Shown piece after piece: positions 1 to 64,000 of a stretch of DNA of 64,000 nucleotides. This DNA comes from an uncultured Muribaculaceae bacterium (GTDB lineage Bacteria > Bacteroidota > Bacteroidia > Bacteroidales > Muribaculaceae), in the NCBI GenBank assembly GCA_944321715.1, contig CALUMJ010000008.1, positions 30,532 to 94,531 on the forward strand, written 5' to 3'. Position numbers and translations under genes: made by a program. How positions within the stretch are numbered: the first letter of the stretch is position 1; the number at the start of each line of letters is the position of its first letter. The notes below the pieces were generated by a model. The model saw nothing but the letters and a program-made list of their open reading frames with translations, was not told where the DNA came from and made no database searches.

Positions 1-64
1 TTCTTAGTGGCTGTTATTGGATTCCTTTGTATATTTACAGAATGCTAACGAAATACTAAGCACC

Positions 65-1879
65 ATGACAACCGAATTTGTTTACAGCATTGAAAATATT
101 TTCTCAGATGGTCCTGGCTCGGTATTCCATTTTACCAAGACTACAATGTATTACATCGGTCCTTATCAACGAAGTTACAAATGGAAGTCGAGAAATGATT
201 ATGACCAAGTTCCGCAGTTGCTCAACGACATCAACGAAGCTTTTGATAACAAATTGCCCGAATATTTCCTACAATACATTACCGTTAAAGCCGACAATAG
301 CAACAAGTGGATAGAAGTCATCGACGGCCAGCAACGTCTCACCACATTAGCAATAATTTTCTATCTATTGGGACAAACCGACAGCAAATATAATATCGCA
401 GCCAACAAGCTGAACTATTCGCGGTATGCCAATGGCAACATTTTTGACAAAGTGTGCGATATGTGCTACAACACTCCTCCCGACGACGACAAAGCGATTG
501 AAGAGCAAGACCTGTACTACATGGTCACCGCGGCAAGACGCATCAAAGATGAAATTGCCAAATGGGGAAGCGACAAAATAGATTACCTGCTCCACAATGT
601 GAAATTCATAGTCAACATTGAGAGCAATTTCGTTTCGTCGGAGGAGATTTTCGCGAACCTCAACGACAACCACGTGCCGCTCACCGATGCCTACCTAATC
701 AAAGGACTCTTGTTGACCAATGCCGTGAGCCGCACCAACAGTTACGGGCGTAGTTTGGAATACAGTGAAATACAAGAGAAGCGGAAAATACTGGGGCGCA
801 TGTGGGACGAGATGCAAACATGGATAATGCAAAACCAGCATTGCCACTTCTTCTTCAAAAGTCCCAATGCCAACACTGGCATGGAATACCTGCTTGAGAT
901 GGCATTATGCCACAAATACGGCGACACTTTTGTGGGAGATTACGGACCCGACAAATACCTCAACCTTTTTAACCGTTACAACAGCAAAATTAAGGACACC
1001 GCCGAAGCCATTGAAATGATTGCCGCCATCAAGCACATTTATAAAAAGATGAAAACTATCTATGGTGGCATACTATACAACTTGTGGGGGTTTATACAGT
1101 TTAGCGTACCTACCAAGAACAAAGCTTCGCTCAATATGTATGCTTTTATCGACAAGTCGGAAACCGAACTTTTGCATTACCTGAAAGATGAAGCGATTAA
1201 AAGGATACCCGATTTATCAATCCCTGAATTTAGCGCAAACAATTATGAAAAATTGCGTTACAAGTCCTATAATCCGTATCTTACAAACCTGCTTCTTTCG
1301 TTCAGCGTTTTTATCCCGTGGAAAAACGAACGCGAATTTCGATTCCGATTCTATGATTATGAAATCTCGGACTGGAGTTTCGAACACATTTCTCCTCAAA
1401 ATCCAAAAGATTCAATCACCGTACCCGACTATGCACGGACATTTGTTCTGAACCATGTTGACAAACAGATAAAAGAAGGTACCAATGAGAGTGCAACCAT
1501 TGAATTAAAGGAATTGAGAGAAAGAATTGCAAATGGAGAAAAAATAGACACAGCCGACATCGAATTTCTTTTCGATTCGGGCATCGATGAGCACTCGCTC
1601 GGCAACATGGCTCTCCTATCACGGAAAGACAACAGCGCCAACAATAACAACCCTTTCATGGTAAAAAAATTAATCATACAAAAACGCAAAGGGTTGGGGG
1701 CGTTTATTCCAAATCACACCTACGAAGTGTTTAACAAAATCCTCGTGTCGCCCGATGCCGAAAAGCCATTCTCGGCCGAGTCGATAATCTGGAACAAAGA
1801 AGATGTCGAAGCCCACATAAGATGGATGGAACAGGCAAACAGTGAAATAATCAACTGGATAAACAACTTGAATATATGA
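65..1879 (+). CDS. DUF262/DUF1524 (GmrSD-like) protein, first gene of a pair
   Basis: The protein combines an N-terminal DUF262 domain, recognised by DGQQRLTT at about residues 87-94, with a C-terminal DUF1524 HNH-type nuclease domain. The latter shows EHISPQ (candidate catalytic His near 441), LGN near 512-514 and an Asn-rich NPF segment after it. In the known GmrSD and BrxU families DUF262 binds and hydrolyses nucleotide and DUF1524 cuts modified phage DNA. I chose the ATG at 65; a TTG at 17 is in frame but adds 16 residues unlike the family, and an in-frame stop lies at 5-7, so the gene is complete here. It overlaps the next gene by four bases (ATGA), which suggests translational coupling. 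Family assignment is firm; an antiphage role and the target are inferred. Confidence 0.85.
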   Translation: MTTEFVYSIENIFSDGPGSVFHFTKTTMYYIGPYQRSYKWKSRNDYDQVPQLLNDINEAFDNKLPEYFLQYITVKADNSNKWIEVIDGQQRLTTLAIIFYLLGQTDSKYNIAANKLNYSRYANGNIFDKVCDMCYNTPPDDDKAIEEQDLYYMVTAARRIKDEIAKWGSDKIDYLLHNVKFIVNIESNFVSSEEIFANLNDNHVPLTDAYLIKGLLLTNAVSRTNSYGRSLEYSEIQEKRKILGRMWDEMQTWIMQNQHCHFFFKSPNANTGMEYLLEMALCHKYGDTFVGDYGPDKYLNLFNRYNSKIKDTAEAIEMIAAIKHIYKKMKTIYGGILYNLWGFIQFSVPTKNKASLNMYAFIDKSETELLHYLKDEAIKRIPDLSIPEFSANNYEKLRYKSYNPYLTNLLLSFSVFIPWKNEREFRFRFYDYEISDWSFEHISPQNPKDSITVPDYARTFVLNHVDKQIKEGTNESATIELKELRERIANGEKIDTADIEFLFDSGIDEHSLGNMALLSRKDNSANNNNPFMVKKLIIQKRKGLGAFIPNHTYEVFNKILVSPDAEKPFSAESIIWNKEDVEAHIRWMEQANSEIINWINNLNI

Positions 1880-4347
1880 AAACAGGACGCTACAACATAT
1901 CACAGCTGCTAACTGCACCAGAGATTGAACAAATAGTAATTCCCGAGCTGCAACGAGATTATGTTTGGAAGAAGCGCAATGTCAGAGGCTTATTATCCTC
2001 TATTTTGGGTAACTTCAATTCCAAAGAAACGCAAATCCTCAATATCAAGGATGGCAATGGCGATGCATTAGATAGCGACATCGAAAAGTACCTTAGTGAA
2101 GAATACATGCGCTTACGCTACAACACACGCATAGGATTCATATATGCCTACCACGACTTGTCGCTGCCCGGGCAATACTACTTGATTGACGGCCAACAGC
2201 GCATCACTACAATATTCCTACTTCTGCTGTCGCTTTACAAGACGTATGACCCACAAACGTTTAGAAACAAGTATTTCCACAAACGCATACCCAAGCTCGA
2301 CTACAAGGTGCGTGAAATAGCCCACGACTTCTTGGTTGACTTCATCGAATTTGAATTAAGCCAAAACGATGGCGAGAAGTTTGAAAAGAGCAACCGTTAC
2401 TATATCGAATATGATACCGACATAACCTGCAAGTCGATACTCAGCAATTATAATGTTATCGTCAAGGAGGTTGAAGGTGTAGATGCTGCGCAACTCATAG
2501 ATTATGTTGAGAATTATGTCGAATTTAATTATTTCGACACTAACATGAGCCAACAGGGCGAGAAACTATACTTGTACATGAACAGCCGCGGCGAACCGCT
2601 GTCGGTGCAAGAACGCATAAAATCGATAATTGTCAGCCGAAGCAATGACAAATTAAAGTCAGGTGAATACTGGGAAGATTGGCAAAATTTCTTCTGGCGA
2701 CTGAAATCGCCGAACGACGAAAATGCCGACAGAGGTTTCTTTGAATTTATAAAATGGGCCGTCATAATGCACCTGCACACCTATCCTCCAAAAAGCATTG
2801 AAGAAATTGAAGATTACATCAGAATAGAGAAAAACAACGAGAAAAAAACGCGGCAAGAAGACTTGATAAGCACTTATGTCACTGAAAATAAAGATTTCAC
2901 ATTCCTCTGGCTGCAACAGGTCGAGCAAGCCGTGGAACGATTGCATGTGCTGATGCACACCTCCCCGGCATTTCGACTTTATGGATTCAGTGGCGAACAA
3001 TGGTTCAATGGCTGTGACAACACCATTGATTACGTGGCACTTATAGGTGTGCTTTATTACATAGTGTTGTTACCAGGCGCAACCGATTTGAACGTGTTGC
3101 GCATGGCAATGTATCTCAAGAATTTAAAGTCGGAATACACTCTTCGCCGTAATCCCGACCGTGCAGTGATACGATGCATGGATTTGATAAGGTGGTGCGC
3201 AATCAATGGTATTGTAGATGTCAGGTTGATTGGCAAATATTTTTCCATGCATAGTTTTGACTTTTCCGACACATACGTCTTGCGCCCCGATGACTTACGT
3301 TTTGGCTATTACTTAATAGACTGGCAAGAAAGCCAGTCGGCACACCCGAAATGCGACGAAATTGGACGATGGGAAACTTTCTTCTGGTCAATTACGAACG
3401 ACAAGGAATTAAACGACTTCTTGCGTGGCAACCACGATTTCATCATACGCCTGATGCGGCACGGCGGTGCAACGCCCGAAGAGTATTTGCAACGTTTCAA
3501 GAACAAAATATACCAGCATCGGAATTCCGACGAACTGCGCCGCTCGCTCTTGAAATATGGCGACATTTCAATATATGACTACGGAGGAAGCTGGAAATTG
3601 AAAATATGGATGGAACGATGGTGTATGCTGCGCAACGAACGTGACGAACCCTACTGGGACAAATTCATGACTGGCGACAATGCCGAAAAGAACGCCACAA
3701 TTGTAGCAAACTACCTTTTTGATAACACGGCAGCGATGGCTCAAGACTACTTATTAGATAGCATAGGCACAAACTTAGATTACATGACTCAAAAATACTA
3801 TTTGTGGTATGAAAAAGAGAATGAGCGAACACGAGTCGTGCTACTTAAAGCCAAGCAAGCGGCGGAAAACAAGGCAAGGGAATTATGCATCCAAGAGCTG
3901 CACAAGCAAATTAGCGAAAGCTGGATGTGGCAGCATAATTTCTGCGTGTTTGATTTCAAGCCCTCCGGCAATGGCTTAGTTGCATCGAGAAGCGACCAGC
4001 GCAACGACTATTACATCGATATATGGTATGACTGGTTTCCCGACGGCGGGAAGTGGTATTGTCGCATAGGACACAGGCTTGGAGGCACGTTGCCCGAAGC
4101 CTTTGTCGATGCGCTACGCGACAAAGTCACACATATATGCAATACCCCAATAGAGTGGATATGCGACGACGAATCTAAATTAATCGCCATCAAAAACCCG
4201 ATTTACTTCGAACGACCCGATGAAGATTATTTCAGCGGAACGAAGTTCGCAAAGCAGTTTTTCGACGAGTTGTGGGGCATCTTGCAAGATATGAACGCCC
4301 AAAGGTTGCTAAACGAAACCCGACTGGGCGGTGGTGAGTCAGTCTAA
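1876..4347 (+). CDS. DUF262-domain protein, second gene of the pair, long C-terminal region unrecognised
   Basis: This 823-residue protein has an N-terminal DUF262 domain with ELQRDYVWKK near residues 23-32 and IDGQQRITT near 104-112. I see no HNH/DUF1524 signature of the EHISPQ type. The roughly 450 residues after the DUF262 core are helix-rich and rich in Trp, Tyr and charged residues, and I cannot name a domain; the last 130 residues (around NDYYIDIWYDWFPDGG) could be a separate sensor or effector fold. The start overlaps the stop of the upstream DUF262 gene by four bases, so the two are probably made together. The 3' end overlaps that of convergent mutS2 by nine bases. Probable function: NTPase/sensor subunit of a two-protein GmrSD-like defence system, by inference from domain and pairing. 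Confidence 0.8.
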   Translation: MKTGRYNISQLLTAPEIEQIVIPELQRDYVWKKRNVRGLLSSILGNFNSKETQILNIKDGNGDALDSDIEKYLSEEYMRLRYNTRIGFIYAYHDLSLPGQYYLIDGQQRITTIFLLLLSLYKTYDPQTFRNKYFHKRIPKLDYKVREIAHDFLVDFIEFELSQNDGEKFEKSNRYYIEYDTDITCKSILSNYNVIVKEVEGVDAAQLIDYVENYVEFNYFDTNMSQQGEKLYLYMNSRGEPLSVQERIKSIIVSRSNDKLKSGEYWEDWQNFFWRLKSPNDENADRGFFEFIKWAVIMHLHTYPPKSIEEIEDYIRIEKNNEKKTRQEDLISTYVTENKDFTFLWLQQVEQAVERLHVLMHTSPAFRLYGFSGEQWFNGCDNTIDYVALIGVLYYIVLLPGATDLNVLRMAMYLKNLKSEYTLRRNPDRAVIRCMDLIRWCAINGIVDVRLIGKYFSMHSFDFSDTYVLRPDDLRFGYYLIDWQESQSAHPKCDEIGRWETFFWSITNDKELNDFLRGNHDFIIRLMRHGGATPEEYLQRFKNKIYQHRNSDELRRSLLKYGDISIYDYGGSWKLKIWMERWCMLRNERDEPYWDKFMTGDNAEKNATIVANYLFDNTAAMAQDYLLDSIGTNLDYMTQKYYLWYEKENERTRVVLLKAKQAAENKARELCIQELHKQISESWMWQHNFCVFDFKPSGNGLVASRSDQRNDYYIDIWYDWFPDGGKWYCRIGHRLGGTLPEAFVDALRDKVTHICNTPIEWICDDESKLIAIKNPIYFERPDEDYFSGTKFAKQFFDELWGILQDMNAQRLLNETRLGGGESV

Positions 4348-6792
4348 GGTGACGACGGTGATGCCGGCTCCGCCGAACTGCACGTGCTCGTCGCGGTAGG
4401 ATTTAACGCCGGCTACGGTGTTGAGGTATTCGCGCACTCGCTGGCGCAATATGCCGTTGCCAGTGCCATGCAATATGCGCACTTGCTTGGCGTTGAACTG
4501 TATGGCATCATCGATAAAGTAGGTCACGGCCTGAATTGCCTCGTCGGCACGCATTCCGCGCACGTCAATTTCGGGCTTAAATTCAAGCTGGCGGCGGCGT
4601 ATGTCATTGGACATCGCCACCGTAGCAGCAGCCGGACGCGACTGACTCGCGGCCGTCGGTGCGGCGACCTTGCGCAACCTGTCGAGTGCCACCCTCGACT
4701 GGAAATTCCCCATAGCCACAGTTGCCACGTTCCCGGCCACCTCAAGCACACGGCAGGGCGTGTTGCCGCCATCTATTGCAGCATAGTCGCCCACCTGTAC
4801 CGGTTCTTGCGGTGCAGTAGCCGGCGCAGGCTTGCCAGCAGGTTTACGGCGATGCTTCAAGTTGCTGCCACGGCGCAAGTCGGGCAGTTTTATATCCTCA
4901 TCCTCAAGTTGCGATTTAAGCTCGTCGAGCTGGCGGCGCAACTCCTTGGTTTGCTCCTTTTCGGCTTGGTTGCGGCGAATCTCGTGAATGGTGCGCTCGA
5001 TGGTGGCATTGCTCTGCGACAAGATTTGGCGAGCCTCTTCACGAGCATTCTTGATGATAGTCTTTTGCTCGTTGCCAAGACGTTCTATTTCGCTTTCATA
5101 TTGCGCTTCGAGCTGTTGCAGCCGCTTGTTGCGATTGTGTATTTCGGCACGCTTGTTTTCCCAGTATTTTTTGTCGCGCGCTATGTCGAGCAGGTATCGG
5201 TCCATGTTGATGTAGTCACTGCCCACGATTTCCTCGGCATCCTTGATTACCTCGGCCGGCAAGCCTATGTTGCGCGCAATCTCTATTGCGAATGAGCTAC
5301 CCGGATAACCGATTGACAACTGGAACAACGGGCGCATATTGCGGCGGTCATACAGCATCGCGCCGTTGACAAGCCCGTCGGTATCCTCGGCAAAATGTTT
5401 CAGGTTCTGGTAGTGCGTGGTAATGACTCCAAATATGTGCCTGTCGTTTAACCGTTTGAGTATGGCTTGCGCTATCGCCCCGCCTATTTGCGGCTCGGTT
5501 CCGCCGCCAAATTCGTCAATCAGCACAAGTGTGTCGCCATGCCCGTTGTTCATGAAATACTTCATGTTGGTGAGGTGCGAGCTATATGTGCTGAGGTCGT
5601 TCTCAATTGACTGCTCATCGCCGATGTCGATAAACAGGTTCTTGAATATGCCGATGTGCGAATTGCTGTAAATAGGCGGCAACAACCCGCATTGCGTCAT
5701 ATATTGCACTATGCTCACCGTCTTTAGGCACACCGACTTGCCTCCGGCATTAGGTCCGGAAATGAGCAATATGCGGTTGCGGTCGTCGAGCGTGATGTCG
5801 AGCGGCACCACCTCCTTGCCCTGCGAGCGGAGCGACAGCAGCAACGTAGGGTGCACGGCATGGTAATACTCCACTTGCGGCTCACGCTCAAGCACCGGCA
5901 TGTTGCCTCCTATTTCGTGCGCAAATACCGCTTTTGCCCTTATAAAATCTATGATACCCAATGTGGCATACGAGTCGAGCAAATCGTCGATGTGCGGGCG
6001 TATGAAATCAGACACTTCCACAAGTATGCGTATGATTTCGCGCTGCACCTCGTTTTCGAGTTCGCGTATGTTATTATTGGCTTCTACAATCTCGGCAGGT
6101 TCTATGAAGATGGTTTTACCCGTAGCCGACTCGTCGTGTACTATGCCACGAATCTTGCGCTTGTTCATCGGGGCGACCGGGATTACCAGCCTCCCGTCAC
6201 GCACCGATGGGGCAGCGTCGCTGTCGATGATGCCCTCCTCGCGGCTCCGGGCCAATATGCGCCGCATGATTGAGTTGACACTCTGCGTGGCCGAGGCGAG
6301 CGAGCGTTTCAAGTTCAGCAGTTCGGGCGAAGCATTGTCCTTTATGTTGCCATACTTGTCGAGAATGCCGTCGATGCGTGCGATGATTTGCGGGAATGTG
6401 AGCATCGACGCCGTCAGTTCCGACAAGCGCGGATAGGCAGGAGCATCATTGATTGTGGCACTGCCGAAAAAAGCCACAATGTCGGCTATCGTCGCAAGCG
6501 AACGCTGCAATCCGTGCAGTTCGTCGGCAGTCATGTATGCCCCGTATGCCCTGATTGATTTCAATTGCTCGGTCAAGTCGTGATAACCGTTAAGCGGGAA
6601 ATCTTTCCCCGATACTATTATCGACAAGAATTCGTCGGTCTGTTGCAACAACTTCAGTACCGTATCGAAATTGCCCGAAAAGCGCATGGCCTGACAGCAT
6701 TTGACACCGAGCGGGCCGAGGCACTTGTTTTCGAGCATAGTGCGTACTGTTGCAAAATCTATCTTACTTTCAAAATTTTGCGGATATACCAT
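4339..6792 (-). CDS. mutS2: MutS2-family ATPase/Smr endonuclease
   Basis: MutS2 proteins act on branched DNA or on collided ribosomes; they lack the mismatch-recognition domain of MutS1. At 817 residues this has family length. Order: core/lever region (about 1-310), ABC-type ATPase with Walker A GPNAGGKS near 346-353 and Walker B LVLIDEFGGGTEP, a long charged coiled-coil-like stretch (about 520-640), a KOW-like segment, and a C-terminal Smr domain from about residue 739 with DVRGMRADEA and LHGTGNGILR. All key motifs appear intact. It lies 60 bases after lptB on the same strand and may be the last gene of udk-lptB-mutS2. Its 3' end overlaps the convergent DUF262 gene by nine bases. Confidence 0.95.
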   Translation of the reverse strand: MVYPQNFESKIDFATVRTMLENKCLGPLGVKCCQAMRFSGNFDTVLKLLQQTDEFLSIIVSGKDFPLNGYHDLTEQLKSIRAYGAYMTADELHGLQRSLATIADIVAFFGSATINDAPAYPRLSELTASMLTFPQIIARIDGILDKYGNIKDNASPELLNLKRSLASATQSVNSIMRRILARSREEGIIDSDAAPSVRDGRLVIPVAPMNKRKIRGIVHDESATGKTIFIEPAEIVEANNNIRELENEVQREIIRILVEVSDFIRPHIDDLLDSYATLGIIDFIRAKAVFAHEIGGNMPVLEREPQVEYYHAVHPTLLLSLRSQGKEVVPLDITLDDRNRILLISGPNAGGKSVCLKTVSIVQYMTQCGLLPPIYSNSHIGIFKNLFIDIGDEQSIENDLSTYSSHLTNMKYFMNNGHGDTLVLIDEFGGGTEPQIGGAIAQAILKRLNDRHIFGVITTHYQNLKHFAEDTDGLVNGAMLYDRRNMRPLFQLSIGYPGSSFAIEIARNIGLPAEVIKDAEEIVGSDYINMDRYLLDIARDKKYWENKRAEIHNRNKRLQQLEAQYESEIERLGNEQKTIIKNAREEARQILSQSNATIERTIHEIRRNQAEKEQTKELRRQLDELKSQLEDEDIKLPDLRRGSNLKHRRKPAGKPAPATAPQEPVQVGDYAAIDGGNTPCRVLEVAGNVATVAMGNFQSRVALDRLRKVAAPTAASQSRPAAATVAMSNDIRRRQLEFKPEIDVRGMRADEAIQAVTYFIDDAIQFNAKQVRILHGTGNGILRQRVREYLNTVAGVKSYRDEHVQFGGAGITVVTLD

Positions 6793-6852
6793 ATAGTATG
6801 TCTATGTGTGTAGAGAAGTCTTGCGTTATATGCAATAATGAAAAATAGCTTA

Positions 6853-7689
6853 TTAATCAAATTTTTTGCGGCGGAACACGAAGTTGCGACCCAAGTATTT
6901 TTCTCTCACGATGGGATTTTCGGCAAGTTCCTCGCTCGTACCTTGAAACAATATTTTACCCTCAAACAGCAAGTATGCACGGTCGGTGATGCTCAACGTT
7001 TCGGGAGCGTTGTGGTCGGTGATGAGAATGCCTATATTTTTCTCTTTCAGCTTATATACAATGTACTGAATGTCTTCCACAGCAATTGGGTCAACGCCGG
7101 CGAACGGCTCGTCGAGCATGATAAATTTGGGGTTGATGGCAAGGCAACGCGCAATCTCGCAACGACGGCGCTCGCCACCCGACAACTGATCGCCAAGGTT
7201 TTTACGCACTTTCTGTATGCGGAACTCCGACAGCAGGCTTTCCAACTTTTCGCGTTGGTACTCGGGCGAGGTATTGGTCATCTCAAGCACAGCACGGATG
7301 TTGTTCTCCACACTCAGCTTGCGAAACACCGACGGCTCTTGCGGCAGATAGCCTATGCCATATTTCGCACGTTTGTAAACCGGATATTTCGTGATGTTGT
7401 GGTCGTTGAGGAATATGTTGCCCTCGTTGGGCGTGATGAGCCCCGTGGTCATATAGAATGTAGTTGTCTTGCCAGCACCGTTGGGTCCGAGCAATCCTAC
7501 AATTTCACCCTGCCTTACGTTGATTGAAACATGGTTGGCAACCGTGCGTTGGCGGTATTTCTTCACCAGCCCCTCGGTGCATAGCACCATATTGCCGTCA
7601 TCGGCCAACGACTCGGCGCGCAATTGTTCTTCTTCTAATCTTTCTTCTTTGTTAAAAATCTTGTCTATCCACTTACATTTAAAAGCCAT
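6853..7689 (-). CDS. lptB: LPS export ABC transporter ATP-binding protein LptB
   Basis: LptB is the cytoplasmic ATPase that powers LptFG extraction of lipopolysaccharide from the inner membrane. The sequence shows Walker A GPNGAGKT (about 66-73), the LptB-like segment around GIGYLPQEPSVFRKL, the ABC signature LSGGERRR, Walker B IMLDEPFAGVDP and the switch His in ITDHN. Compared with E. coli LptB (about 241 residues) there is an N-terminal extension of about 33 residues; a Met at 34 (MVLCTEGLVKKY) is where homology begins, so initiation there is possible. It starts 15 bases after the end of udk and is probably co-transcribed with it. Confidence 0.93.
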   Translation of the reverse strand: MAFKCKWIDKIFNKEERLEEEQLRAESLADDGNMVLCTEGLVKKYRQRTVANHVSINVRQGEIVGLLGPNGAGKTTTFYMTTGLITPNEGNIFLNDHNITKYPVYKRAKYGIGYLPQEPSVFRKLSVENNIRAVLEMTNTSPEYQREKLESLLSEFRIQKVRKNLGDQLSGGERRRCEIARCLAINPKFIMLDEPFAGVDPIAVEDIQYIVYKLKEKNIGILITDHNAPETLSITDRAYLLFEGKILFQGTSEELAENPIVREKYLGRNFVFRRKKFD

Positions 7690-7704
7690 CGTAAAAATAT
7701 GTTT

Positions 7705-8325
7705 TTATGGATTGCTCTTCCTCAATCGACTCTTTATATAATCGGTGAGCAGGTTGATTGCCACCTCGTTGTTACCCCCTTGCGGCACAATCAAGTCGGC
7801 ATAACGCTTGGCAGGCTCGATATACTGGTTGTGCATCGGTTTCAACACGCGCTCATAACGGTCTATTACCATTTGCGGGGTGCGTCCGCGTTCTATGCAA
7901 TCGCGATAAATCACCCGTATCAGCCTGTCGTCGGCATCGGCATCGACAAACACCTTTATGTCCATCATGTCGCGCAACTTGGAATCGGAAAACACCAATA
8001 TTCCCTCAATCAACACTACGTCGTGAGGGTCGAGATGCACGGTTTCTTTTTGGCGGGTGCAGGTGAGGAACGAGTAAGTGGGCATTTCGACCGACTGTCC
8101 TGCACGGAGCTTGTTCAAATGCTCAAAAAGCAAGTCCCAGTCAAACGCCCCAGGTTCGTCAAAGTTGATTTTCTGCCTGTCCTCGACAGGCACATGGCTC
8201 GAATCCTTGTAATACGAGTCTTGCGAAATCACACCAACCTGCCCCGCGGGCATCCGCTCCATTATCTTGTTGACGACAGTGGTTTTCCCCGACCCGGTAC
8301 CACCTGCAATTCCGATTATTATCAT
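7705..8325 (-). CDS. udk: Uridine kinase
   Basis: Uridine/cytidine kinase of pyrimidine salvage, phosphorylating uridine or cytidine to the monophosphate. The P-loop GGTGSGKTT lies at the N terminus, followed by SQDSYYKD and the substrate-region motif NFDEPGAFDWDL. I place the start at the ATG at 8325, giving 206 residues, the usual family size; a start at 8385 would add 20 unrelated residues and would run across the predicted promoter at 8356-8363. First gene of a probable udk-lptB-mutS2 operon. Confidence 0.94.
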   Translation of the reverse strand: MIIIGIAGGTGSGKTTVVNKIMERMPAGQVGVISQDSYYKDSSHVPVEDRQKINFDEPGAFDWDLLFEHLNKLRAGQSVEMPTYSFLTCTRQKETVHLDPHDVVLIEGILVFSDSKLRDMMDIKVFVDADADDRLIRVIYRDCIERGRTPQMVIDRYERVLKPMHNQYIEPAKRYADLIVPQGGNNEVAINLLTDYIKSRLRKSNP

Positions 8326-8355
8326 TCTACAAAAGTGTAAACAATTTATATCGTA

Positions 8356-8363
8356 CAAAGTTA
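8356..8363 (-). promoter_or_regulatory. Promoter -7 box for udk
   Basis: On the minus strand this reads TAACTTTG, an exact match to the Bacteroidetes -7 consensus TAnnTTTG. It sits 30 bases before the chosen udk ATG, which supports that start. Confidence 0.6.
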
Positions 8364-8609
8364 CTGCAACTTGTGTGTAGTGCAAAACAATTTAGCCAAA
8401 AAATTTCCGCACCAATTCCATAGCCCATTCAAAAAAGAAGTAAGCAAAAGATTTCATATAACACACGGCCATTTGGTGAATGTCGGGGCAACGAAGACAT
8501 CCAACCATGCGCCAACTGGCGGTGACACAGCAGTTGGGCGGCTTCACCATCCACACCCAGTGTCGTTTTAAATGAAAGAACCGTATTCTGGCACACCAAA
8601 TGGTTTTAA

Positions 8610-8790
8610 AAACTGTTTTGAATTTTTACAGATAATTACATGTAAGGCTCTTTGTTCATGTTCGAGCGTCTTTTAGGCCGTTTTTTGATTGTTTTTTCGA
8701 CGTTTGTTTCACTAAACTTACACAAAAAACAATCACAACCGACTCGAAAATCCATCTCTAACCATTGAACAAAAAAGCAAAACAGTTTCT
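8610..8790. repeat. MITE-like inverted-repeat element, copy 1
   Basis: The element is bounded by AAACTGTTTTG on the left and CAAAACAGTTTCT on the right. It has no coding capacity. Read on the minus strand it matches 39096-39282 along most of its length, with shared internal blocks (GAGATGGATTTTCGAG, AAAAGACGCTC, CATGAACAAAGA). The end sequences and size resemble a non-autonomous transposable element or a BIME-like repeat; I see no target-site duplication clear enough to prove transposition. Confidence 0.65.
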
Positions 8791-8827
8791 GAAAGTGTAA
8801 GATATTTTTATATTTATTTTTTATCAT

Positions 8828-8835
8828 TAATTTTG
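8828..8835 (+). promoter_or_regulatory. Candidate -7 box for the FG-GAP gene
   Basis: TAATTTTG matches TAnnTTTG and lies 116 bases before the ATG at 8952. I find no clear -33 TTG at the usual spacing, so support is moderate. Confidence 0.4.
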
Positions 8836-9125
8836 TCGCACACAAATTTCTAACTGTGAAAACTTATAACAGTGGTAGTAATTTAACATGAAATTGGCTT
8901 TTTGCGTTCAGCAAAATCAAAAAGCGGTAACAACCAATCAATATAAAAGATATGAGTAACATTAAAGGACGATGGGTTTTAACCCTTATTTTCATTTTAG
9001 GCTATATGCTGCCCGGCCGGGCGGCGACCGTCGAAGTCGAATTCACAGTCGATGGCGTGAGCTATTATGGCACTAATAACGGTGTAAAAGCCTAAGTCAG
9101 GGCGACGGCAGCCACTGGTGAGGTA

Positions 9126-10736
9126 GTGTACGTACCTGGCGAGGTGGAATACGACGGAAGCACTTACACTGTGACTTCTTTGGGTAATAAAACAAGTAAA
9201 AGAGGTTCAATCATCTTAACTGCGTTTGATGCCCCAGACATGCAGAAACTCACTACTCAAGTTACGAGTATAGTTCTTAACAATAAGTCACCACTTCTGA
9301 CAGAAATAGAAACAGAAAAGGAAGCCACGATTAACATAGGTGGCAGCGACACTGGCTTGAGTGTACCCACATTGACCGTCAAAGGGGCTGGAGGCACGAT
9401 TTCATTGAATTATGCAACGGAGGGAATTGTCTATTTGCAAGATTTGGTGTTCGATTGCGACACGGCCGGTATCACAAGAGCGTCACGCACAGGTTACGAA
9501 TATGCCGACTTATACCGTGTCGGCAAAGCCACGTTGACCGAAAATGTCAAAGTGGTGAAAGCATCCTTTTCAATGGTCGAAGAGCTTGCTGTAGCCAATG
9601 AAGAATTTGAACGAATCTACGATAATGCTTTCAGTTCGTGCAACTTAGAGCGGCTCAAAGTGAACAGCAACACCGGCAGCACCGCATTGCAAAATGCAGT
9701 GATTGGCTGGCTCGATGTGTCGGAAAATATTGAATACCCGCTCAACATGCAATCAATCGGCACACTTTATGTCGGCGATGATGTGGTTACTTATTATATT
9801 CCGAAGGATTACACCACCATACCCGAAAAATTTGAGGGAGCATCACTGCTTACATTGGTCTATCCCGAAAATATGGCCGGGGTGAAATATTCGTCGTGGT
9901 ATGATTTCGACGGCGACGGTATTATGTCTATTGTTAACGGATACGAATATAACTATAACGAAAACTACGGCAACGTTTATAGCCCCGATATAGAGTATGA
10001 ATACAGCTTTGGCGGCAAGCTCGATAGTAATGTTTCCAAATGGATTTCCCGCACTGTGGATTACGACAATTCAGGGGTGCCTACGATTTTCTTCAGCAAC
10101 AAAGATGCTTTCAAATATGACGGCGACGGAGGATTCAACAAGGTGGAATTCCCCGAAGGATATTTACTGCTCGATGCCGACAACAACGGCCTGACCGACA
10201 TACTCACGGCCGAAGGTTCGGACTTATACATCAACTACCGGCAGACCGACGGCGACTACATGAAGAGCAAGCTGCGGCTGACGACCAACAAGGAAGATGT
10301 TTACAACGCCACTTACCAAGTATCGGGCAACTGGGGCGACAACTTGCCATCGCTCAGCGACGGTTGGATGATTTGGGGCAGCACGAGTCCATCGTCGTAC
10401 ACCGACATAACGCTTGCCGTCGATTTGAACAAAGACGGCATTCCCGACCTTATCGACAACAATATCGGCGGAATACTGTATAACATAGGAGGCACCGACT
10501 ATTACTCCAGCCCCGAGAAGGGCGAAATACACCAGTGCGACTTGAACGGCGACGGTGTACTCGACTATGTGCTGTTTGACGACAGCGAGAGCAAGGTGTA
10601 TCTCATGATGTACCAGCAAGACGGCTCGTATTCGCAACAGTTGCTGATTGAAAACAACAGCGTCAGCAACTTGTGGTGCAAAGATTTCGACCACGACGGC
10701 GACATAGATATATTGTTGCCTATCGATTATACCTAA
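9126..10736 (+). CDS. Middle fragment of the interrupted FG-GAP protein
   Basis: This open stretch lies between the two TAA codons; in-frame codons continue back to 9096, and the GTG at 9126 is only the first possible start. It lacks a signal peptide of its own, so as a separate gene it would make a cytoplasmic protein, which argues against independence. It holds the BspA-like beginning, a leucine-rich-like stretch near 9570-9680, and four or five acidic calcium-loop motifs from about 9900 onward (DADNNGLTDI, DLNKDGIPDL, DLNGDGVLDY, DFDHDGDIDIL). Best treated as part of the 8952-14771 gene. Confidence 0.35.
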   Translation: MYVPGEVEYDGSTYTVTSLGNKTSKRGSIILTAFDAPDMQKLTTQVTSIVLNNKSPLLTEIETEKEATINIGGSDTGLSVPTLTVKGAGGTISLNYATEGIVYLQDLVFDCDTAGITRASRTGYEYADLYRVGKATLTENVKVVKASFSMVEELAVANEEFERIYDNAFSSCNLERLKVNSNTGSTALQNAVIGWLDVSENIEYPLNMQSIGTLYVGDDVVTYYIPKDYTTIPEKFEGASLLTLVYPENMAGVKYSSWYDFDGDGIMSIVNGYEYNYNENYGNVYSPDIEYEYSFGGKLDSNVSKWISRTVDYDNSGVPTIFFSNKDAFKYDGDGGFNKVEFPEGYLLLDADNNGLTDILTAEGSDLYINYRQTDGDYMKSKLRLTTNKEDVYNATYQVSGNWGDNLPSLSDGWMIWGSTSPSSYTDITLAVDLNKDGIPDLIDNNIGGILYNIGGTDYYSSPEKGEIHQCDLNGDGVLDYVLFDDSESKVYLMMYQQDGSYSQQLLIENNSVSNLWCKDFDHDGDIDILLPIDYT

Positions 10737-10802
10737 AGCAACGGTTTCAGTCTGCTTGCCTACTTCATCAATGAAGGCAACGGTAATTTCAAACGCCGTG
10801 AA

Positions 10803-13800
10803 GTGTCGTTCGCGGGCAATAATTATCAATTCATCGGATGCCACGACTTGGATGCCGACGGGTTGTATGAGATAATTGCGGTCGAGAAAGAGAATTACAA
10901 TAAGGAACACACGGTGCTGCTTGATTGTGAAAGCGATTTTGCCTCGTTCAAAGCAATAATCCTTAATGACCAATGCTCGTCTTACTCTGACTACAATGGA
11001 GGCCACTTCTACTTCTACACGCTCGGTGACGTTGACAACGACGGATTTACCGATTTCTATTACAACAGAAACAACCAAATCGGCAGAGGGTTAAGATTTA
11101 CCGATAAGCAGAACACCGCACCCAGCAAGATGGATGCCCCGGTAGCCTACTACGACAGCGAAAAAGGCAAGCTGCACATAACATGGGCCGAAGGAAGCGA
11201 TGCCGAAACATCGGCCTGCGACCTCACCTACGAGTTGCGCATAGGCTCGGCACCGGGCAAAGCCGACATTCTTGCCACCAACTCGCTTACCGACGGCCGC
11301 CGACGTACTCTCGAAGATGGCAACATGGGCCGCAATCTCTACAACTTGTTCAACACTTCGGCAATGGACGAGGGCACTTACTACATAGCCGTGCAGGCCA
11401 TCGATGCCGCCGGTTTGGGCGGTGCGTGGTCCGACGAGGCTGTTTACAACCACAAGAAAGCCACGGCCGATTTCAGCATCAGCCATTCGGAGATGTGCAC
11501 TGCCGACACCCTGCAATTGATGGCCCGCAAAATCGACGGCGCAACATATAAATGGAATGTGGGCGACGGCATCATTATCAGCGAGGACGACAACCGTGCC
11601 GAAGTGACATTTAGTAGCTATGGCGAACGTAAAATCGGGCTGACCGTAACACTTGCCGACGGCGGAACGCTCACTGCCGAGAGCAAGCCAGTAAAGGTGC
11701 TGATGTTCAAGAGCACTTATTCCTATGAAGACTTATTACCTGTTTATTATGGTGATTTTAATTTCGACGGGAATATCGATGGATTAGATACTTCTTACGG
11801 AATGCTATCAAACGACAGCAAAGCGACATTCTCAAAAGTCGCAAAACTCTACAACACCGACTTGAAAGGCACCGTATATGGCATTCTCGATTTCAACAAG
11901 GATGGATATTTAGATTTCATGATTAATGCCGACAAAGGCAACGTGTTCATCAACAGCGGCTACGACGACTTCAGCTTTGAATACAGCACGAAAGAGCTTG
12001 TGATGAACAACTCAAGCCGCCCCTATCCAAACGGATTGATGCTTGGCGACATGAACAATGACGGCTATCCAGAGTGGTTTTCAGACACAGGAACCCATGG
12101 TAACCCATGCTATCTGAACGGAGGCGACAACCTCACTTTCACACAAGTTGAAAGTTTTGAAATTCCCGACGAAGAAAATCCAGAAAAAACTATAGAATTA
12201 GGCGTGGAATATTATCACGACATCAACCGTGACGGCTTTATCGACGCAATAGTGACGCGTTACAATTCCACCGAAAACACTGTGAAAAAATATGCTTTGC
12301 TGAAAGATGCCACAGGCGACTTCTCATTTGAAGATGCCAAGTTGATGTTTAAAATCGACAATGTTGAGTATGGATATGGACTCAACACATATTTCTGCGA
12401 CCTCAACAGCGACGGCTATTTGGATTTGTTATCCCGCCGCTCGGGCGAGAACTTTTTTCGAGTGATTCCCGGGAAGCCCATGAGCGAATGGCCGTGTACC
12501 GAAGAGGTGCAAATTCCGCTTGTCGGCGATTATGAATTTTCGATGGAGTATTCCGACGCATATTTGCTACTTCACGATTTCGACAACAACGGCTATCCCG
12601 ACATCCCGTTGAACGCCGAGGACCCTGCCGGCTCGGAAGCAATGCCCACGCAGGCAATATTGCTCATGCAACCCGGCTTCAAGGCCGAACTGTGCCGCAT
12701 AGATGGCGACTACCGTGATGCGTCGTTGCCGTTCATTTCGCTGGCCGATGGGTCATATCCGCAAATGGGCGATTATGAGCGAACAACTGGCAAGAGCGAC
12801 AACCAAGCCCCGGAACGCCCGACCAACGTGATGGCCAAGCAGACGGCCGACGGACTGCTCATCACGTGGAGCGACGCTCAAGACGACCACACACTGCCAA
12901 TGCAAATGCAGTATAACGTGAGTGTAAAGAAAAAAGGTGCTACCGGAGAAGGCAGCTTCGTAATTTCGCCGATGAACGCCCTTGCCGATGCCGCCACAGT
13001 TGTGCCAAACTACATGTACAAGAAATCGACTCGCATGACCGTGCCGATAGAATTCCTTGAAGCAGGGCAAACCTACGAGGTGCAAATACAGGCAATCGAC
13101 GCATTCAACGAGCATTCGCCTATGACCACCCCGGTAGATGTCACAATCAATGCGGCAGGATATGTCAACGCTGCCGACAAGGTGGCGAAAGGCGCTGAAA
13201 CCACGCTGAAATATGTCGGCACACAGGCCGTGGCATTCAGCTACGACTTAGTCGGTGGAACATTGGTTGCCGACAAGGGCAACGGTGAAATCACGGCCCG
13301 GTGGAACGAGCCGGGAGTGAAAAACATCACTCTCACAGCCGATGGCGTGAAAATCTACTCGGCCATAACTGTTGTCGATTTGCTCGATGTCGATTTCACA
13401 TTGCCGCAAAACCCGCTTGCCGGAGCACCGATAGAGGTGGCCGTGCCTGAGGTTATGCTCGACGCTTCGCACAATTGCGGATTCCGCTGCGACGACGGAA
13501 ACGTGACAATCGAATGGGAACAGGGCGACGAAACGGCAGTGATAACTTTCGCCGAAACTGGAACATACACCATAGAGGCATACATCGAAGACAGCATTCA
13601 AGGCAACGTGTGCCGCCGCGAAGCCATCGTGACCGAGGTCATGCCATTGGCCGAAATCACTGGCGTGACGGCCGATGCCACGGGCCACTACACTATATGC
13701 TGGAACACCACAAGTGTGCCGCAACAGGTGACGAAAGTGCTGGTAAGCAAGGAAACCAGCCGCTTGGACGTGTATGAAATTATCGGCGAGGTAAATCTGT

Positions 13801-14771
13801 CGGACGGCTCGCTGACCGATACCGAATCAAACCCGTCGGTGAAGTCGGAACGCTACATAATCAACCTCATTGCTGCCAACGGACAGAAGAGCCTTGCAAG
13901 CGATGCACACAAGCCGCTCCACGTGATGATTAACCATGCGGTGGCTGGAGGCTACAACCTGATGTGGAACCAATACGAGGGCGTAGAAGTGGACTACTAC
14001 ACGATTTTGCGCGGAACGTCGGCCGACAACCTGGTGGAACTTACCGAAATCGCCGGCAGCCAGCAAAACTACACCGACCTCTCGGCTCCTGAAGGCGAGA
14101 TGTATTATGCCGTCACTTTCGCGCCGACTGCCACCGAGATGCTGCGTAGCAAAGCGGCAGGACGGACAACGGCAACTGTACGCTCCAACGTGGTTGCGAC
14201 AAGTGAAGCAGTCGCCACGACATACGCCGAGTCGATGCAAATCTTCTCGGTTGAACCCGAGATGGAACTCACACGCGAACAAGGGTCGCTACACCTGTTT
14301 GTCGAAATGCAACCGCTATCTGCTACATTCAACCGTGTGGCTTGGTCTATCATCGAAGGTGCAGAATTGGCCACACTCGACAACAACGGCTTGCTCACGG
14401 CCACAAGCGGCAACCCTGCTGGCACAATAGTGGTGCGCGCAACGGCACTCGACGGTTCGGGGTTGATTGCCGAAGCCACCATAGCATGTGAAGAAGACGC
14501 AGGGTCATCGACCGAACTGATAGACTACAACGACGGCGATTGGCAGCTGAAAGTGGTCAACGACCGCAGCAGCCTGCGGCTCTCGGGCTGGAACGAAGGC
14601 CAGGAAGTGGCCATCTACGTGGTTTCGATGCAAGGCCAACTGTTGGATGTTGTACGCACATCCGACTCGCAAGTCGAAATCGACTGCAGCCGCTACGCTA
14701 TTGGTTTCTATGTAGTAAAAGCCATCTCGGCCGGCGAAGCCAAAGCGGTGAAATTCATGATGCAGCATTGA
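10803..14771 (+). CDS. C-terminal fragment of the interrupted FG-GAP protein
   Basis: In-frame codons begin at 10737 directly after the second TAA; GTG 10803 is the first possible start and would remove part of an ongoing repeat. Contents: more FG-GAP/VCBS calcium loops (DLDADGLYEI, DVDNDGFTDF, then a second block at about 11750-12640), fibronectin III-like domains near 11130-11430 and 12800-13140, PKD/Ig-like modules around 11460-11700 and 13200-13640, more fibronectin III-like sequence to about 14200, a Big_2-like domain near 14270-14500, and a type IX-like C-terminal sorting domain over the last 80 residues. No signal peptide, so not a plausible free-standing secreted protein. Confidence 0.4.
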   Translation: MSFAGNNYQFIGCHDLDADGLYEIIAVEKENYNKEHTVLLDCESDFASFKAIILNDQCSSYSDYNGGHFYFYTLGDVDNDGFTDFYYNRNNQIGRGLRFTDKQNTAPSKMDAPVAYYDSEKGKLHITWAEGSDAETSACDLTYELRIGSAPGKADILATNSLTDGRRRTLEDGNMGRNLYNLFNTSAMDEGTYYIAVQAIDAAGLGGAWSDEAVYNHKKATADFSISHSEMCTADTLQLMARKIDGATYKWNVGDGIIISEDDNRAEVTFSSYGERKIGLTVTLADGGTLTAESKPVKVLMFKSTYSYEDLLPVYYGDFNFDGNIDGLDTSYGMLSNDSKATFSKVAKLYNTDLKGTVYGILDFNKDGYLDFMINADKGNVFINSGYDDFSFEYSTKELVMNNSSRPYPNGLMLGDMNNDGYPEWFSDTGTHGNPCYLNGGDNLTFTQVESFEIPDEENPEKTIELGVEYYHDINRDGFIDAIVTRYNSTENTVKKYALLKDATGDFSFEDAKLMFKIDNVEYGYGLNTYFCDLNSDGYLDLLSRRSGENFFRVIPGKPMSEWPCTEEVQIPLVGDYEFSMEYSDAYLLLHDFDNNGYPDIPLNAEDPAGSEAMPTQAILLMQPGFKAELCRIDGDYRDASLPFISLADGSYPQMGDYERTTGKSDNQAPERPTNVMAKQTADGLLITWSDAQDDHTLPMQMQYNVSVKKKGATGEGSFVISPMNALADAATVVPNYMYKKSTRMTVPIEFLEAGQTYEVQIQAIDAFNEHSPMTTPVDVTINAAGYVNAADKVAKGAETTLKYVGTQAVAFSYDLVGGTLVADKGNGEITARWNEPGVKNITLTADGVKIYSAITVVDLLDVDFTLPQNPLAGAPIEVAVPEVMLDASHNCGFRCDDGNVTIEWEQGDETAVITFAETGTYTIEAYIEDSIQGNVCRREAIVTEVMPLAEITGVTADATGHYTICWNTTSVPQQVTKVLVSKETSRLDVYEIIGEVNLSDGSLTDTESNPSVKSERYIINLIAANGQKSLASDAHKPLHVMINHAVAGGYNLMWNQYEGVEVDYYTILRGTSADNLVELTEIAGSQQNYTDLSAPEGEMYYAVTFAPTATEMLRSKAAGRTTATVRSNVVATSEAVATTYAESMQIFSVEPEMELTREQGSLHLFVEMQPLSATFNRVAWSIIEGAELATLDNNGLLTATSGNPAGTIVVRATALDGSGLIAEATIACEEDAGSSTELIDYNDGDWQLKVVNDRSSLRLSGWNEGQEVAIYVVSMQGQLLDVVRTSDSQVEIDCSRYAIGFYVVKAISAGEAKAVKFMMQH

Positions 14772-14800
14772 AAGCCCTGAAATAGACAACCTACAAAAAA

Positions 14801-14840
14801 GAACGTGCATGGAGAGGAATTTTCCATGCACGTTCTTTTT
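14801..14840 (+). terminator. Rho-independent terminator after the FG-GAP gene
   Basis: A perfect 13-bp stem (GAACGTGCATGGA and TCCATGCACGTTC) with a nine-base loop is followed by five T. It ends the FG-GAP gene and isolates it from the cydAB promoter downstream. Confidence 0.85.
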
Positions 14841-14919
14841 GCACATCAACCCAAGGCGCAGCAAAACATCCCCCCACAAAGCAACGGCGCACCACAAATA
14901 TCATAATTAATTGCAATCT

Positions 14920-14950
14920 TTTGTATTATTTGCAAAAATTGCTACCTTTG
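14920..14950 (+). promoter_or_regulatory. Promoter of the DUF4492-cydAB operon
   Basis: A TTTG -33 element at 14920-14923 is followed after 19 bases by TACCTTTG at 14943-14950, an exact TAnnTTTG match. The ATG of the DUF4492 gene lies 41 bases on. Confidence 0.7.
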
Positions 14951-14990
14951 GATAACGCAAGCTGCGGTTTGGCAGCAATCACATATTGGC

Positions 14991-15209
14991 ATGACAAACA
15001 TTATCAAGAAAATAGCCCTGTTTTACATCGACGGTTTCCGCAATATGACCATCGGGAAATCGTTGTGGTTGCTAATCCTCATAAAGCTGTTCCTGATTTT
15101 TGTCGTTTTAAAACTCTTCTTTTTCCCGAATTTCCTCAACAACAATTTCGATACCGACGAACAACGGGCACAACATGTGAGGAGCGAGCTAATCAACAAT
15201 GATAAATAA
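14991..15209 (+). CDS. DUF4492 small membrane protein linked to cytochrome bd
   Basis: A 72-residue protein with one hydrophobic segment (LWLLILIKLFLIFVVLKLFFF, about residues 25-45) and a charged C terminus. Size and the position 45 bases before cydA match DUF4492, which is found in front of cydAB in many Bacteroidetes. A role as an accessory subunit or assembly aid of the oxidase, comparable to CydX elsewhere, is inference from position only. The start is the ATG right after a consensus promoter. Confidence 0.8.
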   Translation: MTNIIKKIALFYIDGFRNMTIGKSLWLLILIKLFLIFVVLKLFFFPNFLNNNFDTDEQRAQHVRSELINNDK

Positions 15210-15254
15210 TACCAATTACATAATGCTAACATAAACACAAAAAGCACAATAATT

Positions 15255-16814
15255 ATGAATGACTTAACTACACTGGTCGATTGGTCGAGGGCGCAATTTG
15301 CCCTCACTGCCATGTACCACTGGCTGTTTGTTCCGCTAACGCTCGGCCTTTCGGTGATAGTGGCTATCATGGAATCGATTTATTTTAAAAACCGCGACCC
15401 ACGATGGCTCGCCACCACCAAGTTCTGGATGACGATTTTCGGTATCAACTTCGCAATGGGAGTGGCAACGGGCATCATTCTGGAATTTGAGTTCGGCACC
15501 AATTGGTCGAACTACAGCTGGTTTGTTGGCGACATATTCGGTGCGCCACTCGCCATCGAGGGATTACTTGCATTCTTCATGGAAGCCACTTTCATCGCTG
15601 TGATGTTTTTTGGCTGGAAAAAGGTTTCGCCACGCTTCCACCTCGCCTCCACATGGCTCACTGCCATAGGGGCAAGCCTGTCGGCACTGTGGATTCTCGT
15701 GGCTAACTCATGGATGCAATACCCCGTGGGCATGGAATTTAATCCCGACGACATGCGCAACGTCATGAACGACTTTTGGGCACTGGTATTGTCGCCCGTT
15801 GCCATAAACAAGTTTTTCCACTCGGTACTCAGCGGCTGGACGCTCGCCGGCGTGTTTGTAATCGGGGTGAGCGCATGGATGCTGCTCAAGAAGCGCAATG
15901 TGGCTATGGCCGTGCGCAGCATCAAGGTAGCCGGATGGGTAGGCATCGCCGGCATATTGGCAACGCTCGCCACTGGCGATGGCTCGGCCAAGGTGGTTTC
16001 GGAAGTGCAGCCCATGAAACTTGCAGCCATGGAAGGCTTGTACAAAGGCTCGTGTGGACAAGCCATTGTGGGCGTGGGCATATTGAACCCCGACAAGCAG
16101 GTGGGCGATGACCAAGAGCCATACATCTTCGACATATCCATTCCCTACGGCCTTTCGGTTTTGGCCGAAGGCGACCCCGACGCATTTGTTCCAGGCGTTG
16201 AAGATATTTTGGCGGGAATCGAGTTGACCCCCGAAGGCGATACCATCAAGGGCGACTCGTATGCACAGCGCATCGAGCGTGGCAAGGCTGCACACGATGC
16301 CTTGCGGCGGTTTGACGTGGCCAAGTCGCAGGGCGACGAAAATGCCATGCAACAAGCACGTGCCGACCTTGACAAAGATTTCAAATATTTCGGGTATGGA
16401 TATTTCGACTCGCCGCAAGAGGCCGTTCCCGACATTCCCATGACGTTCTACTCGTTCCACATAATGGTTATATTGGGCGGTTACTTCTTGCTTTTCTACA
16501 TTGTCGTGCTTTTGCTCGTTTACAAAAAGCGCAACTTTGTCGAGCGTAACAAGTGGCTGCATTACATAGCCATAATCTCAATCCCATTGGTGTGGATATG
16601 CAGCGAAGCAGGCTGGGTGGTAGCCGAAGTCGGCCGCCAGCCGTGGGTCATCGAAGGACTGATGCCGGCACGTGCTGCCATATCCAACATTCCGGCATCG
16701 TCGGTAATAGTCACTTTCACCCTGTTTGCCGTCATATTCACCGGACTGCTCATTGCCGAAATAAGTATCATGACGAAATATATCTCACGCAAGTCGCAAG
16801 AGAATATCGATTAA
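15255..16814 (+). CDS. cydA: Cytochrome bd quinol oxidase subunit I
   Basis: CydA carries the haems b558, b595 and d and the quinol site; with CydB it reduces oxygen to water in the inner membrane. The 519-residue protein has multiple membrane spans, starting with WSRAQFALTAMYHWLFVPLT (His haem ligand), then MATGIILEF-like helices and the GWVVAEVGRQPW motif near residue 451. A hydrophilic loop of about 110 residues (roughly 270-380) precedes the GRQPW helix. In an anaerobic gut bacterium it serves nanaerobic respiration and oxygen removal. Second gene of DUF4492-cydA-cydB; cydB starts 29 bases on. Confidence 0.96.
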   Translation: MNDLTTLVDWSRAQFALTAMYHWLFVPLTLGLSVIVAIMESIYFKNRDPRWLATTKFWMTIFGINFAMGVATGIILEFEFGTNWSNYSWFVGDIFGAPLAIEGLLAFFMEATFIAVMFFGWKKVSPRFHLASTWLTAIGASLSALWILVANSWMQYPVGMEFNPDDMRNVMNDFWALVLSPVAINKFFHSVLSGWTLAGVFVIGVSAWMLLKKRNVAMAVRSIKVAGWVGIAGILATLATGDGSAKVVSEVQPMKLAAMEGLYKGSCGQAIVGVGILNPDKQVGDDQEPYIFDISIPYGLSVLAEGDPDAFVPGVEDILAGIELTPEGDTIKGDSYAQRIERGKAAHDALRRFDVAKSQGDENAMQQARADLDKDFKYFGYGYFDSPQEAVPDIPMTFYSFHIMVILGGYFLLFYIVVLLLVYKKRNFVERNKWLHYIAIISIPLVWICSEAGWVVAEVGRQPWVIEGLMPARAAISNIPASSVIVTFTLFAVIFTGLLIAEISIMTKYISRKSQENID

Positions 16815-16843
16815 GAAGCTGTTTAACCCTCTAAACATTTATT

Positions 16844-17992
16844 ATGGAAACTTACGAATTATTGCAATCATATTGGTGGCTCCTGATTTCCATTCTTGGT
16901 GCCGCACTCGTCTTCCTGCTTTTCGTGCAAGGGGGGCAAACCATGCTTCTCGGCGCGCGCAACGACCTGCAACGCTCCATGATGGTCAACTCGCTCGGAC
17001 GCAAGTGGGAATTGTCGTTTACAACGCTTGTGGTATTTGGCGGAGCGTTCTTTGCCTCTTTCCCGCTGTTCTATTCAGTCAGCTTTGGCGGTGCCTATTG
17101 GCTGTGGATATTGATTCTGCTCGGATTCGTGCTGCAAGCCGTTTCTTACGAGTTCCGCAAAAAAAGCGGTAACGTGTATGGCACACGCACTTTCGACACA
17201 TTCTTGTGCATCAACGGCGTGCTTGGCTGCATACTGCTCGGTGTGGCTGTCGGCACATTCTTCTTCGGAGCCGAGTTCACACTGCACAAGGGCAACCTGC
17301 TCGATACTGGCGCTCCGGCAATAGCCAGCTGGTCGAGCACACACGGGCTCGAAGCCATCGTGTGCTGGAAAAACCTGCTGCTGGGCGTTGCCGTGCTGTT
17401 CCTTGCGCGTATGCAGGCCGCAATGTATTTCATCAACACCATTGACGACATCAACAATTACAAGGTGCAACGCAAGGCCGTGCTGGTGAATGGCGGCGTG
17501 TTCGTGTTGCTATTCGTGACATTTCTCGCAGTGCTGCTCACTGCCGACGGTTACCAAGTCACTGTTATCGATGGTAAAGAAACATTTGAGGCAGTACCTT
17601 ACAAATACCTGCAAAACTTTGTGGATATGTGGTGGGCATTGGCGGTATTGTTAATCGGTGTGGCATTAGTGCTTTACGCCTATGTCACCACCATTTTCCG
17701 CGACCACTTCCGCTGTGGCATCTGGTATAGCGGCATTGGCACTGCGCTCGTCGTGATGTCGCTGTTCTGGGTGGCAGGGTTCAACGGCACGCCATACTAC
17801 CCTTCGCTGCTCGACCCGGCCAGCTCGCTCACCATCGGCAACAGTTCGTCAAGCCCGTTCACACTCACAGTCATGAGCTGGGTGACGGTAATCATACCAT
17901 TCGTGGTGGCATACATAGCCTACGCCTGGTATTCGCTCAACCGTGAGCCAATCACCCCCGACGAAATGTCCAGCGACGACCACAAATATTGA
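16844..17992 (+). CDS. cydB: Cytochrome bd quinol oxidase subunit II
   Basis: CydB is the second integral subunit of the bd oxidase. At 382 residues it has normal length and eight or nine hydrophobic segments; the N terminus ETYELLQSYWWLLISILGA and the segment GGQTMLLGARND near residue 31 are typical. It ends before a spacer that holds a small inverted-repeat element. It is co-directional with cydA and surely co-transcribed. Confidence 0.95.
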   Translation: METYELLQSYWWLLISILGAALVFLLFVQGGQTMLLGARNDLQRSMMVNSLGRKWELSFTTLVVFGGAFFASFPLFYSVSFGGAYWLWILILLGFVLQAVSYEFRKKSGNVYGTRTFDTFLCINGVLGCILLGVAVGTFFFGAEFTLHKGNLLDTGAPAIASWSSTHGLEAIVCWKNLLLGVAVLFLARMQAAMYFINTIDDINNYKVQRKAVLVNGGVFVLLFVTFLAVLLTADGYQVTVIDGKETFEAVPYKYLQNFVDMWWALAVLLIGVALVLYAYVTTIFRDHFRCGIWYSGIGTALVVMSLFWVAGFNGTPYYPSLLDPASSLTIGNSSSSPFTLTVMSWVTVIIPFVVAYIAYAWYSLNREPITPDEMSSDDHKY

Positions 17993-18035
17993 CACACACA
18001 GAAGGTGGCTGTGTCGAATATGATATGGTGCAATT

Positions 18036-18147
18036 TTGTAGGGACGCACGGCTCGTGCGTCCGTGGTTAACAACGACGTATTACGCTAAAATACTGTATA
18101 TTATCCATTTCACTGCATACGGACGCACGAGCCGTGCGTCCCTACAA
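18036..18147. repeat. BIME-like inverted-repeat element, GGACGCACG type, copy 1
   Basis: Two copies of a 27-base unit, itself a hairpin (GGACGCACG-GCT-CGTGCGTCC), face each other about 50 bases apart (left arm about 18038-18064, right arm about 18119-18145). The arms are exact reverse complements, and the outer bases (GGTGCAAT and ATCGCACC) continue the symmetry imperfectly. It sits between cydB and the YigZ-family gene; no protein is encoded. Confidence 0.75.
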
Positions 18148-18220
18148 CATCGCACCAAATCACATCTATGCACAGCTTCATATTAAAATATCACACATAA
18201 TTGTCACACTACCACGCACG

Positions 18221-18817
18221 ATGAGCGATTACTACAAGACTCTGGCCGCGCCTTCCGAAGGGATTTACAAGGAGAAGATGAGCAAATTCCTGTCGTTTGC
18301 AATTCCCGTGACCTCGGCCGCCGAAGCCAAGGAAATCATAAAGCAATACCAAAAGCGGTTTTACGACGCACGGCATGTGTGCTGGGCATACATGATTGGC
18401 TCCGACCGCACCGAGTTCCTCAGCAGTGACAACGGCGAGCCGTCGGGCACTGCCGGCCGACCCATATTGGGGCAAATCAACTCATTCGAGCTAACCAATG
18501 TGTTAATTATCGTAGTGCGCTACTTCGGCGGCATATTGCTCGGCACCTCGGGGCTGATTGTGGCCTACCGCGAAGCCGCTGCCGAGGCCATCAAAAACGG
18601 CACAATACTCGAATGCCACGAGCAAGGCACGGTGACGTTCACTTTCCCCTACCTTGGCATGAACGACGTGATGAAGCTCGTCAAGCGCGACAACCTGCAC
18701 GTCACCGACCAGCAATTCGACAACCTGTGCCGCATGACCATCCAAGCCAATCTTGACGACATTCCCACCCTGCGGCAAAAAATCGCCGACATAGACGGCA
18801 CGTCAATCATAGAATAG
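18221..18817 (+). CDS. yigZ: IMPACT/YigZ family protein (UPF0029)
   Basis: A 198-residue member of the YigZ/IMPACT family, whose bacterial function is poorly known; eukaryotic IMPACT modulates GCN2. The hallmark segments are present: DNGEPSGTAGRPIL near residues 71-84 and VVRYFGGILLGTSGLIVAYR near 97-116, followed by the smaller DUF1949-like C-terminal domain. I chose ATG 18221; an upstream start at 18134 would run through the inverted-repeat element. It ends only 15 bases before the type III methylase, so the two may share a transcript, although no functional link is known. Confidence 0.9.
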   Translation: MSDYYKTLAAPSEGIYKEKMSKFLSFAIPVTSAAEAKEIIKQYQKRFYDARHVCWAYMIGSDRTEFLSSDNGEPSGTAGRPILGQINSFELTNVLIIVVRYFGGILLGTSGLIVAYREAAAEAIKNGTILECHEQGTVTFTFPYLGMNDVMKLVKRDNLHVTDQQFDNLCRMTIQANLDDIPTLRQKIADIDGTSIIE

Positions 18818-18832
18818 ACTAACTCAAGCAAG

Positions 18833-20887
18833 ATGATAAAAGACATTATAACTGCCAACAGCGGCATCGCCGCAGGAACAAAAGAAATTGAAATATTAAG
18901 GCAAAATTTCCCCGCGTGTTTCCATGCCGACGGAGCTTTCGACATCGAAAGACTGCGCGAATATCTGAAAGACAAAGTAGAAGTGACCGACGAGGGTTAT
19001 GAACTACGTTTCCTCGGGAAAAACTATGCGCGGCTGCTCGCTCAGCTCGACACGACGACCGTCATAGTTCCCGATGAGAAACACAACAGCTTGCCTGAAA
19101 ACGTCGACAGCAAAAACATATACATCAGCGGCGACAACTTGGATGCCCTCAAGCACCTGCTCAAGTCATACGCCGGAGTCATAAAGTGCATATACATCGA
19201 CCCACCGTACAATACCGGGTCGGACGAATTTGTCTATACCGACAATTTCAACTTCACCGCCGAAGAGCTGGCCGACAAGCTAAGCATTCCCGAAGGTCAA
19301 GCCAGACGCATTCTTGACCTTGCGCGCCGCGGCTCTTCAACCCACTCGGCATGGCTGATGTTCATGCTGCCACGCCTTATGCTTGCCCGCGACCTGCTGT
19401 CAAGCGACGGCGTTATCTTCATCTCCATCGACGACAACGAACAAAGCAACCTGCGGCTGCTCTGCGACGACATCTTCGGCGAAGAAAACATGATTGCCAA
19501 TATCATAGTGCAAGCCAACAAACGTGGGCAAACATACAAACAAATTGCCAAAACTCATGAATATCTCTTGCTTTACGCTAAATCGGAAAATTCAGTAATT
19601 AACGAGCTTAAAAAAGAAATATCAGGCGATTTAAAAAAGGATGACATTAGTGAGTATTCCGAAAGAGAACTAAGGAATCGCAATCCTAAATATGGTAGGT
19701 TTAATCGTCCTAACCTTTTTTATCCAATTTATGTGAACCCTAATAGCTGTGATGCAAATGGTTATTCCCCAGTGTCAACGACTCGTAATGCCGATTTTTG
19801 CCTCCCTGTTTTGCCGTATAACAGCGAGGGCGGCGAAAGCTGCTGGAGGTGGGGTACTCGAAAACTCGAAACAAACAACGACACCAATACCATGGTGAGC
19901 AATATAGTTGCCCGGAAGAAAGTGTCGGGAGAATATGGTATATATGAAAAATACCGAAAAGGAACATACAAGGCAAAGACCATTTGGTTTGAAACTGCCA
20001 TTCTCGATGACGACGATGATGAAGACTCTTTAGACCCCCTTACTTGGGACGAAACAGGAGTTATTACCGAACAAGGCACTTCCGAATTGGGAAAGCTCGG
20101 CATGGCCAATACTTTTGACTTTCCCAAACCGACTTACTTGATAAAGAAAATATTGACAATCGGCTCCGACCTAGATTCTATTTGCCTTGACTTCTTTTCC
20201 GGGTCAGGTACTTTTGCCGATGCCGTTATGCAATTGAACGCCGAGAACGGCAATAGAAGGTATATCGCAGTTCAGCTACCCGCCAACCTCGACATTCGCT
20301 TTACCGAAGCCAAAGCCTCCGATAAACCCAAAATCAAGCAGACAATCGAGTTCCTTGAAACCAACGGGTACCCACACACGTTGGATTATGTAGGATTTGA
20401 GCGCATACGCCGGGCTGCGGAGAAAATCCGCAAGGAAAATCCGCTGTTCAGCGGCGACCTCGGGTTCAAGCACTTCACGCTGAAAGAACCCACTACGCAA
20501 GCCATCGAGCGGATGGAAGCGTTCGACCCGCACTCGACGTTCGGCGACGAAACCCTCGTTGATGAGTTCGGCATTCCTTCCATTCTCACCACATGGCTCG
20601 TGCGCGATGGCTACGGCCTTACGCCCGAAGTGACCACACTCGACCTTGCCGGATATGAAGCCTACTACATCGGCAACCACCTATACATCATCAATCCCAA
20701 CCCGACCGAAGATGCCGTTGCCGCCCTGCTGTGCCGTTACCAGACCGAAGCCGGCTTCAATCCTCAAAACGTTGTCGTGTATGGCTATTCCCTGTCGTGG
20801 AACGAGCTGCAAGGCCTCAAGGACAACCTCGGCACCGTGCAAGCCGGCGAGAAGAATATGCGCATCAACTTTGACATTAGATATTGA
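18833..20887 (+). CDS. mod: Type III restriction-modification methyltransferase (Mod)
   Basis: Mod recognises the asymmetric site and methylates adenine N6; with Res it forms the restriction complex. The 684-residue protein has DPPYNTGSDEF (motif IV, residues 123-133) ahead of the SAM motif DFFSGSGT (about 453-460), the order of beta-class methylases typical of type III. The intervening target-recognition region, around 19590-20150, is visibly richer in A+T than either flank, as expected if it was exchanged by recombination. The reading frame is intact and I find no simple-sequence tract that would suggest phase variation. Res begins seven bases after the stop. Confidence 0.93.
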   Translation: MIKDIITANSGIAAGTKEIEILRQNFPACFHADGAFDIERLREYLKDKVEVTDEGYELRFLGKNYARLLAQLDTTTVIVPDEKHNSLPENVDSKNIYISGDNLDALKHLLKSYAGVIKCIYIDPPYNTGSDEFVYTDNFNFTAEELADKLSIPEGQARRILDLARRGSSTHSAWLMFMLPRLMLARDLLSSDGVIFISIDDNEQSNLRLLCDDIFGEENMIANIIVQANKRGQTYKQIAKTHEYLLLYAKSENSVINELKKEISGDLKKDDISEYSERELRNRNPKYGRFNRPNLFYPIYVNPNSCDANGYSPVSTTRNADFCLPVLPYNSEGGESCWRWGTRKLETNNDTNTMVSNIVARKKVSGEYGIYEKYRKGTYKAKTIWFETAILDDDDDEDSLDPLTWDETGVITEQGTSELGKLGMANTFDFPKPTYLIKKILTIGSDLDSICLDFFSGSGTFADAVMQLNAENGNRRYIAVQLPANLDIRFTEAKASDKPKIKQTIEFLETNGYPHTLDYVGFERIRRAAEKIRKENPLFSGDLGFKHFTLKEPTTQAIERMEAFDPHSTFGDETLVDEFGIPSILTTWLVRDGYGLTPEVTTLDLAGYEAYYIGNHLYIINPNPTEDAVAALLCRYQTEAGFNPQNVVVYGYSLSWNELQGLKDNLGTVQAGEKNMRINFDIRY

Positions 20888-20894
20888 GAACGCC

Positions 20895-23882
20895 ATGGAA
20901 CTAATCCTACAACCGTCACTGCCACACCAGCAAAAGGCCGTCGATGCCGTTGCCGATGTTTTTGCCGGAGTCCCCATCGTGCCGCCAGCGGTGTATTACG
21001 CTAACCCGGTCGTTGACTTGTCGCACAGCGGGCTGGCAGCCAACATTGCGGCCATACAATCCCGCAACGGAATTGCCGCCTGCAACGCCGCCTACACGCA
21101 CGACCCCGAGTGCCTCAACATCGACATAAAGATGGAAACAGGCACGGGCAAGACCTACGTCTATGTCCACACCATGCACGAGTTGCACAAGCGGTATGGC
21201 ATCAACAAGTTTATCGTGGCCGTTCCGTCGCTCGCAATCAAGACGGGGGCAAGGCAATTCATGGACGACGAGTATGTGAAACGCCATTTCCGCGACGTGT
21301 GCGGATATGGTACCGAAATCGAGCTGCTCACGCTCGACACGCCCAAGAAAAAGAAGAAAGGCCGCCAATATTTTCCGGCGGCAGTGAGCGAATTTGTCAA
21401 AGGGTCGAACCGCAATTCTGGCAAGATTTACGTTCTGCTCGTTAATATGCAACTGCTCAAAGTCGCAAAGAACTATATGCTCAGCCGTGACGACTATGGA
21501 AGCGTGGTCGAGGGCTTTTACCGACCGTTCGATGCCTTGCGAGCCACTCGCCCTTTCTTAATCATCGACGAGCCTCACAAATTTGCCATCGACCAAAAGG
21601 CATTCGGCGTAATCAAGAGCGAAATTGCTCCGCAGTGCGTCATCAGGTATGGCGCAACGTTCCCCGAAGTGGCAATAGGCCGAGGACGGGAGAAGAAAAC
21701 CATTCGCCAGTATGCCAACTTGCTATACGACCTCAATGCCTGCCAAGCATTCAACCAAGGATTAATCAAGGGGGTGGCAAAAGAACACTTCGAACCCATT
21801 TCAAAGAAAAGCGGGAAAGTGAAGCTGCTGGGCGCAAAGAAAAACGAAACAGCCACATTCCAATACTGGCAAGCCGACACTAAACGCACCTACCAATTGC
21901 GCGTCAACGACCCTCTGTCAATCATCGACGAGGAGTTTAACGGCATCACCGTGCAAGCAATCGGCAATAGCTGCGTTGAACTTTCAAATGGGCAGACAAA
22001 GAACACAGGCGAAGTGATGGACGTGGACGTGTACATGAATTCCTACCAGGAACAGATGCTGCGGCTCGCCCTGCAACGGCACTTTGAAACCGAGCGTGAA
22101 AACTTCTCGGGACGCAAATTTAAAATCAAGACACTCGCACTGTTTTTCATCGACGACATAGCATCATACCGCCCCGATGCCGAGAGTGGCAAGCGGCCCT
22201 ACCTGCTCGAAGCATTTGAGCGGCTGTTGAAAGAAATGCTTGAAAAGACAATATCGCAACTCGACGAGAATGAAAATGAATACCGCACTTTTCTCGAAGC
22301 AAGCCTCGCAAATATAGAAGCGTGCCACGGCGGATATTTCGCCCAAGACAACAGCTCGTCGGACGAGAAAATAGCCGAAGAAGTGGACGACATACTAAAG
22401 GGCAAGAAGCAATTGCTATCTTTCAAGGACAGCGAGGGCAACTATGTATTGCGCCGTTTTTTGTTCTCGAAGTGGACGCTCAAGGAGGGCTGGGACAACC
22501 CCAACGTTTTCACCATTGCGAAACTGCGTTCAAGCGGCAGCGAAACATCAAAGCTGCAAGAAGTGGGACGCGGCCTGCGCCTACCTGTGGACGAATGCGG
22601 CAACCGCATCGCCAATCAGGAGTTCACGCTCAACTACATCGTTGACTTCTCCGAAGCCGACTTTGCCAACAAACTCGTCGAGCAAATCAACGGAGAGGTT
22701 CCCGAAACACTTGCGGTGACACTCTATCAAATCAAGGCAGTCGCAGAAAAAATGCACATCGCAGACAGGCAGCTCCTTGCTGACCTGCTCATAAAGGAAT
22801 ACATAAATAGCGATTTTACAATCGTCCAGCAAAACCGTACCCGTTTCTTCGAAGAATATCCATTATTCAGCACCGGGGTCAATGCACAGAAAATCAAAGA
22901 CCGTAACAAAGCGGCAGCCAGCAAGCCGGTGGGCATTCGCAAAGCTCGCTATGCCGAAATTGCAGAATTGTGGAATATCTTGAACCAGCAATACACCATC
23001 TGGTATGACAGCCAGCTCAACACGATGCTCGATGCCGCATTGCTCGACATATTAAACTCGGGCAACACACTGTCGCAACAAGTCATTTCGAGCCACCGGG
23101 AAATCGTCAAAAGCGATGGTAACCATGTAACGGCGCAAACGGGCAGCGGCTCACAATACGCCGTCGCCCGCACGATGCCCTACGGATTGTTCCTAAAGCG
23201 AATTTCAGGTGCGACCAATGTTCCAGCCACCACCCTGCACCGGGCAATAAAAATATATGCCGAAACACATGGCGCAATCGACAACACGCATTTCAACGAG
23301 CAATCGGCCAGCTACATCATAAGCCGATTTGCCGACTGGAAAACATCAAACCTCTACGGCTATTTCAGATACAAAAAGACCAATGCGCCCACAGCAGCAA
23401 CAGTCCTCACACACGCCGACGGCTCGATGCGCAACGAAATCGCACAAGGGCGCATAGGCACCAAGGTGCAGGAAGGCGAACCCATGGAGAAATACCTGTA
23501 TGACACCAAGGCATACGACTCGCCGCTGGAACTCGAAAACATCAATGCAGATATTGCCGAAGTCGTCGTGTATGGCAAAATCCCTCGCAGCAGCATTGCC
23601 ATTCCCACCATCACCGGCGACACCTATAGCCCCGACTTCATGTATGTGGTCAAGAAAAACAACGGCGAAAAAGAACTGAACATTGTGGTCGAAACCAAAG
23701 ACGTTGAAAACAAGTCAACACTCCGTGGAACAGAAGAGGTCAAAATCAAGTGCGCCGAGGTATTCTTCCAAAACCTGTCGGCACAAGGCTTCACCGTCCG
23801 TTTCAAGACGCAGTTAAACAACACGAAGATGCTGGAAATCGTCAACGAAGTGCTACACTCCGACACTGCAAGCGATAAATAA
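20895..23882 (+). CDS. res: Type III restriction enzyme Res subunit
   Basis: Res is the ATP-dependent helicase/translocase and nuclease of the type III system. Visible motifs: Walker A METGTGKT (residues 80-87), DEPH at 225-228 in place of DEAD/DEAH as usual for this family, a helicase motif VI-like QEVGRGLRLPV, and near the C terminus a PD-(D/E)xK nuclease core with SPDF (Asp914) and ETK (933-935). I start at ATG 20895, directly after mod; the frame is open further upstream but that is the shadow of mod. 995 residues, normal length and intact. Confidence 0.93.
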   Translation: MELILQPSLPHQQKAVDAVADVFAGVPIVPPAVYYANPVVDLSHSGLAANIAAIQSRNGIAACNAAYTHDPECLNIDIKMETGTGKTYVYVHTMHELHKRYGINKFIVAVPSLAIKTGARQFMDDEYVKRHFRDVCGYGTEIELLTLDTPKKKKKGRQYFPAAVSEFVKGSNRNSGKIYVLLVNMQLLKVAKNYMLSRDDYGSVVEGFYRPFDALRATRPFLIIDEPHKFAIDQKAFGVIKSEIAPQCVIRYGATFPEVAIGRGREKKTIRQYANLLYDLNACQAFNQGLIKGVAKEHFEPISKKSGKVKLLGAKKNETATFQYWQADTKRTYQLRVNDPLSIIDEEFNGITVQAIGNSCVELSNGQTKNTGEVMDVDVYMNSYQEQMLRLALQRHFETERENFSGRKFKIKTLALFFIDDIASYRPDAESGKRPYLLEAFERLLKEMLEKTISQLDENENEYRTFLEASLANIEACHGGYFAQDNSSSDEKIAEEVDDILKGKKQLLSFKDSEGNYVLRRFLFSKWTLKEGWDNPNVFTIAKLRSSGSETSKLQEVGRGLRLPVDECGNRIANQEFTLNYIVDFSEADFANKLVEQINGEVPETLAVTLYQIKAVAEKMHIADRQLLADLLIKEYINSDFTIVQQNRTRFFEEYPLFSTGVNAQKIKDRNKAAASKPVGIRKARYAEIAELWNILNQQYTIWYDSQLNTMLDAALLDILNSGNTLSQQVISSHREIVKSDGNHVTAQTGSGSQYAVARTMPYGLFLKRISGATNVPATTLHRAIKIYAETHGAIDNTHFNEQSASYIISRFADWKTSNLYGYFRYKKTNAPTAATVLTHADGSMRNEIAQGRIGTKVQEGEPMEKYLYDTKAYDSPLELENINADIAEVVVYGKIPRSSIAIPTITGDTYSPDFMYVVKKNNGEKELNIVVETKDVENKSTLRGTEEVKIKCAEVFFQNLSAQGFTVRFKTQLNNTKMLEIVNEVLHSDTASDK

Positions 23883-23908
23883 AAAACTGGTTAATTCGTG
23901 GGCGGCTT

Positions 23909-23939
23909 GTTGCTGTGTGTCGCAATTATAGTTAATTTT
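23909..23939 (+). promoter_or_regulatory. Probable promoter of the class A PBP gene
   Basis: TTG at 23909-23911, a 20-base spacer and TAATTTTG at 23932-23939 form a full Bacteroidetes-type promoter. The leader to the ATG at 24140 would be about 190 bases and would contain the inverted-repeat element at 23983-24082. Confidence 0.55.
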
Positions 23940-23982
23940 GCAGGATAATATGAGGGAGTGGCAAAATGGCAATGCAGTTGCA

Positions 23983-24082
23983 TTGTAGGGACGCACGGCT
24001 CGTGCGTCAGTGTGCAGCGATATTGTAGCGGCATCATTATCACCGGGTTGCCCAAAGGACGCACGAGCCGTGCGCCCCTGCA
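23983..24082. repeat. BIME-like inverted-repeat element, GGACGCACG type, copy 2
   Basis: The left arm (23983-24008) carries GGACGCACGGCTCGTGCGTC; the right arm (24057-24082) is its inverted copy with one changed base (GTGCGCCCC). The spacer is 48 bases, nearly the same as in the copy at 18036. It lies between the res stop and the class A PBP start, inside the predicted leader of the latter. Confidence 0.75.
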
Positions 24083-24139
24083 AACCAGATGGATAGACAT
24101 TTTGGCTCGCCCTCGCAATGGCAATTTTTTCAATGAGTC

Positions 24140-26548
24140 ATGGAACAAACTGAGAACAAACCGAACAACAAGAAGAAAAAAAACGGCAAGTGGACAAAGC
24201 ACATCGTTAAAGCGATATGGATTGCGTTTGCCACCGTTGTCGTGGCACTCACCATAATTTTCATCCTCATTTACAACGGCATCATAGGCTACATGCCTCC
24301 TATCGAGGAGCTGAAAAACCCCACCGACCGTTACGCCACAGTGCTATACACCGCCGATGGAGTGGAGATGGGCCGTTACTACCAGAGCATGGCCAACCGC
24401 GTGTTTGTCGATTTCGACGAACTCTCGCCGCACCTCACCAATGCGCTCATCGCCACCGAGGACGAACGTTTCCTGAGCCACTCGGGCATCGACTTCCGCG
24501 CATTGCTGCGTGCAGTGGTCAAACGTGGGTTGCTTGGGCAGAAAAACGCCGGTGGTGGCAGCACCATCACCCAGCAGCTTGCCAAGCAGCTATACTCGCC
24601 CGATTATGAAAACATGTTCCAGCGAATGTTGCAAAAACCCATTGAATGGGCCATTGCCGTGAAACTCGAACGATATTACACCAAGGACGAAATCATACAA
24701 ATGTATTTCAACCAATTCGACTTCCTCAACAATGCCGTGGGCATCGAAAGTGCCTGCTACGTGTATTTCGGCAAAGAACCGAGCGAAGTGAGCATCGAGG
24801 AAGCCGCCACATTAGTGGGAATGGTGAAAAACCCGTCGCTCTACAACCCAGTGCGATACAACGAGCGCACCCGCAACCGCCGCAACGTGGTACTCGACCA
24901 AATGTGCCGTGCAGGAATGCTCTCCGAGGCCGAAGCCGAGGAATTGAAAAAGAAACCGCTCGTGCTGAACTACCACCGCGTGGACCACAAGGACGGAACA
25001 GCCCCCTATTTCCGCGAGGAATTGCGACGTATGCTGTCGGCAAAGTTGCCGCAACGCAGCAATTACCCAAGTTGGAACCAGCAAGCATTCGTGGACGACT
25101 CCATTGCCTGGGCCACAAACCCATTGTTCGGCTGGGTGGAGAAAAACCGCAAGCCCGACGGCTCGAAATACAACATCTATACCGACGGGCTGAAAATCTA
25201 CACGACAATCGACTCACGTATGCAACGATATGCCGAAGATGCCGTATTAAAGCACCTCGGCAAGAGCCTGCAACCGCGCTTTATCAAAGAAAAGAAAGGC
25301 ACGAGCAACCCTTACACTACCAACCGCGCCGAACTCTCGCTTGAACAACGCGACCAGCTCATAAAACGAGCCATCAGGCAAAGCGAGCGTTACCGTGTAC
25401 TGAAAATTGCAGGACTGAACGACGAGGAAATCACCGAAAACTTCAACACGCCGCGCGAAATGCGTGTATTCTCATACGATGGCGACATCGACACCACCAT
25501 GTCGCCGCTCGACTCGCTGCTCTATGCCAAGTCGTTCCTGCGCACCGGCATGATGTCGATGGACCCGGTTACTGGATATGTAAAAGCCTACGTCGGCGGA
25601 CCGAACTTTAAATATTTCCAATACGACATGGTAAGCACCGGGCGGCGGCAAATAGGTTCGACCATCAAGCCGTTCCTTTATACATACGCAATGGAAGAGG
25701 GCTACACGCCATGCGACGAATTTCTCAATTCGCAACCTGTGCTGCGCGACGAACTCGGCCGCCCATGGATGCCGCGCAACTCGGGCCACGCACGCATAGG
25801 CGAGATGGTGACATTGCGTTGGGCACTTACCAATTCCAACAACTGGATTTCGGCACGCCTGATGGACAACCTGTCGCCGGCACAGCTCGTGCGTAACATG
25901 CACAACTTCGGCATAACCAACTATCTCGACCCCGTGAAGGCAATATGCCTCGGCTCATGCGATGTGTCGGTGAAAGAGATGGTGACAGCATACAGCGCAT
26001 TTGCCAACAAAGGTATGCGTGTTGACCCAGTATTCGTAACCCGCATTACCGACAACCAGGGCAACATAATAAGCGAGTTTGTGCCACAGCACACCGAATG
26101 CATCAGCGAGGACGGGTATTACAAAATACTTTCGATGCTGCTCAACGTCGTTGACTCGGGCACCGGCAACCGTGTGCGCCGCAACCCCTACAAGCTCACG
26201 GCGCAGATGGGCGGAAAAACCGGTACCACCAACTCAAACTCCGACGGCTGGTTCATGGGCTTCACGCCGCAACTCGTCACCGGCGTGTGGGTAGGCGGTG
26301 AAGAACGTTACATACACTTCAACACCATGGCTAACGGCCAAGGTGCCGAAATGGCACTCCCGATATACGGTTTCTATATGAAAAGCGTGTATGGCGACTC
26401 GTCGCTACCCTACTCGCAAGAGGCAAAATTTGAATTCCCCGATGGCTTCGACCCATGCGCAAGGAGCGGCGTGGTGGGCGTGCCACTCGACCAAGTGAGC
26501 GATGAAGATGTCGTTCCAACCGAGTCAATCGAAGGTGTATTCGATTAA
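24140..26548 (+). CDS. mrcA: Class A penicillin-binding protein (PBP1a-type)
   Basis: Bifunctional peptidoglycan synthase anchored in the inner membrane. A lysine-rich cytoplasmic tail and one membrane segment (about residues 26-48) precede a GT51 glycosyltransferase domain with catalytic Glu107 in ATEDERF and GGSTITQQLAK. The transpeptidase domain has the acylation motif STIK (Ser507), an SNN motif and KTGT at 693-696. Length 802 is in the family range. All catalytic residues are present. It stands alone between repeat-rich spacers and has a predicted promoter of its own. Confidence 0.95.
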   Translation: MEQTENKPNNKKKKNGKWTKHIVKAIWIAFATVVVALTIIFILIYNGIIGYMPPIEELKNPTDRYATVLYTADGVEMGRYYQSMANRVFVDFDELSPHLTNALIATEDERFLSHSGIDFRALLRAVVKRGLLGQKNAGGGSTITQQLAKQLYSPDYENMFQRMLQKPIEWAIAVKLERYYTKDEIIQMYFNQFDFLNNAVGIESACYVYFGKEPSEVSIEEAATLVGMVKNPSLYNPVRYNERTRNRRNVVLDQMCRAGMLSEAEAEELKKKPLVLNYHRVDHKDGTAPYFREELRRMLSAKLPQRSNYPSWNQQAFVDDSIAWATNPLFGWVEKNRKPDGSKYNIYTDGLKIYTTIDSRMQRYAEDAVLKHLGKSLQPRFIKEKKGTSNPYTTNRAELSLEQRDQLIKRAIRQSERYRVLKIAGLNDEEITENFNTPREMRVFSYDGDIDTTMSPLDSLLYAKSFLRTGMMSMDPVTGYVKAYVGGPNFKYFQYDMVSTGRRQIGSTIKPFLYTYAMEEGYTPCDEFLNSQPVLRDELGRPWMPRNSGHARIGEMVTLRWALTNSNNWISARLMDNLSPAQLVRNMHNFGITNYLDPVKAICLGSCDVSVKEMVTAYSAFANKGMRVDPVFVTRITDNQGNIISEFVPQHTECISEDGYYKILSMLLNVVDSGTGNRVRRNPYKLTAQMGGKTGTTNSNSDGWFMGFTPQLVTGVWVGGEERYIHFNTMANGQGAEMALPIYGFYMKSVYGDSSLPYSQEAKFEFPDGFDPCARSGVVGVPLDQVSDEDVVPTESIEGVFD

Positions 26549-26670
26549 CACACACATACCGCCACCCACAACTCAGTAAAGTCAAAATAAAATTAGCGGA
26601 GGTGTACCGTAATTGTATATTCATTGCCTTATAGAGGGTATATCAAAATTGCAAATACATTTACTTTGTT

Positions 26671-26982
26671 GTAGAGCCGTCATATCATGGCGGCTCGATG
26701 ACATCTCGATTGCAACCGTAATATACTGTAAATGTGGCAGTAACGGAGGTGTATCAAAATAGGCTTATCCCAGTTCAATGTAGAGACGCGATTTATCGCG
26801 TCTGCTTCTGCTGAATATACAATTGTCTGATGCACAACATAATAGATTACTGCAACGACAGACGCGATAAATCGCGTCTCTACAAAAGTCACAAAATCCT
26901 TAATTTTGATACACCCTCTACACAATTGCCTGTCTGTAATGCTGATTGTTTCAGACATCGCTATTTTGATACACGGCTCTAC
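26671..26982. repeat. Nested composite of inverted repeats
   Basis: Outermost arms are GTAGAGCCG (26671-26679) and CGGCTCTAC (26974-26982). Inside, GTGTATCAAAATAG (26749-26762) pairs exactly with CTATTTTGATACAC (26961-26974), and GGTGTATCAAAAT also pairs with 26903-26915. The innermost part is the hairpin pair element at 26780-26883. This looks like successive insertion of small repeats into one another. Confidence 0.6.
26780..26883. repeat. BIME-like inverted-repeat element, GAGACGCGAT type
   Basis: Two exact 25-base inverted arms (26780-26804 and 26859-26883), each a self-complementary hairpin of the type GACGCGAT-TT-ATCGCGTC, are 54 bases apart. Architecture and spacing equal those of the two GGACGCACG-type elements, but the sequence differs. 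Confidence 0.75.
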
Positions 26983-27180
26983 TAAAAATATTTGCGATTA
27001 TAACACAGCCTCGCATGCAATATCGCACCACAAGCAACTGTATTTCAAGTATATATACATTTATCGAAGCGCCAAACACTCGAACCGTGAATCCCTGCGA
27101 CGTGGGTGCAATGCCATTTCCACTCAATCCATTCTTTTATATCCTCGCCCAACAACGACGCAATTTCGCAATGGCAAATA

Positions 27181-27211
27181 TTGCCGAGGCGGCAGGAATA
27201 TATTACCTTTG
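27181..27211 (+). promoter_or_regulatory. Promoter of pyk
   Basis: TTG at 27181-27183, 20 bases, then TACCTTTG at 27204-27211. The pyk ATG is 91 bases further on. Confidence 0.65.
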
Positions 27212-27302
27212 CACAAGAGTTTGCAAAATGCCACAATGCATGGCAACTCCATTGTTTAACGGCTTCATGGCAGAAGCCGCAGTGTTTTAGGCTTATACAA
27301 TT

Positions 27303-28793
27303 ATGAATAAATTTACAAAGATTGTAGCGACAATATCGGACAAGCGCTGCGACAAGGAATTCATACAACAACTATTCGACAACGGGCTGAACGTAGTGCG
27401 CATGAATTCGGCCCACATCAACCGCGAAGGATTTGAAAGAATCATAGGTAACGTTCGTGCAGTTTCCGACCGCATAGGTATCCTCATGGACACCAAAGGG
27501 CCTGAGGTACGCACAACTACCAACGCCGACGATGCCGACATCGACATCACCGAGGGCGACAAAGTGAAAGTGGTTGGTCGCCCCGACGGCATCACCACGC
27601 ACGATACGATATGCCTGTCGTATCCACAAATCGCCAATGACGTGATGCCAGGCGCACACCTGCTCATCGATGACGGGGAACTCGATTTCGTAATCGACAG
27701 CATTGCCGACGGAGTGATTTACTGCACGGCACGAAACAGTGGCTCGCTGGGTTCGCGCAAAAGTGTCAACATTCCGGGCGTGAAAATATGCTTGCCGTCG
27801 CTCACACAGCGCGACATCGTGAACATACACACGGCCATCGACCTCGACATAGACTTCATTGCTCACTCGTTTGTGCGCACCAAGCAAGACGTACTCGACA
27901 TACAGGCAATACTCGACTCGCGCGGAAGCCACATAAAAATAATTGCCAAAATAGAAAACCAGGAAGGCATCGACAACTTCGACGAAATACTCGATGCTGC
28001 ATACGGCATAATGATAGCCCGCGGCGACCTTGGCATAGAAGTGCCGGCCGAAAAAATCCCGAGCATCCAAAACGACCTTATAAGCCGCTGCATAGCTGCC
28101 CACAAGCCCGTAATAGTGGCTACACAGATGTTGCACTCGATGATTACCAGCCCGCGCCCGACGCGCGCCGAGGTGTCGGACATCGCCAACGCAGTATATC
28201 AACGCACCGACGCGCTGATGCTGAGTGGCGAAACGGCCTACGGCAAATACCCCATCGAGGCAATCTCCACAATGGCATCAGTGGCCATCGAAGCCGAAAA
28301 TATGCTACACAAAATGCCGCATAACGACGAGCACCACCCACCAATGGAAAACGACGTGACATCGTTCCTCGCACACCAAGCCGTTGACTCGGCCGAGGTG
28401 CTCGACACCCAAGCCATCATCACCGACAGCTACACTGGGCGCACGGCACGTTACATCGCCTCGTTCCGCGGCAAGAACCCCACCCTGGCACTGTGCTACT
28501 ACAGCCACGTTATCAGGCAACTCGCACTTAGTTATGGCGTATTCCCGGTATATCTGAAGCGGTCGGCAACTTCACGCGAGTACCTATATACGGGGCTTAA
28601 ACAGCTCATAAACCTCGGGCTGCTCCAAGACGACTACTTAATCGCCTACATTGGCGGCGCATACGGCGAGGGGCGCGGCACGTCGTTCCTCGAAATCAAC
28701 CGCGTGGGCGACATCATAGCCGACTATGACGATTACCTGCTGCCCAACTTGGAAACATCACCCCAGCACTCCACCGAAAAGCAAGACCAATGA
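27303..28793 (+). CDS. pyk: Pyruvate kinase
   Basis: Glycolytic enzyme converting phosphoenolpyruvate and ADP to pyruvate and ATP. The 496-residue protein shows VRMNSAHINREGF near the N terminus, the MDTKGPEVR motif, the substrate-region IIAKIENQEGIDNFDEIL, MIARGDLGIEVP and the ATQMLHSMI segment, followed by a C-terminal allosteric-type domain. Start ATG 27303 follows a consensus promoter. It appears to be a single-gene transcript. Confidence 0.96.
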   Translation: MNKFTKIVATISDKRCDKEFIQQLFDNGLNVVRMNSAHINREGFERIIGNVRAVSDRIGILMDTKGPEVRTTTNADDADIDITEGDKVKVVGRPDGITTHDTICLSYPQIANDVMPGAHLLIDDGELDFVIDSIADGVIYCTARNSGSLGSRKSVNIPGVKICLPSLTQRDIVNIHTAIDLDIDFIAHSFVRTKQDVLDIQAILDSRGSHIKIIAKIENQEGIDNFDEILDAAYGIMIARGDLGIEVPAEKIPSIQNDLISRCIAAHKPVIVATQMLHSMITSPRPTRAEVSDIANAVYQRTDALMLSGETAYGKYPIEAISTMASVAIEAENMLHKMPHNDEHHPPMENDVTSFLAHQAVDSAEVLDTQAIITDSYTGRTARYIASFRGKNPTLALCYYSHVIRQLALSYGVFPVYLKRSATSREYLYTGLKQLINLGLLQDDYLIAYIGGAYGEGRGTSFLEINRVGDIIADYDDYLLPNLETSPQHSTEKQDQ

Positions 28794-28817
28794 TGCGCCG
28801 CCATGCGCTACACTTGC

Positions 28818-28855
28818 GAGAAACTGTTTTTCTGCAAAAATTCAAAACAGTTTCC
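28818..28855. repeat. Short inverted repeat related to the 181/187-bp MITE-like family
   Basis: GAGAAACTGTTTT and AAAACAGTTTCC arms lie only about 13 bases apart. The ends equal those of the elements at 8610 and 39096, so this may be an internally deleted copy. As RNA it would fold into a hairpin after pyk. Confidence 0.5.
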
Positions 28856-28910
28856 AAGCCTTGACAGCACAAAGCCGCAGCAATGTGCTGCCACTCTCCA
28901 TAAATTATCG

Positions 28911-28918
28911 TAAATTTG
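28911..28918 (+). promoter_or_regulatory. Candidate -7 box for the C1 peptidase gene
   Basis: TAAATTTG matches TAnnTTTG, 30 bases before the ATG at 28949. No clear -33 element. Confidence 0.5.
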
Positions 28919-28948
28919 CCACTACGAAACTAATAAACTTTTATATTC

Positions 28949-30154
28949 ATGAAATCTATCAAATTCATAGCGTCGGCTTTTGCATTGTGCATTGCAGCTT
29001 CGGCCGTGGCCGACGACGAGGGGGTGGTGAACCCCGACAGCACAGGCTTTAAGTTCACTGATGTGACCATAGTAAAAACCACGCCCGTCCGCGACCAGAA
29101 CCAGTCGGGCACATGCTGGTGCTTCTCGGGCGACACTTTCCTCGAAAGCGAAATCATGGGCGCACAACAGGGTCGTGAAGTCGATTTGTCGGAAATGTAC
29201 ACCGTGAGAATGTGCTACGAAGAGAAAGCATTGCGCTTCGTGCGCATGTATGGGCAAGCCAACTTCTCGGAAGGCGGCGGGCTGCTCGATGTTCCCTACA
29301 TCATTCGCCGCTATGGAGCAATGCCCGAAGAAGCCTACCCCGGGCTCAACTACGGCGAAGACTCGCATGACCATAGCGAACTCGCAGCAACACTCACAGC
29401 CTACCTCAAGAGCGTGTGCCGCGGCAAGAAACTATCGACTGCATGGTTTGAAGGATTCAAGGGCATTCTTGATGCTTATTTCGGCGAAGTGCCAGAAACA
29501 TTCACCTACAACGGGCAGACCTACACTCCGCAATCATACGCACAGTCGCTCAATCTCAACCTTGACAACTATGTTGCACTGACGTCGTTCACACATCACC
29601 CATTCTACAGCCCATTTGTGCTTGAAGTTCCCGACAACTGGTGCTTCGGCTTGTATATGAACATTCCGCTCGACGAACTCAAAGCCGTCATCGACAACTC
29701 GCTTAACAACGGCCACGCAGTGCTGTGGGCTGCCGACGTGAGCGAAGACGGTTTCAACTTCCGCCGCGGCTTTGCCGTAATGCCGAAAGAAAAGGCCGAA
29801 GCCGACATGACCGAAGAGGAACGCAACGAGTGGAAAGTAATCAGCGACAGGGAACGCAAGAACCGCACAAAAGACATCAAGGGGCCTGTGGACGAAATCG
29901 AGGTAACGCAAGAGTCGCGCCAAGAAATGTTTGACCGCCAACTCACCACCGACGACCACGGAATGGTAATCGTGGGCATCGCTACCGACCAAAACGGCAA
30001 ACGCTACTACAAGGTGCAAAACTCATGGAACACCAACCAGCTATATGGCGGCTTCTTCTACGTTTCCGAACCTTACTTGCTTGCAAAAACCATGAGCATA
30101 CTGGTGAACAAGACTGTAATCCCATCAAACATAAAGTCCAAGATTGCCATGTAA
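28949..30154 (+). CDS. Secreted C1B-family cysteine peptidase (bleomycin hydrolase/aminopeptidase C-like)
   Basis: A signal peptide (about residues 1-21, ending ASAVA) precedes a papain-fold peptidase domain. The active-site residues are visible: the oxyanion Gln and Cys56 in QNQSGTCWCFS, His337 in DDHGM and Asn358 in VQNSWN. Length (401) and insertions relative to papain fit the C1B/PepC family, which usually trims peptides from the N terminus; members without a signal peptide are cytoplasmic, whereas this one is exported to periplasm or beyond, as is common in Bacteroidales. The substrate is unknown. Single gene, closed by a terminator shared with convergent udp. Confidence 0.88.
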   Translation: MKSIKFIASAFALCIAASAVADDEGVVNPDSTGFKFTDVTIVKTTPVRDQNQSGTCWCFSGDTFLESEIMGAQQGREVDLSEMYTVRMCYEEKALRFVRMYGQANFSEGGGLLDVPYIIRRYGAMPEEAYPGLNYGEDSHDHSELAATLTAYLKSVCRGKKLSTAWFEGFKGILDAYFGEVPETFTYNGQTYTPQSYAQSLNLNLDNYVALTSFTHHPFYSPFVLEVPDNWCFGLYMNIPLDELKAVIDNSLNNGHAVLWAADVSEDGFNFRRGFAVMPKEKAEADMTEEERNEWKVISDRERKNRTKDIKGPVDEIEVTQESRQEMFDRQLTTDDHGMVIVGIATDQNGKRYYKVQNSWNTNQLYGGFFYVSEPYLLAKTMSILVNKTVIPSNIKSKIAM

Positions 30155-30179
30155 ATTGTTGACACTTGGAAATAAAACA

Positions 30180-30215
30180 ATCGGCCATCAGAAATTCCGA
30201 AGTCTGATGGCCGAT
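30180..30215. terminator. Bidirectional terminator between the C1 peptidase gene and udp
   Basis: A perfect 13-bp stem (ATCGGCCATCAGA and TCTGATGGCCGAT) with a 10-base loop; T-rich on the right and A-rich on the left, so it can serve both convergent transcripts. Confidence 0.8.
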
Positions 30216-30245
30216 TTATTTCTTCGTGCAACACGTAATCGATGC

Positions 30246-31118
30246 TCAGATACGGTCGAGTACCAACTTTACCAAATCCTTGACCGATGACTTATAGTTG
30301 GAATTTGCATTGCCTGCAAGCCTGTTGGCTATGATTGCACACACAGTCATTGTCTTGTGGCCGAGCATCTTGCCTAACCCCTGCAAAGCAGCACTTTCCA
30401 TCTCATAGTTTGTAATGCGGTAATCTTTGTAGCGGAATGCCTCTATCTTGCTATTTATCAATGGGTCGGCAAGTGCGAGCCTCAATTGGCGACCCTGCGG
30501 TCCATAAAATCCATTTGCCGATATGGTGCAACCAAGCTTCATGTCGCCACAGGCTATGCGTTGCACAAGTTCGGCATCGGCATCGGCAACGTATGGCTTG
30601 GCCCACAACTGATTCCAATCCACGGCCTCACAGAAATTTCGTTCAAATTCAAGGTCGCACACCTTGTTACGGTCGGCATAAAAATTAAGCACGCCATCAA
30701 AACCGATACCTTTCTGTGCTACCACAAAAGTGCCGACAGGCAGGTCGGGCTGCAATCCGCCCGAAGTTCCCACGCGCACTACGGTCAATTGCCTGAACGA
30801 GTCTTTCACCTGGCGTGTCGAAAAGTCGATGTTGGCAAGGGCATCAAGCTCATTCATCACGATGTCGATATTGTCACCACCTATTCCATGCGACAAGCAC
30901 ATGACTTGCTTGCCTGCGTATGTCCCGGCTATTGTGTGGAACTCGCGCGACGAAGCCTCATAATCCACGTTGTCGAAAAACGACGCTACCATATTCACCC
31001 TGGCAGGGTCGCCGACAATGATTATTTTATCCCTCAGCTGCTCGGGACGCAGATGCAAGTGGAATATGCTACCATCGTCATTAATTATCATTTCGGAACT
31101 TTCTATCGATTTTTTCAT
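30246..31118 (-). CDS. udp: Uridine phosphorylase family nucleoside phosphorylase
   Basis: Pyrimidine-salvage enzyme that splits uridine (or a related nucleoside) with phosphate. The 290-residue protein carries the phosphate-site GDPARV, the VRVGTSGG segment and the ribose/base site NYEMESAALQGLGKM. I chose ATG 31118, where the stop of dapA lies one base upstream; ATG 31133 is in frame but would overlap dapA by 14 bases. Close packing with dapA implies co-transcription. Substrate preference cannot be settled from sequence. Confidence 0.88.
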   Translation of the reverse strand: MKKSIESSEMIINDDGSIFHLHLRPEQLRDKIIIVGDPARVNMVASFFDNVDYEASSREFHTIAGTYAGKQVMCLSHGIGGDNIDIVMNELDALANIDFSTRQVKDSFRQLTVVRVGTSGGLQPDLPVGTFVVAQKGIGFDGVLNFYADRNKVCDLEFERNFCEAVDWNQLWAKPYVADADAELVQRIACGDMKLGCTISANGFYGPQGRQLRLALADPLINSKIEAFRYKDYRITNYEMESAALQGLGKMLGHKTMTVCAIIANRLAGNANSNYKSSVKDLVKLVLDRI

Positions 31119-31119
31119 G

Positions 31120-32013
31120 TCAACCAATTGCATTTAGATTATTAAGAACAGTCTTTATTTTCTCATACGTGGTAATACGTGTCGGCACAAGCGGCAACCG
31201 CAATTCGTTCTCTATAAATCCCATTGCATTCAGCAAGCATTTCACGCCAGCCGGATTGCCGTCGATGAAAAGCAAGCTGAACAGCTCGGTGAACCGGTGG
31301 TGTATTTCTCGTGCATGGGCATAATCGCCATCCAGCGCAAGGCGCACCATGCGGCTGAACTCACGAGGGAAAGCATTGCCTATGACCGAAATCACCCCCA
31401 CAGCACCCAACGTGATGAGCGGGAACGTGATTCCGTCGTCACCCGATATTACCATGAAGTCGGCCGGTTTGTTTTTTATTATTTCATCCATTTGGGATAT
31501 GTTTCCCGAAGCCTCTTTCACACCCACAATATTTTCAAATTCGCGGGCGAGGCGCAAGCACACCTCGGGCGACATGTTCACCCCAGTACGGCCAGGCACG
31601 TTATACAATATCACTGGCAACGGGCTTGCCGTCGCAATTGCCTTATAATGCTGGTAAATTCCTTCCTGCGAAGGTTTATTGTAATACGGCACGACCGACA
31701 ATATGGCATCAAAAGCCGACAAATCGAGCGTTTTGGCTGACTCGACGATTGCCATGGTGTTGTTGCCTCCAAGCCCCAAAACCAGTGGAACTCGGCCACG
31801 CACACGCTCAGCGACAAATTGCCGCACTTGCGCCTGTTCATCGGGAGTGAGAGTTGCCGTTTCGGCTGTGGTTCCCAGCACCACAAGGTAATCTATGCCG
31901 TTACGTATCTGATATTCAAGCAGACGGGCGAGCGAGTCAAAGTCTATCGACTTGTCGCTATGGAAGGGGGTTATCAGTGCCACCCCCATGCCTTTTAAAT
32001 TAATGCGAGCCAT
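31120..32013 (-). CDS. dapA: 4-hydroxy-tetrahydrodipicolinate synthase
   Basis: First committed enzyme of the diaminopimelate/lysine branch, condensing pyruvate with aspartate semialdehyde. Visible: GTTAET near the N terminus, YNVPGRTG (Tyr proton relay), VGVKEASGN with the Schiff-base lysine, and VISGDD. 297 residues, normal. Upstream gene of a dapA-udp pair. With lysC and lysA nearby, most of the lysine/DAP pathway entry and exit steps are clustered in this window. Confidence 0.95.
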   Translation of the reverse strand: MARINLKGMGVALITPFHSDKSIDFDSLARLLEYQIRNGIDYLVVLGTTAETATLTPDEQAQVRQFVAERVRGRVPLVLGLGGNNTMAIVESAKTLDLSAFDAILSVVPYYNKPSQEGIYQHYKAIATASPLPVILYNVPGRTGVNMSPEVCLRLAREFENIVGVKEASGNISQMDEIIKNKPADFMVISGDDGITFPLITLGAVGVISVIGNAFPREFSRMVRLALDGDYAHAREIHHRFTELFSLLFIDGNPAGVKCLLNAMGFIENELRLPLVPTRITTYEKIKTVLNNLNAIG

Positions 32014-32107
32014 TATGGTGCAGTTTTCTGATTATATTGCAACACCGTCCATGACTTAGGCACGATGTTTGAATTATCCTTATTTAAATCTTTAAAATAA
32101 TCACGTT

Positions 32108-32404
32108 ATGAACAATTTTGAAACACTTATCTCGGGCGACAAGCCTGTCTTGGTTGATTTCTATGCCGATTGGTGCCGTCCTTGCCAAGCAATGGCTCCA
32201 ATCCTTGAGGAAGTCAAATCACAAATTGGCGACCAAGCAACAATCATCAAAATCAATGTTGACGAAAATCACGACTTGTGCGAACGATACGGCATACAGT
32301 CGATTCCAACCTTGTTCATTTTCAAGCAAGGGCAAATAGTGTGGCAAGTATCGGGGCTTCAAAGCCGCGCCACGGTTGCCGCAGCCTTGAAGCAATTCAT
32401 TTGA
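32108..32404 (+). CDS. trxA: Thioredoxin
   Basis: A 98-residue classical thioredoxin without signal peptide; redox motif WCRPC at about residues 21-25 and the cis-Pro segment IQSIPTLFIF. It is cytoplasmic and reduces protein disulfides. The active site is WCRPC rather than the common WCGPC; WCRPC occurs in some Bacteroidetes thioredoxins. Single gene between divergent dapA and convergent lysA. Confidence 0.93.
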   Translation: MNNFETLISGDKPVLVDFYADWCRPCQAMAPILEEVKSQIGDQATIIKINVDENHDLCERYGIQSIPTLFIFKQGQIVWQVSGLQSRATVAAALKQFI

Positions 32405-32489
32405 CACCCTGCCTGCTTTGCACGACCACAGTTTACAAAAGCCAGTTCTCTACACTATGCGCAGAGGCTGGCTTTTAAGCTGTGGGGGA

Positions 32490-33644
32490 TTAATCGTGCG
32501 AGAAATGCGACTTTGGCAGATTGCGGCAATTGTATTGCATCGCCATCACCTCGCCATACGCACCAGCCGAACGCAATGCTATCAAGTCGCCACGGTGCGT
32601 GGATGGCAATTTCTCATCAGAGGCAAACTTGTCGCTCGACTCGCATATAGGCCCTACAATATCGTATAGCTCGGTTTCGGTCGATGTTGATGTAATGTTT
32701 TCGGCCACATGGTGCGCCTGATAGAGTGCCGGGCGAATCAAGTCGGTCATACCTGCGTCAACAATTATAAAATTGCGTTTCGTGCCATTCTTCACATACA
32801 GCACACGAGCAATGAGCGAGCCGCACTGCCCCACTATGGAGCGACCGAGCTCAAAATGCAATTCCTGCCCCGGGCGCAACTTCAAGTGCTGCTTGAAAGT
32901 GTCGAAATACCCTTTAAAATCAGGTATAGGATTCCCGTCGGGGTCGTCATAGTCTATGCCAAGCCCACCTCCGACATTGATGATTTTGAAAGATATGCCA
33001 CGGGCGTCGAAATGGTCTTGCAGCTCGTTGATGCGGTTGCACAGCATTTCGTATGGCTTGAAGTCGAGCAACTGCGAACCTATATGGAAATGCAAGCCTA
33101 TCAAATTGACATCGGGCATCGACATAGCCTTGTCCACAGCCTTGTCTAACTGCTCCAAGTTGATGCCAAACTTGTTTTCGCTCAATCCCGTAGTGATATA
33201 TTCATGTGTATGCGCGTCAATGTTAGGGTTCACTCTGAGTGCGATATTTGCCACTTTGCCTTTTGTAGCGGCAATTTCGTTAATCACCTCCAACTCGGGC
33301 AACGATTCTACATTGAAGCAAAAAATATCGTGGTTCACACCAAGCCCTATCTCATGGTCGGTCTTGCCAACTCCGGCAAACGCAATTGCATCGCCCTTGA
33401 ACCCGGCAGCAAGTGCAGCGACAATCTCGCCGCCACTCACGCAGTCGATTGACAAGCCAGCCTCTTTGATTTCGTGCAGAATGCGAGGGTTTGCATTTGC
33501 CTTGACGGCATAATGCACCTTGTAAGGTACTCCCTTGATGCACGACTTCAATTCTTGCAAAGTGGCTCTGAGCAAATCTATATCGTAGTAATAGAATGGC
33601 GTAGCACAATGCTTGAAAATGTTTATCGGGAATATTGTTTTCAT
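32490..33644 (-). CDS. lysA: Diaminopimelate decarboxylase
   Basis: PLP enzyme that makes L-lysine from meso-diaminopimelate. The PLP lysine sits in YAVKANANP near residue 45, followed by CVSGGEIVAAL, a His-containing HFHIGSQLLD, and GGGLGIDYDD; the C-terminal domain has CESSDKFA and MQYN. I use the ATG at 33644; a TTG 12 bases upstream is in frame. It starts 13 bases after lysC and forms a lysC-lysA operon. 384 residues. Confidence 0.95.
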   Translation of the reverse strand: MKTIFPINIFKHCATPFYYYDIDLLRATLQELKSCIKGVPYKVHYAVKANANPRILHEIKEAGLSIDCVSGGEIVAALAAGFKGDAIAFAGVGKTDHEIGLGVNHDIFCFNVESLPELEVINEIAATKGKVANIALRVNPNIDAHTHEYITTGLSENKFGINLEQLDKAVDKAMSMPDVNLIGLHFHIGSQLLDFKPYEMLCNRINELQDHFDARGISFKIINVGGGLGIDYDDPDGNPIPDFKGYFDTFKQHLKLRPGQELHFELGRSIVGQCGSLIARVLYVKNGTKRNFIIVDAGMTDLIRPALYQAHHVAENITSTSTETELYDIVGPICESSDKFASDEKLPSTHRGDLIALRSAGAYGEVMAMQYNCRNLPKSHFSHD

Positions 33645-33657
33645 ATCTGTTTGCAAC

Positions 33658-34986
33658 TTATTTTTTCTTGTTCTTAAACAGGTGGTCGCTAAGCAAGTTC
33701 AAAGCCTTCACTTTGTCTTTCTTGCTCACGAGGAACGAAATATTGAAATTGCTGCCACCATAAGAAATCATGCGCACAGGTATATCCTTCAGTGCATCGA
33801 GCGCAGCTGCTTCTATGCCCTTGTTCTGCCATTCAAGGTCGCCCACGACACATATTATTACCATGTCGCGGTCTATAGTCACTGTGCCGAATTTCTTAAG
33901 GTCGTCGAGTATGTTGTCGAGGTTTTTCTCACTGTCGATTGTAACCGACACGCCGACTTCAGATGTGGCTATCATGTCAATCGGAGTCTTATATGTTTCA
34001 AAAATCTCAAACACCTTGCGCAAGAACCCGTATGCCAGCAACATACGCCCCGATTTTATTTTTATTGCCGTGATGTTGTCCTTTGCAGCCACGGCCTTCA
34101 CACCATGCGGGGTAGTAGTGTTGTATATGAGCGTGCCTCGGGCTTCCGGCATCATTGTGTTCAAAAGCCGCACAGGAATGTTGTTCAACTTTGCCGGCAG
34201 CACGCAGGTAGGATGCAAGATTTTGGCACCGAAATATGCCAGTTCGGCAGCCTCCTCGAAATGCAATTCATCCACAGGGTCGGTACCCTCCACATATCGA
34301 GGGTCGTTGTTGTGCATTCCGTCAATGTCGGTCCATATTTCTATTTCTTCGGCACTGATTGCCGCGCCGATGAGCGATGCGCTATAGTCGCTGCCGCCGC
34401 GCTGCAAGTTGTCAATTTCACCGTATGCGTTGCGGCAAATGAAGCCTTGGGTTATATATACGTCGGCATCGGCATATTTTGCCAACAGTGCAGTGAGTTT
34501 CTGTTTGATATACAGGCTGTCGGGTTCGCCATTCTTGTCGGTGCGCATGTAATCGAGGGCAGGGAGCATCACCGACTTGATGCCATGCGACTGCAAGTAT
34601 ATGTTCATCATTGCCGTTGACATCAATTCGCCTTGGGCAAGGATTTCCTTTTCTTCAAATACTGTAAACAAGTCCTTAGTGAACGAACGCATATAATTGA
34701 AGCATGCCTTAACTTCGGTCGTTGCAGCCTCGTATGCTTGCGCATTGTCGGCAAACAATTCTTTTAATGTCTGGCCATATTTCTTTTCCAATGCGTTGAT
34801 GGTTTCTTTCGCGCCATCTATATTATGTTTATAAAGATAGTCAGAAATCTCAACAAGCGTGTTGGTTGTCCCCGACATTGCCGACAACACAACGATGTTC
34901 TTGCCTCTCTCTATTATCAGATTGGCTACATTTTTAATTCTTTCAGCCGAGCCGACTGAAGTACCTCCAAATTTAAGAACTTTCAT
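33658..34986 (-). CDS. lysC: Aspartate kinase
   Basis: Phosphorylates aspartate in the first step toward lysine, threonine and methionine. The N-terminal kinase domain starts with KFGGTSVGSAERI, followed by the FICRNAYGEIDNLQRGGSDYSA region; the last ~140 residues form ACT regulatory domains, so feedback inhibition, probably by lysine, is expected. 442 residues, a monofunctional aspartokinase rather than an AK-homoserine dehydrogenase fusion. Upstream of lysA, with a consensus promoter 31 bases before the start. Confidence 0.95.
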   Translation of the reverse strand: MKVLKFGGTSVGSAERIKNVANLIIERGKNIVVLSAMSGTTNTLVEISDYLYKHNIDGAKETINALEKKYGQTLKELFADNAQAYEAATTEVKACFNYMRSFTKDLFTVFEEKEILAQGELMSTAMMNIYLQSHGIKSVMLPALDYMRTDKNGEPDSLYIKQKLTALLAKYADADVYITQGFICRNAYGEIDNLQRGGSDYSASLIGAAISAEEIEIWTDIDGMHNNDPRYVEGTDPVDELHFEEAAELAYFGAKILHPTCVLPAKLNNIPVRLLNTMMPEARGTLIYNTTTPHGVKAVAAKDNITAIKIKSGRMLLAYGFLRKVFEIFETYKTPIDMIATSEVGVSVTIDSEKNLDNILDDLKKFGTVTIDRDMVIICVVGDLEWQNKGIEAAALDALKDIPVRMISYGGSNFNISFLVSKKDKVKALNLLSDHLFKNKKK

Positions 34987-35016
34987 TGGCTATTGTATAA
35001 ATAATTATTTGATTTA

Positions 35017-35024
35017 CAAAGTTA
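35017..35024 (-). promoter_or_regulatory. Promoter -7 box for lysC-lysA
   Basis: Minus-strand TAACTTTG, an exact TAnnTTTG match, about 31 bases before the lysC start codon. Confidence 0.6.
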
Positions 35025-35084
35025 CTACATAAATTCCCTGTTGAACCATGCAAAACGGCAAAAAAACCTTAACACGGCAATTAC

Positions 35085-35132
35085 TTTTCACGGTGTGACT
35101 CTGTCGCAAAGGGCAAAATCACACCGTGAAAA
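35085..35132 (-). terminator. Perfect 14-bp inverted repeat after ddl, possible terminator or operator
   Basis: TTTTCACGGTGTGA and TCACACCGTGAAAA are separated by 20 bases. It lies 31 bases after the ddl stop on the minus strand and 60 bases upstream of the lysC promoter. There is no long T run, so termination is likely but not certain; a regulatory site for lysC is an alternative. Confidence 0.5.
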
Positions 35133-35163
35133 TGCAAATCGCAATGTGTGCCAGCTGGCGCAA

Positions 35164-36345
35164 TCAATGCAACTTGGTTTTACTTCCCTTTATTCCTGCA
35201 CCGAGGTTGAAAATGTTGTGGTCGTATGAAACAGTCTTCATTCCTTGCTCGCGCTTGCGCTTGATGGCAAGCTCCACAAGGCGGTCCATCAACTGCGTGA
35301 AACTAATTCCGGTGGCTTCCCACAGGTAGAACGACAGCGACCCTGGTATGGTGTTGATTTCGTTCACATAAATGTCGCGTGTGGCACGGTCGATAATCAT
35401 ATCGACACGGCTCACGCCGTGGCACGACAACACACGGAATGTTTCTCGGGCAAGGAATTGGATGCGTTTGGTTTCGGCCTGCGGCAACTCGGCAGGTATG
35501 CGCTTCTGCGCGGCTTGCATTCCTTTTGTGCCTTTGCTGCCACCCACATATTTGTCTTCATACGACAATATTTCGCCGCTCTTGATAGGTTCTTCAAGCA
35601 CCGATGCCTGGCATTCGTCGCAATCGCCGAGTACCGAACAGTTGATTTCCTGCAAGTCCTCAACCATGTCTTCCACGATGATGCGTGTAGTATAGATTTC
35701 GGCACCGTCAACTTTCTCAATCAATTCCTCGCGATTGCTGGCCCGGCCAATACCCACGCTCGACCCCAAGTTGGCAGGTTTGACTATTACCGGGTAACCT
35801 ATCTCCGACTCGATGCGCGCAATCAATTCATCGCGTTTTGCAAACCATTCCTTGTCGGTAAACCACACGTAGTTTACCACCGGAATGCCGCACGAGCGCA
35901 ATATCATTTTCATCGTGATTTTATCCATGCCATTGGCACTCGACACAGTGTTACACCCTGCGTAGGGAATGCCGATGGTTTCAAGCACTCCTTCAAAAAT
36001 GCCATCTTCGCCATTCGAGCCATGAAGCACAGGAATCACCACATCGAGGTGCTTCAACACCCCCGAGCCAAACAGCCCCTGCTTCTTCTTGTACAAATTG
36101 TAATCGCCGAAAATCGGTTTCATGTACACCTCTTCCACACGGGCAAGCAGGTCGGGGATATTGCGATAGTTCTGTATGTCGAGCAGTGCCTCACCTGTGT
36201 ACCATTTTCCTTGCTTGGAAATGTATATAGGCACCACGTCATATTTCTCCGCATCAATTGCATGCATGGCCTGAGAAGCCGAAATCACCGAAATTTCATG
36301 CTCGGTCGAGCGGCCTCCGAAAAATACGCCAATAGTCGTTTTCAT
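35164..36345 (-). CDS. ddl: D-alanine--D-alanine ligase family protein
   Basis: ATP-grasp ligase joining two D-amino acids, normally D-Ala-D-Ala for peptidoglycan. Seen: FFGGRSTEHEIS at the N terminus, LHGSNGEDGIFEG, VKPANLGSSVGIGRA, and the metal/ATP-site NEINTIPGSLSFYLWE. The omega-loop region reads SYEDKYVGGS, with a Tyr where D-Ala-D-Ala enzymes have one, which argues against a D-lactate (VanA) type. At 393 residues it is longer than common Ddl (about 310-330). It is the last gene of hydrolase-Mur ligase-ddl, 30 bases after the Mur ligase, and the genes may supply and use the same dipeptide. Confidence 0.88.
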   Translation of the reverse strand: MKTTIGVFFGGRSTEHEISVISASQAMHAIDAEKYDVVPIYISKQGKWYTGEALLDIQNYRNIPDLLARVEEVYMKPIFGDYNLYKKKQGLFGSGVLKHLDVVIPVLHGSNGEDGIFEGVLETIGIPYAGCNTVSSANGMDKITMKMILRSCGIPVVNYVWFTDKEWFAKRDELIARIESEIGYPVIVKPANLGSSVGIGRASNREELIEKVDGAEIYTTRIIVEDMVEDLQEINCSVLGDCDECQASVLEEPIKSGEILSYEDKYVGGSKGTKGMQAAQKRIPAELPQAETKRIQFLARETFRVLSCHGVSRVDMIIDRATRDIYVNEINTIPGSLSFYLWEATGISFTQLMDRLVELAIKRKREQGMKTVSYDHNIFNLGAGIKGSKTKLH

Positions 36346-36375
36346 TACTTTTTCTATATTGCTTTTATATGTCGC

Positions 36376-37980
36376 TTATTTGAATGTGTCGGGCAAATCG
36401 TTCTCATACAGCACCGTGTCGCCCGGCCGTGCCAGCCCCAGCATGACGCTTTGGGCTTCGGCAAATGTAGCCACGGTGTGCAACACAAGTTTCGACGACC
36501 TCTTGCGTTCGATGCCCCGCACTATTGCGTCGCGGTTATACTCGCCCACGACGATTGCCACGTCGCAAGCCGCGGCAATATGCTCACCGAAAAGTTCGTT
36601 ATAATGCTCCTGCTTGCTGCCAAGCTCTATCATTCCGGGAGTGATGACTATGCGCTTGCCACCAGTCATGCCGGCAAGCACATCAAGTGCCATGCGCGAG
36701 CCGTCGGGATTGGAATTGAAAGCGTCGTCAATGATGGTAATGCCGCTTGCGGTGCGTTTCACGTTCAGGCGATGTTCCACCTGCTCGATTCGGCTCACAG
36801 CATATTGTATTTTACTATCAGGGACACCCAGACGCATCGCCATGATTACAGCTGCCATCAAATTGGAAATATTGCATTCGCCGACGAGCTTTGTAGTAAG
36901 CTCCAACGTTTTCCCCTCGCCTACGATTTTGAACGACGTACCGCGAGCCGAGTATGCTATATCCTCGGCATGGTAGTCGCTTCCATTCGACGGTTTCACC
37001 GAGTATCGACTAACGGCGACATTCGTCACCTCACGGTTTGCCACGTAGGGGAAATCGTTGTTTAGTACGCCGAATCCGTCGGCCGGCAAGGCATCAATCA
37101 ATTCAAACTTGGTGCGCTGCACGTTCTCAATGGTCTTGAACGACTCCAAGTGCTGCTCGCCCACTGCTGTCACTATGCCGTATGTGGGATGCACTATGTC
37201 GCAAATCTCGCGAATGTCGCCAATGTTTTTTGCCCCCATTTCCACTATGAACAGGTTGTTATAGGGTTGCAGCATTTCGCGCACGGTGCGCACCACGCCC
37301 ATAGGCGTGTTATAGCTGCCGGGTGTCATGAGTACCGAATATTTTTCGCTCAATATGCGGTTCAAGTAATGCTTGGTACTCGTCTTGCCATAGCTGCCTG
37401 TTATGCCCACTATAATCATGTCGCCTTTCTGCGCAAGTATGCGGCGGGCATCGTTGATGTAACTGTTGTTGATGGCTTTCTCTACCGGTTTGAGCAACCA
37501 GTTGGCGGCAAGCGTTATTGCCGACGAAGCTGCCGTGGCAAGCATCATCGTCTGCCCGAAAACAGTAAGAATGAATTCCGGCCCTTGATAGATGAACGCC
37601 ACCAATGCCGAAATGCCCCAAGTTACCACGTTAATCGTCGCAAACAACCGCCACACGCGCTTGGTGAAAACAAGCGGTTTCTTCGACTTGCGGGTCATCA
37701 ACACTATGCACTCCACTACCATCGCCACAAGCGCGATGCCCAATACATATATCGACTGTGCCAGCGACGAAACCAACAGCAGGAACAACACCACGTTGAA
37801 AAGCCGCCTCGGCGACAATGTGTCGCCACTTGTCGTGAGCCATCGTGCATACCGCTCGTTGCGGTAGGAATTTTGTTGCAACATTTGCAAGTCTTTTGTG
37901 ACAACAGTGCCAAATAGCACCATCGTCACCACAGCCATCACCACGTATGCTATAAACATGAGGGTCATCTTCATTTCCAT
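36376..37980 (-). CDS. Membrane-anchored Mur ligase family protein (MurF-like)
   Basis: The C-terminal ~370 residues form a Mur ligase: ATP loop VGITGSYGKTSTKHYL near residues 190-205, EMGAKNIGDI, LNND near 295, and a C-terminal domain with DDAFNSNPDGSRMALDVL, the MurF-like segment. The N-terminal ~170 residues are unlike cytoplasmic MurF and hold four or more hydrophobic segments (about 5-25, 60-90, 110-130, 138-160). So the enzyme is membrane-bound. MurF would add D-Ala-D-Ala to the UDP-MurNAc-tripeptide; with ddl next door a D-Ala-D-Ala or similar ligation at the membrane is likely, possibly on a lipid-linked acceptor. Whether this is the main MurF or a specialised paralogue cannot be told from this window. 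Confidence 0.8.
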   Translation of the reverse strand: MEMKMTLMFIAYVVMAVVTMVLFGTVVTKDLQMLQQNSYRNERYARWLTTSGDTLSPRRLFNVVLFLLLVSSLAQSIYVLGIALVAMVVECIVLMTRKSKKPLVFTKRVWRLFATINVVTWGISALVAFIYQGPEFILTVFGQTMMLATAASSAITLAANWLLKPVEKAINNSYINDARRILAQKGDMIIVGITGSYGKTSTKHYLNRILSEKYSVLMTPGSYNTPMGVVRTVREMLQPYNNLFIVEMGAKNIGDIREICDIVHPTYGIVTAVGEQHLESFKTIENVQRTKFELIDALPADGFGVLNNDFPYVANREVTNVAVSRYSVKPSNGSDYHAEDIAYSARGTSFKIVGEGKTLELTTKLVGECNISNLMAAVIMAMRLGVPDSKIQYAVSRIEQVEHRLNVKRTASGITIIDDAFNSNPDGSRMALDVLAGMTGGKRIVITPGMIELGSKQEHYNELFGEHIAAACDVAIVVGEYNRDAIVRGIERKRSSKLVLHTVATFAEAQSVMLGLARPGDTVLYENDLPDTFK

Positions 37981-37984
37981 AGTG

Positions 37985-38764
37985 TCACTTTTTTTTCATT
38001 TCTTCGGACAAGAAGCTGCGTATTACAGCCGCAAACTGGTAGGGATTATCAAGGAAACTATAATGGCCAGCACCCTTGAACAACGCCAATCCGGCTTCGG
38101 GAATAAGCCGTTCCATCACGCGGGCATCGGCCACAGGTGTGGCAGTGTCGTTCTCGCCCCACACTAATAACGTGGGGCACTTGATTGACGGCATCAGGTG
38201 GCGCAAGTCCTCGTTCACCACCCTGCTCATTATGCTGCGCATCATGGGCGACGCATTGTTGTAATCGCTCGACCCGACACGCTTGCGGTAATTATCAATT
38301 ATCTTGTCGGCACGCTGCTTACCCACTACTAATGGCAACAAACGCTTATACATCTTGTAGCTGTAAATCTTGATGTAATACCTCAACGTGCGACGAGGCT
38401 TAACGCCTGCCGCATCGATTAGCACCAATTTGGCGACATCGTTACGCGAGGCATACACTATGCCCACTCGCCCACCAAACGAATGCCCCATCATGATGGG
38501 ATGGTCAATATGCTCGACCTGCACAAGCCGCTCGATGAGCGTGGTGTATTGCTCCATGCCCCACACAACTGGCGGCTCGGTGCTATCGCCGAACCCCGGA
38601 AAATCCACATTATAAACAGTGAAACTATCGGTGAGCAACCGCTCGATGCTTGCAAGTGTAGTGTGGTCACACCCCCAGCCATGCATCAATATTACTGCTT
38701 GGCTGCCAGCCCCTTCGACCGTGTAGCTAAATGTTACATCTTGTGCCTCGATAACCTTTTTCAT
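37985..38764 (-). CDS. Alpha/beta hydrolase
   Basis: A 259-residue alpha/beta-hydrolase with HGWGCDHTT (oxyanion region), the nucleophile elbow GHSFGG, an acid in WGENDTATP and a catalytic His in GAGHYSF. I start at ATG 38764, where homology to the family begins and a promoter lies 21 bases upstream; the ORF is open to 38815. First gene of the operon with the membrane Mur ligase (four-base gap) and ddl. Substrate unknown; a wall-precursor or ester-hydrolysis role is only suggested by neighbours. Confidence 0.85.
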   Translation of the reverse strand: MKKVIEAQDVTFSYTVEGAGSQAVILMHGWGCDHTTLASIERLLTDSFTVYNVDFPGFGDSTEPPVVWGMEQYTTLIERLVQVEHIDHPIMMGHSFGGRVGIVYASRNDVAKLVLIDAAGVKPRRTLRYYIKIYSYKMYKRLLPLVVGKQRADKIIDNYRKRVGSSDYNNASPMMRSIMSRVVNEDLRHLMPSIKCPTLLVWGENDTATPVADARVMERLIPEAGLALFKGAGHYSFLDNPYQFAAVIRSFLSEEMKKK

Positions 38765-38784
38765 ATCCCATCGTAAACAAGTCA

Positions 38785-38792
38785 CAAAATTA
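38785..38792 (-). promoter_or_regulatory. Promoter -7 box for the hydrolase-Mur ligase-ddl operon
   Basis: Minus-strand TAATTTTG, exact TAnnTTTG, 21 bases before ATG 38764. Directly next to it, 38793-38806, lies an AGAAACTGTTTTG-type repeat end. Confidence 0.55.
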
Positions 38793-38806
38793 GAAACTGT
38801 TTTGAT

Positions 38807-39293
38807 TTTACGCAAAATTTTCCACTCCTATCTCAGGAAAACCGCATCAAAATATCAATATGCTGATAATCAATGTATGCCTTTAGAACATCTCGTCAAA
38901 TATTAGAAATACGATATTTGAATATCAACAAATTAGGCTGATAACACGGCTTTTTCGTTTAAACGTCTTTTTGCCCAAAGGTCGCTTTAAATGAAAGCCG
39001 TGGCTACTAATGAAATCTTGGTGCGGTTGCCCTGACTCCTATCTAAACACCGCACAGCACTTCATGATTTTGCTGTTTTTGCTGGCTGGTTTCTTAGAAA
39101 CTGTTTTGAAATTTTTGTTCGATGGTTTGAGATGGATTTTCGAGGCGGTTTTGATTGTTTTTTGAGTAAGTTTAGCAAGCTAAACGTCGAAAAAAACAAT
39201 CGAAAACGGCCGAAAAGACGCTCAAAACATGAACAAAGAACTCAATCTAAAACTATTTCTGTAAAATTTCAAAACAGTTTCTTAAAATATGGC
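38807..39293. other. Spacer between two divergent genes, no gene seen
   Basis: Apart from the 187-bp repeat at 39096-39282 and the motif GTCGCTTTAAATGAAAG at 38981-38997 (16 of 17 bases shared with 8562-8578), I recognise nothing in this stretch. Confidence 0.55.
39096..39282. repeat. MITE-like inverted-repeat element, copy 2
   Basis: Perfect 13-base terminal inverted repeats AGAAACTGTTTTG and CAAAACAGTTTCT bound 187 bases. The interior contains a palindrome around TTTAGCAAGCTAAACG and matches the inverted copy at 8610-8790. No coding capacity. Confidence 0.7.
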
Positions 39294-39301
39294 TAATTTT
39301 G
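39294..39301 (+). promoter_or_regulatory. -7 box for the double ABC ATPase gene
   Basis: TAATTTTG, exact TAnnTTTG, 29 bases before ATG 39330. The upstream half of the promoter would lie at the end of the repeat element, so the insertion may have supplied it. Confidence 0.5.
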
Positions 39302-39329
39302 CCGCGCTTGAATATCATTTACACAAAAC

Positions 39330-40784
39330 ATGGACCGTAACAAACGCCTTTTACGTGCCGAAAGCAGCACATTGCAATACATAGGGGTGCGGCTCAGCAA
39401 TCCCCACCCATTTGAAATCCACGCCGGAAAGACCTACGTGGTGATTGGAGAAAACGGAGCAGGCAAAACCACGCTCGGGAAAATAATCGAGCGCGGCTGG
39501 AATATATGCATGAACCGAATAATTGGTGACAAAAACTCGCTGCGCATCAGGAGCATCGAGTTCACCGACATCCACTCGCTCACCGGTTGCAACGACACTT
39601 ACTACCAGCAGCGATTTGAATCAACCGCCAACGACAGCATACCCACAGTGGAACAGCTAATCGGCGGCAAAATGGACGAACAGCGGTGGCTCGAACTTTG
39701 CCAGTCGCTTTCAATCGACGATGTGCGACACAAGCGCATCAACTACCTGTCGAGCGGCGAACTGCGAAAATTCTTGATTATAAACATACTGACCGAACAG
39801 CCCGACTTGCTTATCATCGACAACCCTTACATAGGGCTTGATGCTGCCTCGCGCGACTTGTTCAACAACCTCATTGCCGACCTCGCACGGCGGGGAACGG
39901 CAATCATGCTGCTATTGTGCAACACCATCGACATTCCGCCGTTCACCGATTACATCTTACCCATGAAGCGGCTCGAAATAGGCGAAATGATTGAATACAC
40001 TCCCAACAATGGCGACAACATCAAACGCCACCTTGCACAGCTTTTCGACACCCAAAGGCAAATCGACCTGCCCGACACATCACCCATCTCGCCCATCGAC
40101 TACCACACAGCTTTTGAGCTACGCCACTGCAACGTGGCATACGGCCGTAACGTAATACTGCACGACGTGTCGTGGCGAGTGCTTGCCGGCGAGAAATGGG
40201 CACTGCTTGGCAAAAACGGCTCGGGGAAATCGACTTTGCTCAGCCTTGTATATGCCGACAACCCACAAGGCTACCGCAACGACATCACCATCTTTGACCG
40301 CCGACGTGGCACGGGCGAAAGCATCTGGGATATAAAACGCCGCATAGGCTACATATCGCCCGAAATGCACCTTTACTTCAACAATGGCGAAACGCTGCTC
40401 GCCGTGGTGGCATCGGGGCTGCACGACAATGTGGGCTGCTTCCGCCGCATCGGCGACCAGCAGCGTGCCACAGCCATGCAGTGGCTGCAAGCATTCGGCC
40501 TTGCCAAGCTCGCCGACAGGTATTTCAATTCACTTTCGTCGGGAGAGCAACGGCTTGCACTCATCGCCCGCACATTCGCCCACCGGGCATCATTGCTCAT
40601 TCTCGACGAGCCGCTGCACGGCCTCGACATGGCTCGCAAACAAATGGTGGCACAAGCCATAGCACGCATCACAGCTCTCGACGGCATCTCGCTCGTGTAT
40701 GTGACACACTACGAGCATGAAATCCCGCCGATTATCCCGAGCCAGCACATCTTCCGCATAGACAAGCCGCAACCGTTAGGTTAA
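39330..40784 (+). CDS. ATPase with two ABC domains (ModF-like)
   Basis: Two ABC nucleotide-binding domains in one 484-residue chain without membrane segments. Domain 1 has Walker A GENGAGKT (about 42-49), signature LSSGELRK and IIDNPYIGLD, where the usual Walker B Glu is replaced by Asn, so the first site may not hydrolyse. Domain 2 has GKNGSGKS near 296-303, LSSGEQRLAL and LILDEPLHGLD, intact. This pattern and the length fit ModF/PhrA-type soluble ABC proteins whose role (molybdate-related or regulatory) is unclear. The 3' end overlaps the convergent SIMPL gene by four bases. Confidence 0.85.
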   Translation: MDRNKRLLRAESSTLQYIGVRLSNPHPFEIHAGKTYVVIGENGAGKTTLGKIIERGWNICMNRIIGDKNSLRIRSIEFTDIHSLTGCNDTYYQQRFESTANDSIPTVEQLIGGKMDEQRWLELCQSLSIDDVRHKRINYLSSGELRKFLIINILTEQPDLLIIDNPYIGLDAASRDLFNNLIADLARRGTAIMLLLCNTIDIPPFTDYILPMKRLEIGEMIEYTPNNGDNIKRHLAQLFDTQRQIDLPDTSPISPIDYHTAFELRHCNVAYGRNVILHDVSWRVLAGEKWALLGKNGSGKSTLLSLVYADNPQGYRNDITIFDRRRGTGESIWDIKRRIGYISPEMHLYFNNGETLLAVVASGLHDNVGCFRRIGDQQRATAMQWLQAFGLAKLADRYFNSLSSGEQRLALIARTFAHRASLLILDEPLHGLDMARKQMVAQAIARITALDGISLVYVTHYEHEIPPIIPSQHIFRIDKPQPLG

Positions 40785-41470
40785 TCGACAATCTCGAAGC
40801 GCACACGCATCTGGTAGCTGCGCTTGATTGTGCGGAAACTGTCGAACGAAGCTGCATCGACAGCCACAACGTTGCTCTGTGCAAATGGCATCACGCTATT
40901 ACCGCCCAGTTCCTCGATAATCAACACATCGCCAAGATGCTTGCCCAGTGCCTCCACCAAGTATGTGGCCTTGCGTTGTGCCGCATGCAATGCCGCAATT
41001 TTTCCTTTCTGGTGGTAGGCAAGCATGTCGTCGTTTTCAAGCTCGCCGATGCGCATGGTGTTGATGCCTCGCGTGTCGATGCGCTCGACTATTTCGTCAA
41101 TCTGCCTGAAATCGGTCAGCGTGATGTCAAACTGCTTCGACAGCAGGAAATCCTGCCCCTGCCTGCGCCAGTTGTCGCCGACCTCCTGAGTGCGTATTGC
41201 CTCCTGTGCAATACCGGCATCGGCAAGCGACTGTCGCAACCCCTGCTCGATTTGCTGCAACGGCACTTTTGTTCGGTATTCTTCGGGCTTGGATTTTCCG
41301 TCAAACTCTTCCTCGAAATATTCGCGTATCTCGATGAGATAATGTATCCGGTCGGGAACAATCTCGACCTCGGCCGTGCCAGTCACATCGATATACCTTC
41401 CACAATCCTGCGCCCGCAGCGCGAAAGCCGCCATCACAGCCACCACAATCAATAAAACCTTAACTTTCAT
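40781..41470 (-). CDS. SIMPL/DUF541 domain periplasmic protein
   Basis: A signal peptide (about residues 1-20, ending ALRA-QD) precedes a SIMPL domain: ITVTG-like YIDVTGTAEVEIVPDRI at the start and the RKATYLVEALGKHLGDV segment near residue 165. Family members are periplasmic or outer-membrane associated and of uncertain function (E. coli YggE is linked to oxidative stress). 229 residues, normal size. Single gene. Confidence 0.87.
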   Translation of the reverse strand: MKVKVLLIVVAVMAAFALRAQDCGRYIDVTGTAEVEIVPDRIHYLIEIREYFEEEFDGKSKPEEYRTKVPLQQIEQGLRQSLADAGIAQEAIRTQEVGDNWRRQGQDFLLSKQFDITLTDFRQIDEIVERIDTRGINTMRIGELENDDMLAYHQKGKIAALHAAQRKATYLVEALGKHLGDVLIIEELGGNSVMPFAQSNVVAVDAASFDSFRTIKRSYQMRVRFEIVD

Positions 41471-41668
41471 AATCCCAGTCTTTTCTTAATAACACAAATA
41501 TACCACACCCCCTCTACAATACAAAATAAAAACTTCACATATAATAGCAATATCTAAAACTACCAGCAATTACTGGCAGACTATTGTGTAGAACCGTAAT
41601 TGCATTCACTGGTTTAATTTACGTTGCGATAAAATAAGCAATCTTGTGGTGGTTTCGGGGAGATTGAG

Positions 41669-41676
41669 TAACTTTG
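41669..41676 (+). promoter_or_regulatory. -7 box for the EamA-rpiB unit
   Basis: TAACTTTG, exact TAnnTTTG, 25 bases before ATG 41701; a TTG lies 22 bases upstream at 41644-41646. Confidence 0.6.
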
Positions 41677-41700
41677 CGGCGAATTTGAGAACATTTGCTT

Positions 41701-42576
41701 ATGTGGGTACTACTTGCCGTGGCATCGGCTTTATGCCTTGGATTTTACGATGTGTTCAAGAAACTGTCGGTTACGGCCAACAATGTCCTCACCGTGTTGC
41801 TGCTCAACACGCTGTTCGGCACATTGCTCATGTCGCCAGTCATCGTCACCGACATTGCCACTGGCGATATGGGGCTTGGCGGCAACCTCACAGGGCATCT
41901 GCTCATAGCCTTGAAATCGGCTATCGTACTGTCGTCATGGATATTAGGCTACTTCAGCATAAAGCATCTGCCGCTCACTATAACAGGCCCCATCAATGCC
42001 ACACGCCCGGTGCTGGTGCTTATAGGTGCCTTGCTACTGTTTGGCGAGAGGCTCAACACCATGCAATGGGGCGGAATACTGCTGGGCTTCGTGTCGCTCT
42101 ACTTGGTGAGCCGCATAGGCAAGAAAGAAGGGCATTCAATCATACACGACCGATGGCTGTGGATGGGAATAGGCGCAATGGTGATGGGTGCAATCAGCGG
42201 ATTGTATGACAAATGGCTCCTGCAAACCTACCAGCCGCTGCAAGTGCAGGCGTGGCACTCGCTCTACCAATTGGTGATTATGGGCGCGACAGTGCTGGCA
42301 CTAAAAAAGACCGGACACGACCCCACACCGTTCCACTGGAAATGGACAATACCCTGCATCTCCATTTTCCTCACAGTCGCCGATATGGCATATTTCTATG
42401 CCCTGTCGCTCGACGGCTCGATGATAAGCATCGTGTCGATGATTAGGCGTGGCAGTGTGATTGTGTCGTTCCTGTTCGGTGCAATTGTTCTCCACGAAAA
42501 GAACCTGCGACTGAAACTCATCGACTTGTCGGTGCTGCTCGCAGGGCTTATACTACTTGTCATTGGAAGCAAATAG
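41701..42576 (+). CDS. EamA/DMT-family transporter
   Basis: A 291-residue integral membrane protein with about ten hydrophobic helices in two homologous halves, the EamA pattern (first half ends near SRIGKKEG, second begins WLWMGIGAMVMGAISG). Family members export or exchange metabolites; the substrate cannot be deduced. I start at ATG 41701; a TTG two codons upstream is less likely. rpiB follows 18 bases later and is probably co-transcribed. Confidence 0.87.
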   Translation: MWVLLAVASALCLGFYDVFKKLSVTANNVLTVLLLNTLFGTLLMSPVIVTDIATGDMGLGGNLTGHLLIALKSAIVLSSWILGYFSIKHLPLTITGPINATRPVLVLIGALLLFGERLNTMQWGGILLGFVSLYLVSRIGKKEGHSIIHDRWLWMGIGAMVMGAISGLYDKWLLQTYQPLQVQAWHSLYQLVIMGATVLALKKTGHDPTPFHWKWTIPCISIFLTVADMAYFYALSLDGSMISIVSMIRRGSVIVSFLFGAIVLHEKNLRLKLIDLSVLLAGLILLVIGSK

Positions 42577-42594
42577 ATTAAAAAACTCGATAAT

Positions 42595-43047
42595 ATGTCA
42601 ATCATCAAAGAAAACATTCCTGTGGGCCTGTGCAGCGACCATGCAGGATATGCCACCAAGCTGGCAATCATAGAATATCTTAAAAACAACGGCATCGCCT
42701 ACACCGACTTCGGCACTTACAGCGATGAAAGTTGCGATTACCCCGACTTTGCGCACCTGTGCGCCAGTGCCGTGGAAGATGGCCGATGCTACCCGGGGAT
42801 AGGCATTTGCGGCAGTGGCGAGGGCATCAACATGACCCTGAACAAGCACCAAGGCATTCGCTCGGCTCTGTGCTGGATGCCCGAGATTGCACGCCTTGCA
42901 CGCCAACACAACGATGCCAACGTGCTGGCACTGCCAGGAAGGTTCATAAGCAACGACGAAGCAATTGAGATTGTAAAAACGTTCCTCGACACGCCATTCG
43001 AGGGCGGTCGGCACCAACGCCGCATCGACAAAATTCCTGTAAAGTAA
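42595..43047 (+). CDS. rpiB: Ribose-5-phosphate isomerase B
   Basis: Interconverts ribose 5-phosphate and ribulose 5-phosphate in the pentose phosphate pathway. The 150-residue protein has the substrate-site CSDHAGYATK, YPDFAH, GICGSGEGINM and the HNDANVLALPGRFI segment of the RpiB/LacAB family. Downstream of the EamA gene, same strand. Confidence 0.93.
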   Translation: MSIIKENIPVGLCSDHAGYATKLAIIEYLKNNGIAYTDFGTYSDESCDYPDFAHLCASAVEDGRCYPGIGICGSGEGINMTLNKHQGIRSALCWMPEIARLARQHNDANVLALPGRFISNDEAIEIVKTFLDTPFEGGRHQRRIDKIPVK

Positions 43048-43172
43048 TCATGTGGCACTCAGAAAAGCGGGCTAATAGTTAAAGTATGTTATTACATGAA
43101 CATTTGCCCCGCTTAATGTGTTTTATGTATAAAAAGGAATTCGTACTTTTCTCAATAGCAACGCGTGAGCGT

Positions 43173-43250
43173 TATCTTTGACACTATTAATTAAGCATAA
43201 TGTGATAAAAACGGGAAAGGACTGCGCGAGCAGCCCTTTCTTGTGTTTTT
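43173..43250 (+). ncRNA. Candidate short transcript: promoter box followed by terminator hairpin
   Basis: TATCTTTG at 43173-43180 fits TAnnTTTG, and 35 bases later comes a hairpin with T run (43215-43250). A transcript of about 60 bases starting near 43187 would contain no open frame of note. The -33 side (TTTTC near 43147) is weak, so this is only a candidate small RNA. Confidence 0.25.
43215..43250 (+). terminator. Hairpin terminator after rpiB
   Basis: GAAAGG and CTGC arms pair with GCAG and CCTTTC around a GCGA loop with one mismatch; TTTTT follows at 43246-43250. It may end rpiB transcripts, or the candidate short RNA at 43173. Confidence 0.65.
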
Positions 43251-43269
43251 AGCTATATTTACAGTTTAA

Positions 43270-43815
43270 TCAACGGTTGGCATACATGCTGGCTTGTATA
43301 GCTTGGCGATAAGCATAAAGTCCTGCGTTCGACAGCTCTACTTGTTCAAAGCTGCCATCGGGTGTTACCATTTCCACGTTATTGTCGTCGATGTAGCGCA
43401 TGAACTTATGTTCTTCGCCGTTAGCTTCAACAGCCCACGATTTGTCGGCTTCGTCAAAGTTGAACTTTATCACCGAACCATCATTCAAATTGGTTACAAT
43501 ATAACCCTCGGGATTCGACATGATTTCATAACGTGCATCCTTGCCATCGATAATCTTTGTGTCATACGCTATAGGGTTGTTGCCCGACCAAAATTCGATG
43601 GAGTTTATCACCAAAATGTCGGCAAGAGCCGATAACTCATACACTGGTAGAATCCAAAAAGCGACAAAAACGAGTTCATTGACAAACTTGCCTCCAATCT
43701 GGTCATTCCAGGCAAGCACTTTGTTGGTCAAGCCGAAGCTACCGATGCACGAAGTCATCATCAACGAACTTGCAATGGCTAAAGCCACAACTGCATTAAA
43801 AAATCTCTTTTTCAT
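43270..43815 (-). CDS. DUF3332 lipoprotein
   Basis: A lipoprotein signal peptide with lipobox MTSC (Cys22) is followed by the DUF3332 pattern SFGLTNKVLAWN, a hydrophobic segment LVFVAFWILPVYELSALADILVINSIEFW, and a C-terminal beta-rich part. 181 residues. The family is common in Bacteroidetes and its function is unknown. It is expected in the outer or inner membrane facing the periplasm. Single gene between rpiB and menE. Confidence 0.85.
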   Translation of the reverse strand: MKKRFFNAVVALAIASSLMMTSCIGSFGLTNKVLAWNDQIGGKFVNELVFVAFWILPVYELSALADILVINSIEFWSGNNPIAYDTKIIDGKDARYEIMSNPEGYIVTNLNDGSVIKFNFDEADKSWAVEANGEEHKFMRYIDDNNVEMVTPDGSFEQVELSNAGLYAYRQAIQASMYANR

Positions 43816-43850
43816 AAATAATAGTTTTTGTGGTTAATAAAAATATATGA

Positions 43851-44888
43851 TTAAACTGGCAATCGGCGTATAACTTTGCCAGTAGGCGTTTCTGCAAACT
43901 TGCGCACGGCAATGTAACGGCGCGGCACGGCGTATGGCGGCAATATTTTTTTCATCTCTTCGACGAATGCCGGCATCATCTCGCCTTCCTTGATTTTCCC
44001 TTCGGGCAACGTGGGATATTCCAATGCGAGTACAATCTCCTCTCCCCATTTTTCAGACGGCTGCGAAGTGACAAAGAAGCGAGCATGACTTATCAACTTT
44101 GCGAGTTTGGCTTCCACCTCCTCGGGGAACACTTTCAGCCCGCCAGTGTTGATTACATTATCAATCCGTCCGAGCCAGTGAAAATGCTTGTCGTCAACAA
44201 GCCGTACCATATCATTTGTCACAAAACGCTTGGTCGAGAATTGTGGCGTGTTGAGTACAAGGCATCCACGCCCATCGCATTCAAATGTCGTGCCGCCCAA
44301 CGCCTCATACGCATTATCGGCCGTTTCGGTCACCATCGACAATGCCACGTGGCTGCAAGTCTCGGTCATGCCGTATGTCTTGTAGGCTTTTACCCCACGC
44401 TCGGCAAGCCGTCGCTCCAACCGCTCGGGCAACTGGCCTCCGCCTATTATCATGCACCTTATCTTGTCCAACAACCCCGGCGTGTTGAGCAAAAACGGCA
44501 ATTGCGACGGCACTATGGCAATAATGTCAATGTCTGGCCCGTTGTAATCGGCCAGTATCTCGTTGCTCGGCTGGCAACAATATATGTTTGCCCCAGCCTC
44601 GATGGCGCGCACTATCATCATCTTGCCGGCAATATACTTGGGCGACAACGGTAGGTACAAAGTGGACTCGCTTCCGATACCGAAAAAGGCATTTGTGGCA
44701 CGTGCCGAGGCGGCCATATCAGCCTTTGGCAAATAAATCTCCTTGGGGTCGCCAGTCGAACCCGACGTGTGCGCCACCACACACGGCTCACTGCTGCAAT
44801 ATTCTGCTACAAATTCGCAAAATTCGGCAGTAGCCACGCCATGCTCGCCATTCCCGTATTGAATATTGCCCGACGATGTTATTTTCAT
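43851..44888 (-). CDS. menE: O-succinylbenzoate--CoA ligase
   Basis: Acyl-CoA synthetase of menaquinone synthesis that activates o-succinylbenzoate. ANL motifs are visible: HTSGSTGDPKEIYL (P-loop), KTYGMTETCSHVALS and WLGRIDNVINTGGLKV, with a C-terminal Lys in PTGKVIRR. At 345 residues it is shorter than many MenE (about 450) because the N-terminal part is reduced, as is usual in Bacteroidetes. Last gene of menB-menC-menE, nine bases after menC. Confidence 0.92.
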   Translation of the reverse strand: MKITSSGNIQYGNGEHGVATAEFCEFVAEYCSSEPCVVAHTSGSTGDPKEIYLPKADMAASARATNAFFGIGSESTLYLPLSPKYIAGKMMIVRAIEAGANIYCCQPSNEILADYNGPDIDIIAIVPSQLPFLLNTPGLLDKIRCMIIGGGQLPERLERRLAERGVKAYKTYGMTETCSHVALSMVTETADNAYEALGGTTFECDGRGCLVLNTPQFSTKRFVTNDMVRLVDDKHFHWLGRIDNVINTGGLKVFPEEVEAKLAKLISHARFFVTSQPSEKWGEEIVLALEYPTLPEGKIKEGEMMPAFVEEMKKILPPYAVPRRYIAVRKFAETPTGKVIRRLPV

Positions 44889-44897
44889 ATACAGTCG

Positions 44898-45950
44898 TTA
44901 AAATTCTATCCAATCCATTGGCGGAATGCTCCACGTCGATTGGGGGTTATATGATAGTGTTTCACCTCGCTGTTCGAGCGGACTTTGGATGTTGTTGCTG
45001 AACAACCGTCCTGTACCAAGCCCTTGCGGGATTCTTGGTTGCAATGTAGCCACCCATTGAGCCAAGGCATTCAGTCCTATATTCGATTCCAATGCCGATG
45101 TTATCCATGCCCCTATGTTGAACTGTGCAGCCATTTGAAGCCAAGTGGTTGCTCCGCTGAACCCTCCCACGAGCGAAGGTTTAAGCACAAGGTAATGCGG
45201 ACGTATTGTCTTGATTAATTCCATCATCACCATCGGATTGTCAATCCCTATCAATTCCTCGTCCAGAGCCACAGGAATCGGGGAATTGCGGCACACCTGC
45301 GCCATCGCTTCCCACTGCCCCTGCTTGATGGGCTGCTCGATGGAGTGGATGGAATAGTGCGACAATGCCTCAAGGCGACTCATGACATTTTGCGGCGTGA
45401 ATGCGCCATTGGCATCGACACGTATCTCAACCACGTCGGCAGGAAAACGCGAACGCAGCGACTTCAACAAATCAAGTTCGGCATCAAAGTCGATTGCCCC
45501 GATTTTTATTTTGATGGTCTTGAACCCGGCTGCAAGTTTCTCTTCCATTCGTGCTTGCATCTCCTCTTTCGACCCCATCCACACAAGTCCGTTGATGGGT
45601 ATGGCATAATTGCCATCACAGAATGGCGAAGGATAGAGCATACGGCGGCAACCATTTGAGAAATCGAGTATCGCCGTTTCAAAACCAAACTCTATCGACG
45701 AATAGCCCACCAAGTCGGTCGCCTGGTCTGCCGAAATATTGCGGCACAACTCTTGCAACTTGGCTTCGTAAGTGTCGTTATCCTCGGCCGAAAGGCCTTT
45801 GAACAGTGCACACTCGCCTATGCCGAACTTATCGGGCGCATCGGGTTCCCAAATTTTCAAGAAATAAGTGTCCTTATGCGTCAATACTCCACGTGAGGTT
45901 CCTCCTGGCACGATAAAGTCAAGGCGATATTTTGCGTATGCGGCTTTCAT
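44898..45950 (-). CDS. menC: o-Succinylbenzoate synthase
   Basis: Enolase-superfamily dehydratase of menaquinone synthesis. The barrel residues are visible: KIKIGA (KxK acid/base pair), RVDANGAF (metal Asp), ALDEELIG and YLVLKPSLVGG with the second catalytic Lys. 350 residues. It begins five bases after the menB stop, so the three men genes are one operon. MenF, MenD and MenH genes are not in this window. Confidence 0.92.
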   Translation of the reverse strand: MKAAYAKYRLDFIVPGGTSRGVLTHKDTYFLKIWEPDAPDKFGIGECALFKGLSAEDNDTYEAKLQELCRNISADQATDLVGYSSIEFGFETAILDFSNGCRRMLYPSPFCDGNYAIPINGLVWMGSKEEMQARMEEKLAAGFKTIKIKIGAIDFDAELDLLKSLRSRFPADVVEIRVDANGAFTPQNVMSRLEALSHYSIHSIEQPIKQGQWEAMAQVCRNSPIPVALDEELIGIDNPMVMMELIKTIRPHYLVLKPSLVGGFSGATTWLQMAAQFNIGAWITSALESNIGLNALAQWVATLQPRIPQGLGTGRLFSNNIQSPLEQRGETLSYNPQSTWSIPPMDWIEF

Positions 45951-45955
45951 TGTGT

Positions 45956-46780
45956 CTATCCTGGGAATTTGGGGAATTGCTCAAAATCAGGGTTACGCTT
46001 CTCAAGAAACGCATTCTTGCCTTCCTGTGCCTCGTCCATGAGATAATACATGAGCGTGGCATCGCCGGCAAGCTCCATCAAGCCGCGCTCGCCGTCAAGT
46101 TCGGCATTGAGACACCGCTTAATCATGCGTATTGCCATCGGGCTGCGTTTCAAGATGGTTTCGCACCACTCCACCGTTTCATCTTCGAGCCTGTCTAACG
46201 GCACGACTTTGTTCACAAGCCCCATCGCTTCGGCCTCTTGCGCCGTGTATTGGCGGCACAGATACCATATTTCGCGAGCCTTTTTCTGCCCTACGCACCG
46301 TGCGAGGTACGACGAACCAAAACCGCCATCGAAGCTGCCCACTTTTGGCCCAGTCTGGCCGAAACGTGCATTTTCCGATGCTATCGACAAGTCGCACACC
46401 ACATTCAACACATTGCCGCCACCTATGGCGTAACCGTTGACCATCGCAACGACCGGCTTTGGTATCGACCTTATAGCCTTGTGCAAGTCAAGCACGTTGA
46501 GGCGCGGCACACCGCAATCGTCGTTGTACCCGCCACGAGTCTTGTAATTCTGGTCGCCGCCCGAACAGAATGCCTTGTCACCAATGCCTGTGAGTATTAT
46601 CACACCTATGTCCTGACGCTCGCGGCAGATTGCCATGGCATCGAGCATTTCGCTATTGGTAAGCGGGCGAAACGCATTATACACTTTCGGACGATTGATA
46701 GTTATCTTGGCAATCCCTCCGAACTGCTGAAACAGAATATCAGTGTATTCCTTTATCGTTTTCCATTCTCTTGTTGCCAT
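45956..46780 (-). CDS. menB: 1,4-Dihydroxy-2-naphthoyl-CoA synthase
   Basis: Crotonase-family enzyme that closes the naphthoquinone ring. Seen: [29 protein letters not shown], the [10 protein letters not shown] oxyanion segment, and [18 protein letters not shown]. 274 residues, normal. First gene of menB-menC-menE with a consensus -7 box just upstream. In many Bacteroidetes menB follows menF and menD; here a gap and ribosomal genes lie upstream instead. Confidence 0.95.
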
Positions 46781-46800
46781 AAATTATCTAACCTTTATCA

Positions 46801-46808
46801 CAAAGTTA
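46801..46808 (-). promoter_or_regulatory. Promoter -7 box for menB-menC-menE
   Basis: Minus-strand TAACTTTG, exact TAnnTTTG, 21 bases before the menB ATG. Confidence 0.6.
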
Positions 46809-46989
46809 CAATAATTCTTAATATACACCAAGCCAAATGGAAGCAACCGTGGTAAAAATTAACACCCCCTCAACAACCACACATTCAATTATGAAACCGC
46901 CTTATAAAACACAGTAACGACCTGTAAGACACACACGTCGTAGAAAGGTACACAGAAATGCAAATTTGTACACAGCCCCATAAATGCAA

Positions 46990-47015
46990 CAAGCCCGGGC
47001 GACAACCCGGGCTTG
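46990..47015 (-). terminator. Hairpin after rplI
   Basis: A perfect GC-rich 10-bp stem (CAAGCCCGGG and CCCGGGCTTG) with a six-base loop lies about 30 bases past the rplI stop. The T tail is weak (TTGTTGCATTTA on the minus strand). Confidence 0.6.
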
Positions 47016-47044
47016 TGCGTGTTATGTGTGGTTATATCCGCTAA

Positions 47045-47485
47045 TTATTCGGCTACAACTTCAAATGGAATTTCTACCGAAACTTCCTTGTGCAACTTGA
47101 TAGTGGCAGTGTACTTGCCAACTTCCTTTACATTTTCCACGAAAATGAGCTTGCGGTCGATATTGTGACCGAGTTTTTCGAGAGCATCGGCAATTTGAAT
47201 GCTGTTGACCGAGCCAAAAATCGTGCCGGTTGCACTTGTCTTTGCACCGATAGTCAACGAAACGCCTTCCAACGAAGCTGCCAAAGCTTCGGCATCGGCC
47301 TTGAGCTTAGCAATCTTGTGAGCACGTTGCTTGAGGTTCTCGGCAAGCACTTTCAGTGCCGATTCCGATGCGATGATGGCTTTCTTTTGTGGTATAAGGT
47401 AGTTACGGCCATATCCGTCCTTCACCTCCACTACGTCATCCTTGTATCCAAGGTTGACAATATCTTCTTTCAATATAACTTTCAT
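47045..47485 (-). CDS. rplI: 50S ribosomal protein L9
   Basis: L9 binds 23S rRNA at the base of the L1 stalk. The N-terminal RNA-binding part [32 protein letters not shown] is unmistakable, followed by the long helix and a C-terminal domain with [12 protein letters not shown]. 146 residues. Last gene of rpsF-rpsR-rplI. Confidence 0.97.
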
Positions 47486-47509
47486 AAATGTTGCCTTTCT
47501 AAAAGATAA

Positions 47510-47779
47510 TTATTTCATCAAGTCGGTTACGTATGGAAGGAGTGCGAGGTGACGTGCGCGTTTTACGGCGCGAGCAACTCGCCTTTGGAACTTGAGCGAA
47601 GTGCCAGTGATGCGACGAGGAAGGATTTTACCCTGCTCGTTGAGGAACTTCTTCAAGAACTCGGGGTCCTTGTAGTCGATATACTTGATACCGCTTCTTT
47701 TAAAACGGCAATATTTCTTTTTCTTCACGTCAACCGACAGCGGAGTGAGGTATCTGATTTCTGATTGAGTTTGTGCCAT
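47510..47779 (-). CDS. rpsR: 30S ribosomal protein S18
   Basis: S18 partners S6 on the 30S platform. The 89-residue product has [40 protein letters not shown] and a basic C terminus. I use ATG 47779, four bases after the rpsF stop; an upstream in-frame start at 47803 would add eight residues overlapping rpsF. Confidence 0.96.
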
Positions 47780-47783
47780 GATG

Positions 47784-48173
47784 TTAATCCTCCTTTGTTT
47801 CAACTTCCTTTACTTCAACTTCTTTGTTGCCTTCAGCTTGCTTTGCACCTTTCAGGCTTCTACGCTTGGCAGCATACTCGGCAGCATGCTTGTCCATGCG
47901 GAATATCAAGAACCTGATGACTTTCTCGTCACGACGGAATGCAATTTCGAGCTTCTTTACAACGTTCGGCTCTGCGTCGAACTCAATGAGAGTGTAGAAG
48001 CCAGTTGACTTGTGTTGGATAGGATAAGCGAGCTTGCGCAATCCCCAGTTTTCTTCATTCACGACAGTAGCATTATTCTCGGCGAGCACTGCCTTGAATT
48101 TTTCTACCGCTTCCTTCATCTGAGCATCAGACAAAACGGGAGTTAAAATGAAAACGGTTTCGTAATGATTCAT
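47784..48173 (-). CDS. rpsF: 30S ribosomal protein S6
   Basis: The start [21 protein letters not shown] and the segment [19 protein letters not shown] identify S6. It is 129 residues, with an acidic/lysine-rich tail ([12 protein letters not shown]) longer than in E. coli. First gene of rpsF-rpsR-rplI; no ssb or priB lies between the genes. Confidence 0.96.
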
Positions 48174-48216
48174 AAATTTTTTTTCTTTTGTTTATTATAA
48201 ATTGCTAAAAGCGGTG

Positions 48217-48224
48217 CAAAGTTA
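48217..48224 (-). promoter_or_regulatory. Promoter -7 box for rpsF-rpsR-rplI
   Basis: Minus-strand TAACTTTG, exact TAnnTTTG, 44 bases before the rpsF ATG. Confidence 0.6.
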
Positions 48225-48317
48225 GTCATTTTCCATCAATTACGCAACGATACAGTGCCATTGATGCAAAAAAACTATCGAAATTCGCCTTGACCGAGCC
48301 ACCGTTGCGAGGCTTTA

Positions 48318-49097
48318 TCATATTATTTCAATGGCCTCGGCATTTATCCATGCACGATTGTTCTCACCAGCACGCACGTCATACCATTTTTCGCTATTGC
48401 CCGACACCGAGTTAGTCACCGAATCGACCACAGCCACCTTGGCACCTTCACTCAGCATGAACGCCTCCTCCGACTTGTCCTTAGGTTGCCGCGGCGATGT
48501 GCTCAGCGTGGCCGACGGAACCACCACTATGGCCTGATTATGCGTTTCGACTTTAGCTTTCACATGGAAAGCGCATATATTTGCTATAATTGTCACTATG
48601 AGCATTATACCACCGCCAAAGAAACCGATTTTGCGCAATATAACCGCATCGACAAATATATACACGACCAATAACACGATAACCAACAAGAACGATGCGA
48701 CAGCAATGACTCCCCATGCAGAGGAGGTCAACGTGCTTACCATATTGTCGATTGAATCTTTCCAATACGTCGCACCAACATCGGTTGTAAGATTGGCTTT
48801 GGAACGTACATAATCAAGATTGTTACGTGCGTCGCTGTTGCTCGGGTCGAGCAGCAAAGCACGTTCGTAATACAGTATGGCTTCTCCCCTCTTGTCGAGC
48901 TTATAATAGGTATTGCCGATATTATAGAATAATTCGCTCGACGTGCCTTCCTGCTGCGCAGCCTGCAAGTACAGTTCAAGTGCTTTATTGAAGTCGTCTT
49001 TGTTGTAGGCCTCGGCGGCTTGTTCGGTCAACGACTGAGCAAACCCTGTAGCGGCAAACACGACCAACGCGCATAATATAAAGATATTCCTTTTCAT
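48318..49097 (-). CDS. batE: BatE: TPR and SH3-like aerotolerance protein
   Basis: A signal peptide (about 1-20) is followed by TPR repeats (residues about 24-95, EAYNKDDFNKALELY and LFYNIGNTYYKLDKRGEA), two membrane segments (about 130-155 and 160-180), and a C-terminal SH3-like domain (about 190-258). This is the BatE layout. Bat proteins contribute to aerotolerance or envelope stress in Bacteroides and Leptospira, with unclear biochemistry. I start at ATG 49097; a GTG one codon earlier is in frame. Last gene of the moxR-bat operon, four bases after batD. Confidence 0.9.
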   Translation of the reverse strand: MKRNIFILCALVVFAATGFAQSLTEQAAEAYNKDDFNKALELYLQAAQQEGTSSELFYNIGNTYYKLDKRGEAILYYERALLLDPSNSDARNNLDYVRSKANLTTDVGATYWKDSIDNMVSTLTSSAWGVIAVASFLLVIVLLVVYIFVDAVILRKIGFFGGGIMLIVTIIANICAFHVKAKVETHNQAIVVVPSATLSTSPRQPKDKSEEAFMLSEGAKVAVVDSVTNSVSGNSEKWYDVRAGENNRAWINAEAIEII

Positions 49098-49101
49098 CAC
49101 G

Positions 49102-50931
49102 TCATTTCTTTTTAATGGTTTCTAATTTATCCATCACATCGACAGCCTTGTTATAGGTTTCTTCAATGCCCGAATCGGCAAGTTCGGGGGCATATTGCGC
49201 AAATTCGCACTTGTCGAGCAATTCCATAAGCATTGCCACCGTGTCGTCGCCCACCTCATGCGAAACAAGCACACTCGCTATGTTCTCCTTGTTCAATTCC
49301 GACACAGGAATTCCAAGTTTATCGCTCAGGTAGCCCCAAATGGCGTTAAGTAACTCGGCATAGAACTTGCCCGAATCATTGGCTGCCATATAAGCCTTGG
49401 CCTGTTTAAGGCGTTTCTTTGCCAACTTGTTGGCATGCTTTGTGCGCATCAATGCTATATTCTGTCGTTCTTTGAGCGATTTCCTGTAATATACAAGAAT
49501 TGCTACAAGCGCCAACGTAGGCAATACATACCACAACCAATAAGTCCACCCAGCCACAAACGACACATGCTCTTTCTGCAAGCCCAAATCGCCAGTCTTG
49601 ATGTGCAATATGTCGGTGTTCTTTTGTTCAATATCGTTTACTACCGGTGCTTGCGAAGCCGTGCCGCTGCCCTTTGCCACCGAAAGGTCATATTTGGGCG
49701 TGTTCAAAGTGACATACTTTCCTGCCGACGGGTCGAAATAACAAAATTCAGTGGCCGGAATTTCATACTTGCCCACATATTGCGGGATAAACGTGTATTC
49801 AAATGTCATTGTGCCACTCACCGTGTTGCCCGCTGGCTTGGCATCGGCATTGTTCTGAGGGTCATACACATCAAATTGTGCGGGGAACTGTATTTTCGGA
49901 GCTTTCAGATATTTTATATTACCTTCGCCCTTAACCTTGTACAGCAAGGTAGATGCCTCAAACGTTTTCAACACAGGCGGCTTGATTTCTGTTTCGACCG
50001 TAAACTTACCTACGGCGCCATTGAACGATGCCGGACGCGGCGTTGGCAGTGCCTTGATTTTAATTTTTTGGGAATTGGACTTCACCGACAACTGCTGCTC
50101 AACGGGTTGCCGCATTGTTCCAAACATAGTCCGTATGGTTTCATATTGTACGACGGTAACATCATAGTTACCCGATGTAATTTCCAATTCGCCCGACTGC
50201 TGAGGGAACAAGATACATTTTTTCAACTCGGCCACCATATAATTCTGCCCGTTGATATGTTCCACGTTATTTAAAGACGCCTGTATGGGCAATTCTTCGA
50301 TTAGGAATCCATTGAACGACGGTTGCAACGTAGCCATGAATTGTGAAATCTGGTACTTGGTGTACAGCTTGATTGTACACACCACGGCTTCTTGCTCGTA
50401 TGCACTCGATTTCGACAAATTGATGCGTATGAACAAGTCGTTGGCGCTTACCTGCTTTCCAGCCCTCTGCGAGTCGTAGTTGTCGATTTGCACACCACTG
50501 CCGCTACCGCCGCCACTTCCTTGGTTGCCCGTTCGGTCGGGTGGCAAGATTTCGAGCGTGAAAGGGTCGGTCGAATATGTCTTCCCGTCAACTTGCACCT
50601 TGGCTGCACCCACGTTATATTTACCTGCCTTGTCGGCGCGGTAAGTGATGGCATATTCCTCCGACGAGCTGCTTGAACTCACGCCGTTAATCCATTGCGA
50701 ACTGTAGCTGTGCGAAACTGCAGGGCCAAACAGCTTGGTGGTTCCTTCCACCTTTGGCTCTTGGAATGAATTTCCCTTGCCGTTGCGCAAGACAAACGTT
50801 ATCGTGAATTTATTCCCCTCGATGACTTGACGCGGAGCATCGACAGTGAATGACACCTGCGCCAATGCGCAAAAACCACTCATCGCCAATGATGCTGCCA
50901 CTATAAGCAATTTGTTCAATATATTATTCAT
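49102..50931 (-). CDS. batD: BatD: large periplasmic aerotolerance protein
   Basis: A 609-residue protein with a signal peptide (to about residue 24), several beta-rich modules of the BatD family (VSFTVDAPRQVIEGNKF, FKPSFNGF-like region, YTFIPQYVGKYEIPA), one membrane segment near 467-487, and a cytoplasmic helical tail with a KKRLKQAKAYM segment. The family is thought to bind partners in the periplasm. I use ATG 50931; TTG 50937 is in frame but weak. Between batC and batE. Confidence 0.9.
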   Translation of the reverse strand: MNNILNKLLIVAASLAMSGFCALAQVSFTVDAPRQVIEGNKFTITFVLRNGKGNSFQEPKVEGTTKLFGPAVSHSYSSQWINGVSSSSSSEEYAITYRADKAGKYNVGAAKVQVDGKTYSTDPFTLEILPPDRTGNQGSGGGSGSGVQIDNYDSQRAGKQVSANDLFIRINLSKSSAYEQEAVVCTIKLYTKYQISQFMATLQPSFNGFLIEELPIQASLNNVEHINGQNYMVAELKKCILFPQQSGELEITSGNYDVTVVQYETIRTMFGTMRQPVEQQLSVKSNSQKIKIKALPTPRPASFNGAVGKFTVETEIKPPVLKTFEASTLLYKVKGEGNIKYLKAPKIQFPAQFDVYDPQNNADAKPAGNTVSGTMTFEYTFIPQYVGKYEIPATEFCYFDPSAGKYVTLNTPKYDLSVAKGSGTASQAPVVNDIEQKNTDILHIKTGDLGLQKEHVSFVAGWTYWLWYVLPTLALVAILVYYRKSLKERQNIALMRTKHANKLAKKRLKQAKAYMAANDSGKFYAELLNAIWGYLSDKLGIPVSELNKENIASVLVSHEVGDDTVAMLMELLDKCEFAQYAPELADSGIEETYNKAVDVMDKLETIKKK

Positions 50932-50982
50932 AATCAAAACATTCCCATATTATTATATTTCACCAGCTTCTCAAGATGCATA

Positions 50983-51804
50983 TCACCAGTTCTTGTCGGT
51001 TCTCGCCCCTGCCTTGCGCTCCTCCTCGGCTTTCTGGGCATTGACACGCTGTTGCGTGTTCTGCTCGGCATCTTGCATAGCATCCAATATCTGGTCGATA
51101 TTCTCTTGGCTCATATTTTGCTGTTGCGGTTGCTGCTGAGGCTGCTGCTGAGGCTGCTGTTGTTGCTGCTGAGGCTGTTGCTGCTGGTCTTGATTGTTAT
51201 TTTCCTGCTGCTGTTGCTCTTGTTGCTGCTGTTGCTGCTGTTGCTGCTGGTCTTGGTTTTGCTTATTGTCTTGGTTTTGTTGCTGTTGTTGCTCCTGCTC
51301 CTGTTTTTTCTTTTGTGCAAGTCTAAGGTTCTCCCTTGCTTCATCGTCATTAGGGTTGCGGCGCAGGCAGTTTTTATACAGTTCTATACTTTTGTCATAT
51401 TGGGCTTGGTCGAAAGCCACATTTCCAAGGTTATAATAAGCCCGCGACGCAAGCTGCGGGTCGCTTGTCGTCTTTGTGAGGTTCGACAATAATTCGGTAG
51501 CTTGCCGCGTAGGATTATTCTTATCTGTAGAGCTGTTGGCATTCGATTGCTTAAGCAACGACAATGCCAAGTTGTAAGTTGCAATTTCCGACCCCGGATT
51601 AGCCTCCAACGCTTTTTTGTATTCAACTTCGGCCTCGGAGTAGCGACCTTTGTCGTATAGTTCGTTGCCGCTGCGAATGAAATTACGCTCTTTCCTGTTG
51701 CTGCCATCGTCACCAGCATAAACCATCGACGGAAGCGACAGAGCGATAGCCACCATGGCCAACAACGGCAAGAATCTGCTTTTTATATAATAATTGATTG
51801 CCAT
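50983..51804 (-). CDS. batC: BatC: TPR protein with long glutamine-rich tract
   Basis: A signal peptide (to about residue 30, SMVYAGDD) precedes TPR repeats (about 40-155). From about residue 165 to 230 the chain is almost entirely Gln, with Asn, Pro, Glu and Asp, encoded by mixed CAG and CAA codons, then a short helical C terminus (ENIDQILDAMQDAEQNTQQRV) typical of BatC. Low-complexity Q-rich linkers occur in this family, but this one is long. Between batB and batD, with a four-base gap to batB. Confidence 0.9.
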   Translation of the reverse strand: MAINYYIKSRFLPLLAMVAIALSLPSMVYAGDDGSNRKERNFIRSGNELYDKGRYSEAEVEYKKALEANPGSEIATYNLALSLLKQSNANSSTDKNNPTRQATELLSNLTKTTSDPQLASRAYYNLGNVAFDQAQYDKSIELYKNCLRRNPNDDEARENLRLAQKKKQEQEQQQQQNQDNKQNQDQQQQQQQQQQEQQQQENNNQDQQQQPQQQQQQPQQQPQQQPQQQNMSQENIDQILDAMQDAEQNTQQRVNAQKAEEERKAGARTDKNW

Positions 51805-51808
51805 AATG

Positions 51809-52846
51809 CTACTTGTTTTCTTTAGTAAAGAAATTAATTTTCCTCAACCATGAATTTTTACGTTCAAGCACAAACAAGTCGCCAACAAGGAACACCAGAG
51901 CCAACCATGCAAAAATGGGAAATTGCTCGCTGTTTTGAGAATACACCACTTTTTGCAAGTCGGATTTAGCCAACTTGTCAAGTTCTTTCGACACCCGGCT
52001 TACTGCATCGCCGGCAGTGCCGTTCACATACACTCCGCCGCCTGCCTTGGCTATCTGTTGCGCCGTTTCTTCGTTTAGATAGGTAGTCACCACGTTCCCT
52101 TGCATGTCTTTCATCCAAGTTCCATTTCCTGCCGGTATAGGCGACCCTTTGGTAGAACCCACACCCACCACATTGACTTGTATGCCACTGTCGGCCGCGT
52201 TTTTTGCTGCCGCCACAGCATCGTCCTCAAAGTTTTCGCCGTCGGTAATGATTATAATGGCCTTCTGCGAGTTTTCATTACCCGAGAAGCTGTTCATGGC
52301 AAGTTTGATTGCCGAACCGATGGCCGTGCCTTGAGCCGACACCATATCGGTGCTGATGCTATTGATAAACATCTTTGCCGACGTGAAATCGGCAGTTATT
52401 GGAAGCTGCGTGTAGGCATTTCCTGCAAAAACTATCAGCCCCACCTTGTCTTCGCCGAATGTGTCGATTAGCCGCCCAAGAAGCAACTTGGCACGTTGCA
52501 AGCGGCTCACGCTCTTGGGGTCGTCGTTCGACGAAGCATTCATCGAGTTGGAAACATCAAGTGCCACCATCACCTCGATACCGCGCACCTGCACGGTCTT
52601 CTCGACAGCCCCTGCGCGCGGACGCGCGAGTACGATGACAATCAGTACCACCGCAATAAGCTGCAACACCAACTTAATGCCAGGCTTATACTTCGACACA
52701 TCGGGCATCAACGCCGACAATACATCTATGCGCCCGAAACGCTTCAGGTTTCGCACCCGTGAGCTGCGGGCGAATATATATAACGCCACTATCACTGGCA
52801 CCAATAGCAGCAGGTAGAAAAACTCAGGATATGCAAAACTTAACAT
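51809..52846 (-). CDS. batB: BatB: von Willebrand factor A membrane protein
   Basis: Two N-terminal membrane segments (about 8-26 and 57-76) and one near the C terminus (about 312-330) flank a periplasmic or cytoplasmic VWA domain. The MIDAS metal site is intact: DVSNS with Asp97, Ser99 and Ser101, a Thr in AQGTAIG and Asp in IIITDGENFED. 345 residues. Follows batA by 26 bases; BatA and BatB are close paralogues that interact in other species. Confidence 0.93.
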   Translation of the reverse strand: MLSFAYPEFFYLLLLVPVIVALYIFARSSRVRNLKRFGRIDVLSALMPDVSKYKPGIKLVLQLIAVVLIVIVLARPRAGAVEKTVQVRGIEVMVALDVSNSMNASSNDDPKSVSRLQRAKLLLGRLIDTFGEDKVGLIVFAGNAYTQLPITADFTSAKMFINSISTDMVSAQGTAIGSAIKLAMNSFSGNENSQKAIIIITDGENFEDDAVAAAKNAADSGIQVNVVGVGSTKGSPIPAGNGTWMKDMQGNVVTTYLNEETAQQIAKAGGGVYVNGTAGDAVSRVSKELDKLAKSDLQKVVYSQNSEQFPIFAWLALVFLVGDLFVLERKNSWLRKINFFTKENK

Positions 52847-52872
52847 ACGTTCTCTCTCTTTCTTTTACACAG

Positions 52873-53865
52873 TTATGGAATATTGCGCAGCATAGTATAA
52901 CGGACAACCAAGTCGAGCAACACAAGAGCCAGCAAGGCTATGGCCCACGGGAGGTAATCATCTTCGGCATTGCTGAAGTTCATCACGTCCATGCGCGTTT
53001 TCTCAAGTTTGTCTATCTCGGCAAAAACATCTTGCAGCACCCGCTTGTTTGTCGCCCTGAAATACTTGCCTCCTGTCACATTGGCAATTTGTCGCAATGT
53101 GGTTTCGTCGATGACGACCGGGAGCACCTGATATTCTATTTTCCCATAATAATTCACGCCGACAGGATATTTCGCCGACCCATTGCTGCCGACACCTATC
53201 GTGTAGATTTTGATGCCATATTCCTTGGCTATCTCAGCTGCCGTGAGCGGAGCCACGACGCCGGTATTGTTTGACCCGTCAGTAAGCAATATAATGCTTT
53301 TCGACTTAGCTTTGCCGTTTTTAATGCGGTTAATCGATGTCGCTATGCCGTCACCAATGGCAGTTCCGTCTTGCAGGGTGCCAATCTTGATGTCTTGAAT
53401 ATAATTCATCAACACAGCCTTGTCGAGCGTCAACGGCACTTGCGTGAAACTTTCGCCAGCGAAAATCACCACGCCGATATTATCGGTTTCACGTCCTGCG
53501 ACAAATTTCAATGCCACTTCTTTGGCTGCATTAAAGCGGTCGGGTTCAAAGTCCTTGGCGAGCATACTCGTCGATACGTCCACTGCAAGCACGATGTCGG
53601 TACCCTCAGTTTCGGTCGTTGACCAACTGTCATACGTCTGCGGACGGCAGATGATTATGATTAAGCAACCTATTGCAGCCAATTTCACAGCAAACATGAA
53701 GTGCTTCAAATACAACTTCCATGAATTTCCCATCTTGGCAAAGGGCATGGTTGACGAAACCTGCAGCGTGGGGTTGTTATTCTTGTGCCTCATTATGTAC
53801 CACACAATCAGCGGCACATACAACAAGAACAGCCACAAGAAATGCGGATTGGCAAACCTAATCAT
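52873..53865 (-). CDS. batA: BatA: von Willebrand factor A membrane protein
   Basis: Same layout as BatB: N-terminal membrane segments (about 8-25 and 55-75), VWA domain with MIDAS DVSTS (Asp96, Ser98, Ser100), QDGTAIGDG and LLTDGSNNTG, and a C-terminal hydrophobic end (YLPWAIALLALVLLDLVV). 330 residues. The start overlaps the end of the upstream gene by four bases, so translation is probably coupled. Confidence 0.93.
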   Translation of the reverse strand: MIRFANPHFLWLFLLYVPLIVWYIMRHKNNNPTLQVSSTMPFAKMGNSWKLYLKHFMFAVKLAAIGCLIIIICRPQTYDSWSTTETEGTDIVLAVDVSTSMLAKDFEPDRFNAAKEVALKFVAGRETDNIGVVIFAGESFTQVPLTLDKAVLMNYIQDIKIGTLQDGTAIGDGIATSINRIKNGKAKSKSIILLTDGSNNTGVVAPLTAAEIAKEYGIKIYTIGVGSNGSAKYPVGVNYYGKIEYQVLPVVIDETTLRQIANVTGGKYFRATNKRVLQDVFAEIDKLEKTRMDVMNFSNAEDDYLPWAIALLALVLLDLVVRYTMLRNIP

Positions 53866-54875
53866 TGCTCAACTCCTCCTTTCTTCGCATCGCTGTCGGG
53901 CTGCTGTCCTTTGCTCTCATCGGGATTTGCTGCCTCCTCGGCCACAGGCGCTGGTTTAGTTTCTTCAACAAAGTTGATGGCACGCTGCAACGAGGCTTCG
54001 TTGTCGCTTGCCAACGGTTTTACCTTGGCAAATTTCACGAAGTCGGCAATCTCAAGGATTTGTCCTAATTGCTCATTCACAGCCTTGGTTTCCTTGTTCC
54101 TGCGCAACGTAGATATAATTTGCGACGAAGTCATCTCCATGGCGTTAATGCCGAAGCGGCGGTCGATATAGTTGCGCAATATGTCGGTAAGCTCGGTGTA
54201 GTAGGTCTTCTCTTGCCCCGATTGCCACAATTGGCGGTTTTTCAATTCATCAAGACGAGCCATTGCCTCATCGTATGGCGGAACCAACGTCACCTGCGGC
54301 GACACGATGCCAGTTCGCTTACCCATTTGATAGTACACGACTGCACCTATTGCCAATATCACGATTATAATAACATATATCCACCAATAATCGACTATAA
54401 AATCGGGTAGATAATCAAATAAGTGAAAAGGGACACTTTCCACCGATTTATAGCCATGAATGTTCGACAATGTATCCACATTTGCCGGCATGACTTTCAA
54501 GGTGAGCTGCCCCGACGACTTAAACGTATCATTCCCGACAACATATTGCACCGGAGGCAATACATACAGGCCAGAGTCAAACGACTGCAATATCCAATCG
54601 CGCTTAATCTGTATCCTATTGTTTTCTATCTCTACGGTGTCGCCATCGGTTCGTCCGGCCACCTCTACGAAACGTGTCAGCGTGTCGGAACGCTCGCCAA
54701 GAAAACTACCTTCCACGCCGGCATCCTGCAATACTTCGATGTGCAATGCAGTCTGTTTTCCCATAAGCAACACGGCAGAATCCAGCTTGGCACTCACGGT
54801 GACATCACCATACGCCGCTATCGAAACAGCCAGCGCCACTATTGGCAAAAATAATGTTTTCAATAGATTGTCCAT
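53862..54875 (-). CDS. Bat-operon membrane protein between DUF58 and batA
   Basis: A signal peptide (about 1-23), a beta-rich extracytoplasmic part (about 24-160), one membrane helix WWIYVIIIVILAIGAVVYY (about 166-184) and a cytoplasmic helical part with TYYTELTDILRNYIDRRFGI, then an acidic, low-complexity tail. It corresponds to the unnamed gene that usually sits between the DUF58 gene and batA in Bacteroidetes; I do not know its function. The YYTELTDILRxY segment recurs in BatD (FYAELLNAIWGYL), so the cytoplasmic parts may be related. Confidence 0.82.
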   Translation of the reverse strand: MDNLLKTLFLPIVALAVSIAAYGDVTVSAKLDSAVLLMGKQTALHIEVLQDAGVEGSFLGERSDTLTRFVEVAGRTDGDTVEIENNRIQIKRDWILQSFDSGLYVLPPVQYVVGNDTFKSSGQLTLKVMPANVDTLSNIHGYKSVESVPFHLFDYLPDFIVDYWWIYVIIIVILAIGAVVYYQMGKRTGIVSPQVTLVPPYDEAMARLDELKNRQLWQSGQEKTYYTELTDILRNYIDRRFGINAMEMTSSQIISTLRRNKETKAVNEQLGQILEIADFVKFAKVKPLASDNEASLQRAINFVEETKPAPVAEEAANPDESKGQQPDSDAKKGGVEQ

Positions 54876-54898
54876 TCTAAATCAATAGTTTCATTTTT

Positions 54899-55774
54899 TC
54901 ACCTCACAGCCCGTTTCTTGAACAGCCCCATCAACGCCTTGACATAATCCTCGTCGGTGGCCACCGACACGACATCCACTGCACAGCGGCGCATGGTTTC
55001 ATTCATGAACAACTGCCGTTCATACCACCACTTGTTGTATATCTTGCGCACCTTCGACGAGCTGGTATTTATCCACTGTTCGCTTCCGGTTTCGGCATCA
55101 ACCACTTTTATAAGCCCTACGTTCGGCAATTGCGTTTCACGCTTGTCATAAACTTGTATGCTTGTCACGTCGTGCTTGTGGTTGGCTATCGACAATGCCT
55201 TGTAGTAATCGGCACCGTCTATGAAATCCGATATTAGGAATGTGGCGCAGTGCTTCTTTATAACGCTTGTGAGATATTCGAGAGCTTTGTTGATGTTGGT
55301 TCCCCGGCTCGTCGGAGTGAAATCGAGCAACTCGCGGATGACAAGCAAAATGTGCTTCTTGCCTTTTTTCGGTGGGATAAACTTCTCTATCTTATCGGAA
55401 AAGAATATTATGCCCACCTTGTCGTTGTTTTGTATAGCCGAAAATGCCAACGTGGCAGCAATCTCGGCTATCATCTCCTTCTTCTCCTCGCCAACGGCAC
55501 CAAAGTTGCGGCTACCCGACACGTCGATTAACAGCATTAACGTCAACTCGCGTTCCTCTTCATATACTTTAATGTGAGGGCGGTTTTGCCTTGCTGTGAC
55601 ATTCCAGTCGATGTCGCGTATATCATCGCCATACTGGTACTCGCGGACTTCCGAAAACGTCATGCCACGCCCCTTGAATGCCGTGTGATATTCGCCCGCG
55701 AATATGTTTTGCGACAATCCTCGGGTTTTTATCTCTATTTTTCGGACTTTTTTAAGTAACTCCAACGAATCCAT
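54899..55774 (-). CDS. DUF58 protein of the MoxR/Bat operon
   Basis: A cytoplasmic 291-residue protein with the DUF58 hallmark GEYHTAFKGRGMTFSEVREY and DDIRDIDWNVTAR, embedded in a degenerate VWA fold whose MIDAS-like site reads DVSGS. DUF58 proteins almost always accompany MoxR AAA+ ATPases and may be their clients or adaptors. I start at ATG 55774 (MDSLELLKKVRKIEIKTRG), where the family begins; the frame is open to 55819. The gap to moxR is 168 bases without a recognisable gene. Confidence 0.92.
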   Translation of the reverse strand: MDSLELLKKVRKIEIKTRGLSQNIFAGEYHTAFKGRGMTFSEVREYQYGDDIRDIDWNVTARQNRPHIKVYEEERELTLMLLIDVSGSRNFGAVGEEKKEMIAEIAATLAFSAIQNNDKVGIIFFSDKIEKFIPPKKGKKHILLVIRELLDFTPTSRGTNINKALEYLTSVIKKHCATFLISDFIDGADYYKALSIANHKHDVTSIQVYDKRETQLPNVGLIKVVDAETGSEQWINTSSSKVRKIYNKWWYERQLFMNETMRRCAVDVVSVATDEDYVKALMGLFKKRAVR

Positions 55775-55942
55775 TTGCTTATTCCCTAACTTTGTGTGTG
55801 TATCACGAAACTGCCGCAAGTTGTACCCGTCGTCGGGGCAAAGCCGCTGCCAGTTTCATTGTAAATGTGTCGAAAAAATCGGGGGTCGCCACTCGCCATC
55901 GGCAAAAAGGCATGGCAACCACATCGGTCTGGCGGCTCACCA

Positions 55943-56938
55943 TTAAGGCACTGCCACCTTGTCGAGAATGCCGCTAATGACTTCGTCGGCGGCAATATTG
56001 TTGGCCTCGGCCTCATATGACAGCCCTATACGATGGCGCATGACATCGTGACACACAGCCCTCACGTCCTCGGGTATTACGTAGCCACGGCCTTTGAGGA
56101 AAGCATAAGCACGTGAAGCTATTGCCAAGCTGATTGAAGCACGCGGCGACGCTCCAAATGAGATTATGCCCGAAAGTTCGTTCAAGCCGTAATCCTTGGG
56201 GAAACGCGATGCGAACACTATATCGACGATATACCGTTCGATTTTCTCATCAATATAGATTTTTTCAACCACTTTGCGCGTTTCGATTATGTCACGTGTG
56301 GAAATGACTGGCTGAACCGACTTCTTTTCCGATTTGATGTTTTGACGGATAATCAGTTTTTCTTCCTCCTTGTTGGGATAACCGATTATGACCTTCATCA
56401 AGAAACGGTCAACTTGCGCCTCGGGCAATGGATAAGTACCTTCCTGCTCGATGGGGTTTTGCGTAGCAAGCACCAAGAATGGCTCATCGAGCTTGAATGT
56501 CGTTTCGCCTATCGTCACCTGCCTTTCCTGCATGGCTTCGAGCAATGCGCTCTGCACCTTGGCCGGGGCGCGGTTGATTTCGTCGGCCAACACGAAATTG
56601 GCAAACACAGGGCCCTGCTTCACTTCAAATTTTTCTTGTTTGGCGCTGTAAACCATCGTACCCACCACATCGGCAGGGAGCAAGTCGGGAGTGAACTGGA
56701 TGCGGCTATATTTTGCATCGACAAGTGACGCAAGCGTCTTTATTGCAAGCGTTTTTGCCAAGCCCGGCACACCCTCAAGCAATATATGCCCGTTGGCAAG
56801 CAGCGAAATGAGCAGCGAGTTAATCAAGTGCTTCTGCCCAACAATCGTTTGGTCCATTCCTTGGGTTATCATACCCACAATGCCACTTTTGCTTGCAATC
56901 AAGTCGTTAAGTTCTCGGATATTTACAGATTCATCCAT
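55943..56938 (-). CDS. moxR: MoxR-family AAA+ ATPase
   Basis: MoxR ATPases are chaperone-like factors acting with VWA proteins. Present: Walker A GVPGLAKT, FTPDLLPADVVGT, Walker B FVLADEINRAPAKVQSALLE, the sensor region LATQNPIEQEGTYPLPEAQ with RFLM arginine, and a C-terminal lid. 331 residues, normal. First gene of the eight-gene operon through batE, with a consensus promoter 60 bases upstream. Confidence 0.95.
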   Translation of the reverse strand: MDESVNIRELNDLIASKSGIVGMITQGMDQTIVGQKHLINSLLISLLANGHILLEGVPGLAKTLAIKTLASLVDAKYSRIQFTPDLLPADVVGTMVYSAKQEKFEVKQGPVFANFVLADEINRAPAKVQSALLEAMQERQVTIGETTFKLDEPFLVLATQNPIEQEGTYPLPEAQVDRFLMKVIIGYPNKEEEKLIIRQNIKSEKKSVQPVISTRDIIETRKVVEKIYIDEKIERYIVDIVFASRFPKDYGLNELSGIISFGASPRASISLAIASRAYAFLKGRGYVIPEDVRAVCHDVMRHRIGLSYEAEANNIAADEVISGILDKVAVP

Positions 56939-56998
56939 ACTGGTCTATATGTTTTTTTATTGTATTATTCTATTAAATGACCGTTTTATTCTCTCGTG

Positions 56999-57006
56999 CA
57001 AAATTA
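56999..57006 (-). promoter_or_regulatory. Promoter -7 box for moxR-bat operon
   Basis: Minus-strand TAATTTTG, exact TAnnTTTG, 60 bases before the moxR ATG. Confidence 0.55.
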
Positions 57007-57173
57007 TTATTTTGCACCTTAAAAAAGAGGGCGCACGGCGTTAATTTATAATATTTTAAGTTAGAGATGTTAAACCTAATTTGCTCACACAACGCTGCCA
57101 CAACTGGCAAATTGGCACATTTAAAAGCTGTTTCTATTCTTTTTGTCATATAAAAAACAACATGACTGTCACC

Positions 57174-57235
57174 CGAAACATGAACAAAGAATTTTCCATG
57201 AAATTATTTCTGTAAAAATTCAAAGCTGTTTCTCA
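57174..57235. repeat. Partial copy of the MITE-like family
   Basis: ACATGAACAAAGAA, then TTTCTGTAAAAATTCAAAGCTGTTTCT, corresponds to the right part of the element at 39096-39282, with CAAAGCTG replacing CAAAACAG. A direct copy of the end motif lies at 57123-57135. It abuts the stop of the HU-LysM gene. Confidence 0.5.
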
Positions 57236-58582
57236 ATTGTCGCTCGGCGGCAATATTTCCACAGCCAACGCCCGTGCCCGATTGATGCTCGCCTGGTCGT
57301 CCTTGTCGATGCCATATTTCGCCGCTGGCGGTATTACCACTTGCGTACCTGGCGCTATGGCATTCGGGTCCTTTATTTTCCCCTTGTTTTCTTCGTATAT
57401 ATACACCCAAAAGCGAAAATCGCCATAATATTCACGCGACATGGTGGTAAGATAACGGCTACGGGTGACCGTGTCGTAACGCACCGCAGCAGCTTCGTCG
57501 CTGCCACCCTCATGAGGCTCTTCAGCTATCGCTCCGACTTCTTGTTGCGACACAGCGGCAGTATCGGCACTGCTTATAGCCACCACAGCCGAGCTGTCAA
57601 TAGCAGCTACTACGGCCTCAATACTGTCTTGCCGAGCGACTTCATCACCTCGCCCGGAGTTGGCAAAGGCCACAGCTTGATTATACGCCTTGTTCTCCTC
57701 GTTATATAAATAATATGAATAGAATGCTACTGCTGCAATTGCCAGCATCGTCACAATGCCCCAAAAAAATCCGCGCATGAACAACGAGCTTCTGTAAGGA
57801 ACGGCATACCTTTCCTCAAGCCTACGGCGCAAGTCGTCAAGACGCCCGCTATTTTCCTCAACCGTTTCGCCATCTTGCACGACGGCATCGTCCTCCGACT
57901 CATCATCACCACCATTTTGAGCCGCATTTCCCGCATCGCTCTCCACCTCATGAGTTTTGGCTTCTTCCTCCACCACCTCAGCATCATCTTTGCCGGTATC
58001 GTATTTTTCCTCAACTGCATTTTCTTCAGTGCTGCCACCATCCTCCCGGGCATCACTGGGTTGCGGTTCCTGAACGACTTCAGCCACATTACCATCACCT
58101 CTATACGATTCCTCCGACATATCGCCCTCGGCCACACCGCCACCACTGTCGGCAGCCACCTGCGGCACCTCACGTGCGGCTTCTCGTAGGATTCCTTGCG
58201 ACTCCTTCTCGGGCAACTGCTGTGTTGACGACATCAATTTTAATTCTTCTTCTGTGGCATTATTGCTTATTTCCACAGTTTCAAAGCTCGCAAATGGCAT
58301 ATTTATGGCATCGGCAAGCGACTTGTCGGGAGTGAAAGTGACCTTCGTATGGCTTGGTATCTGCATTTCCTCGCCAGTGTTGACATTCACACTTTTGCGT
58401 TCACCCACCTCGGTCAACTTGAACTGGCCGAGATTCTTAATCCTTACATTCTCGCCATTGACCAACGAATTGGTGACCACCGCAAACAACTCTTTCAGAA
58501 ACACCTCGCTGGTACGCTTTGATGTTTCTGTTGCCGTTGCAACAGCCTCAATCAATTCGGGGAATGTAATTTTTTTATTCAT
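57233..58582 (-). CDS. HU-family DNA-binding protein fused to a membrane segment and LysM domain
   Basis: Residues 1-95 are an HU/IHF fold (ITFPELIEAVATATETSKR, NVRIKNLGQFKLTEVGERKS). A highly acidic, disordered linker (about 110-250), one membrane segment (FFWGIVTMLAIAAVAFYSYY, about 271-290), an Ala/Ser-rich periplasmic linker, and a LysM domain (about 372-420, ending IAPGTQVVIPPA) follow. The topology puts HU in the cytoplasm and LysM in the periplasm, so the protein may tether DNA to peptidoglycan; that is inference. The HU part has the NVNTG-EEMQIP arm region instead of the canonical NPxTG. Follows a normal HU gene by 19 bases, probably one operon. Confidence 0.85.
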   Translation of the reverse strand: MNKKITFPELIEAVATATETSKRTSEVFLKELFAVVTNSLVNGENVRIKNLGQFKLTEVGERKSVNVNTGEEMQIPSHTKVTFTPDKSLADAINMPFASFETVEISNNATEEELKLMSSTQQLPEKESQGILREAAREVPQVAADSGGGVAEGDMSEESYRGDGNVAEVVQEPQPSDAREDGGSTEENAVEEKYDTGKDDAEVVEEEAKTHEVESDAGNAAQNGGDDESEDDAVVQDGETVEENSGRLDDLRRRLEERYAVPYRSSLFMRGFFWGIVTMLAIAAVAFYSYYLYNEENKAYNQAVAFANSGRGDEVARQDSIEAVVAAIDSSAVVAISSADTAAVSQQEVGAIAEEPHEGGSDEAAAVRYDTVTRSRYLTTMSREYYGDFRFWVYIYEENKGKIKDPNAIAPGTQVVIPPAAKYGIDKDDQASINRARALAVEILPPSDN

Positions 58583-58601
58583 CAGCCTTATTTATGGTGA
58601 A

Positions 58602-58874
58602 TTAACGCAACTTGTTCTTCAACAAGGCACTCGGCTTAAACGAAAGCGTTATTTTCGGCGGTATCAACATCCTTTTTCCCGTAGCGGGGTTCACCGATAT
58701 GCGTTCAAGCCTCTTTTTGGCCTCAAAAGTGCCAAAACCGGGAATAGCCACACTGTCAAGGTCGCCACAACGTTCCTTGACTGCCGAAATAAAAGCCTCA
58801 AGCAACTTCTCCACATCACTTTGGCTGCGGTTAAGCCGTTTGGCCAATGTTTCAACAAGCGATTTATTGTCCAT
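58602..58874 (-). CDS. HU-family DNA-binding protein
   Basis: A 90-residue histone-like protein: NKSLVETLAKRLNRSQSDVEKLLEAF at the N terminus, IPGFGTFEAKKRLERISVNPATGKRMLIP in the DNA-wrapping arm (with the NPATGK tip) and a LSFKPSALLKNKL end. I choose ATG 58874 to match the family; the frame extends to 58910. Directly upstream of the HU-TM-LysM gene. Confidence 0.93.
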   Translation of the reverse strand: MDNKSLVETLAKRLNRSQSDVEKLLEAFISAVKERCGDLDSVAIPGFGTFEAKKRLERISVNPATGKRMLIPPKITLSFKPSALLKNKLR

Positions 58875-58934
58875 ATTTTTTGCAAAACGATTATGCGGCA
58901 ATACCTGCAAGCGGTTTTTTCCACATACAAAGAT

Positions 58935-59112
58935 AGTGCAAGGCGAGCGGAATGCAAAAAAATAGCTCGCTAATTTTTTGCTTTGCCGAGCCGAAGCCTA
59001 TCTTATCGAAAGTAGTGCAAGGCGAGCGGAATGCAAAAAAAATAGCTCGCTAATTTTTTTTGCTTTTCCGAGCCGAAGCCTATCTTATCGAAAGTAGTGC
59101 AAAGCGAGCGAA
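58935..59112. repeat. Tandem repeat of a 79-82-base unit, two full copies plus a partial third
   Basis: Units start at 58935, 59014 and 59096 with AGTGCAAGGCGAGCG. Each contains an imperfect hairpin (GCAAAAAAATAGC and GCTAATTTTTTGC arms) and GAGCCGAAGCCTATCTTATCGAAAG. Copies differ mainly in A/T run length. Upstream of the HU gene; no coding content. Confidence 0.75.
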
Positions 59113-59433
59113 GAAAAAAAACAAATTTATTTGATTCTTTACTTCACACACTACATGCCAATCACGCCGTGCCGAGCGACACCGAGGGAAAAACAACCAT
59201 TCAAAACCGACTGTGGCACGCCATTTGCAGGATTCTCCATGTACTTGAATGTGTTTTTTACCTGTTAGCATTAATTTGTTCTAAAACCACATTCGAGCAT
59301 ATTAAATTATTTTAAATATAAGCACTTATGTGTACAGTGTATCGAATAATGCACTACTTTTACGGCAGACTTAAAAGTTAATTTTTAAGTTAGCAAATTT
59401 TAAAACAGACAATTATTTAACAAATAACACATT
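59113..59433. other. Spacer between HU and htrA genes, no gene seen
   Basis: A+T-rich 321 bases. I see no supported gene. A TTAATTTG near 59270 differs by one base from the -7 consensus and could be an htrA promoter, but I do not rely on it. Confidence 0.5.
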
Positions 59434-60951
59434 ATGAAACAAACAGCAAAATTTGCACTATTATTATTAGGTGCTTCAGTTATCGGCTCGGCTGCCACCA
59501 TCATTGCCACTTCGGCCCTCCGTAGCAACGATGCCGACGCTTTCAGCAACGAAGTTAAGTATCAAAGCAACGTTGACACCAACGGGCATTTCATACGCAC
59601 GGCAGCCACAGCGGACTTCGACACCGATTTCACAGCAGCCGCCGAGAAGTCGGTCAACGCCGTAGTTTGCATCAAAAGCTACGCCACCCCGCGCAACACC
59701 CGCCAGCAGTATATCGACCCATTTGAATTTTTCTTCGGACCCGGATACGGACGCGGCCAACGCCAGCAGCAAGACGACGCCACGCCGCAACCCCTCGGGC
59801 TGGGTTCGGGTGTCATAATCTCGTCTGACGGCTACATCGTCACGAACAACCACGTAATAGAGGGTGCCGAAAAACTCGAAGTTACCCTCAACGACAACAG
59901 CACTTACAACGCTTCGATAGTTGGCAACGACCCGAATTCCGACATCGCATTGCTCAAAATCGACGGCGAGAACCTGCCCACAATCCCATTCGGCGACTCC
60001 GACGCACTGAAAGTGGGCGAATGGGTGCTGGCTGTGGGCAACCCGTTCGGGTTCACATCGACAGTGACAGCAGGCATTGTCAGCGCAAAGGCTCGTAGCA
60101 TCAGCAGCGCGACACACAGCCGCCAAATGGGCATCGAATCCTACATACAAACCGATGCCGCCGTCAACAAGGGCAACAGTGGTGGCGCACTTGTCAACAC
60201 CAAAGGTGAGCTCGTGGGCATCAACACGGCCATATACTCGCAAACCGGCGATTACGCAGGTTGCTCATTTGCAATCCCGTCGGCCCTTGTCAAGAAAATA
60301 GTAATCGACATTAAAGAATATGGCATTGTGCAACGCGCCGTGCTGGGCATCTCATACGTAGAACTCAATGCCGACATGGCTCGCGAAAAAGGCATAACTG
60401 CCACCAACGACGGCATATACGTTGCCGAAGTGAGCGAACAGAGTGCCGCATTGGAGGCTGGACTCAAAGAGGGCGACGTGATTATCAAGCTCGGTGGCAA
60501 CCAAGTGAAGAACAGCGGCCAAATGATGGAACAAATGAACAAATTGCGTCCTGGCGACACAGTCGAAATAACTTATATCCGCGACAACAAGACCCATACT
60601 ACAAAGGCAACAATGAAAAACAACCAGGGCAGCACGACTATCACAAAGGCGTCGGACTTCAACTCGCTGGGTTGTGCATTCAAGAAGTTGACTGACAGCA
60701 CTCGCCGCAGCCTCGGCATCTCTACTGGTGTGCAAGTCACCGGACTCAAAGCGGGCAAATTCAAAGACGCCGGCATCAAAGAGGGATTCATAATCCTCGA
60801 CATTAACGGACGAAGCGTCAACTCGCAAGACGACGTGGAAGCAATCTACAACTCAATCGTCAACGGCAACGACAGCGACAAGGTTATGTTCATCACAGGC
60901 GTTTATCCTACAAAAGTCAAGAGATACTACGCAGTGGACTTGACCGAATGA
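59434..60951 (+). CDS. degP: HtrA/DegP-family periplasmic serine protease
   Basis: Periplasmic quality-control protease/chaperone. A signal-type N terminus (LLLLGASVIGSAATIIATSA) precedes a trypsin-like domain with triad His140 (VTNNHV), Asp170 (SDIALLKI) and Ser249 (GNSGGAL), then two PDZ domains (about 290-385 and 400-500). 505 residues, complete. It is a single gene closed by a terminator at 60991. Confidence 0.95.
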   Translation: MKQTAKFALLLLGASVIGSAATIIATSALRSNDADAFSNEVKYQSNVDTNGHFIRTAATADFDTDFTAAAEKSVNAVVCIKSYATPRNTRQQYIDPFEFFFGPGYGRGQRQQQDDATPQPLGLGSGVIISSDGYIVTNNHVIEGAEKLEVTLNDNSTYNASIVGNDPNSDIALLKIDGENLPTIPFGDSDALKVGEWVLAVGNPFGFTSTVTAGIVSAKARSISSATHSRQMGIESYIQTDAAVNKGNSGGALVNTKGELVGINTAIYSQTGDYAGCSFAIPSALVKKIVIDIKEYGIVQRAVLGISYVELNADMAREKGITATNDGIYVAEVSEQSAALEAGLKEGDVIIKLGGNQVKNSGQMMEQMNKLRPGDTVEITYIRDNKTHTTKATMKNNQGSTTITKASDFNSLGCAFKKLTDSTRRSLGISTGVQVTGLKAGKFKDAGIKEGFIILDINGRSVNSQDDVEAIYNSIVNGNDSDKVMFITGVYPTKVKRYYAVDLTE

Positions 60952-60990
60952 CATAATGACAGCCTTTAAATGGCACAACTTTCCGACCAA

Positions 60991-61040
60991 GCCGGACGAC
61001 CATAAATCTTAATGTGGCCGTCCGGCATTTTTTTGCAATA
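60991..61040 (+). terminator. Rho-independent terminator after the HtrA gene
   Basis: GCCGGACG and CGTCCGGC form the stem base, extended by an imperfect inner stem, followed by a run of seven T. Confidence 0.8.
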
Positions 61041-61191
61041 AAACTTGCAATGGTTAGCATAAATTAACGCAAAACAATGGCAACTTTTGGCCAAGAAAAG
61101 TGTTCTATATAATATAGGCCATAGGTAGCTACAACACTTTAAAATAGAGTGCCAAAATGTGCCTTTGGCATTTTTTTTGCGAATATGCAAA

Positions 61192-61219
61192 TTGTTTTGA
61201 GAAAAAAACGCTAACTTTG
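61192..61219 (+). promoter_or_regulatory. Promoter of rpoD
   Basis: TTG at 61192-61194 and, after 17 bases, TAACTTTG at 61212-61219, the exact -7 consensus; the rpoD ATG is 22 bases on. Confidence 0.65.
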
Positions 61220-61241
61220 CAAACTAAATCTCTGAGCATAC

Positions 61242-62102
61242 ATGAGACAGTTAAAGATTACCAAATCAATTACCAACCGCGAAAGCGCATCGCTCGACAA
61301 GTACCTTCAAGAAATCGGACGTGAAGACCTTATCACCGTCGAAGAAGAAGTGGAGCTTGCACAAGCCATCAAAAAAGGCGACCATGCGGCATTGGAAAAA
61401 TTAACACGAGCCAACTTGCGCTTCGTGGTTTCTGTGGCAAAACAATACCAAAACCAAGGATTGAGTCTGCCCGACTTAATCAATGAAGGAAATCTCGGCT
61501 TGATTAAAGCTGCCCAGAAATTCGACGAAACTCGTGGCTTCAAGTTCATTTCCTACGCTGTGTGGTGGATTAGGCAATCAATCCTGCAAGCACTTGCCGA
61601 ACAATCGCGTATTGTGCGCTTGCCGCTCAACCAGGTTGGCTCGCTCAACAAAATCAGCAAAGCCCTTTCAAAATTTGAACAAGAGAACGAACGCCGCCCA
61701 TCGGCCGAAGAGCTTGCCAGCAAGCTCGAAATTCCTGTCGATAAGATTTCAGACACACTGAAGGTTTCGGGTCGTCACATATCGGTAGATGCTCCGTTCG
61801 TCGAAGGTGAAGACAACAGCCTGCTCGACGTGTTGCCTAACGACGACTCGCCGATGGCCGACTCTAACCTGAACCAGGAATCTTTGTCGAAAGAAGTGGA
61901 AAGAGCCTTGAACCAACTGCACGAACGTGAGCGCGACATCCTAAAGATGTTCTTCGGAATTGGTTGTCAAGAAATGACTTTGGAAGAAATTGGTGCAAAA
62001 TTCGACCTTACCCGCGAACGTGTGCGCCAAATCAAGGAAAAGGCAATACGCCGCCTGAAAGGGCAAAAAAGCCGTCTTCTGAAATCATACCTCGGCGACT
62101 GA
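61242..62102 (+). CDS. rpoD: Primary RNA polymerase sigma factor
   Basis: The 286-residue protein begins with [25 protein letters not shown] (region 1.2) and has no region 1.1 or long non-conserved region, the compact Bacteroidetes form. Region 2 shows [17 protein letters not shown] and [17 protein letters not shown]; region 4 ends with [24 protein letters not shown]. It recognises the TAnnTTTG/-33 promoters used in this window. Single gene with terminator. Confidence 0.96.
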
Positions 62103-62133
62103 CACAGCACAAACAAGCAAAACCGATAGCACA

Positions 62134-62165
62134 GGCTTCCCGCCACACAGCAGGAAGCCTTTTTT
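62134..62165 (+). terminator. Rho-independent terminator after rpoD
   Basis: GGCTTCC and GGAAGCC stem, 12-base loop, then six T. Confidence 0.85.
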
Positions 62166-62260
62166 ATACCCCCACACTAACCATCGATACCCCACAATTT
62201 ACAACAACTTACGACTTTAAAACCACACTTTCGGGTAATGGAATTGGATTTTGAAAGACC

Positions 62261-62268
62261 TAACTTTG
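62261..62268 (+). promoter_or_regulatory. -7 box for the esterase gene
   Basis: TAACTTTG, exact TAnnTTTG, 28 bases before ATG 62297. The best TTG (62244-62246) is closer than usual. Confidence 0.5.
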
Positions 62269-62296
62269 CGACATCAAAACAAAAAGCATATTCCGC

Positions 62297-63481
62297 ATGA
62301 AAACGTTATTTTTATTGCTCCTTTCGTTATTCGCGGCCATAGGGGCATCGGCGCAACAAGTAGCACAGATAAAAGAAATATTCTTGAAGTCGAAATATTT
62401 CGACCATGAAAGGCAAGTGCTTATTTACACTCCCGTAGGATATAACGAGTTCACTGCAACTTACTATGATGTCATCTATGTGTTTGATGCGCAGAATCGT
62501 TCACAATTCGACTTGGTTCACGCCATCCGCAATTATGTGTGCAGCTCCGACCCCGACGAAAGCAAATCGTTCATAGTAGTCGGCATCTGCTCTCCTAATT
62601 ACCCCGAACTCAACTATTACCGCAACACCGATTACCTGCCAATGCCGCTGCACGGCAACAATGGATTGTTTGCCGGACCTTATCACGGAGGCTCGCCCAA
62701 ATTAAAACAATTCATAAAAAACGAACTCATGCCCTACATGGTAAGCCACTACCGCACATCGGGCCGTTCCATAGGCATAGGGCACTCGTTAAGCGCATCT
62801 TTCATCCTCGATGCCATGGTCACCGACCATCTGTTTGACGACTACATTGCCATATCGCCCAATCTGGAATACGACGAATACCGCTTGGCAAACGATTTGC
62901 GCAATTATCGCTTCGACACCGAAAAGCCACATTTCATATATATTTCGATGGCAAACGAAGCACGCACATGGCGCGAATCGTGGCAGAAGGCATGGGAAAC
63001 CACTCAGACATATTTCATGAACAAGGATAACTTTCCTGAAAACATTACCGTGTCTGTCAAGAATTTCCCTGAATGCGACCACACTTCCACCTACCTATAC
63101 AGCCTTACCGAAGCATTAAAAGAATACCTCGGGTGGTGCACGTCGGTTCCTATCAATTACACGAGCAGTGATACCTACCCTGTCCATATCGAACTACGCG
63201 GCCACATGGCAAGCAACACCGTGTACGTAACGGGCAACCAAGACGCATTGGGCAATTGGAACCCACAGTCAATAAAAATGAATGCGGTCAACGACAGCAC
63301 TCGTGCAATCGACCTCAACCTGCACTTGCCGGCCTACTTCAAATTCACACGTGGAAATTGGAACTCGCAGGCCATACTTGAAAACGCCGAACAAGGCAAC
63401 CTCATCATCTCAACTCCCGAACAGAACAAACGCACCTATATACTTTACGGTTGGACCGACGAGCAATACGGTGGGCAATAA
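62297..63481 (+). CDS. Secreted esterase with C-terminal CBM20-like domain
   Basis: A signal peptide (about 1-20, ending IGASAQ) is followed by a putative esterase domain of the Fes/EstD type (alpha/beta hydrolase): QVLIYTPVGYN, YVFDAQNRSQFD, nucleophile elbow GIGHSLSAS with Ser, and a His in FPECDHTS. The last ~95 residues look like a CBM20-type starch-binding fold, shown by VYVTGNQDALGNWNP. 394 residues. It converges on a LuxR-type regulator gene. Substrate unknown; acyl-glycan or siderophore esters are possible. Confidence 0.85.
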   Translation: MKTLFLLLLSLFAAIGASAQQVAQIKEIFLKSKYFDHERQVLIYTPVGYNEFTATYYDVIYVFDAQNRSQFDLVHAIRNYVCSSDPDESKSFIVVGICSPNYPELNYYRNTDYLPMPLHGNNGLFAGPYHGGSPKLKQFIKNELMPYMVSHYRTSGRSIGIGHSLSASFILDAMVTDHLFDDYIAISPNLEYDEYRLANDLRNYRFDTEKPHFIYISMANEARTWRESWQKAWETTQTYFMNKDNFPENITVSVKNFPECDHTSTYLYSLTEALKEYLGWCTSVPINYTSSDTYPVHIELRGHMASNTVYVTGNQDALGNWNPQSIKMNAVNDSTRAIDLNLHLPAYFKFTRGNWNSQAILENAEQGNLIISTPEQNKRTYILYGWTDEQYGGQ

Positions 63482-63493
63482 TCGCGACAAGCC

Positions 63494-64000
63494 CTAAATC
63501 AACCGCAAACTACTGGCACGACCTATAGCTTCGGTTATGTTATGCACATTTAATTTGTAAAACAAACTTTTTTTGTGAAACTTCACCGTGTTCACATCAA
63601 TATACAGGCGTTCTGCAATCTCGTTGCTTGTCATACCTTGCACCGAAAGCCGCAGAATGTCTGTTTCACGTTCCGTCAACTCGACAGCCTGGCACTTACG
63701 CCACCGCTTACTTACAAAAGAATACGCATATTTCTCGGCACCACCTTTGCTTGAAAATATAACATTACCAGCCTCTTTGCTGACCGATGGCGACACGACG
63801 CAAAGTGCCAGCCACAAATTACCCTCCCGGTCGAGCAGCATAGGTGTCAACTTGTGGTGTATGAGATGTGCGCGTCCTCCCGGCAAGACTATATGGAAGT
63901 CATATTCAATAATGCAGTCGAGCCTATTTTCTATTGGAAGCTGGTTGTATAAATCAAAACCCGCCTCGTTAATCTCAAGCAGCATTCTAATTTCATCCTC
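63494..64000 (-). CDS. LuxR-type (FixJ/NarL HTH) transcriptional regulator, truncated by window end
   Basis: Only the C-terminal ~168 residues are in the window; the frame stays open to base 64000, so the N terminus lies outside and the ATG at 63985 is internal or coincidental. A PAS-like region (HIVLPGGRAHLIHHKLTPMLLDREGNLW) precedes a LuxR HTH with LTERETDILRLSVQGMTSNEIA and VNTVKFHKKSLFYKL. This is the Bacteroidetes PAS-LuxR arrangement. The signal and targets are unknown. Its 3' end is 12 bases from the convergent esterase. Confidence 0.85.
   Translation of the reverse strand, partial: EDEIRMLLEINEAGFDLYNQLPIENRLDCIIEYDFHIVLPGGRAHLIHHKLTPMLLDREGNLWLALCVVSPSVSKEAGNVIFSSKGGAEKYAYSFVSKRWRKCQAVELTERETDILRLSVQGMTSNEIAERLYIDVNTVKFHKKSLFYKLNVHNITEAIGRASSLRLI

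Follow-up and report, generated by a model that had tools for sequence, protein, structure and literature searches.

In-frame stop codons in bacterial genes have been described in PMC7918605, the available part of which presents them as persisting mostly as population polymorphisms. The nonsense-inactivated genes of that source, as far as this part goes, have in-frame stops within a well-kept reading frame, and these stops are not common to other species. The gene analysed here, carried by a window of 64,000 nucleotides (the whole stretch of DNA under analysis) from an uncultured Muribaculaceae bacterium, has the same two traits; it departs from the young pseudogenes found in the available part of PMC7918605 in having two stops, not one, and in being an unusually long surface-protein gene. 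The other system close to it is the T9SS type A cargo with FG-GAP, PKD and fn3 domains of the Bacteroidales. With such cargo the window gene shares a signal peptide, FG-GAP_3, PKD, fn3 and Big_2 domains, a Por_Secre_tail-like tail and the presence of sprA in the genome; it differs in being interrupted and in having a tail that scores below both curated cut-offs. A search of the available papers found none linking FG-GAP with T9SS or with Muribaculaceae. For the interruption we consider an ordinary and very recent nonsense inactivation, fixed or polymorphic and coming after normal purifying selection, to be the probable explanation.

The interrupted gene occupies positions 8952-14771 of the + strand (1,939 codons before the terminal stop at 14769-14771 in the translation), and was assigned, from its translation, Pfam matches and homologues, to a secreted protein that combines FG-GAP, PKD, fn3 and Big_2 domains and ends in a T9SS-like tail. 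Its features, all on the + strand, are arranged as follows. A signal peptide, MSNIKGRWVLTLIFILGYMLPGRAA, read by eye and not called by a prediction tool, spans 8952-9026 and resembles those of the homologues in G087, a genome from another genus of the family, and G007, a genome of the same genus. The head region (9027-9880), common to G087, gives a weak LRR_5 match and is beta-rich in a structure model of the G087 counterpart; it is followed by a first FG-GAP repeat block (9881-11090, limits approximate) placed by Pfam and alignment. The first in-frame TAA, codon 48 (9093-9095), falls in the head; the second, codon 595 (10734-10736), falls in the FG-GAP block, with FG-GAP_3 matches in Pfam on both sides of it. 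The remainder (10737-14768) is open over 1,344 codons and contains the remaining FG-GAP repeats, PKD, a second FG-GAP block, fn3 (24.9 bits for a cut-off of 25), Big_2 (19.6 bits for a cut-off of 22.8) and a weak Por_Secre_tail. The sorting tail stays under both curated cut-offs, with 20.5 bits for PF18962 Por_Secre_tail (cut-off 27) and 18.4 bits for TIGR04183 (cut-off 23); the tail of the G007 homologue scored 29.1 bits in one search and 24.6 bits in another, and the tail of a further homologue, G003:C8, 46.7 bits. The source genome carries an intact gene for the T9SS translocon, sprA (TIGR04189 SprA, 2,786.7 bits; a frame of 2,494 aa with no stop), and loss of the T9SS machine is thus not the cause of the gene's inactivation. 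A perfect 18-nt inverted repeat, terminator-like, lies at 14796-14840, 25 bases 3' of the gene. At the other end, the -7-like motif TAATTTTG at 8828 was rejected as evidence: the window contains 51 matches to it for 41 expected.

Translation of 8952-14771 confirmed what the earlier note had read from the sequence, namely a frame interrupted by exactly two in-frame TAA codons and otherwise unbroken, with no frameshift. The CCTAAR context said to be common to both stops is also correct (GCC TAA G at 9093, ACC TAA A at 10734); this context, picked after the data had been seen, fits 18 of the gene's 316 TAA-reachable codons. With the codons that the gene has, a random point mutation creates a stop in 3.0-4.3% of cases, and TAA makes up 39-42% of these stops; the probability that both stops are TAA is then 0.16-0.18, which is no remarkable coincidence. 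The origin of both stops in CAA codons, as had been proposed, found no backing in the alignments, where neither site holds a glutamine codon in any relative. The first site aligns to a leucine codon of G087, within a poorly alignable stretch, and the second to four different non-glutamine codons in the four aligned relatives. Both sites lie in variable, poorly alignable stretches (for the first stop, a variable stretch of the head). The structure model covers the first 707 residues of the G087 counterpart after the signal peptide; as its quality is middling (mean pLDDT 62.7, pTM 0.44), it was used only for the beta-rich head and for the strands near the second stop: the site aligned to the latter is in a loop that connects strands 549-554 and 564-571, and the site aligned to the first stop is in a low-confidence stretch. 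The exact patterns around the two stops, with N at the stop codon, gave 0 matches each in viral_contigs. A codon-bias scan of the 64 kb, the sensitivity of which is limited (9093, only 47 codons from the start, went unflagged), flagged six stops with coding-like sequence on either side. We read only 10734 as lying inside one gene, the other five being gene ends or antisense frames according to the ORF coordinates (at 42574, Pfam confirms two separate genes); a local cluster of broken genes was rejected on this basis.

The frame is a genuine coding sequence, as judged from its 68% amino acid identity with the G087 homologue across both stop sites and its 70% identity with the G007 homologue across the second. 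The G087 homologue is uninterrupted, with 1,936 aa, and matches the window gene in its head, its FG-GAP blocks and its tail (1,291 identities over 1,899 aligned residues); the G007 homologue is intact, with 1,672 aa, and is devoid of the head (1,151 of 1,648 identical). Over the part after the second stop, identities were 72% (G087) and 71% (G007). Matches to this part with an E value of at most 1e-60 were obtained in 15 of the 397 genomes of the family, the window's own included, at 17 places; at the 16 that are outside the own genome, no stop was found in the matched part. A first scan of genome_contigs, with the window protein alone, returned 18 stretches with no relative among them. The second, using an alignment, returned 74 loci, of which 73 had BLAST matches and one, L206, had no match at the cut-off used. 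Stops within the BLAST matches, which cover only the part homologous to 10737-14768, were found at 0 of the 73 family loci; several of these genes are cut by contig ends, and some of the loci coincide with genes of the G-numbered genomes. Neither window stop is found at the same place in any aligned relative. The earlier note had pointed to frameshifts in relatives as the mark of ordinary decay: there are none in the close relatives, and a change of frame, with matches in two frames, occurs at one of the 73 loci, L199. The latter (match at 7001-11290) is a distant family member with a possible frameshift, from the draft genome of a reindeer gut Bacteroidaceae.

A three-branch codon model over 1,632 codons gave an omega of 0.098 for the window branch versus 0.116 for the two intact genes (2dlnL 1.07), with synonymous sites near saturation, so that branch lengths are rough. 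Fixing the window omega at 0.12 gave a 2dlnL of 2.48, and a value of 0.14 was rejected (2dlnL 7.6). Residues unique to one sequence, the others and outgroup G005 agreeing, amounted over 1,220 sites to 27 for the window's own genome (G000), 28 for G087 and 35 for G007; with G003 as the outgroup (1,545 sites) the counts were 28, 33 and 30, respectively. As omega is not raised on the window branch, constraint lasted until very recently: with a background omega near 0.1, the neutral share of that branch would be at most about 5%. To produce two stops takes about 47-67 point mutations under neutrality, i.e. about 1% of the gene, and about 1% of neutral divergence is too little for the codon model to detect. 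A neutral spell as short as this therefore fits the stops and the undiminished constraint alike. The absence of indels, which the earlier note took as a sign against neutral decay, is real in that none is seen, but it is weaker evidence than was claimed: the probability of two stops as the first two inactivating events goes from 0.53 to 0.04 for assumed indel/substitution ratios of 0.02 to 0.15. The missing frameshifts thus count as no more than mild evidence; under a high indel rate, two stops unaccompanied by other decay would be somewhat improbable (probability of 0.04-0.12 at assumed ratios of 0.1-0.15). Among the options first put forward, very recent inactivation is supported: the relatives are intact and share neither stop, no frameshift is seen, and purifying selection has not slackened on the window branch.

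Under such a recent inactivation, the gene product would have been a T9SS-exported multi-domain surface or secreted protein, kept by normal purifying selection until very recently. Point mutations would then have created the two in-frame TAA codons and inactivated the gene, either throughout the lineage or only in the strain that was sampled. Translation would end at the first stop, 23 codons past the presumed signal peptide, and a downstream restart would give a fragment without signal peptide, not exportable; the second stop would be a second hit, free after the first. We infer that no full-length protein is made, that the two hits came in this order and, given that relatives differ in whether and where they carry surface proteins of this sort, that the loss was neutral or favoured. 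A strain-level on/off polymorphism of the gene, another of the options initially proposed, is compatible with these observations. Judged from the sequence, pseudogene status would be indicated by the two stops alone, there being no frameshift, large deletion or raised omega, and the recency of the loss is read from a single sequence of the species.

The main rival to recent inactivation, an unlikely one in our estimation, is an assembly or strain-mixture artefact: one or two wrong consensus bases, or strain variants joined together, would have generated a gene with both stops that no cell actually carries. The source genome is a draft of 2.8 Mb in 88 contigs, 92.9% complete and with 2.7% contamination, and the gene shows no visible decay besides its stops. 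Moreover, the counts of genes with internal stops shift with assembler and coverage in the available part of PMC11017572; according to the same part, such artefacts are fewest in Illumina assemblies, a point against this rival if the genome was assembled from Illumina reads. An artefact would also require two errors in one gene, yet the rest of the window is without internal stop, as are the genome's 25 SusC-family matches, including 10 full-length ones that pass the cut-off. Another possibility, to which we give very little weight, is that the gene now works as several pieces, each translated on its own, with restarts at, for example, GTG 9126 or GTG 10803. Frames of 536 and 1,322 codons, respectively, are open from these two codons, but neither piece has a signal peptide (as read by eye), so that a T9SS cargo would stay inside the cell, and the second break cuts through an FG-GAP block.

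The clean frame, and an omega as low as in the intact relatives, would also suit programmed or tolerated readthrough at both UAA codons, yielding short and long forms of a working protein. Both stops are in variable stretches tolerant of many residues, and the available part of PMC7918605 makes the case for readthrough at some of the in-frame stops of bacterial genes; in that same part, the short life of most such stops, on the scale of population polymorphism, goes the other way. The 100 nt after the second stop fold better than most shuffles (z -1.95, 5/200 shuffles), a mildly stable fold that is a weak and unspecific sign, and the fold of the 100 nt after the first stop is ordinary (z -0.57). 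Neither stop is common to any relative, and the UUA anticodon of an ochre suppressor is absent from the 38 tRNA genes of the 92.9% complete genome, which falls short of proof given that incompleteness (genes found with the Rfam model and anticodons read by ARAGORN, save for three genes cut by contig ends and read by eye from the Rfam alignments as UAC, GGC and UAA). UAA is normally the least leaky stop, and reading through one ochre codon after another would compound two low efficiencies. The option of a programmed readthrough is thus left with no positive evidence, and readthrough of either kind appears very improbable to us. A lineage-specific double-ochre switch, in which low or conditional readthrough would set the amount of a 1,937-residue T9SS surface protein, would account for a frame as constrained as in the intact relatives; we regard it as equally far-fetched. 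As to a reassignment of the stop codon in the source genome, for which only the two stops themselves could speak, its likelihood is close to nil: TAA terminates 18 of the 43 likely genes of the window, the 10 full-length SusC genes have no internal stop and the UUA anticodon was not found. The exclusion of a code change in the earlier note, made from the gene ends, is therefore upheld. Seven listed T9SS-tail rows of the genus, one of them in the own genome, looked like further internal ochres but were rejected, all seven TAA codons being ordinary terminal stops, which is a further point against reassignment. If due to recent inactivation, the locus would be one more case of a large surface protein lost in gut Bacteroidales, and a caution that clean in-frame stops should not be taken for recoding; should proteomics show the full-length protein, it would be a rare natural case of double ochre readthrough in bacteria.

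The head and the rest of the gene are unevenly distributed. The head (query 9096-9881) is present in 3 of 198 family genomes, including its own: in G087 it is 47% identical over query residues 6-260 and in G054 it is matched weakly (E 1.2e-5); it was not found in the other 8 genomes of the genus. Its GC3 is 0.479 versus 0.609 for the whole gene. This lower GC3, together with its presence in G087 and its absence from the G007 homologue, suggests that heads may be swapped within the family. Within the genus (9 genomes), the part after the second stop has no match in G004 and only a weak one in G006 (E 1.2e-5). Of the seven relatives fetched, the five with at least 9 kb of sequence upstream of cydA have no copy there; the contigs of the other two, L119 and L122, end too near. 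The G007 and G087 homologues sit among other genes than the neighbours of the window gene, and a small gene before cydA is common to the window and G007. From the different neighbourhoods and the lack of a copy at cydA, it follows that the gene varies in presence and place; on this comparison of genomes it is dispensable in the genus.

A type III restriction-modification pair at 18833-23882, made of Mod (EcoP15I-type C-terminal domain) and Res (ResIII and endonuclease domains), is flanked by a UPF0029 gene on one side and the gene of a penicillin-binding protein on the other. These flanking genes are 177-250 bases apart in all six relatives where both were found; the pair was thus either inserted here or lost there. 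At the start of the window, 17-4347, are two tandem GmrSD-type restriction genes overlapping by 4 bases.
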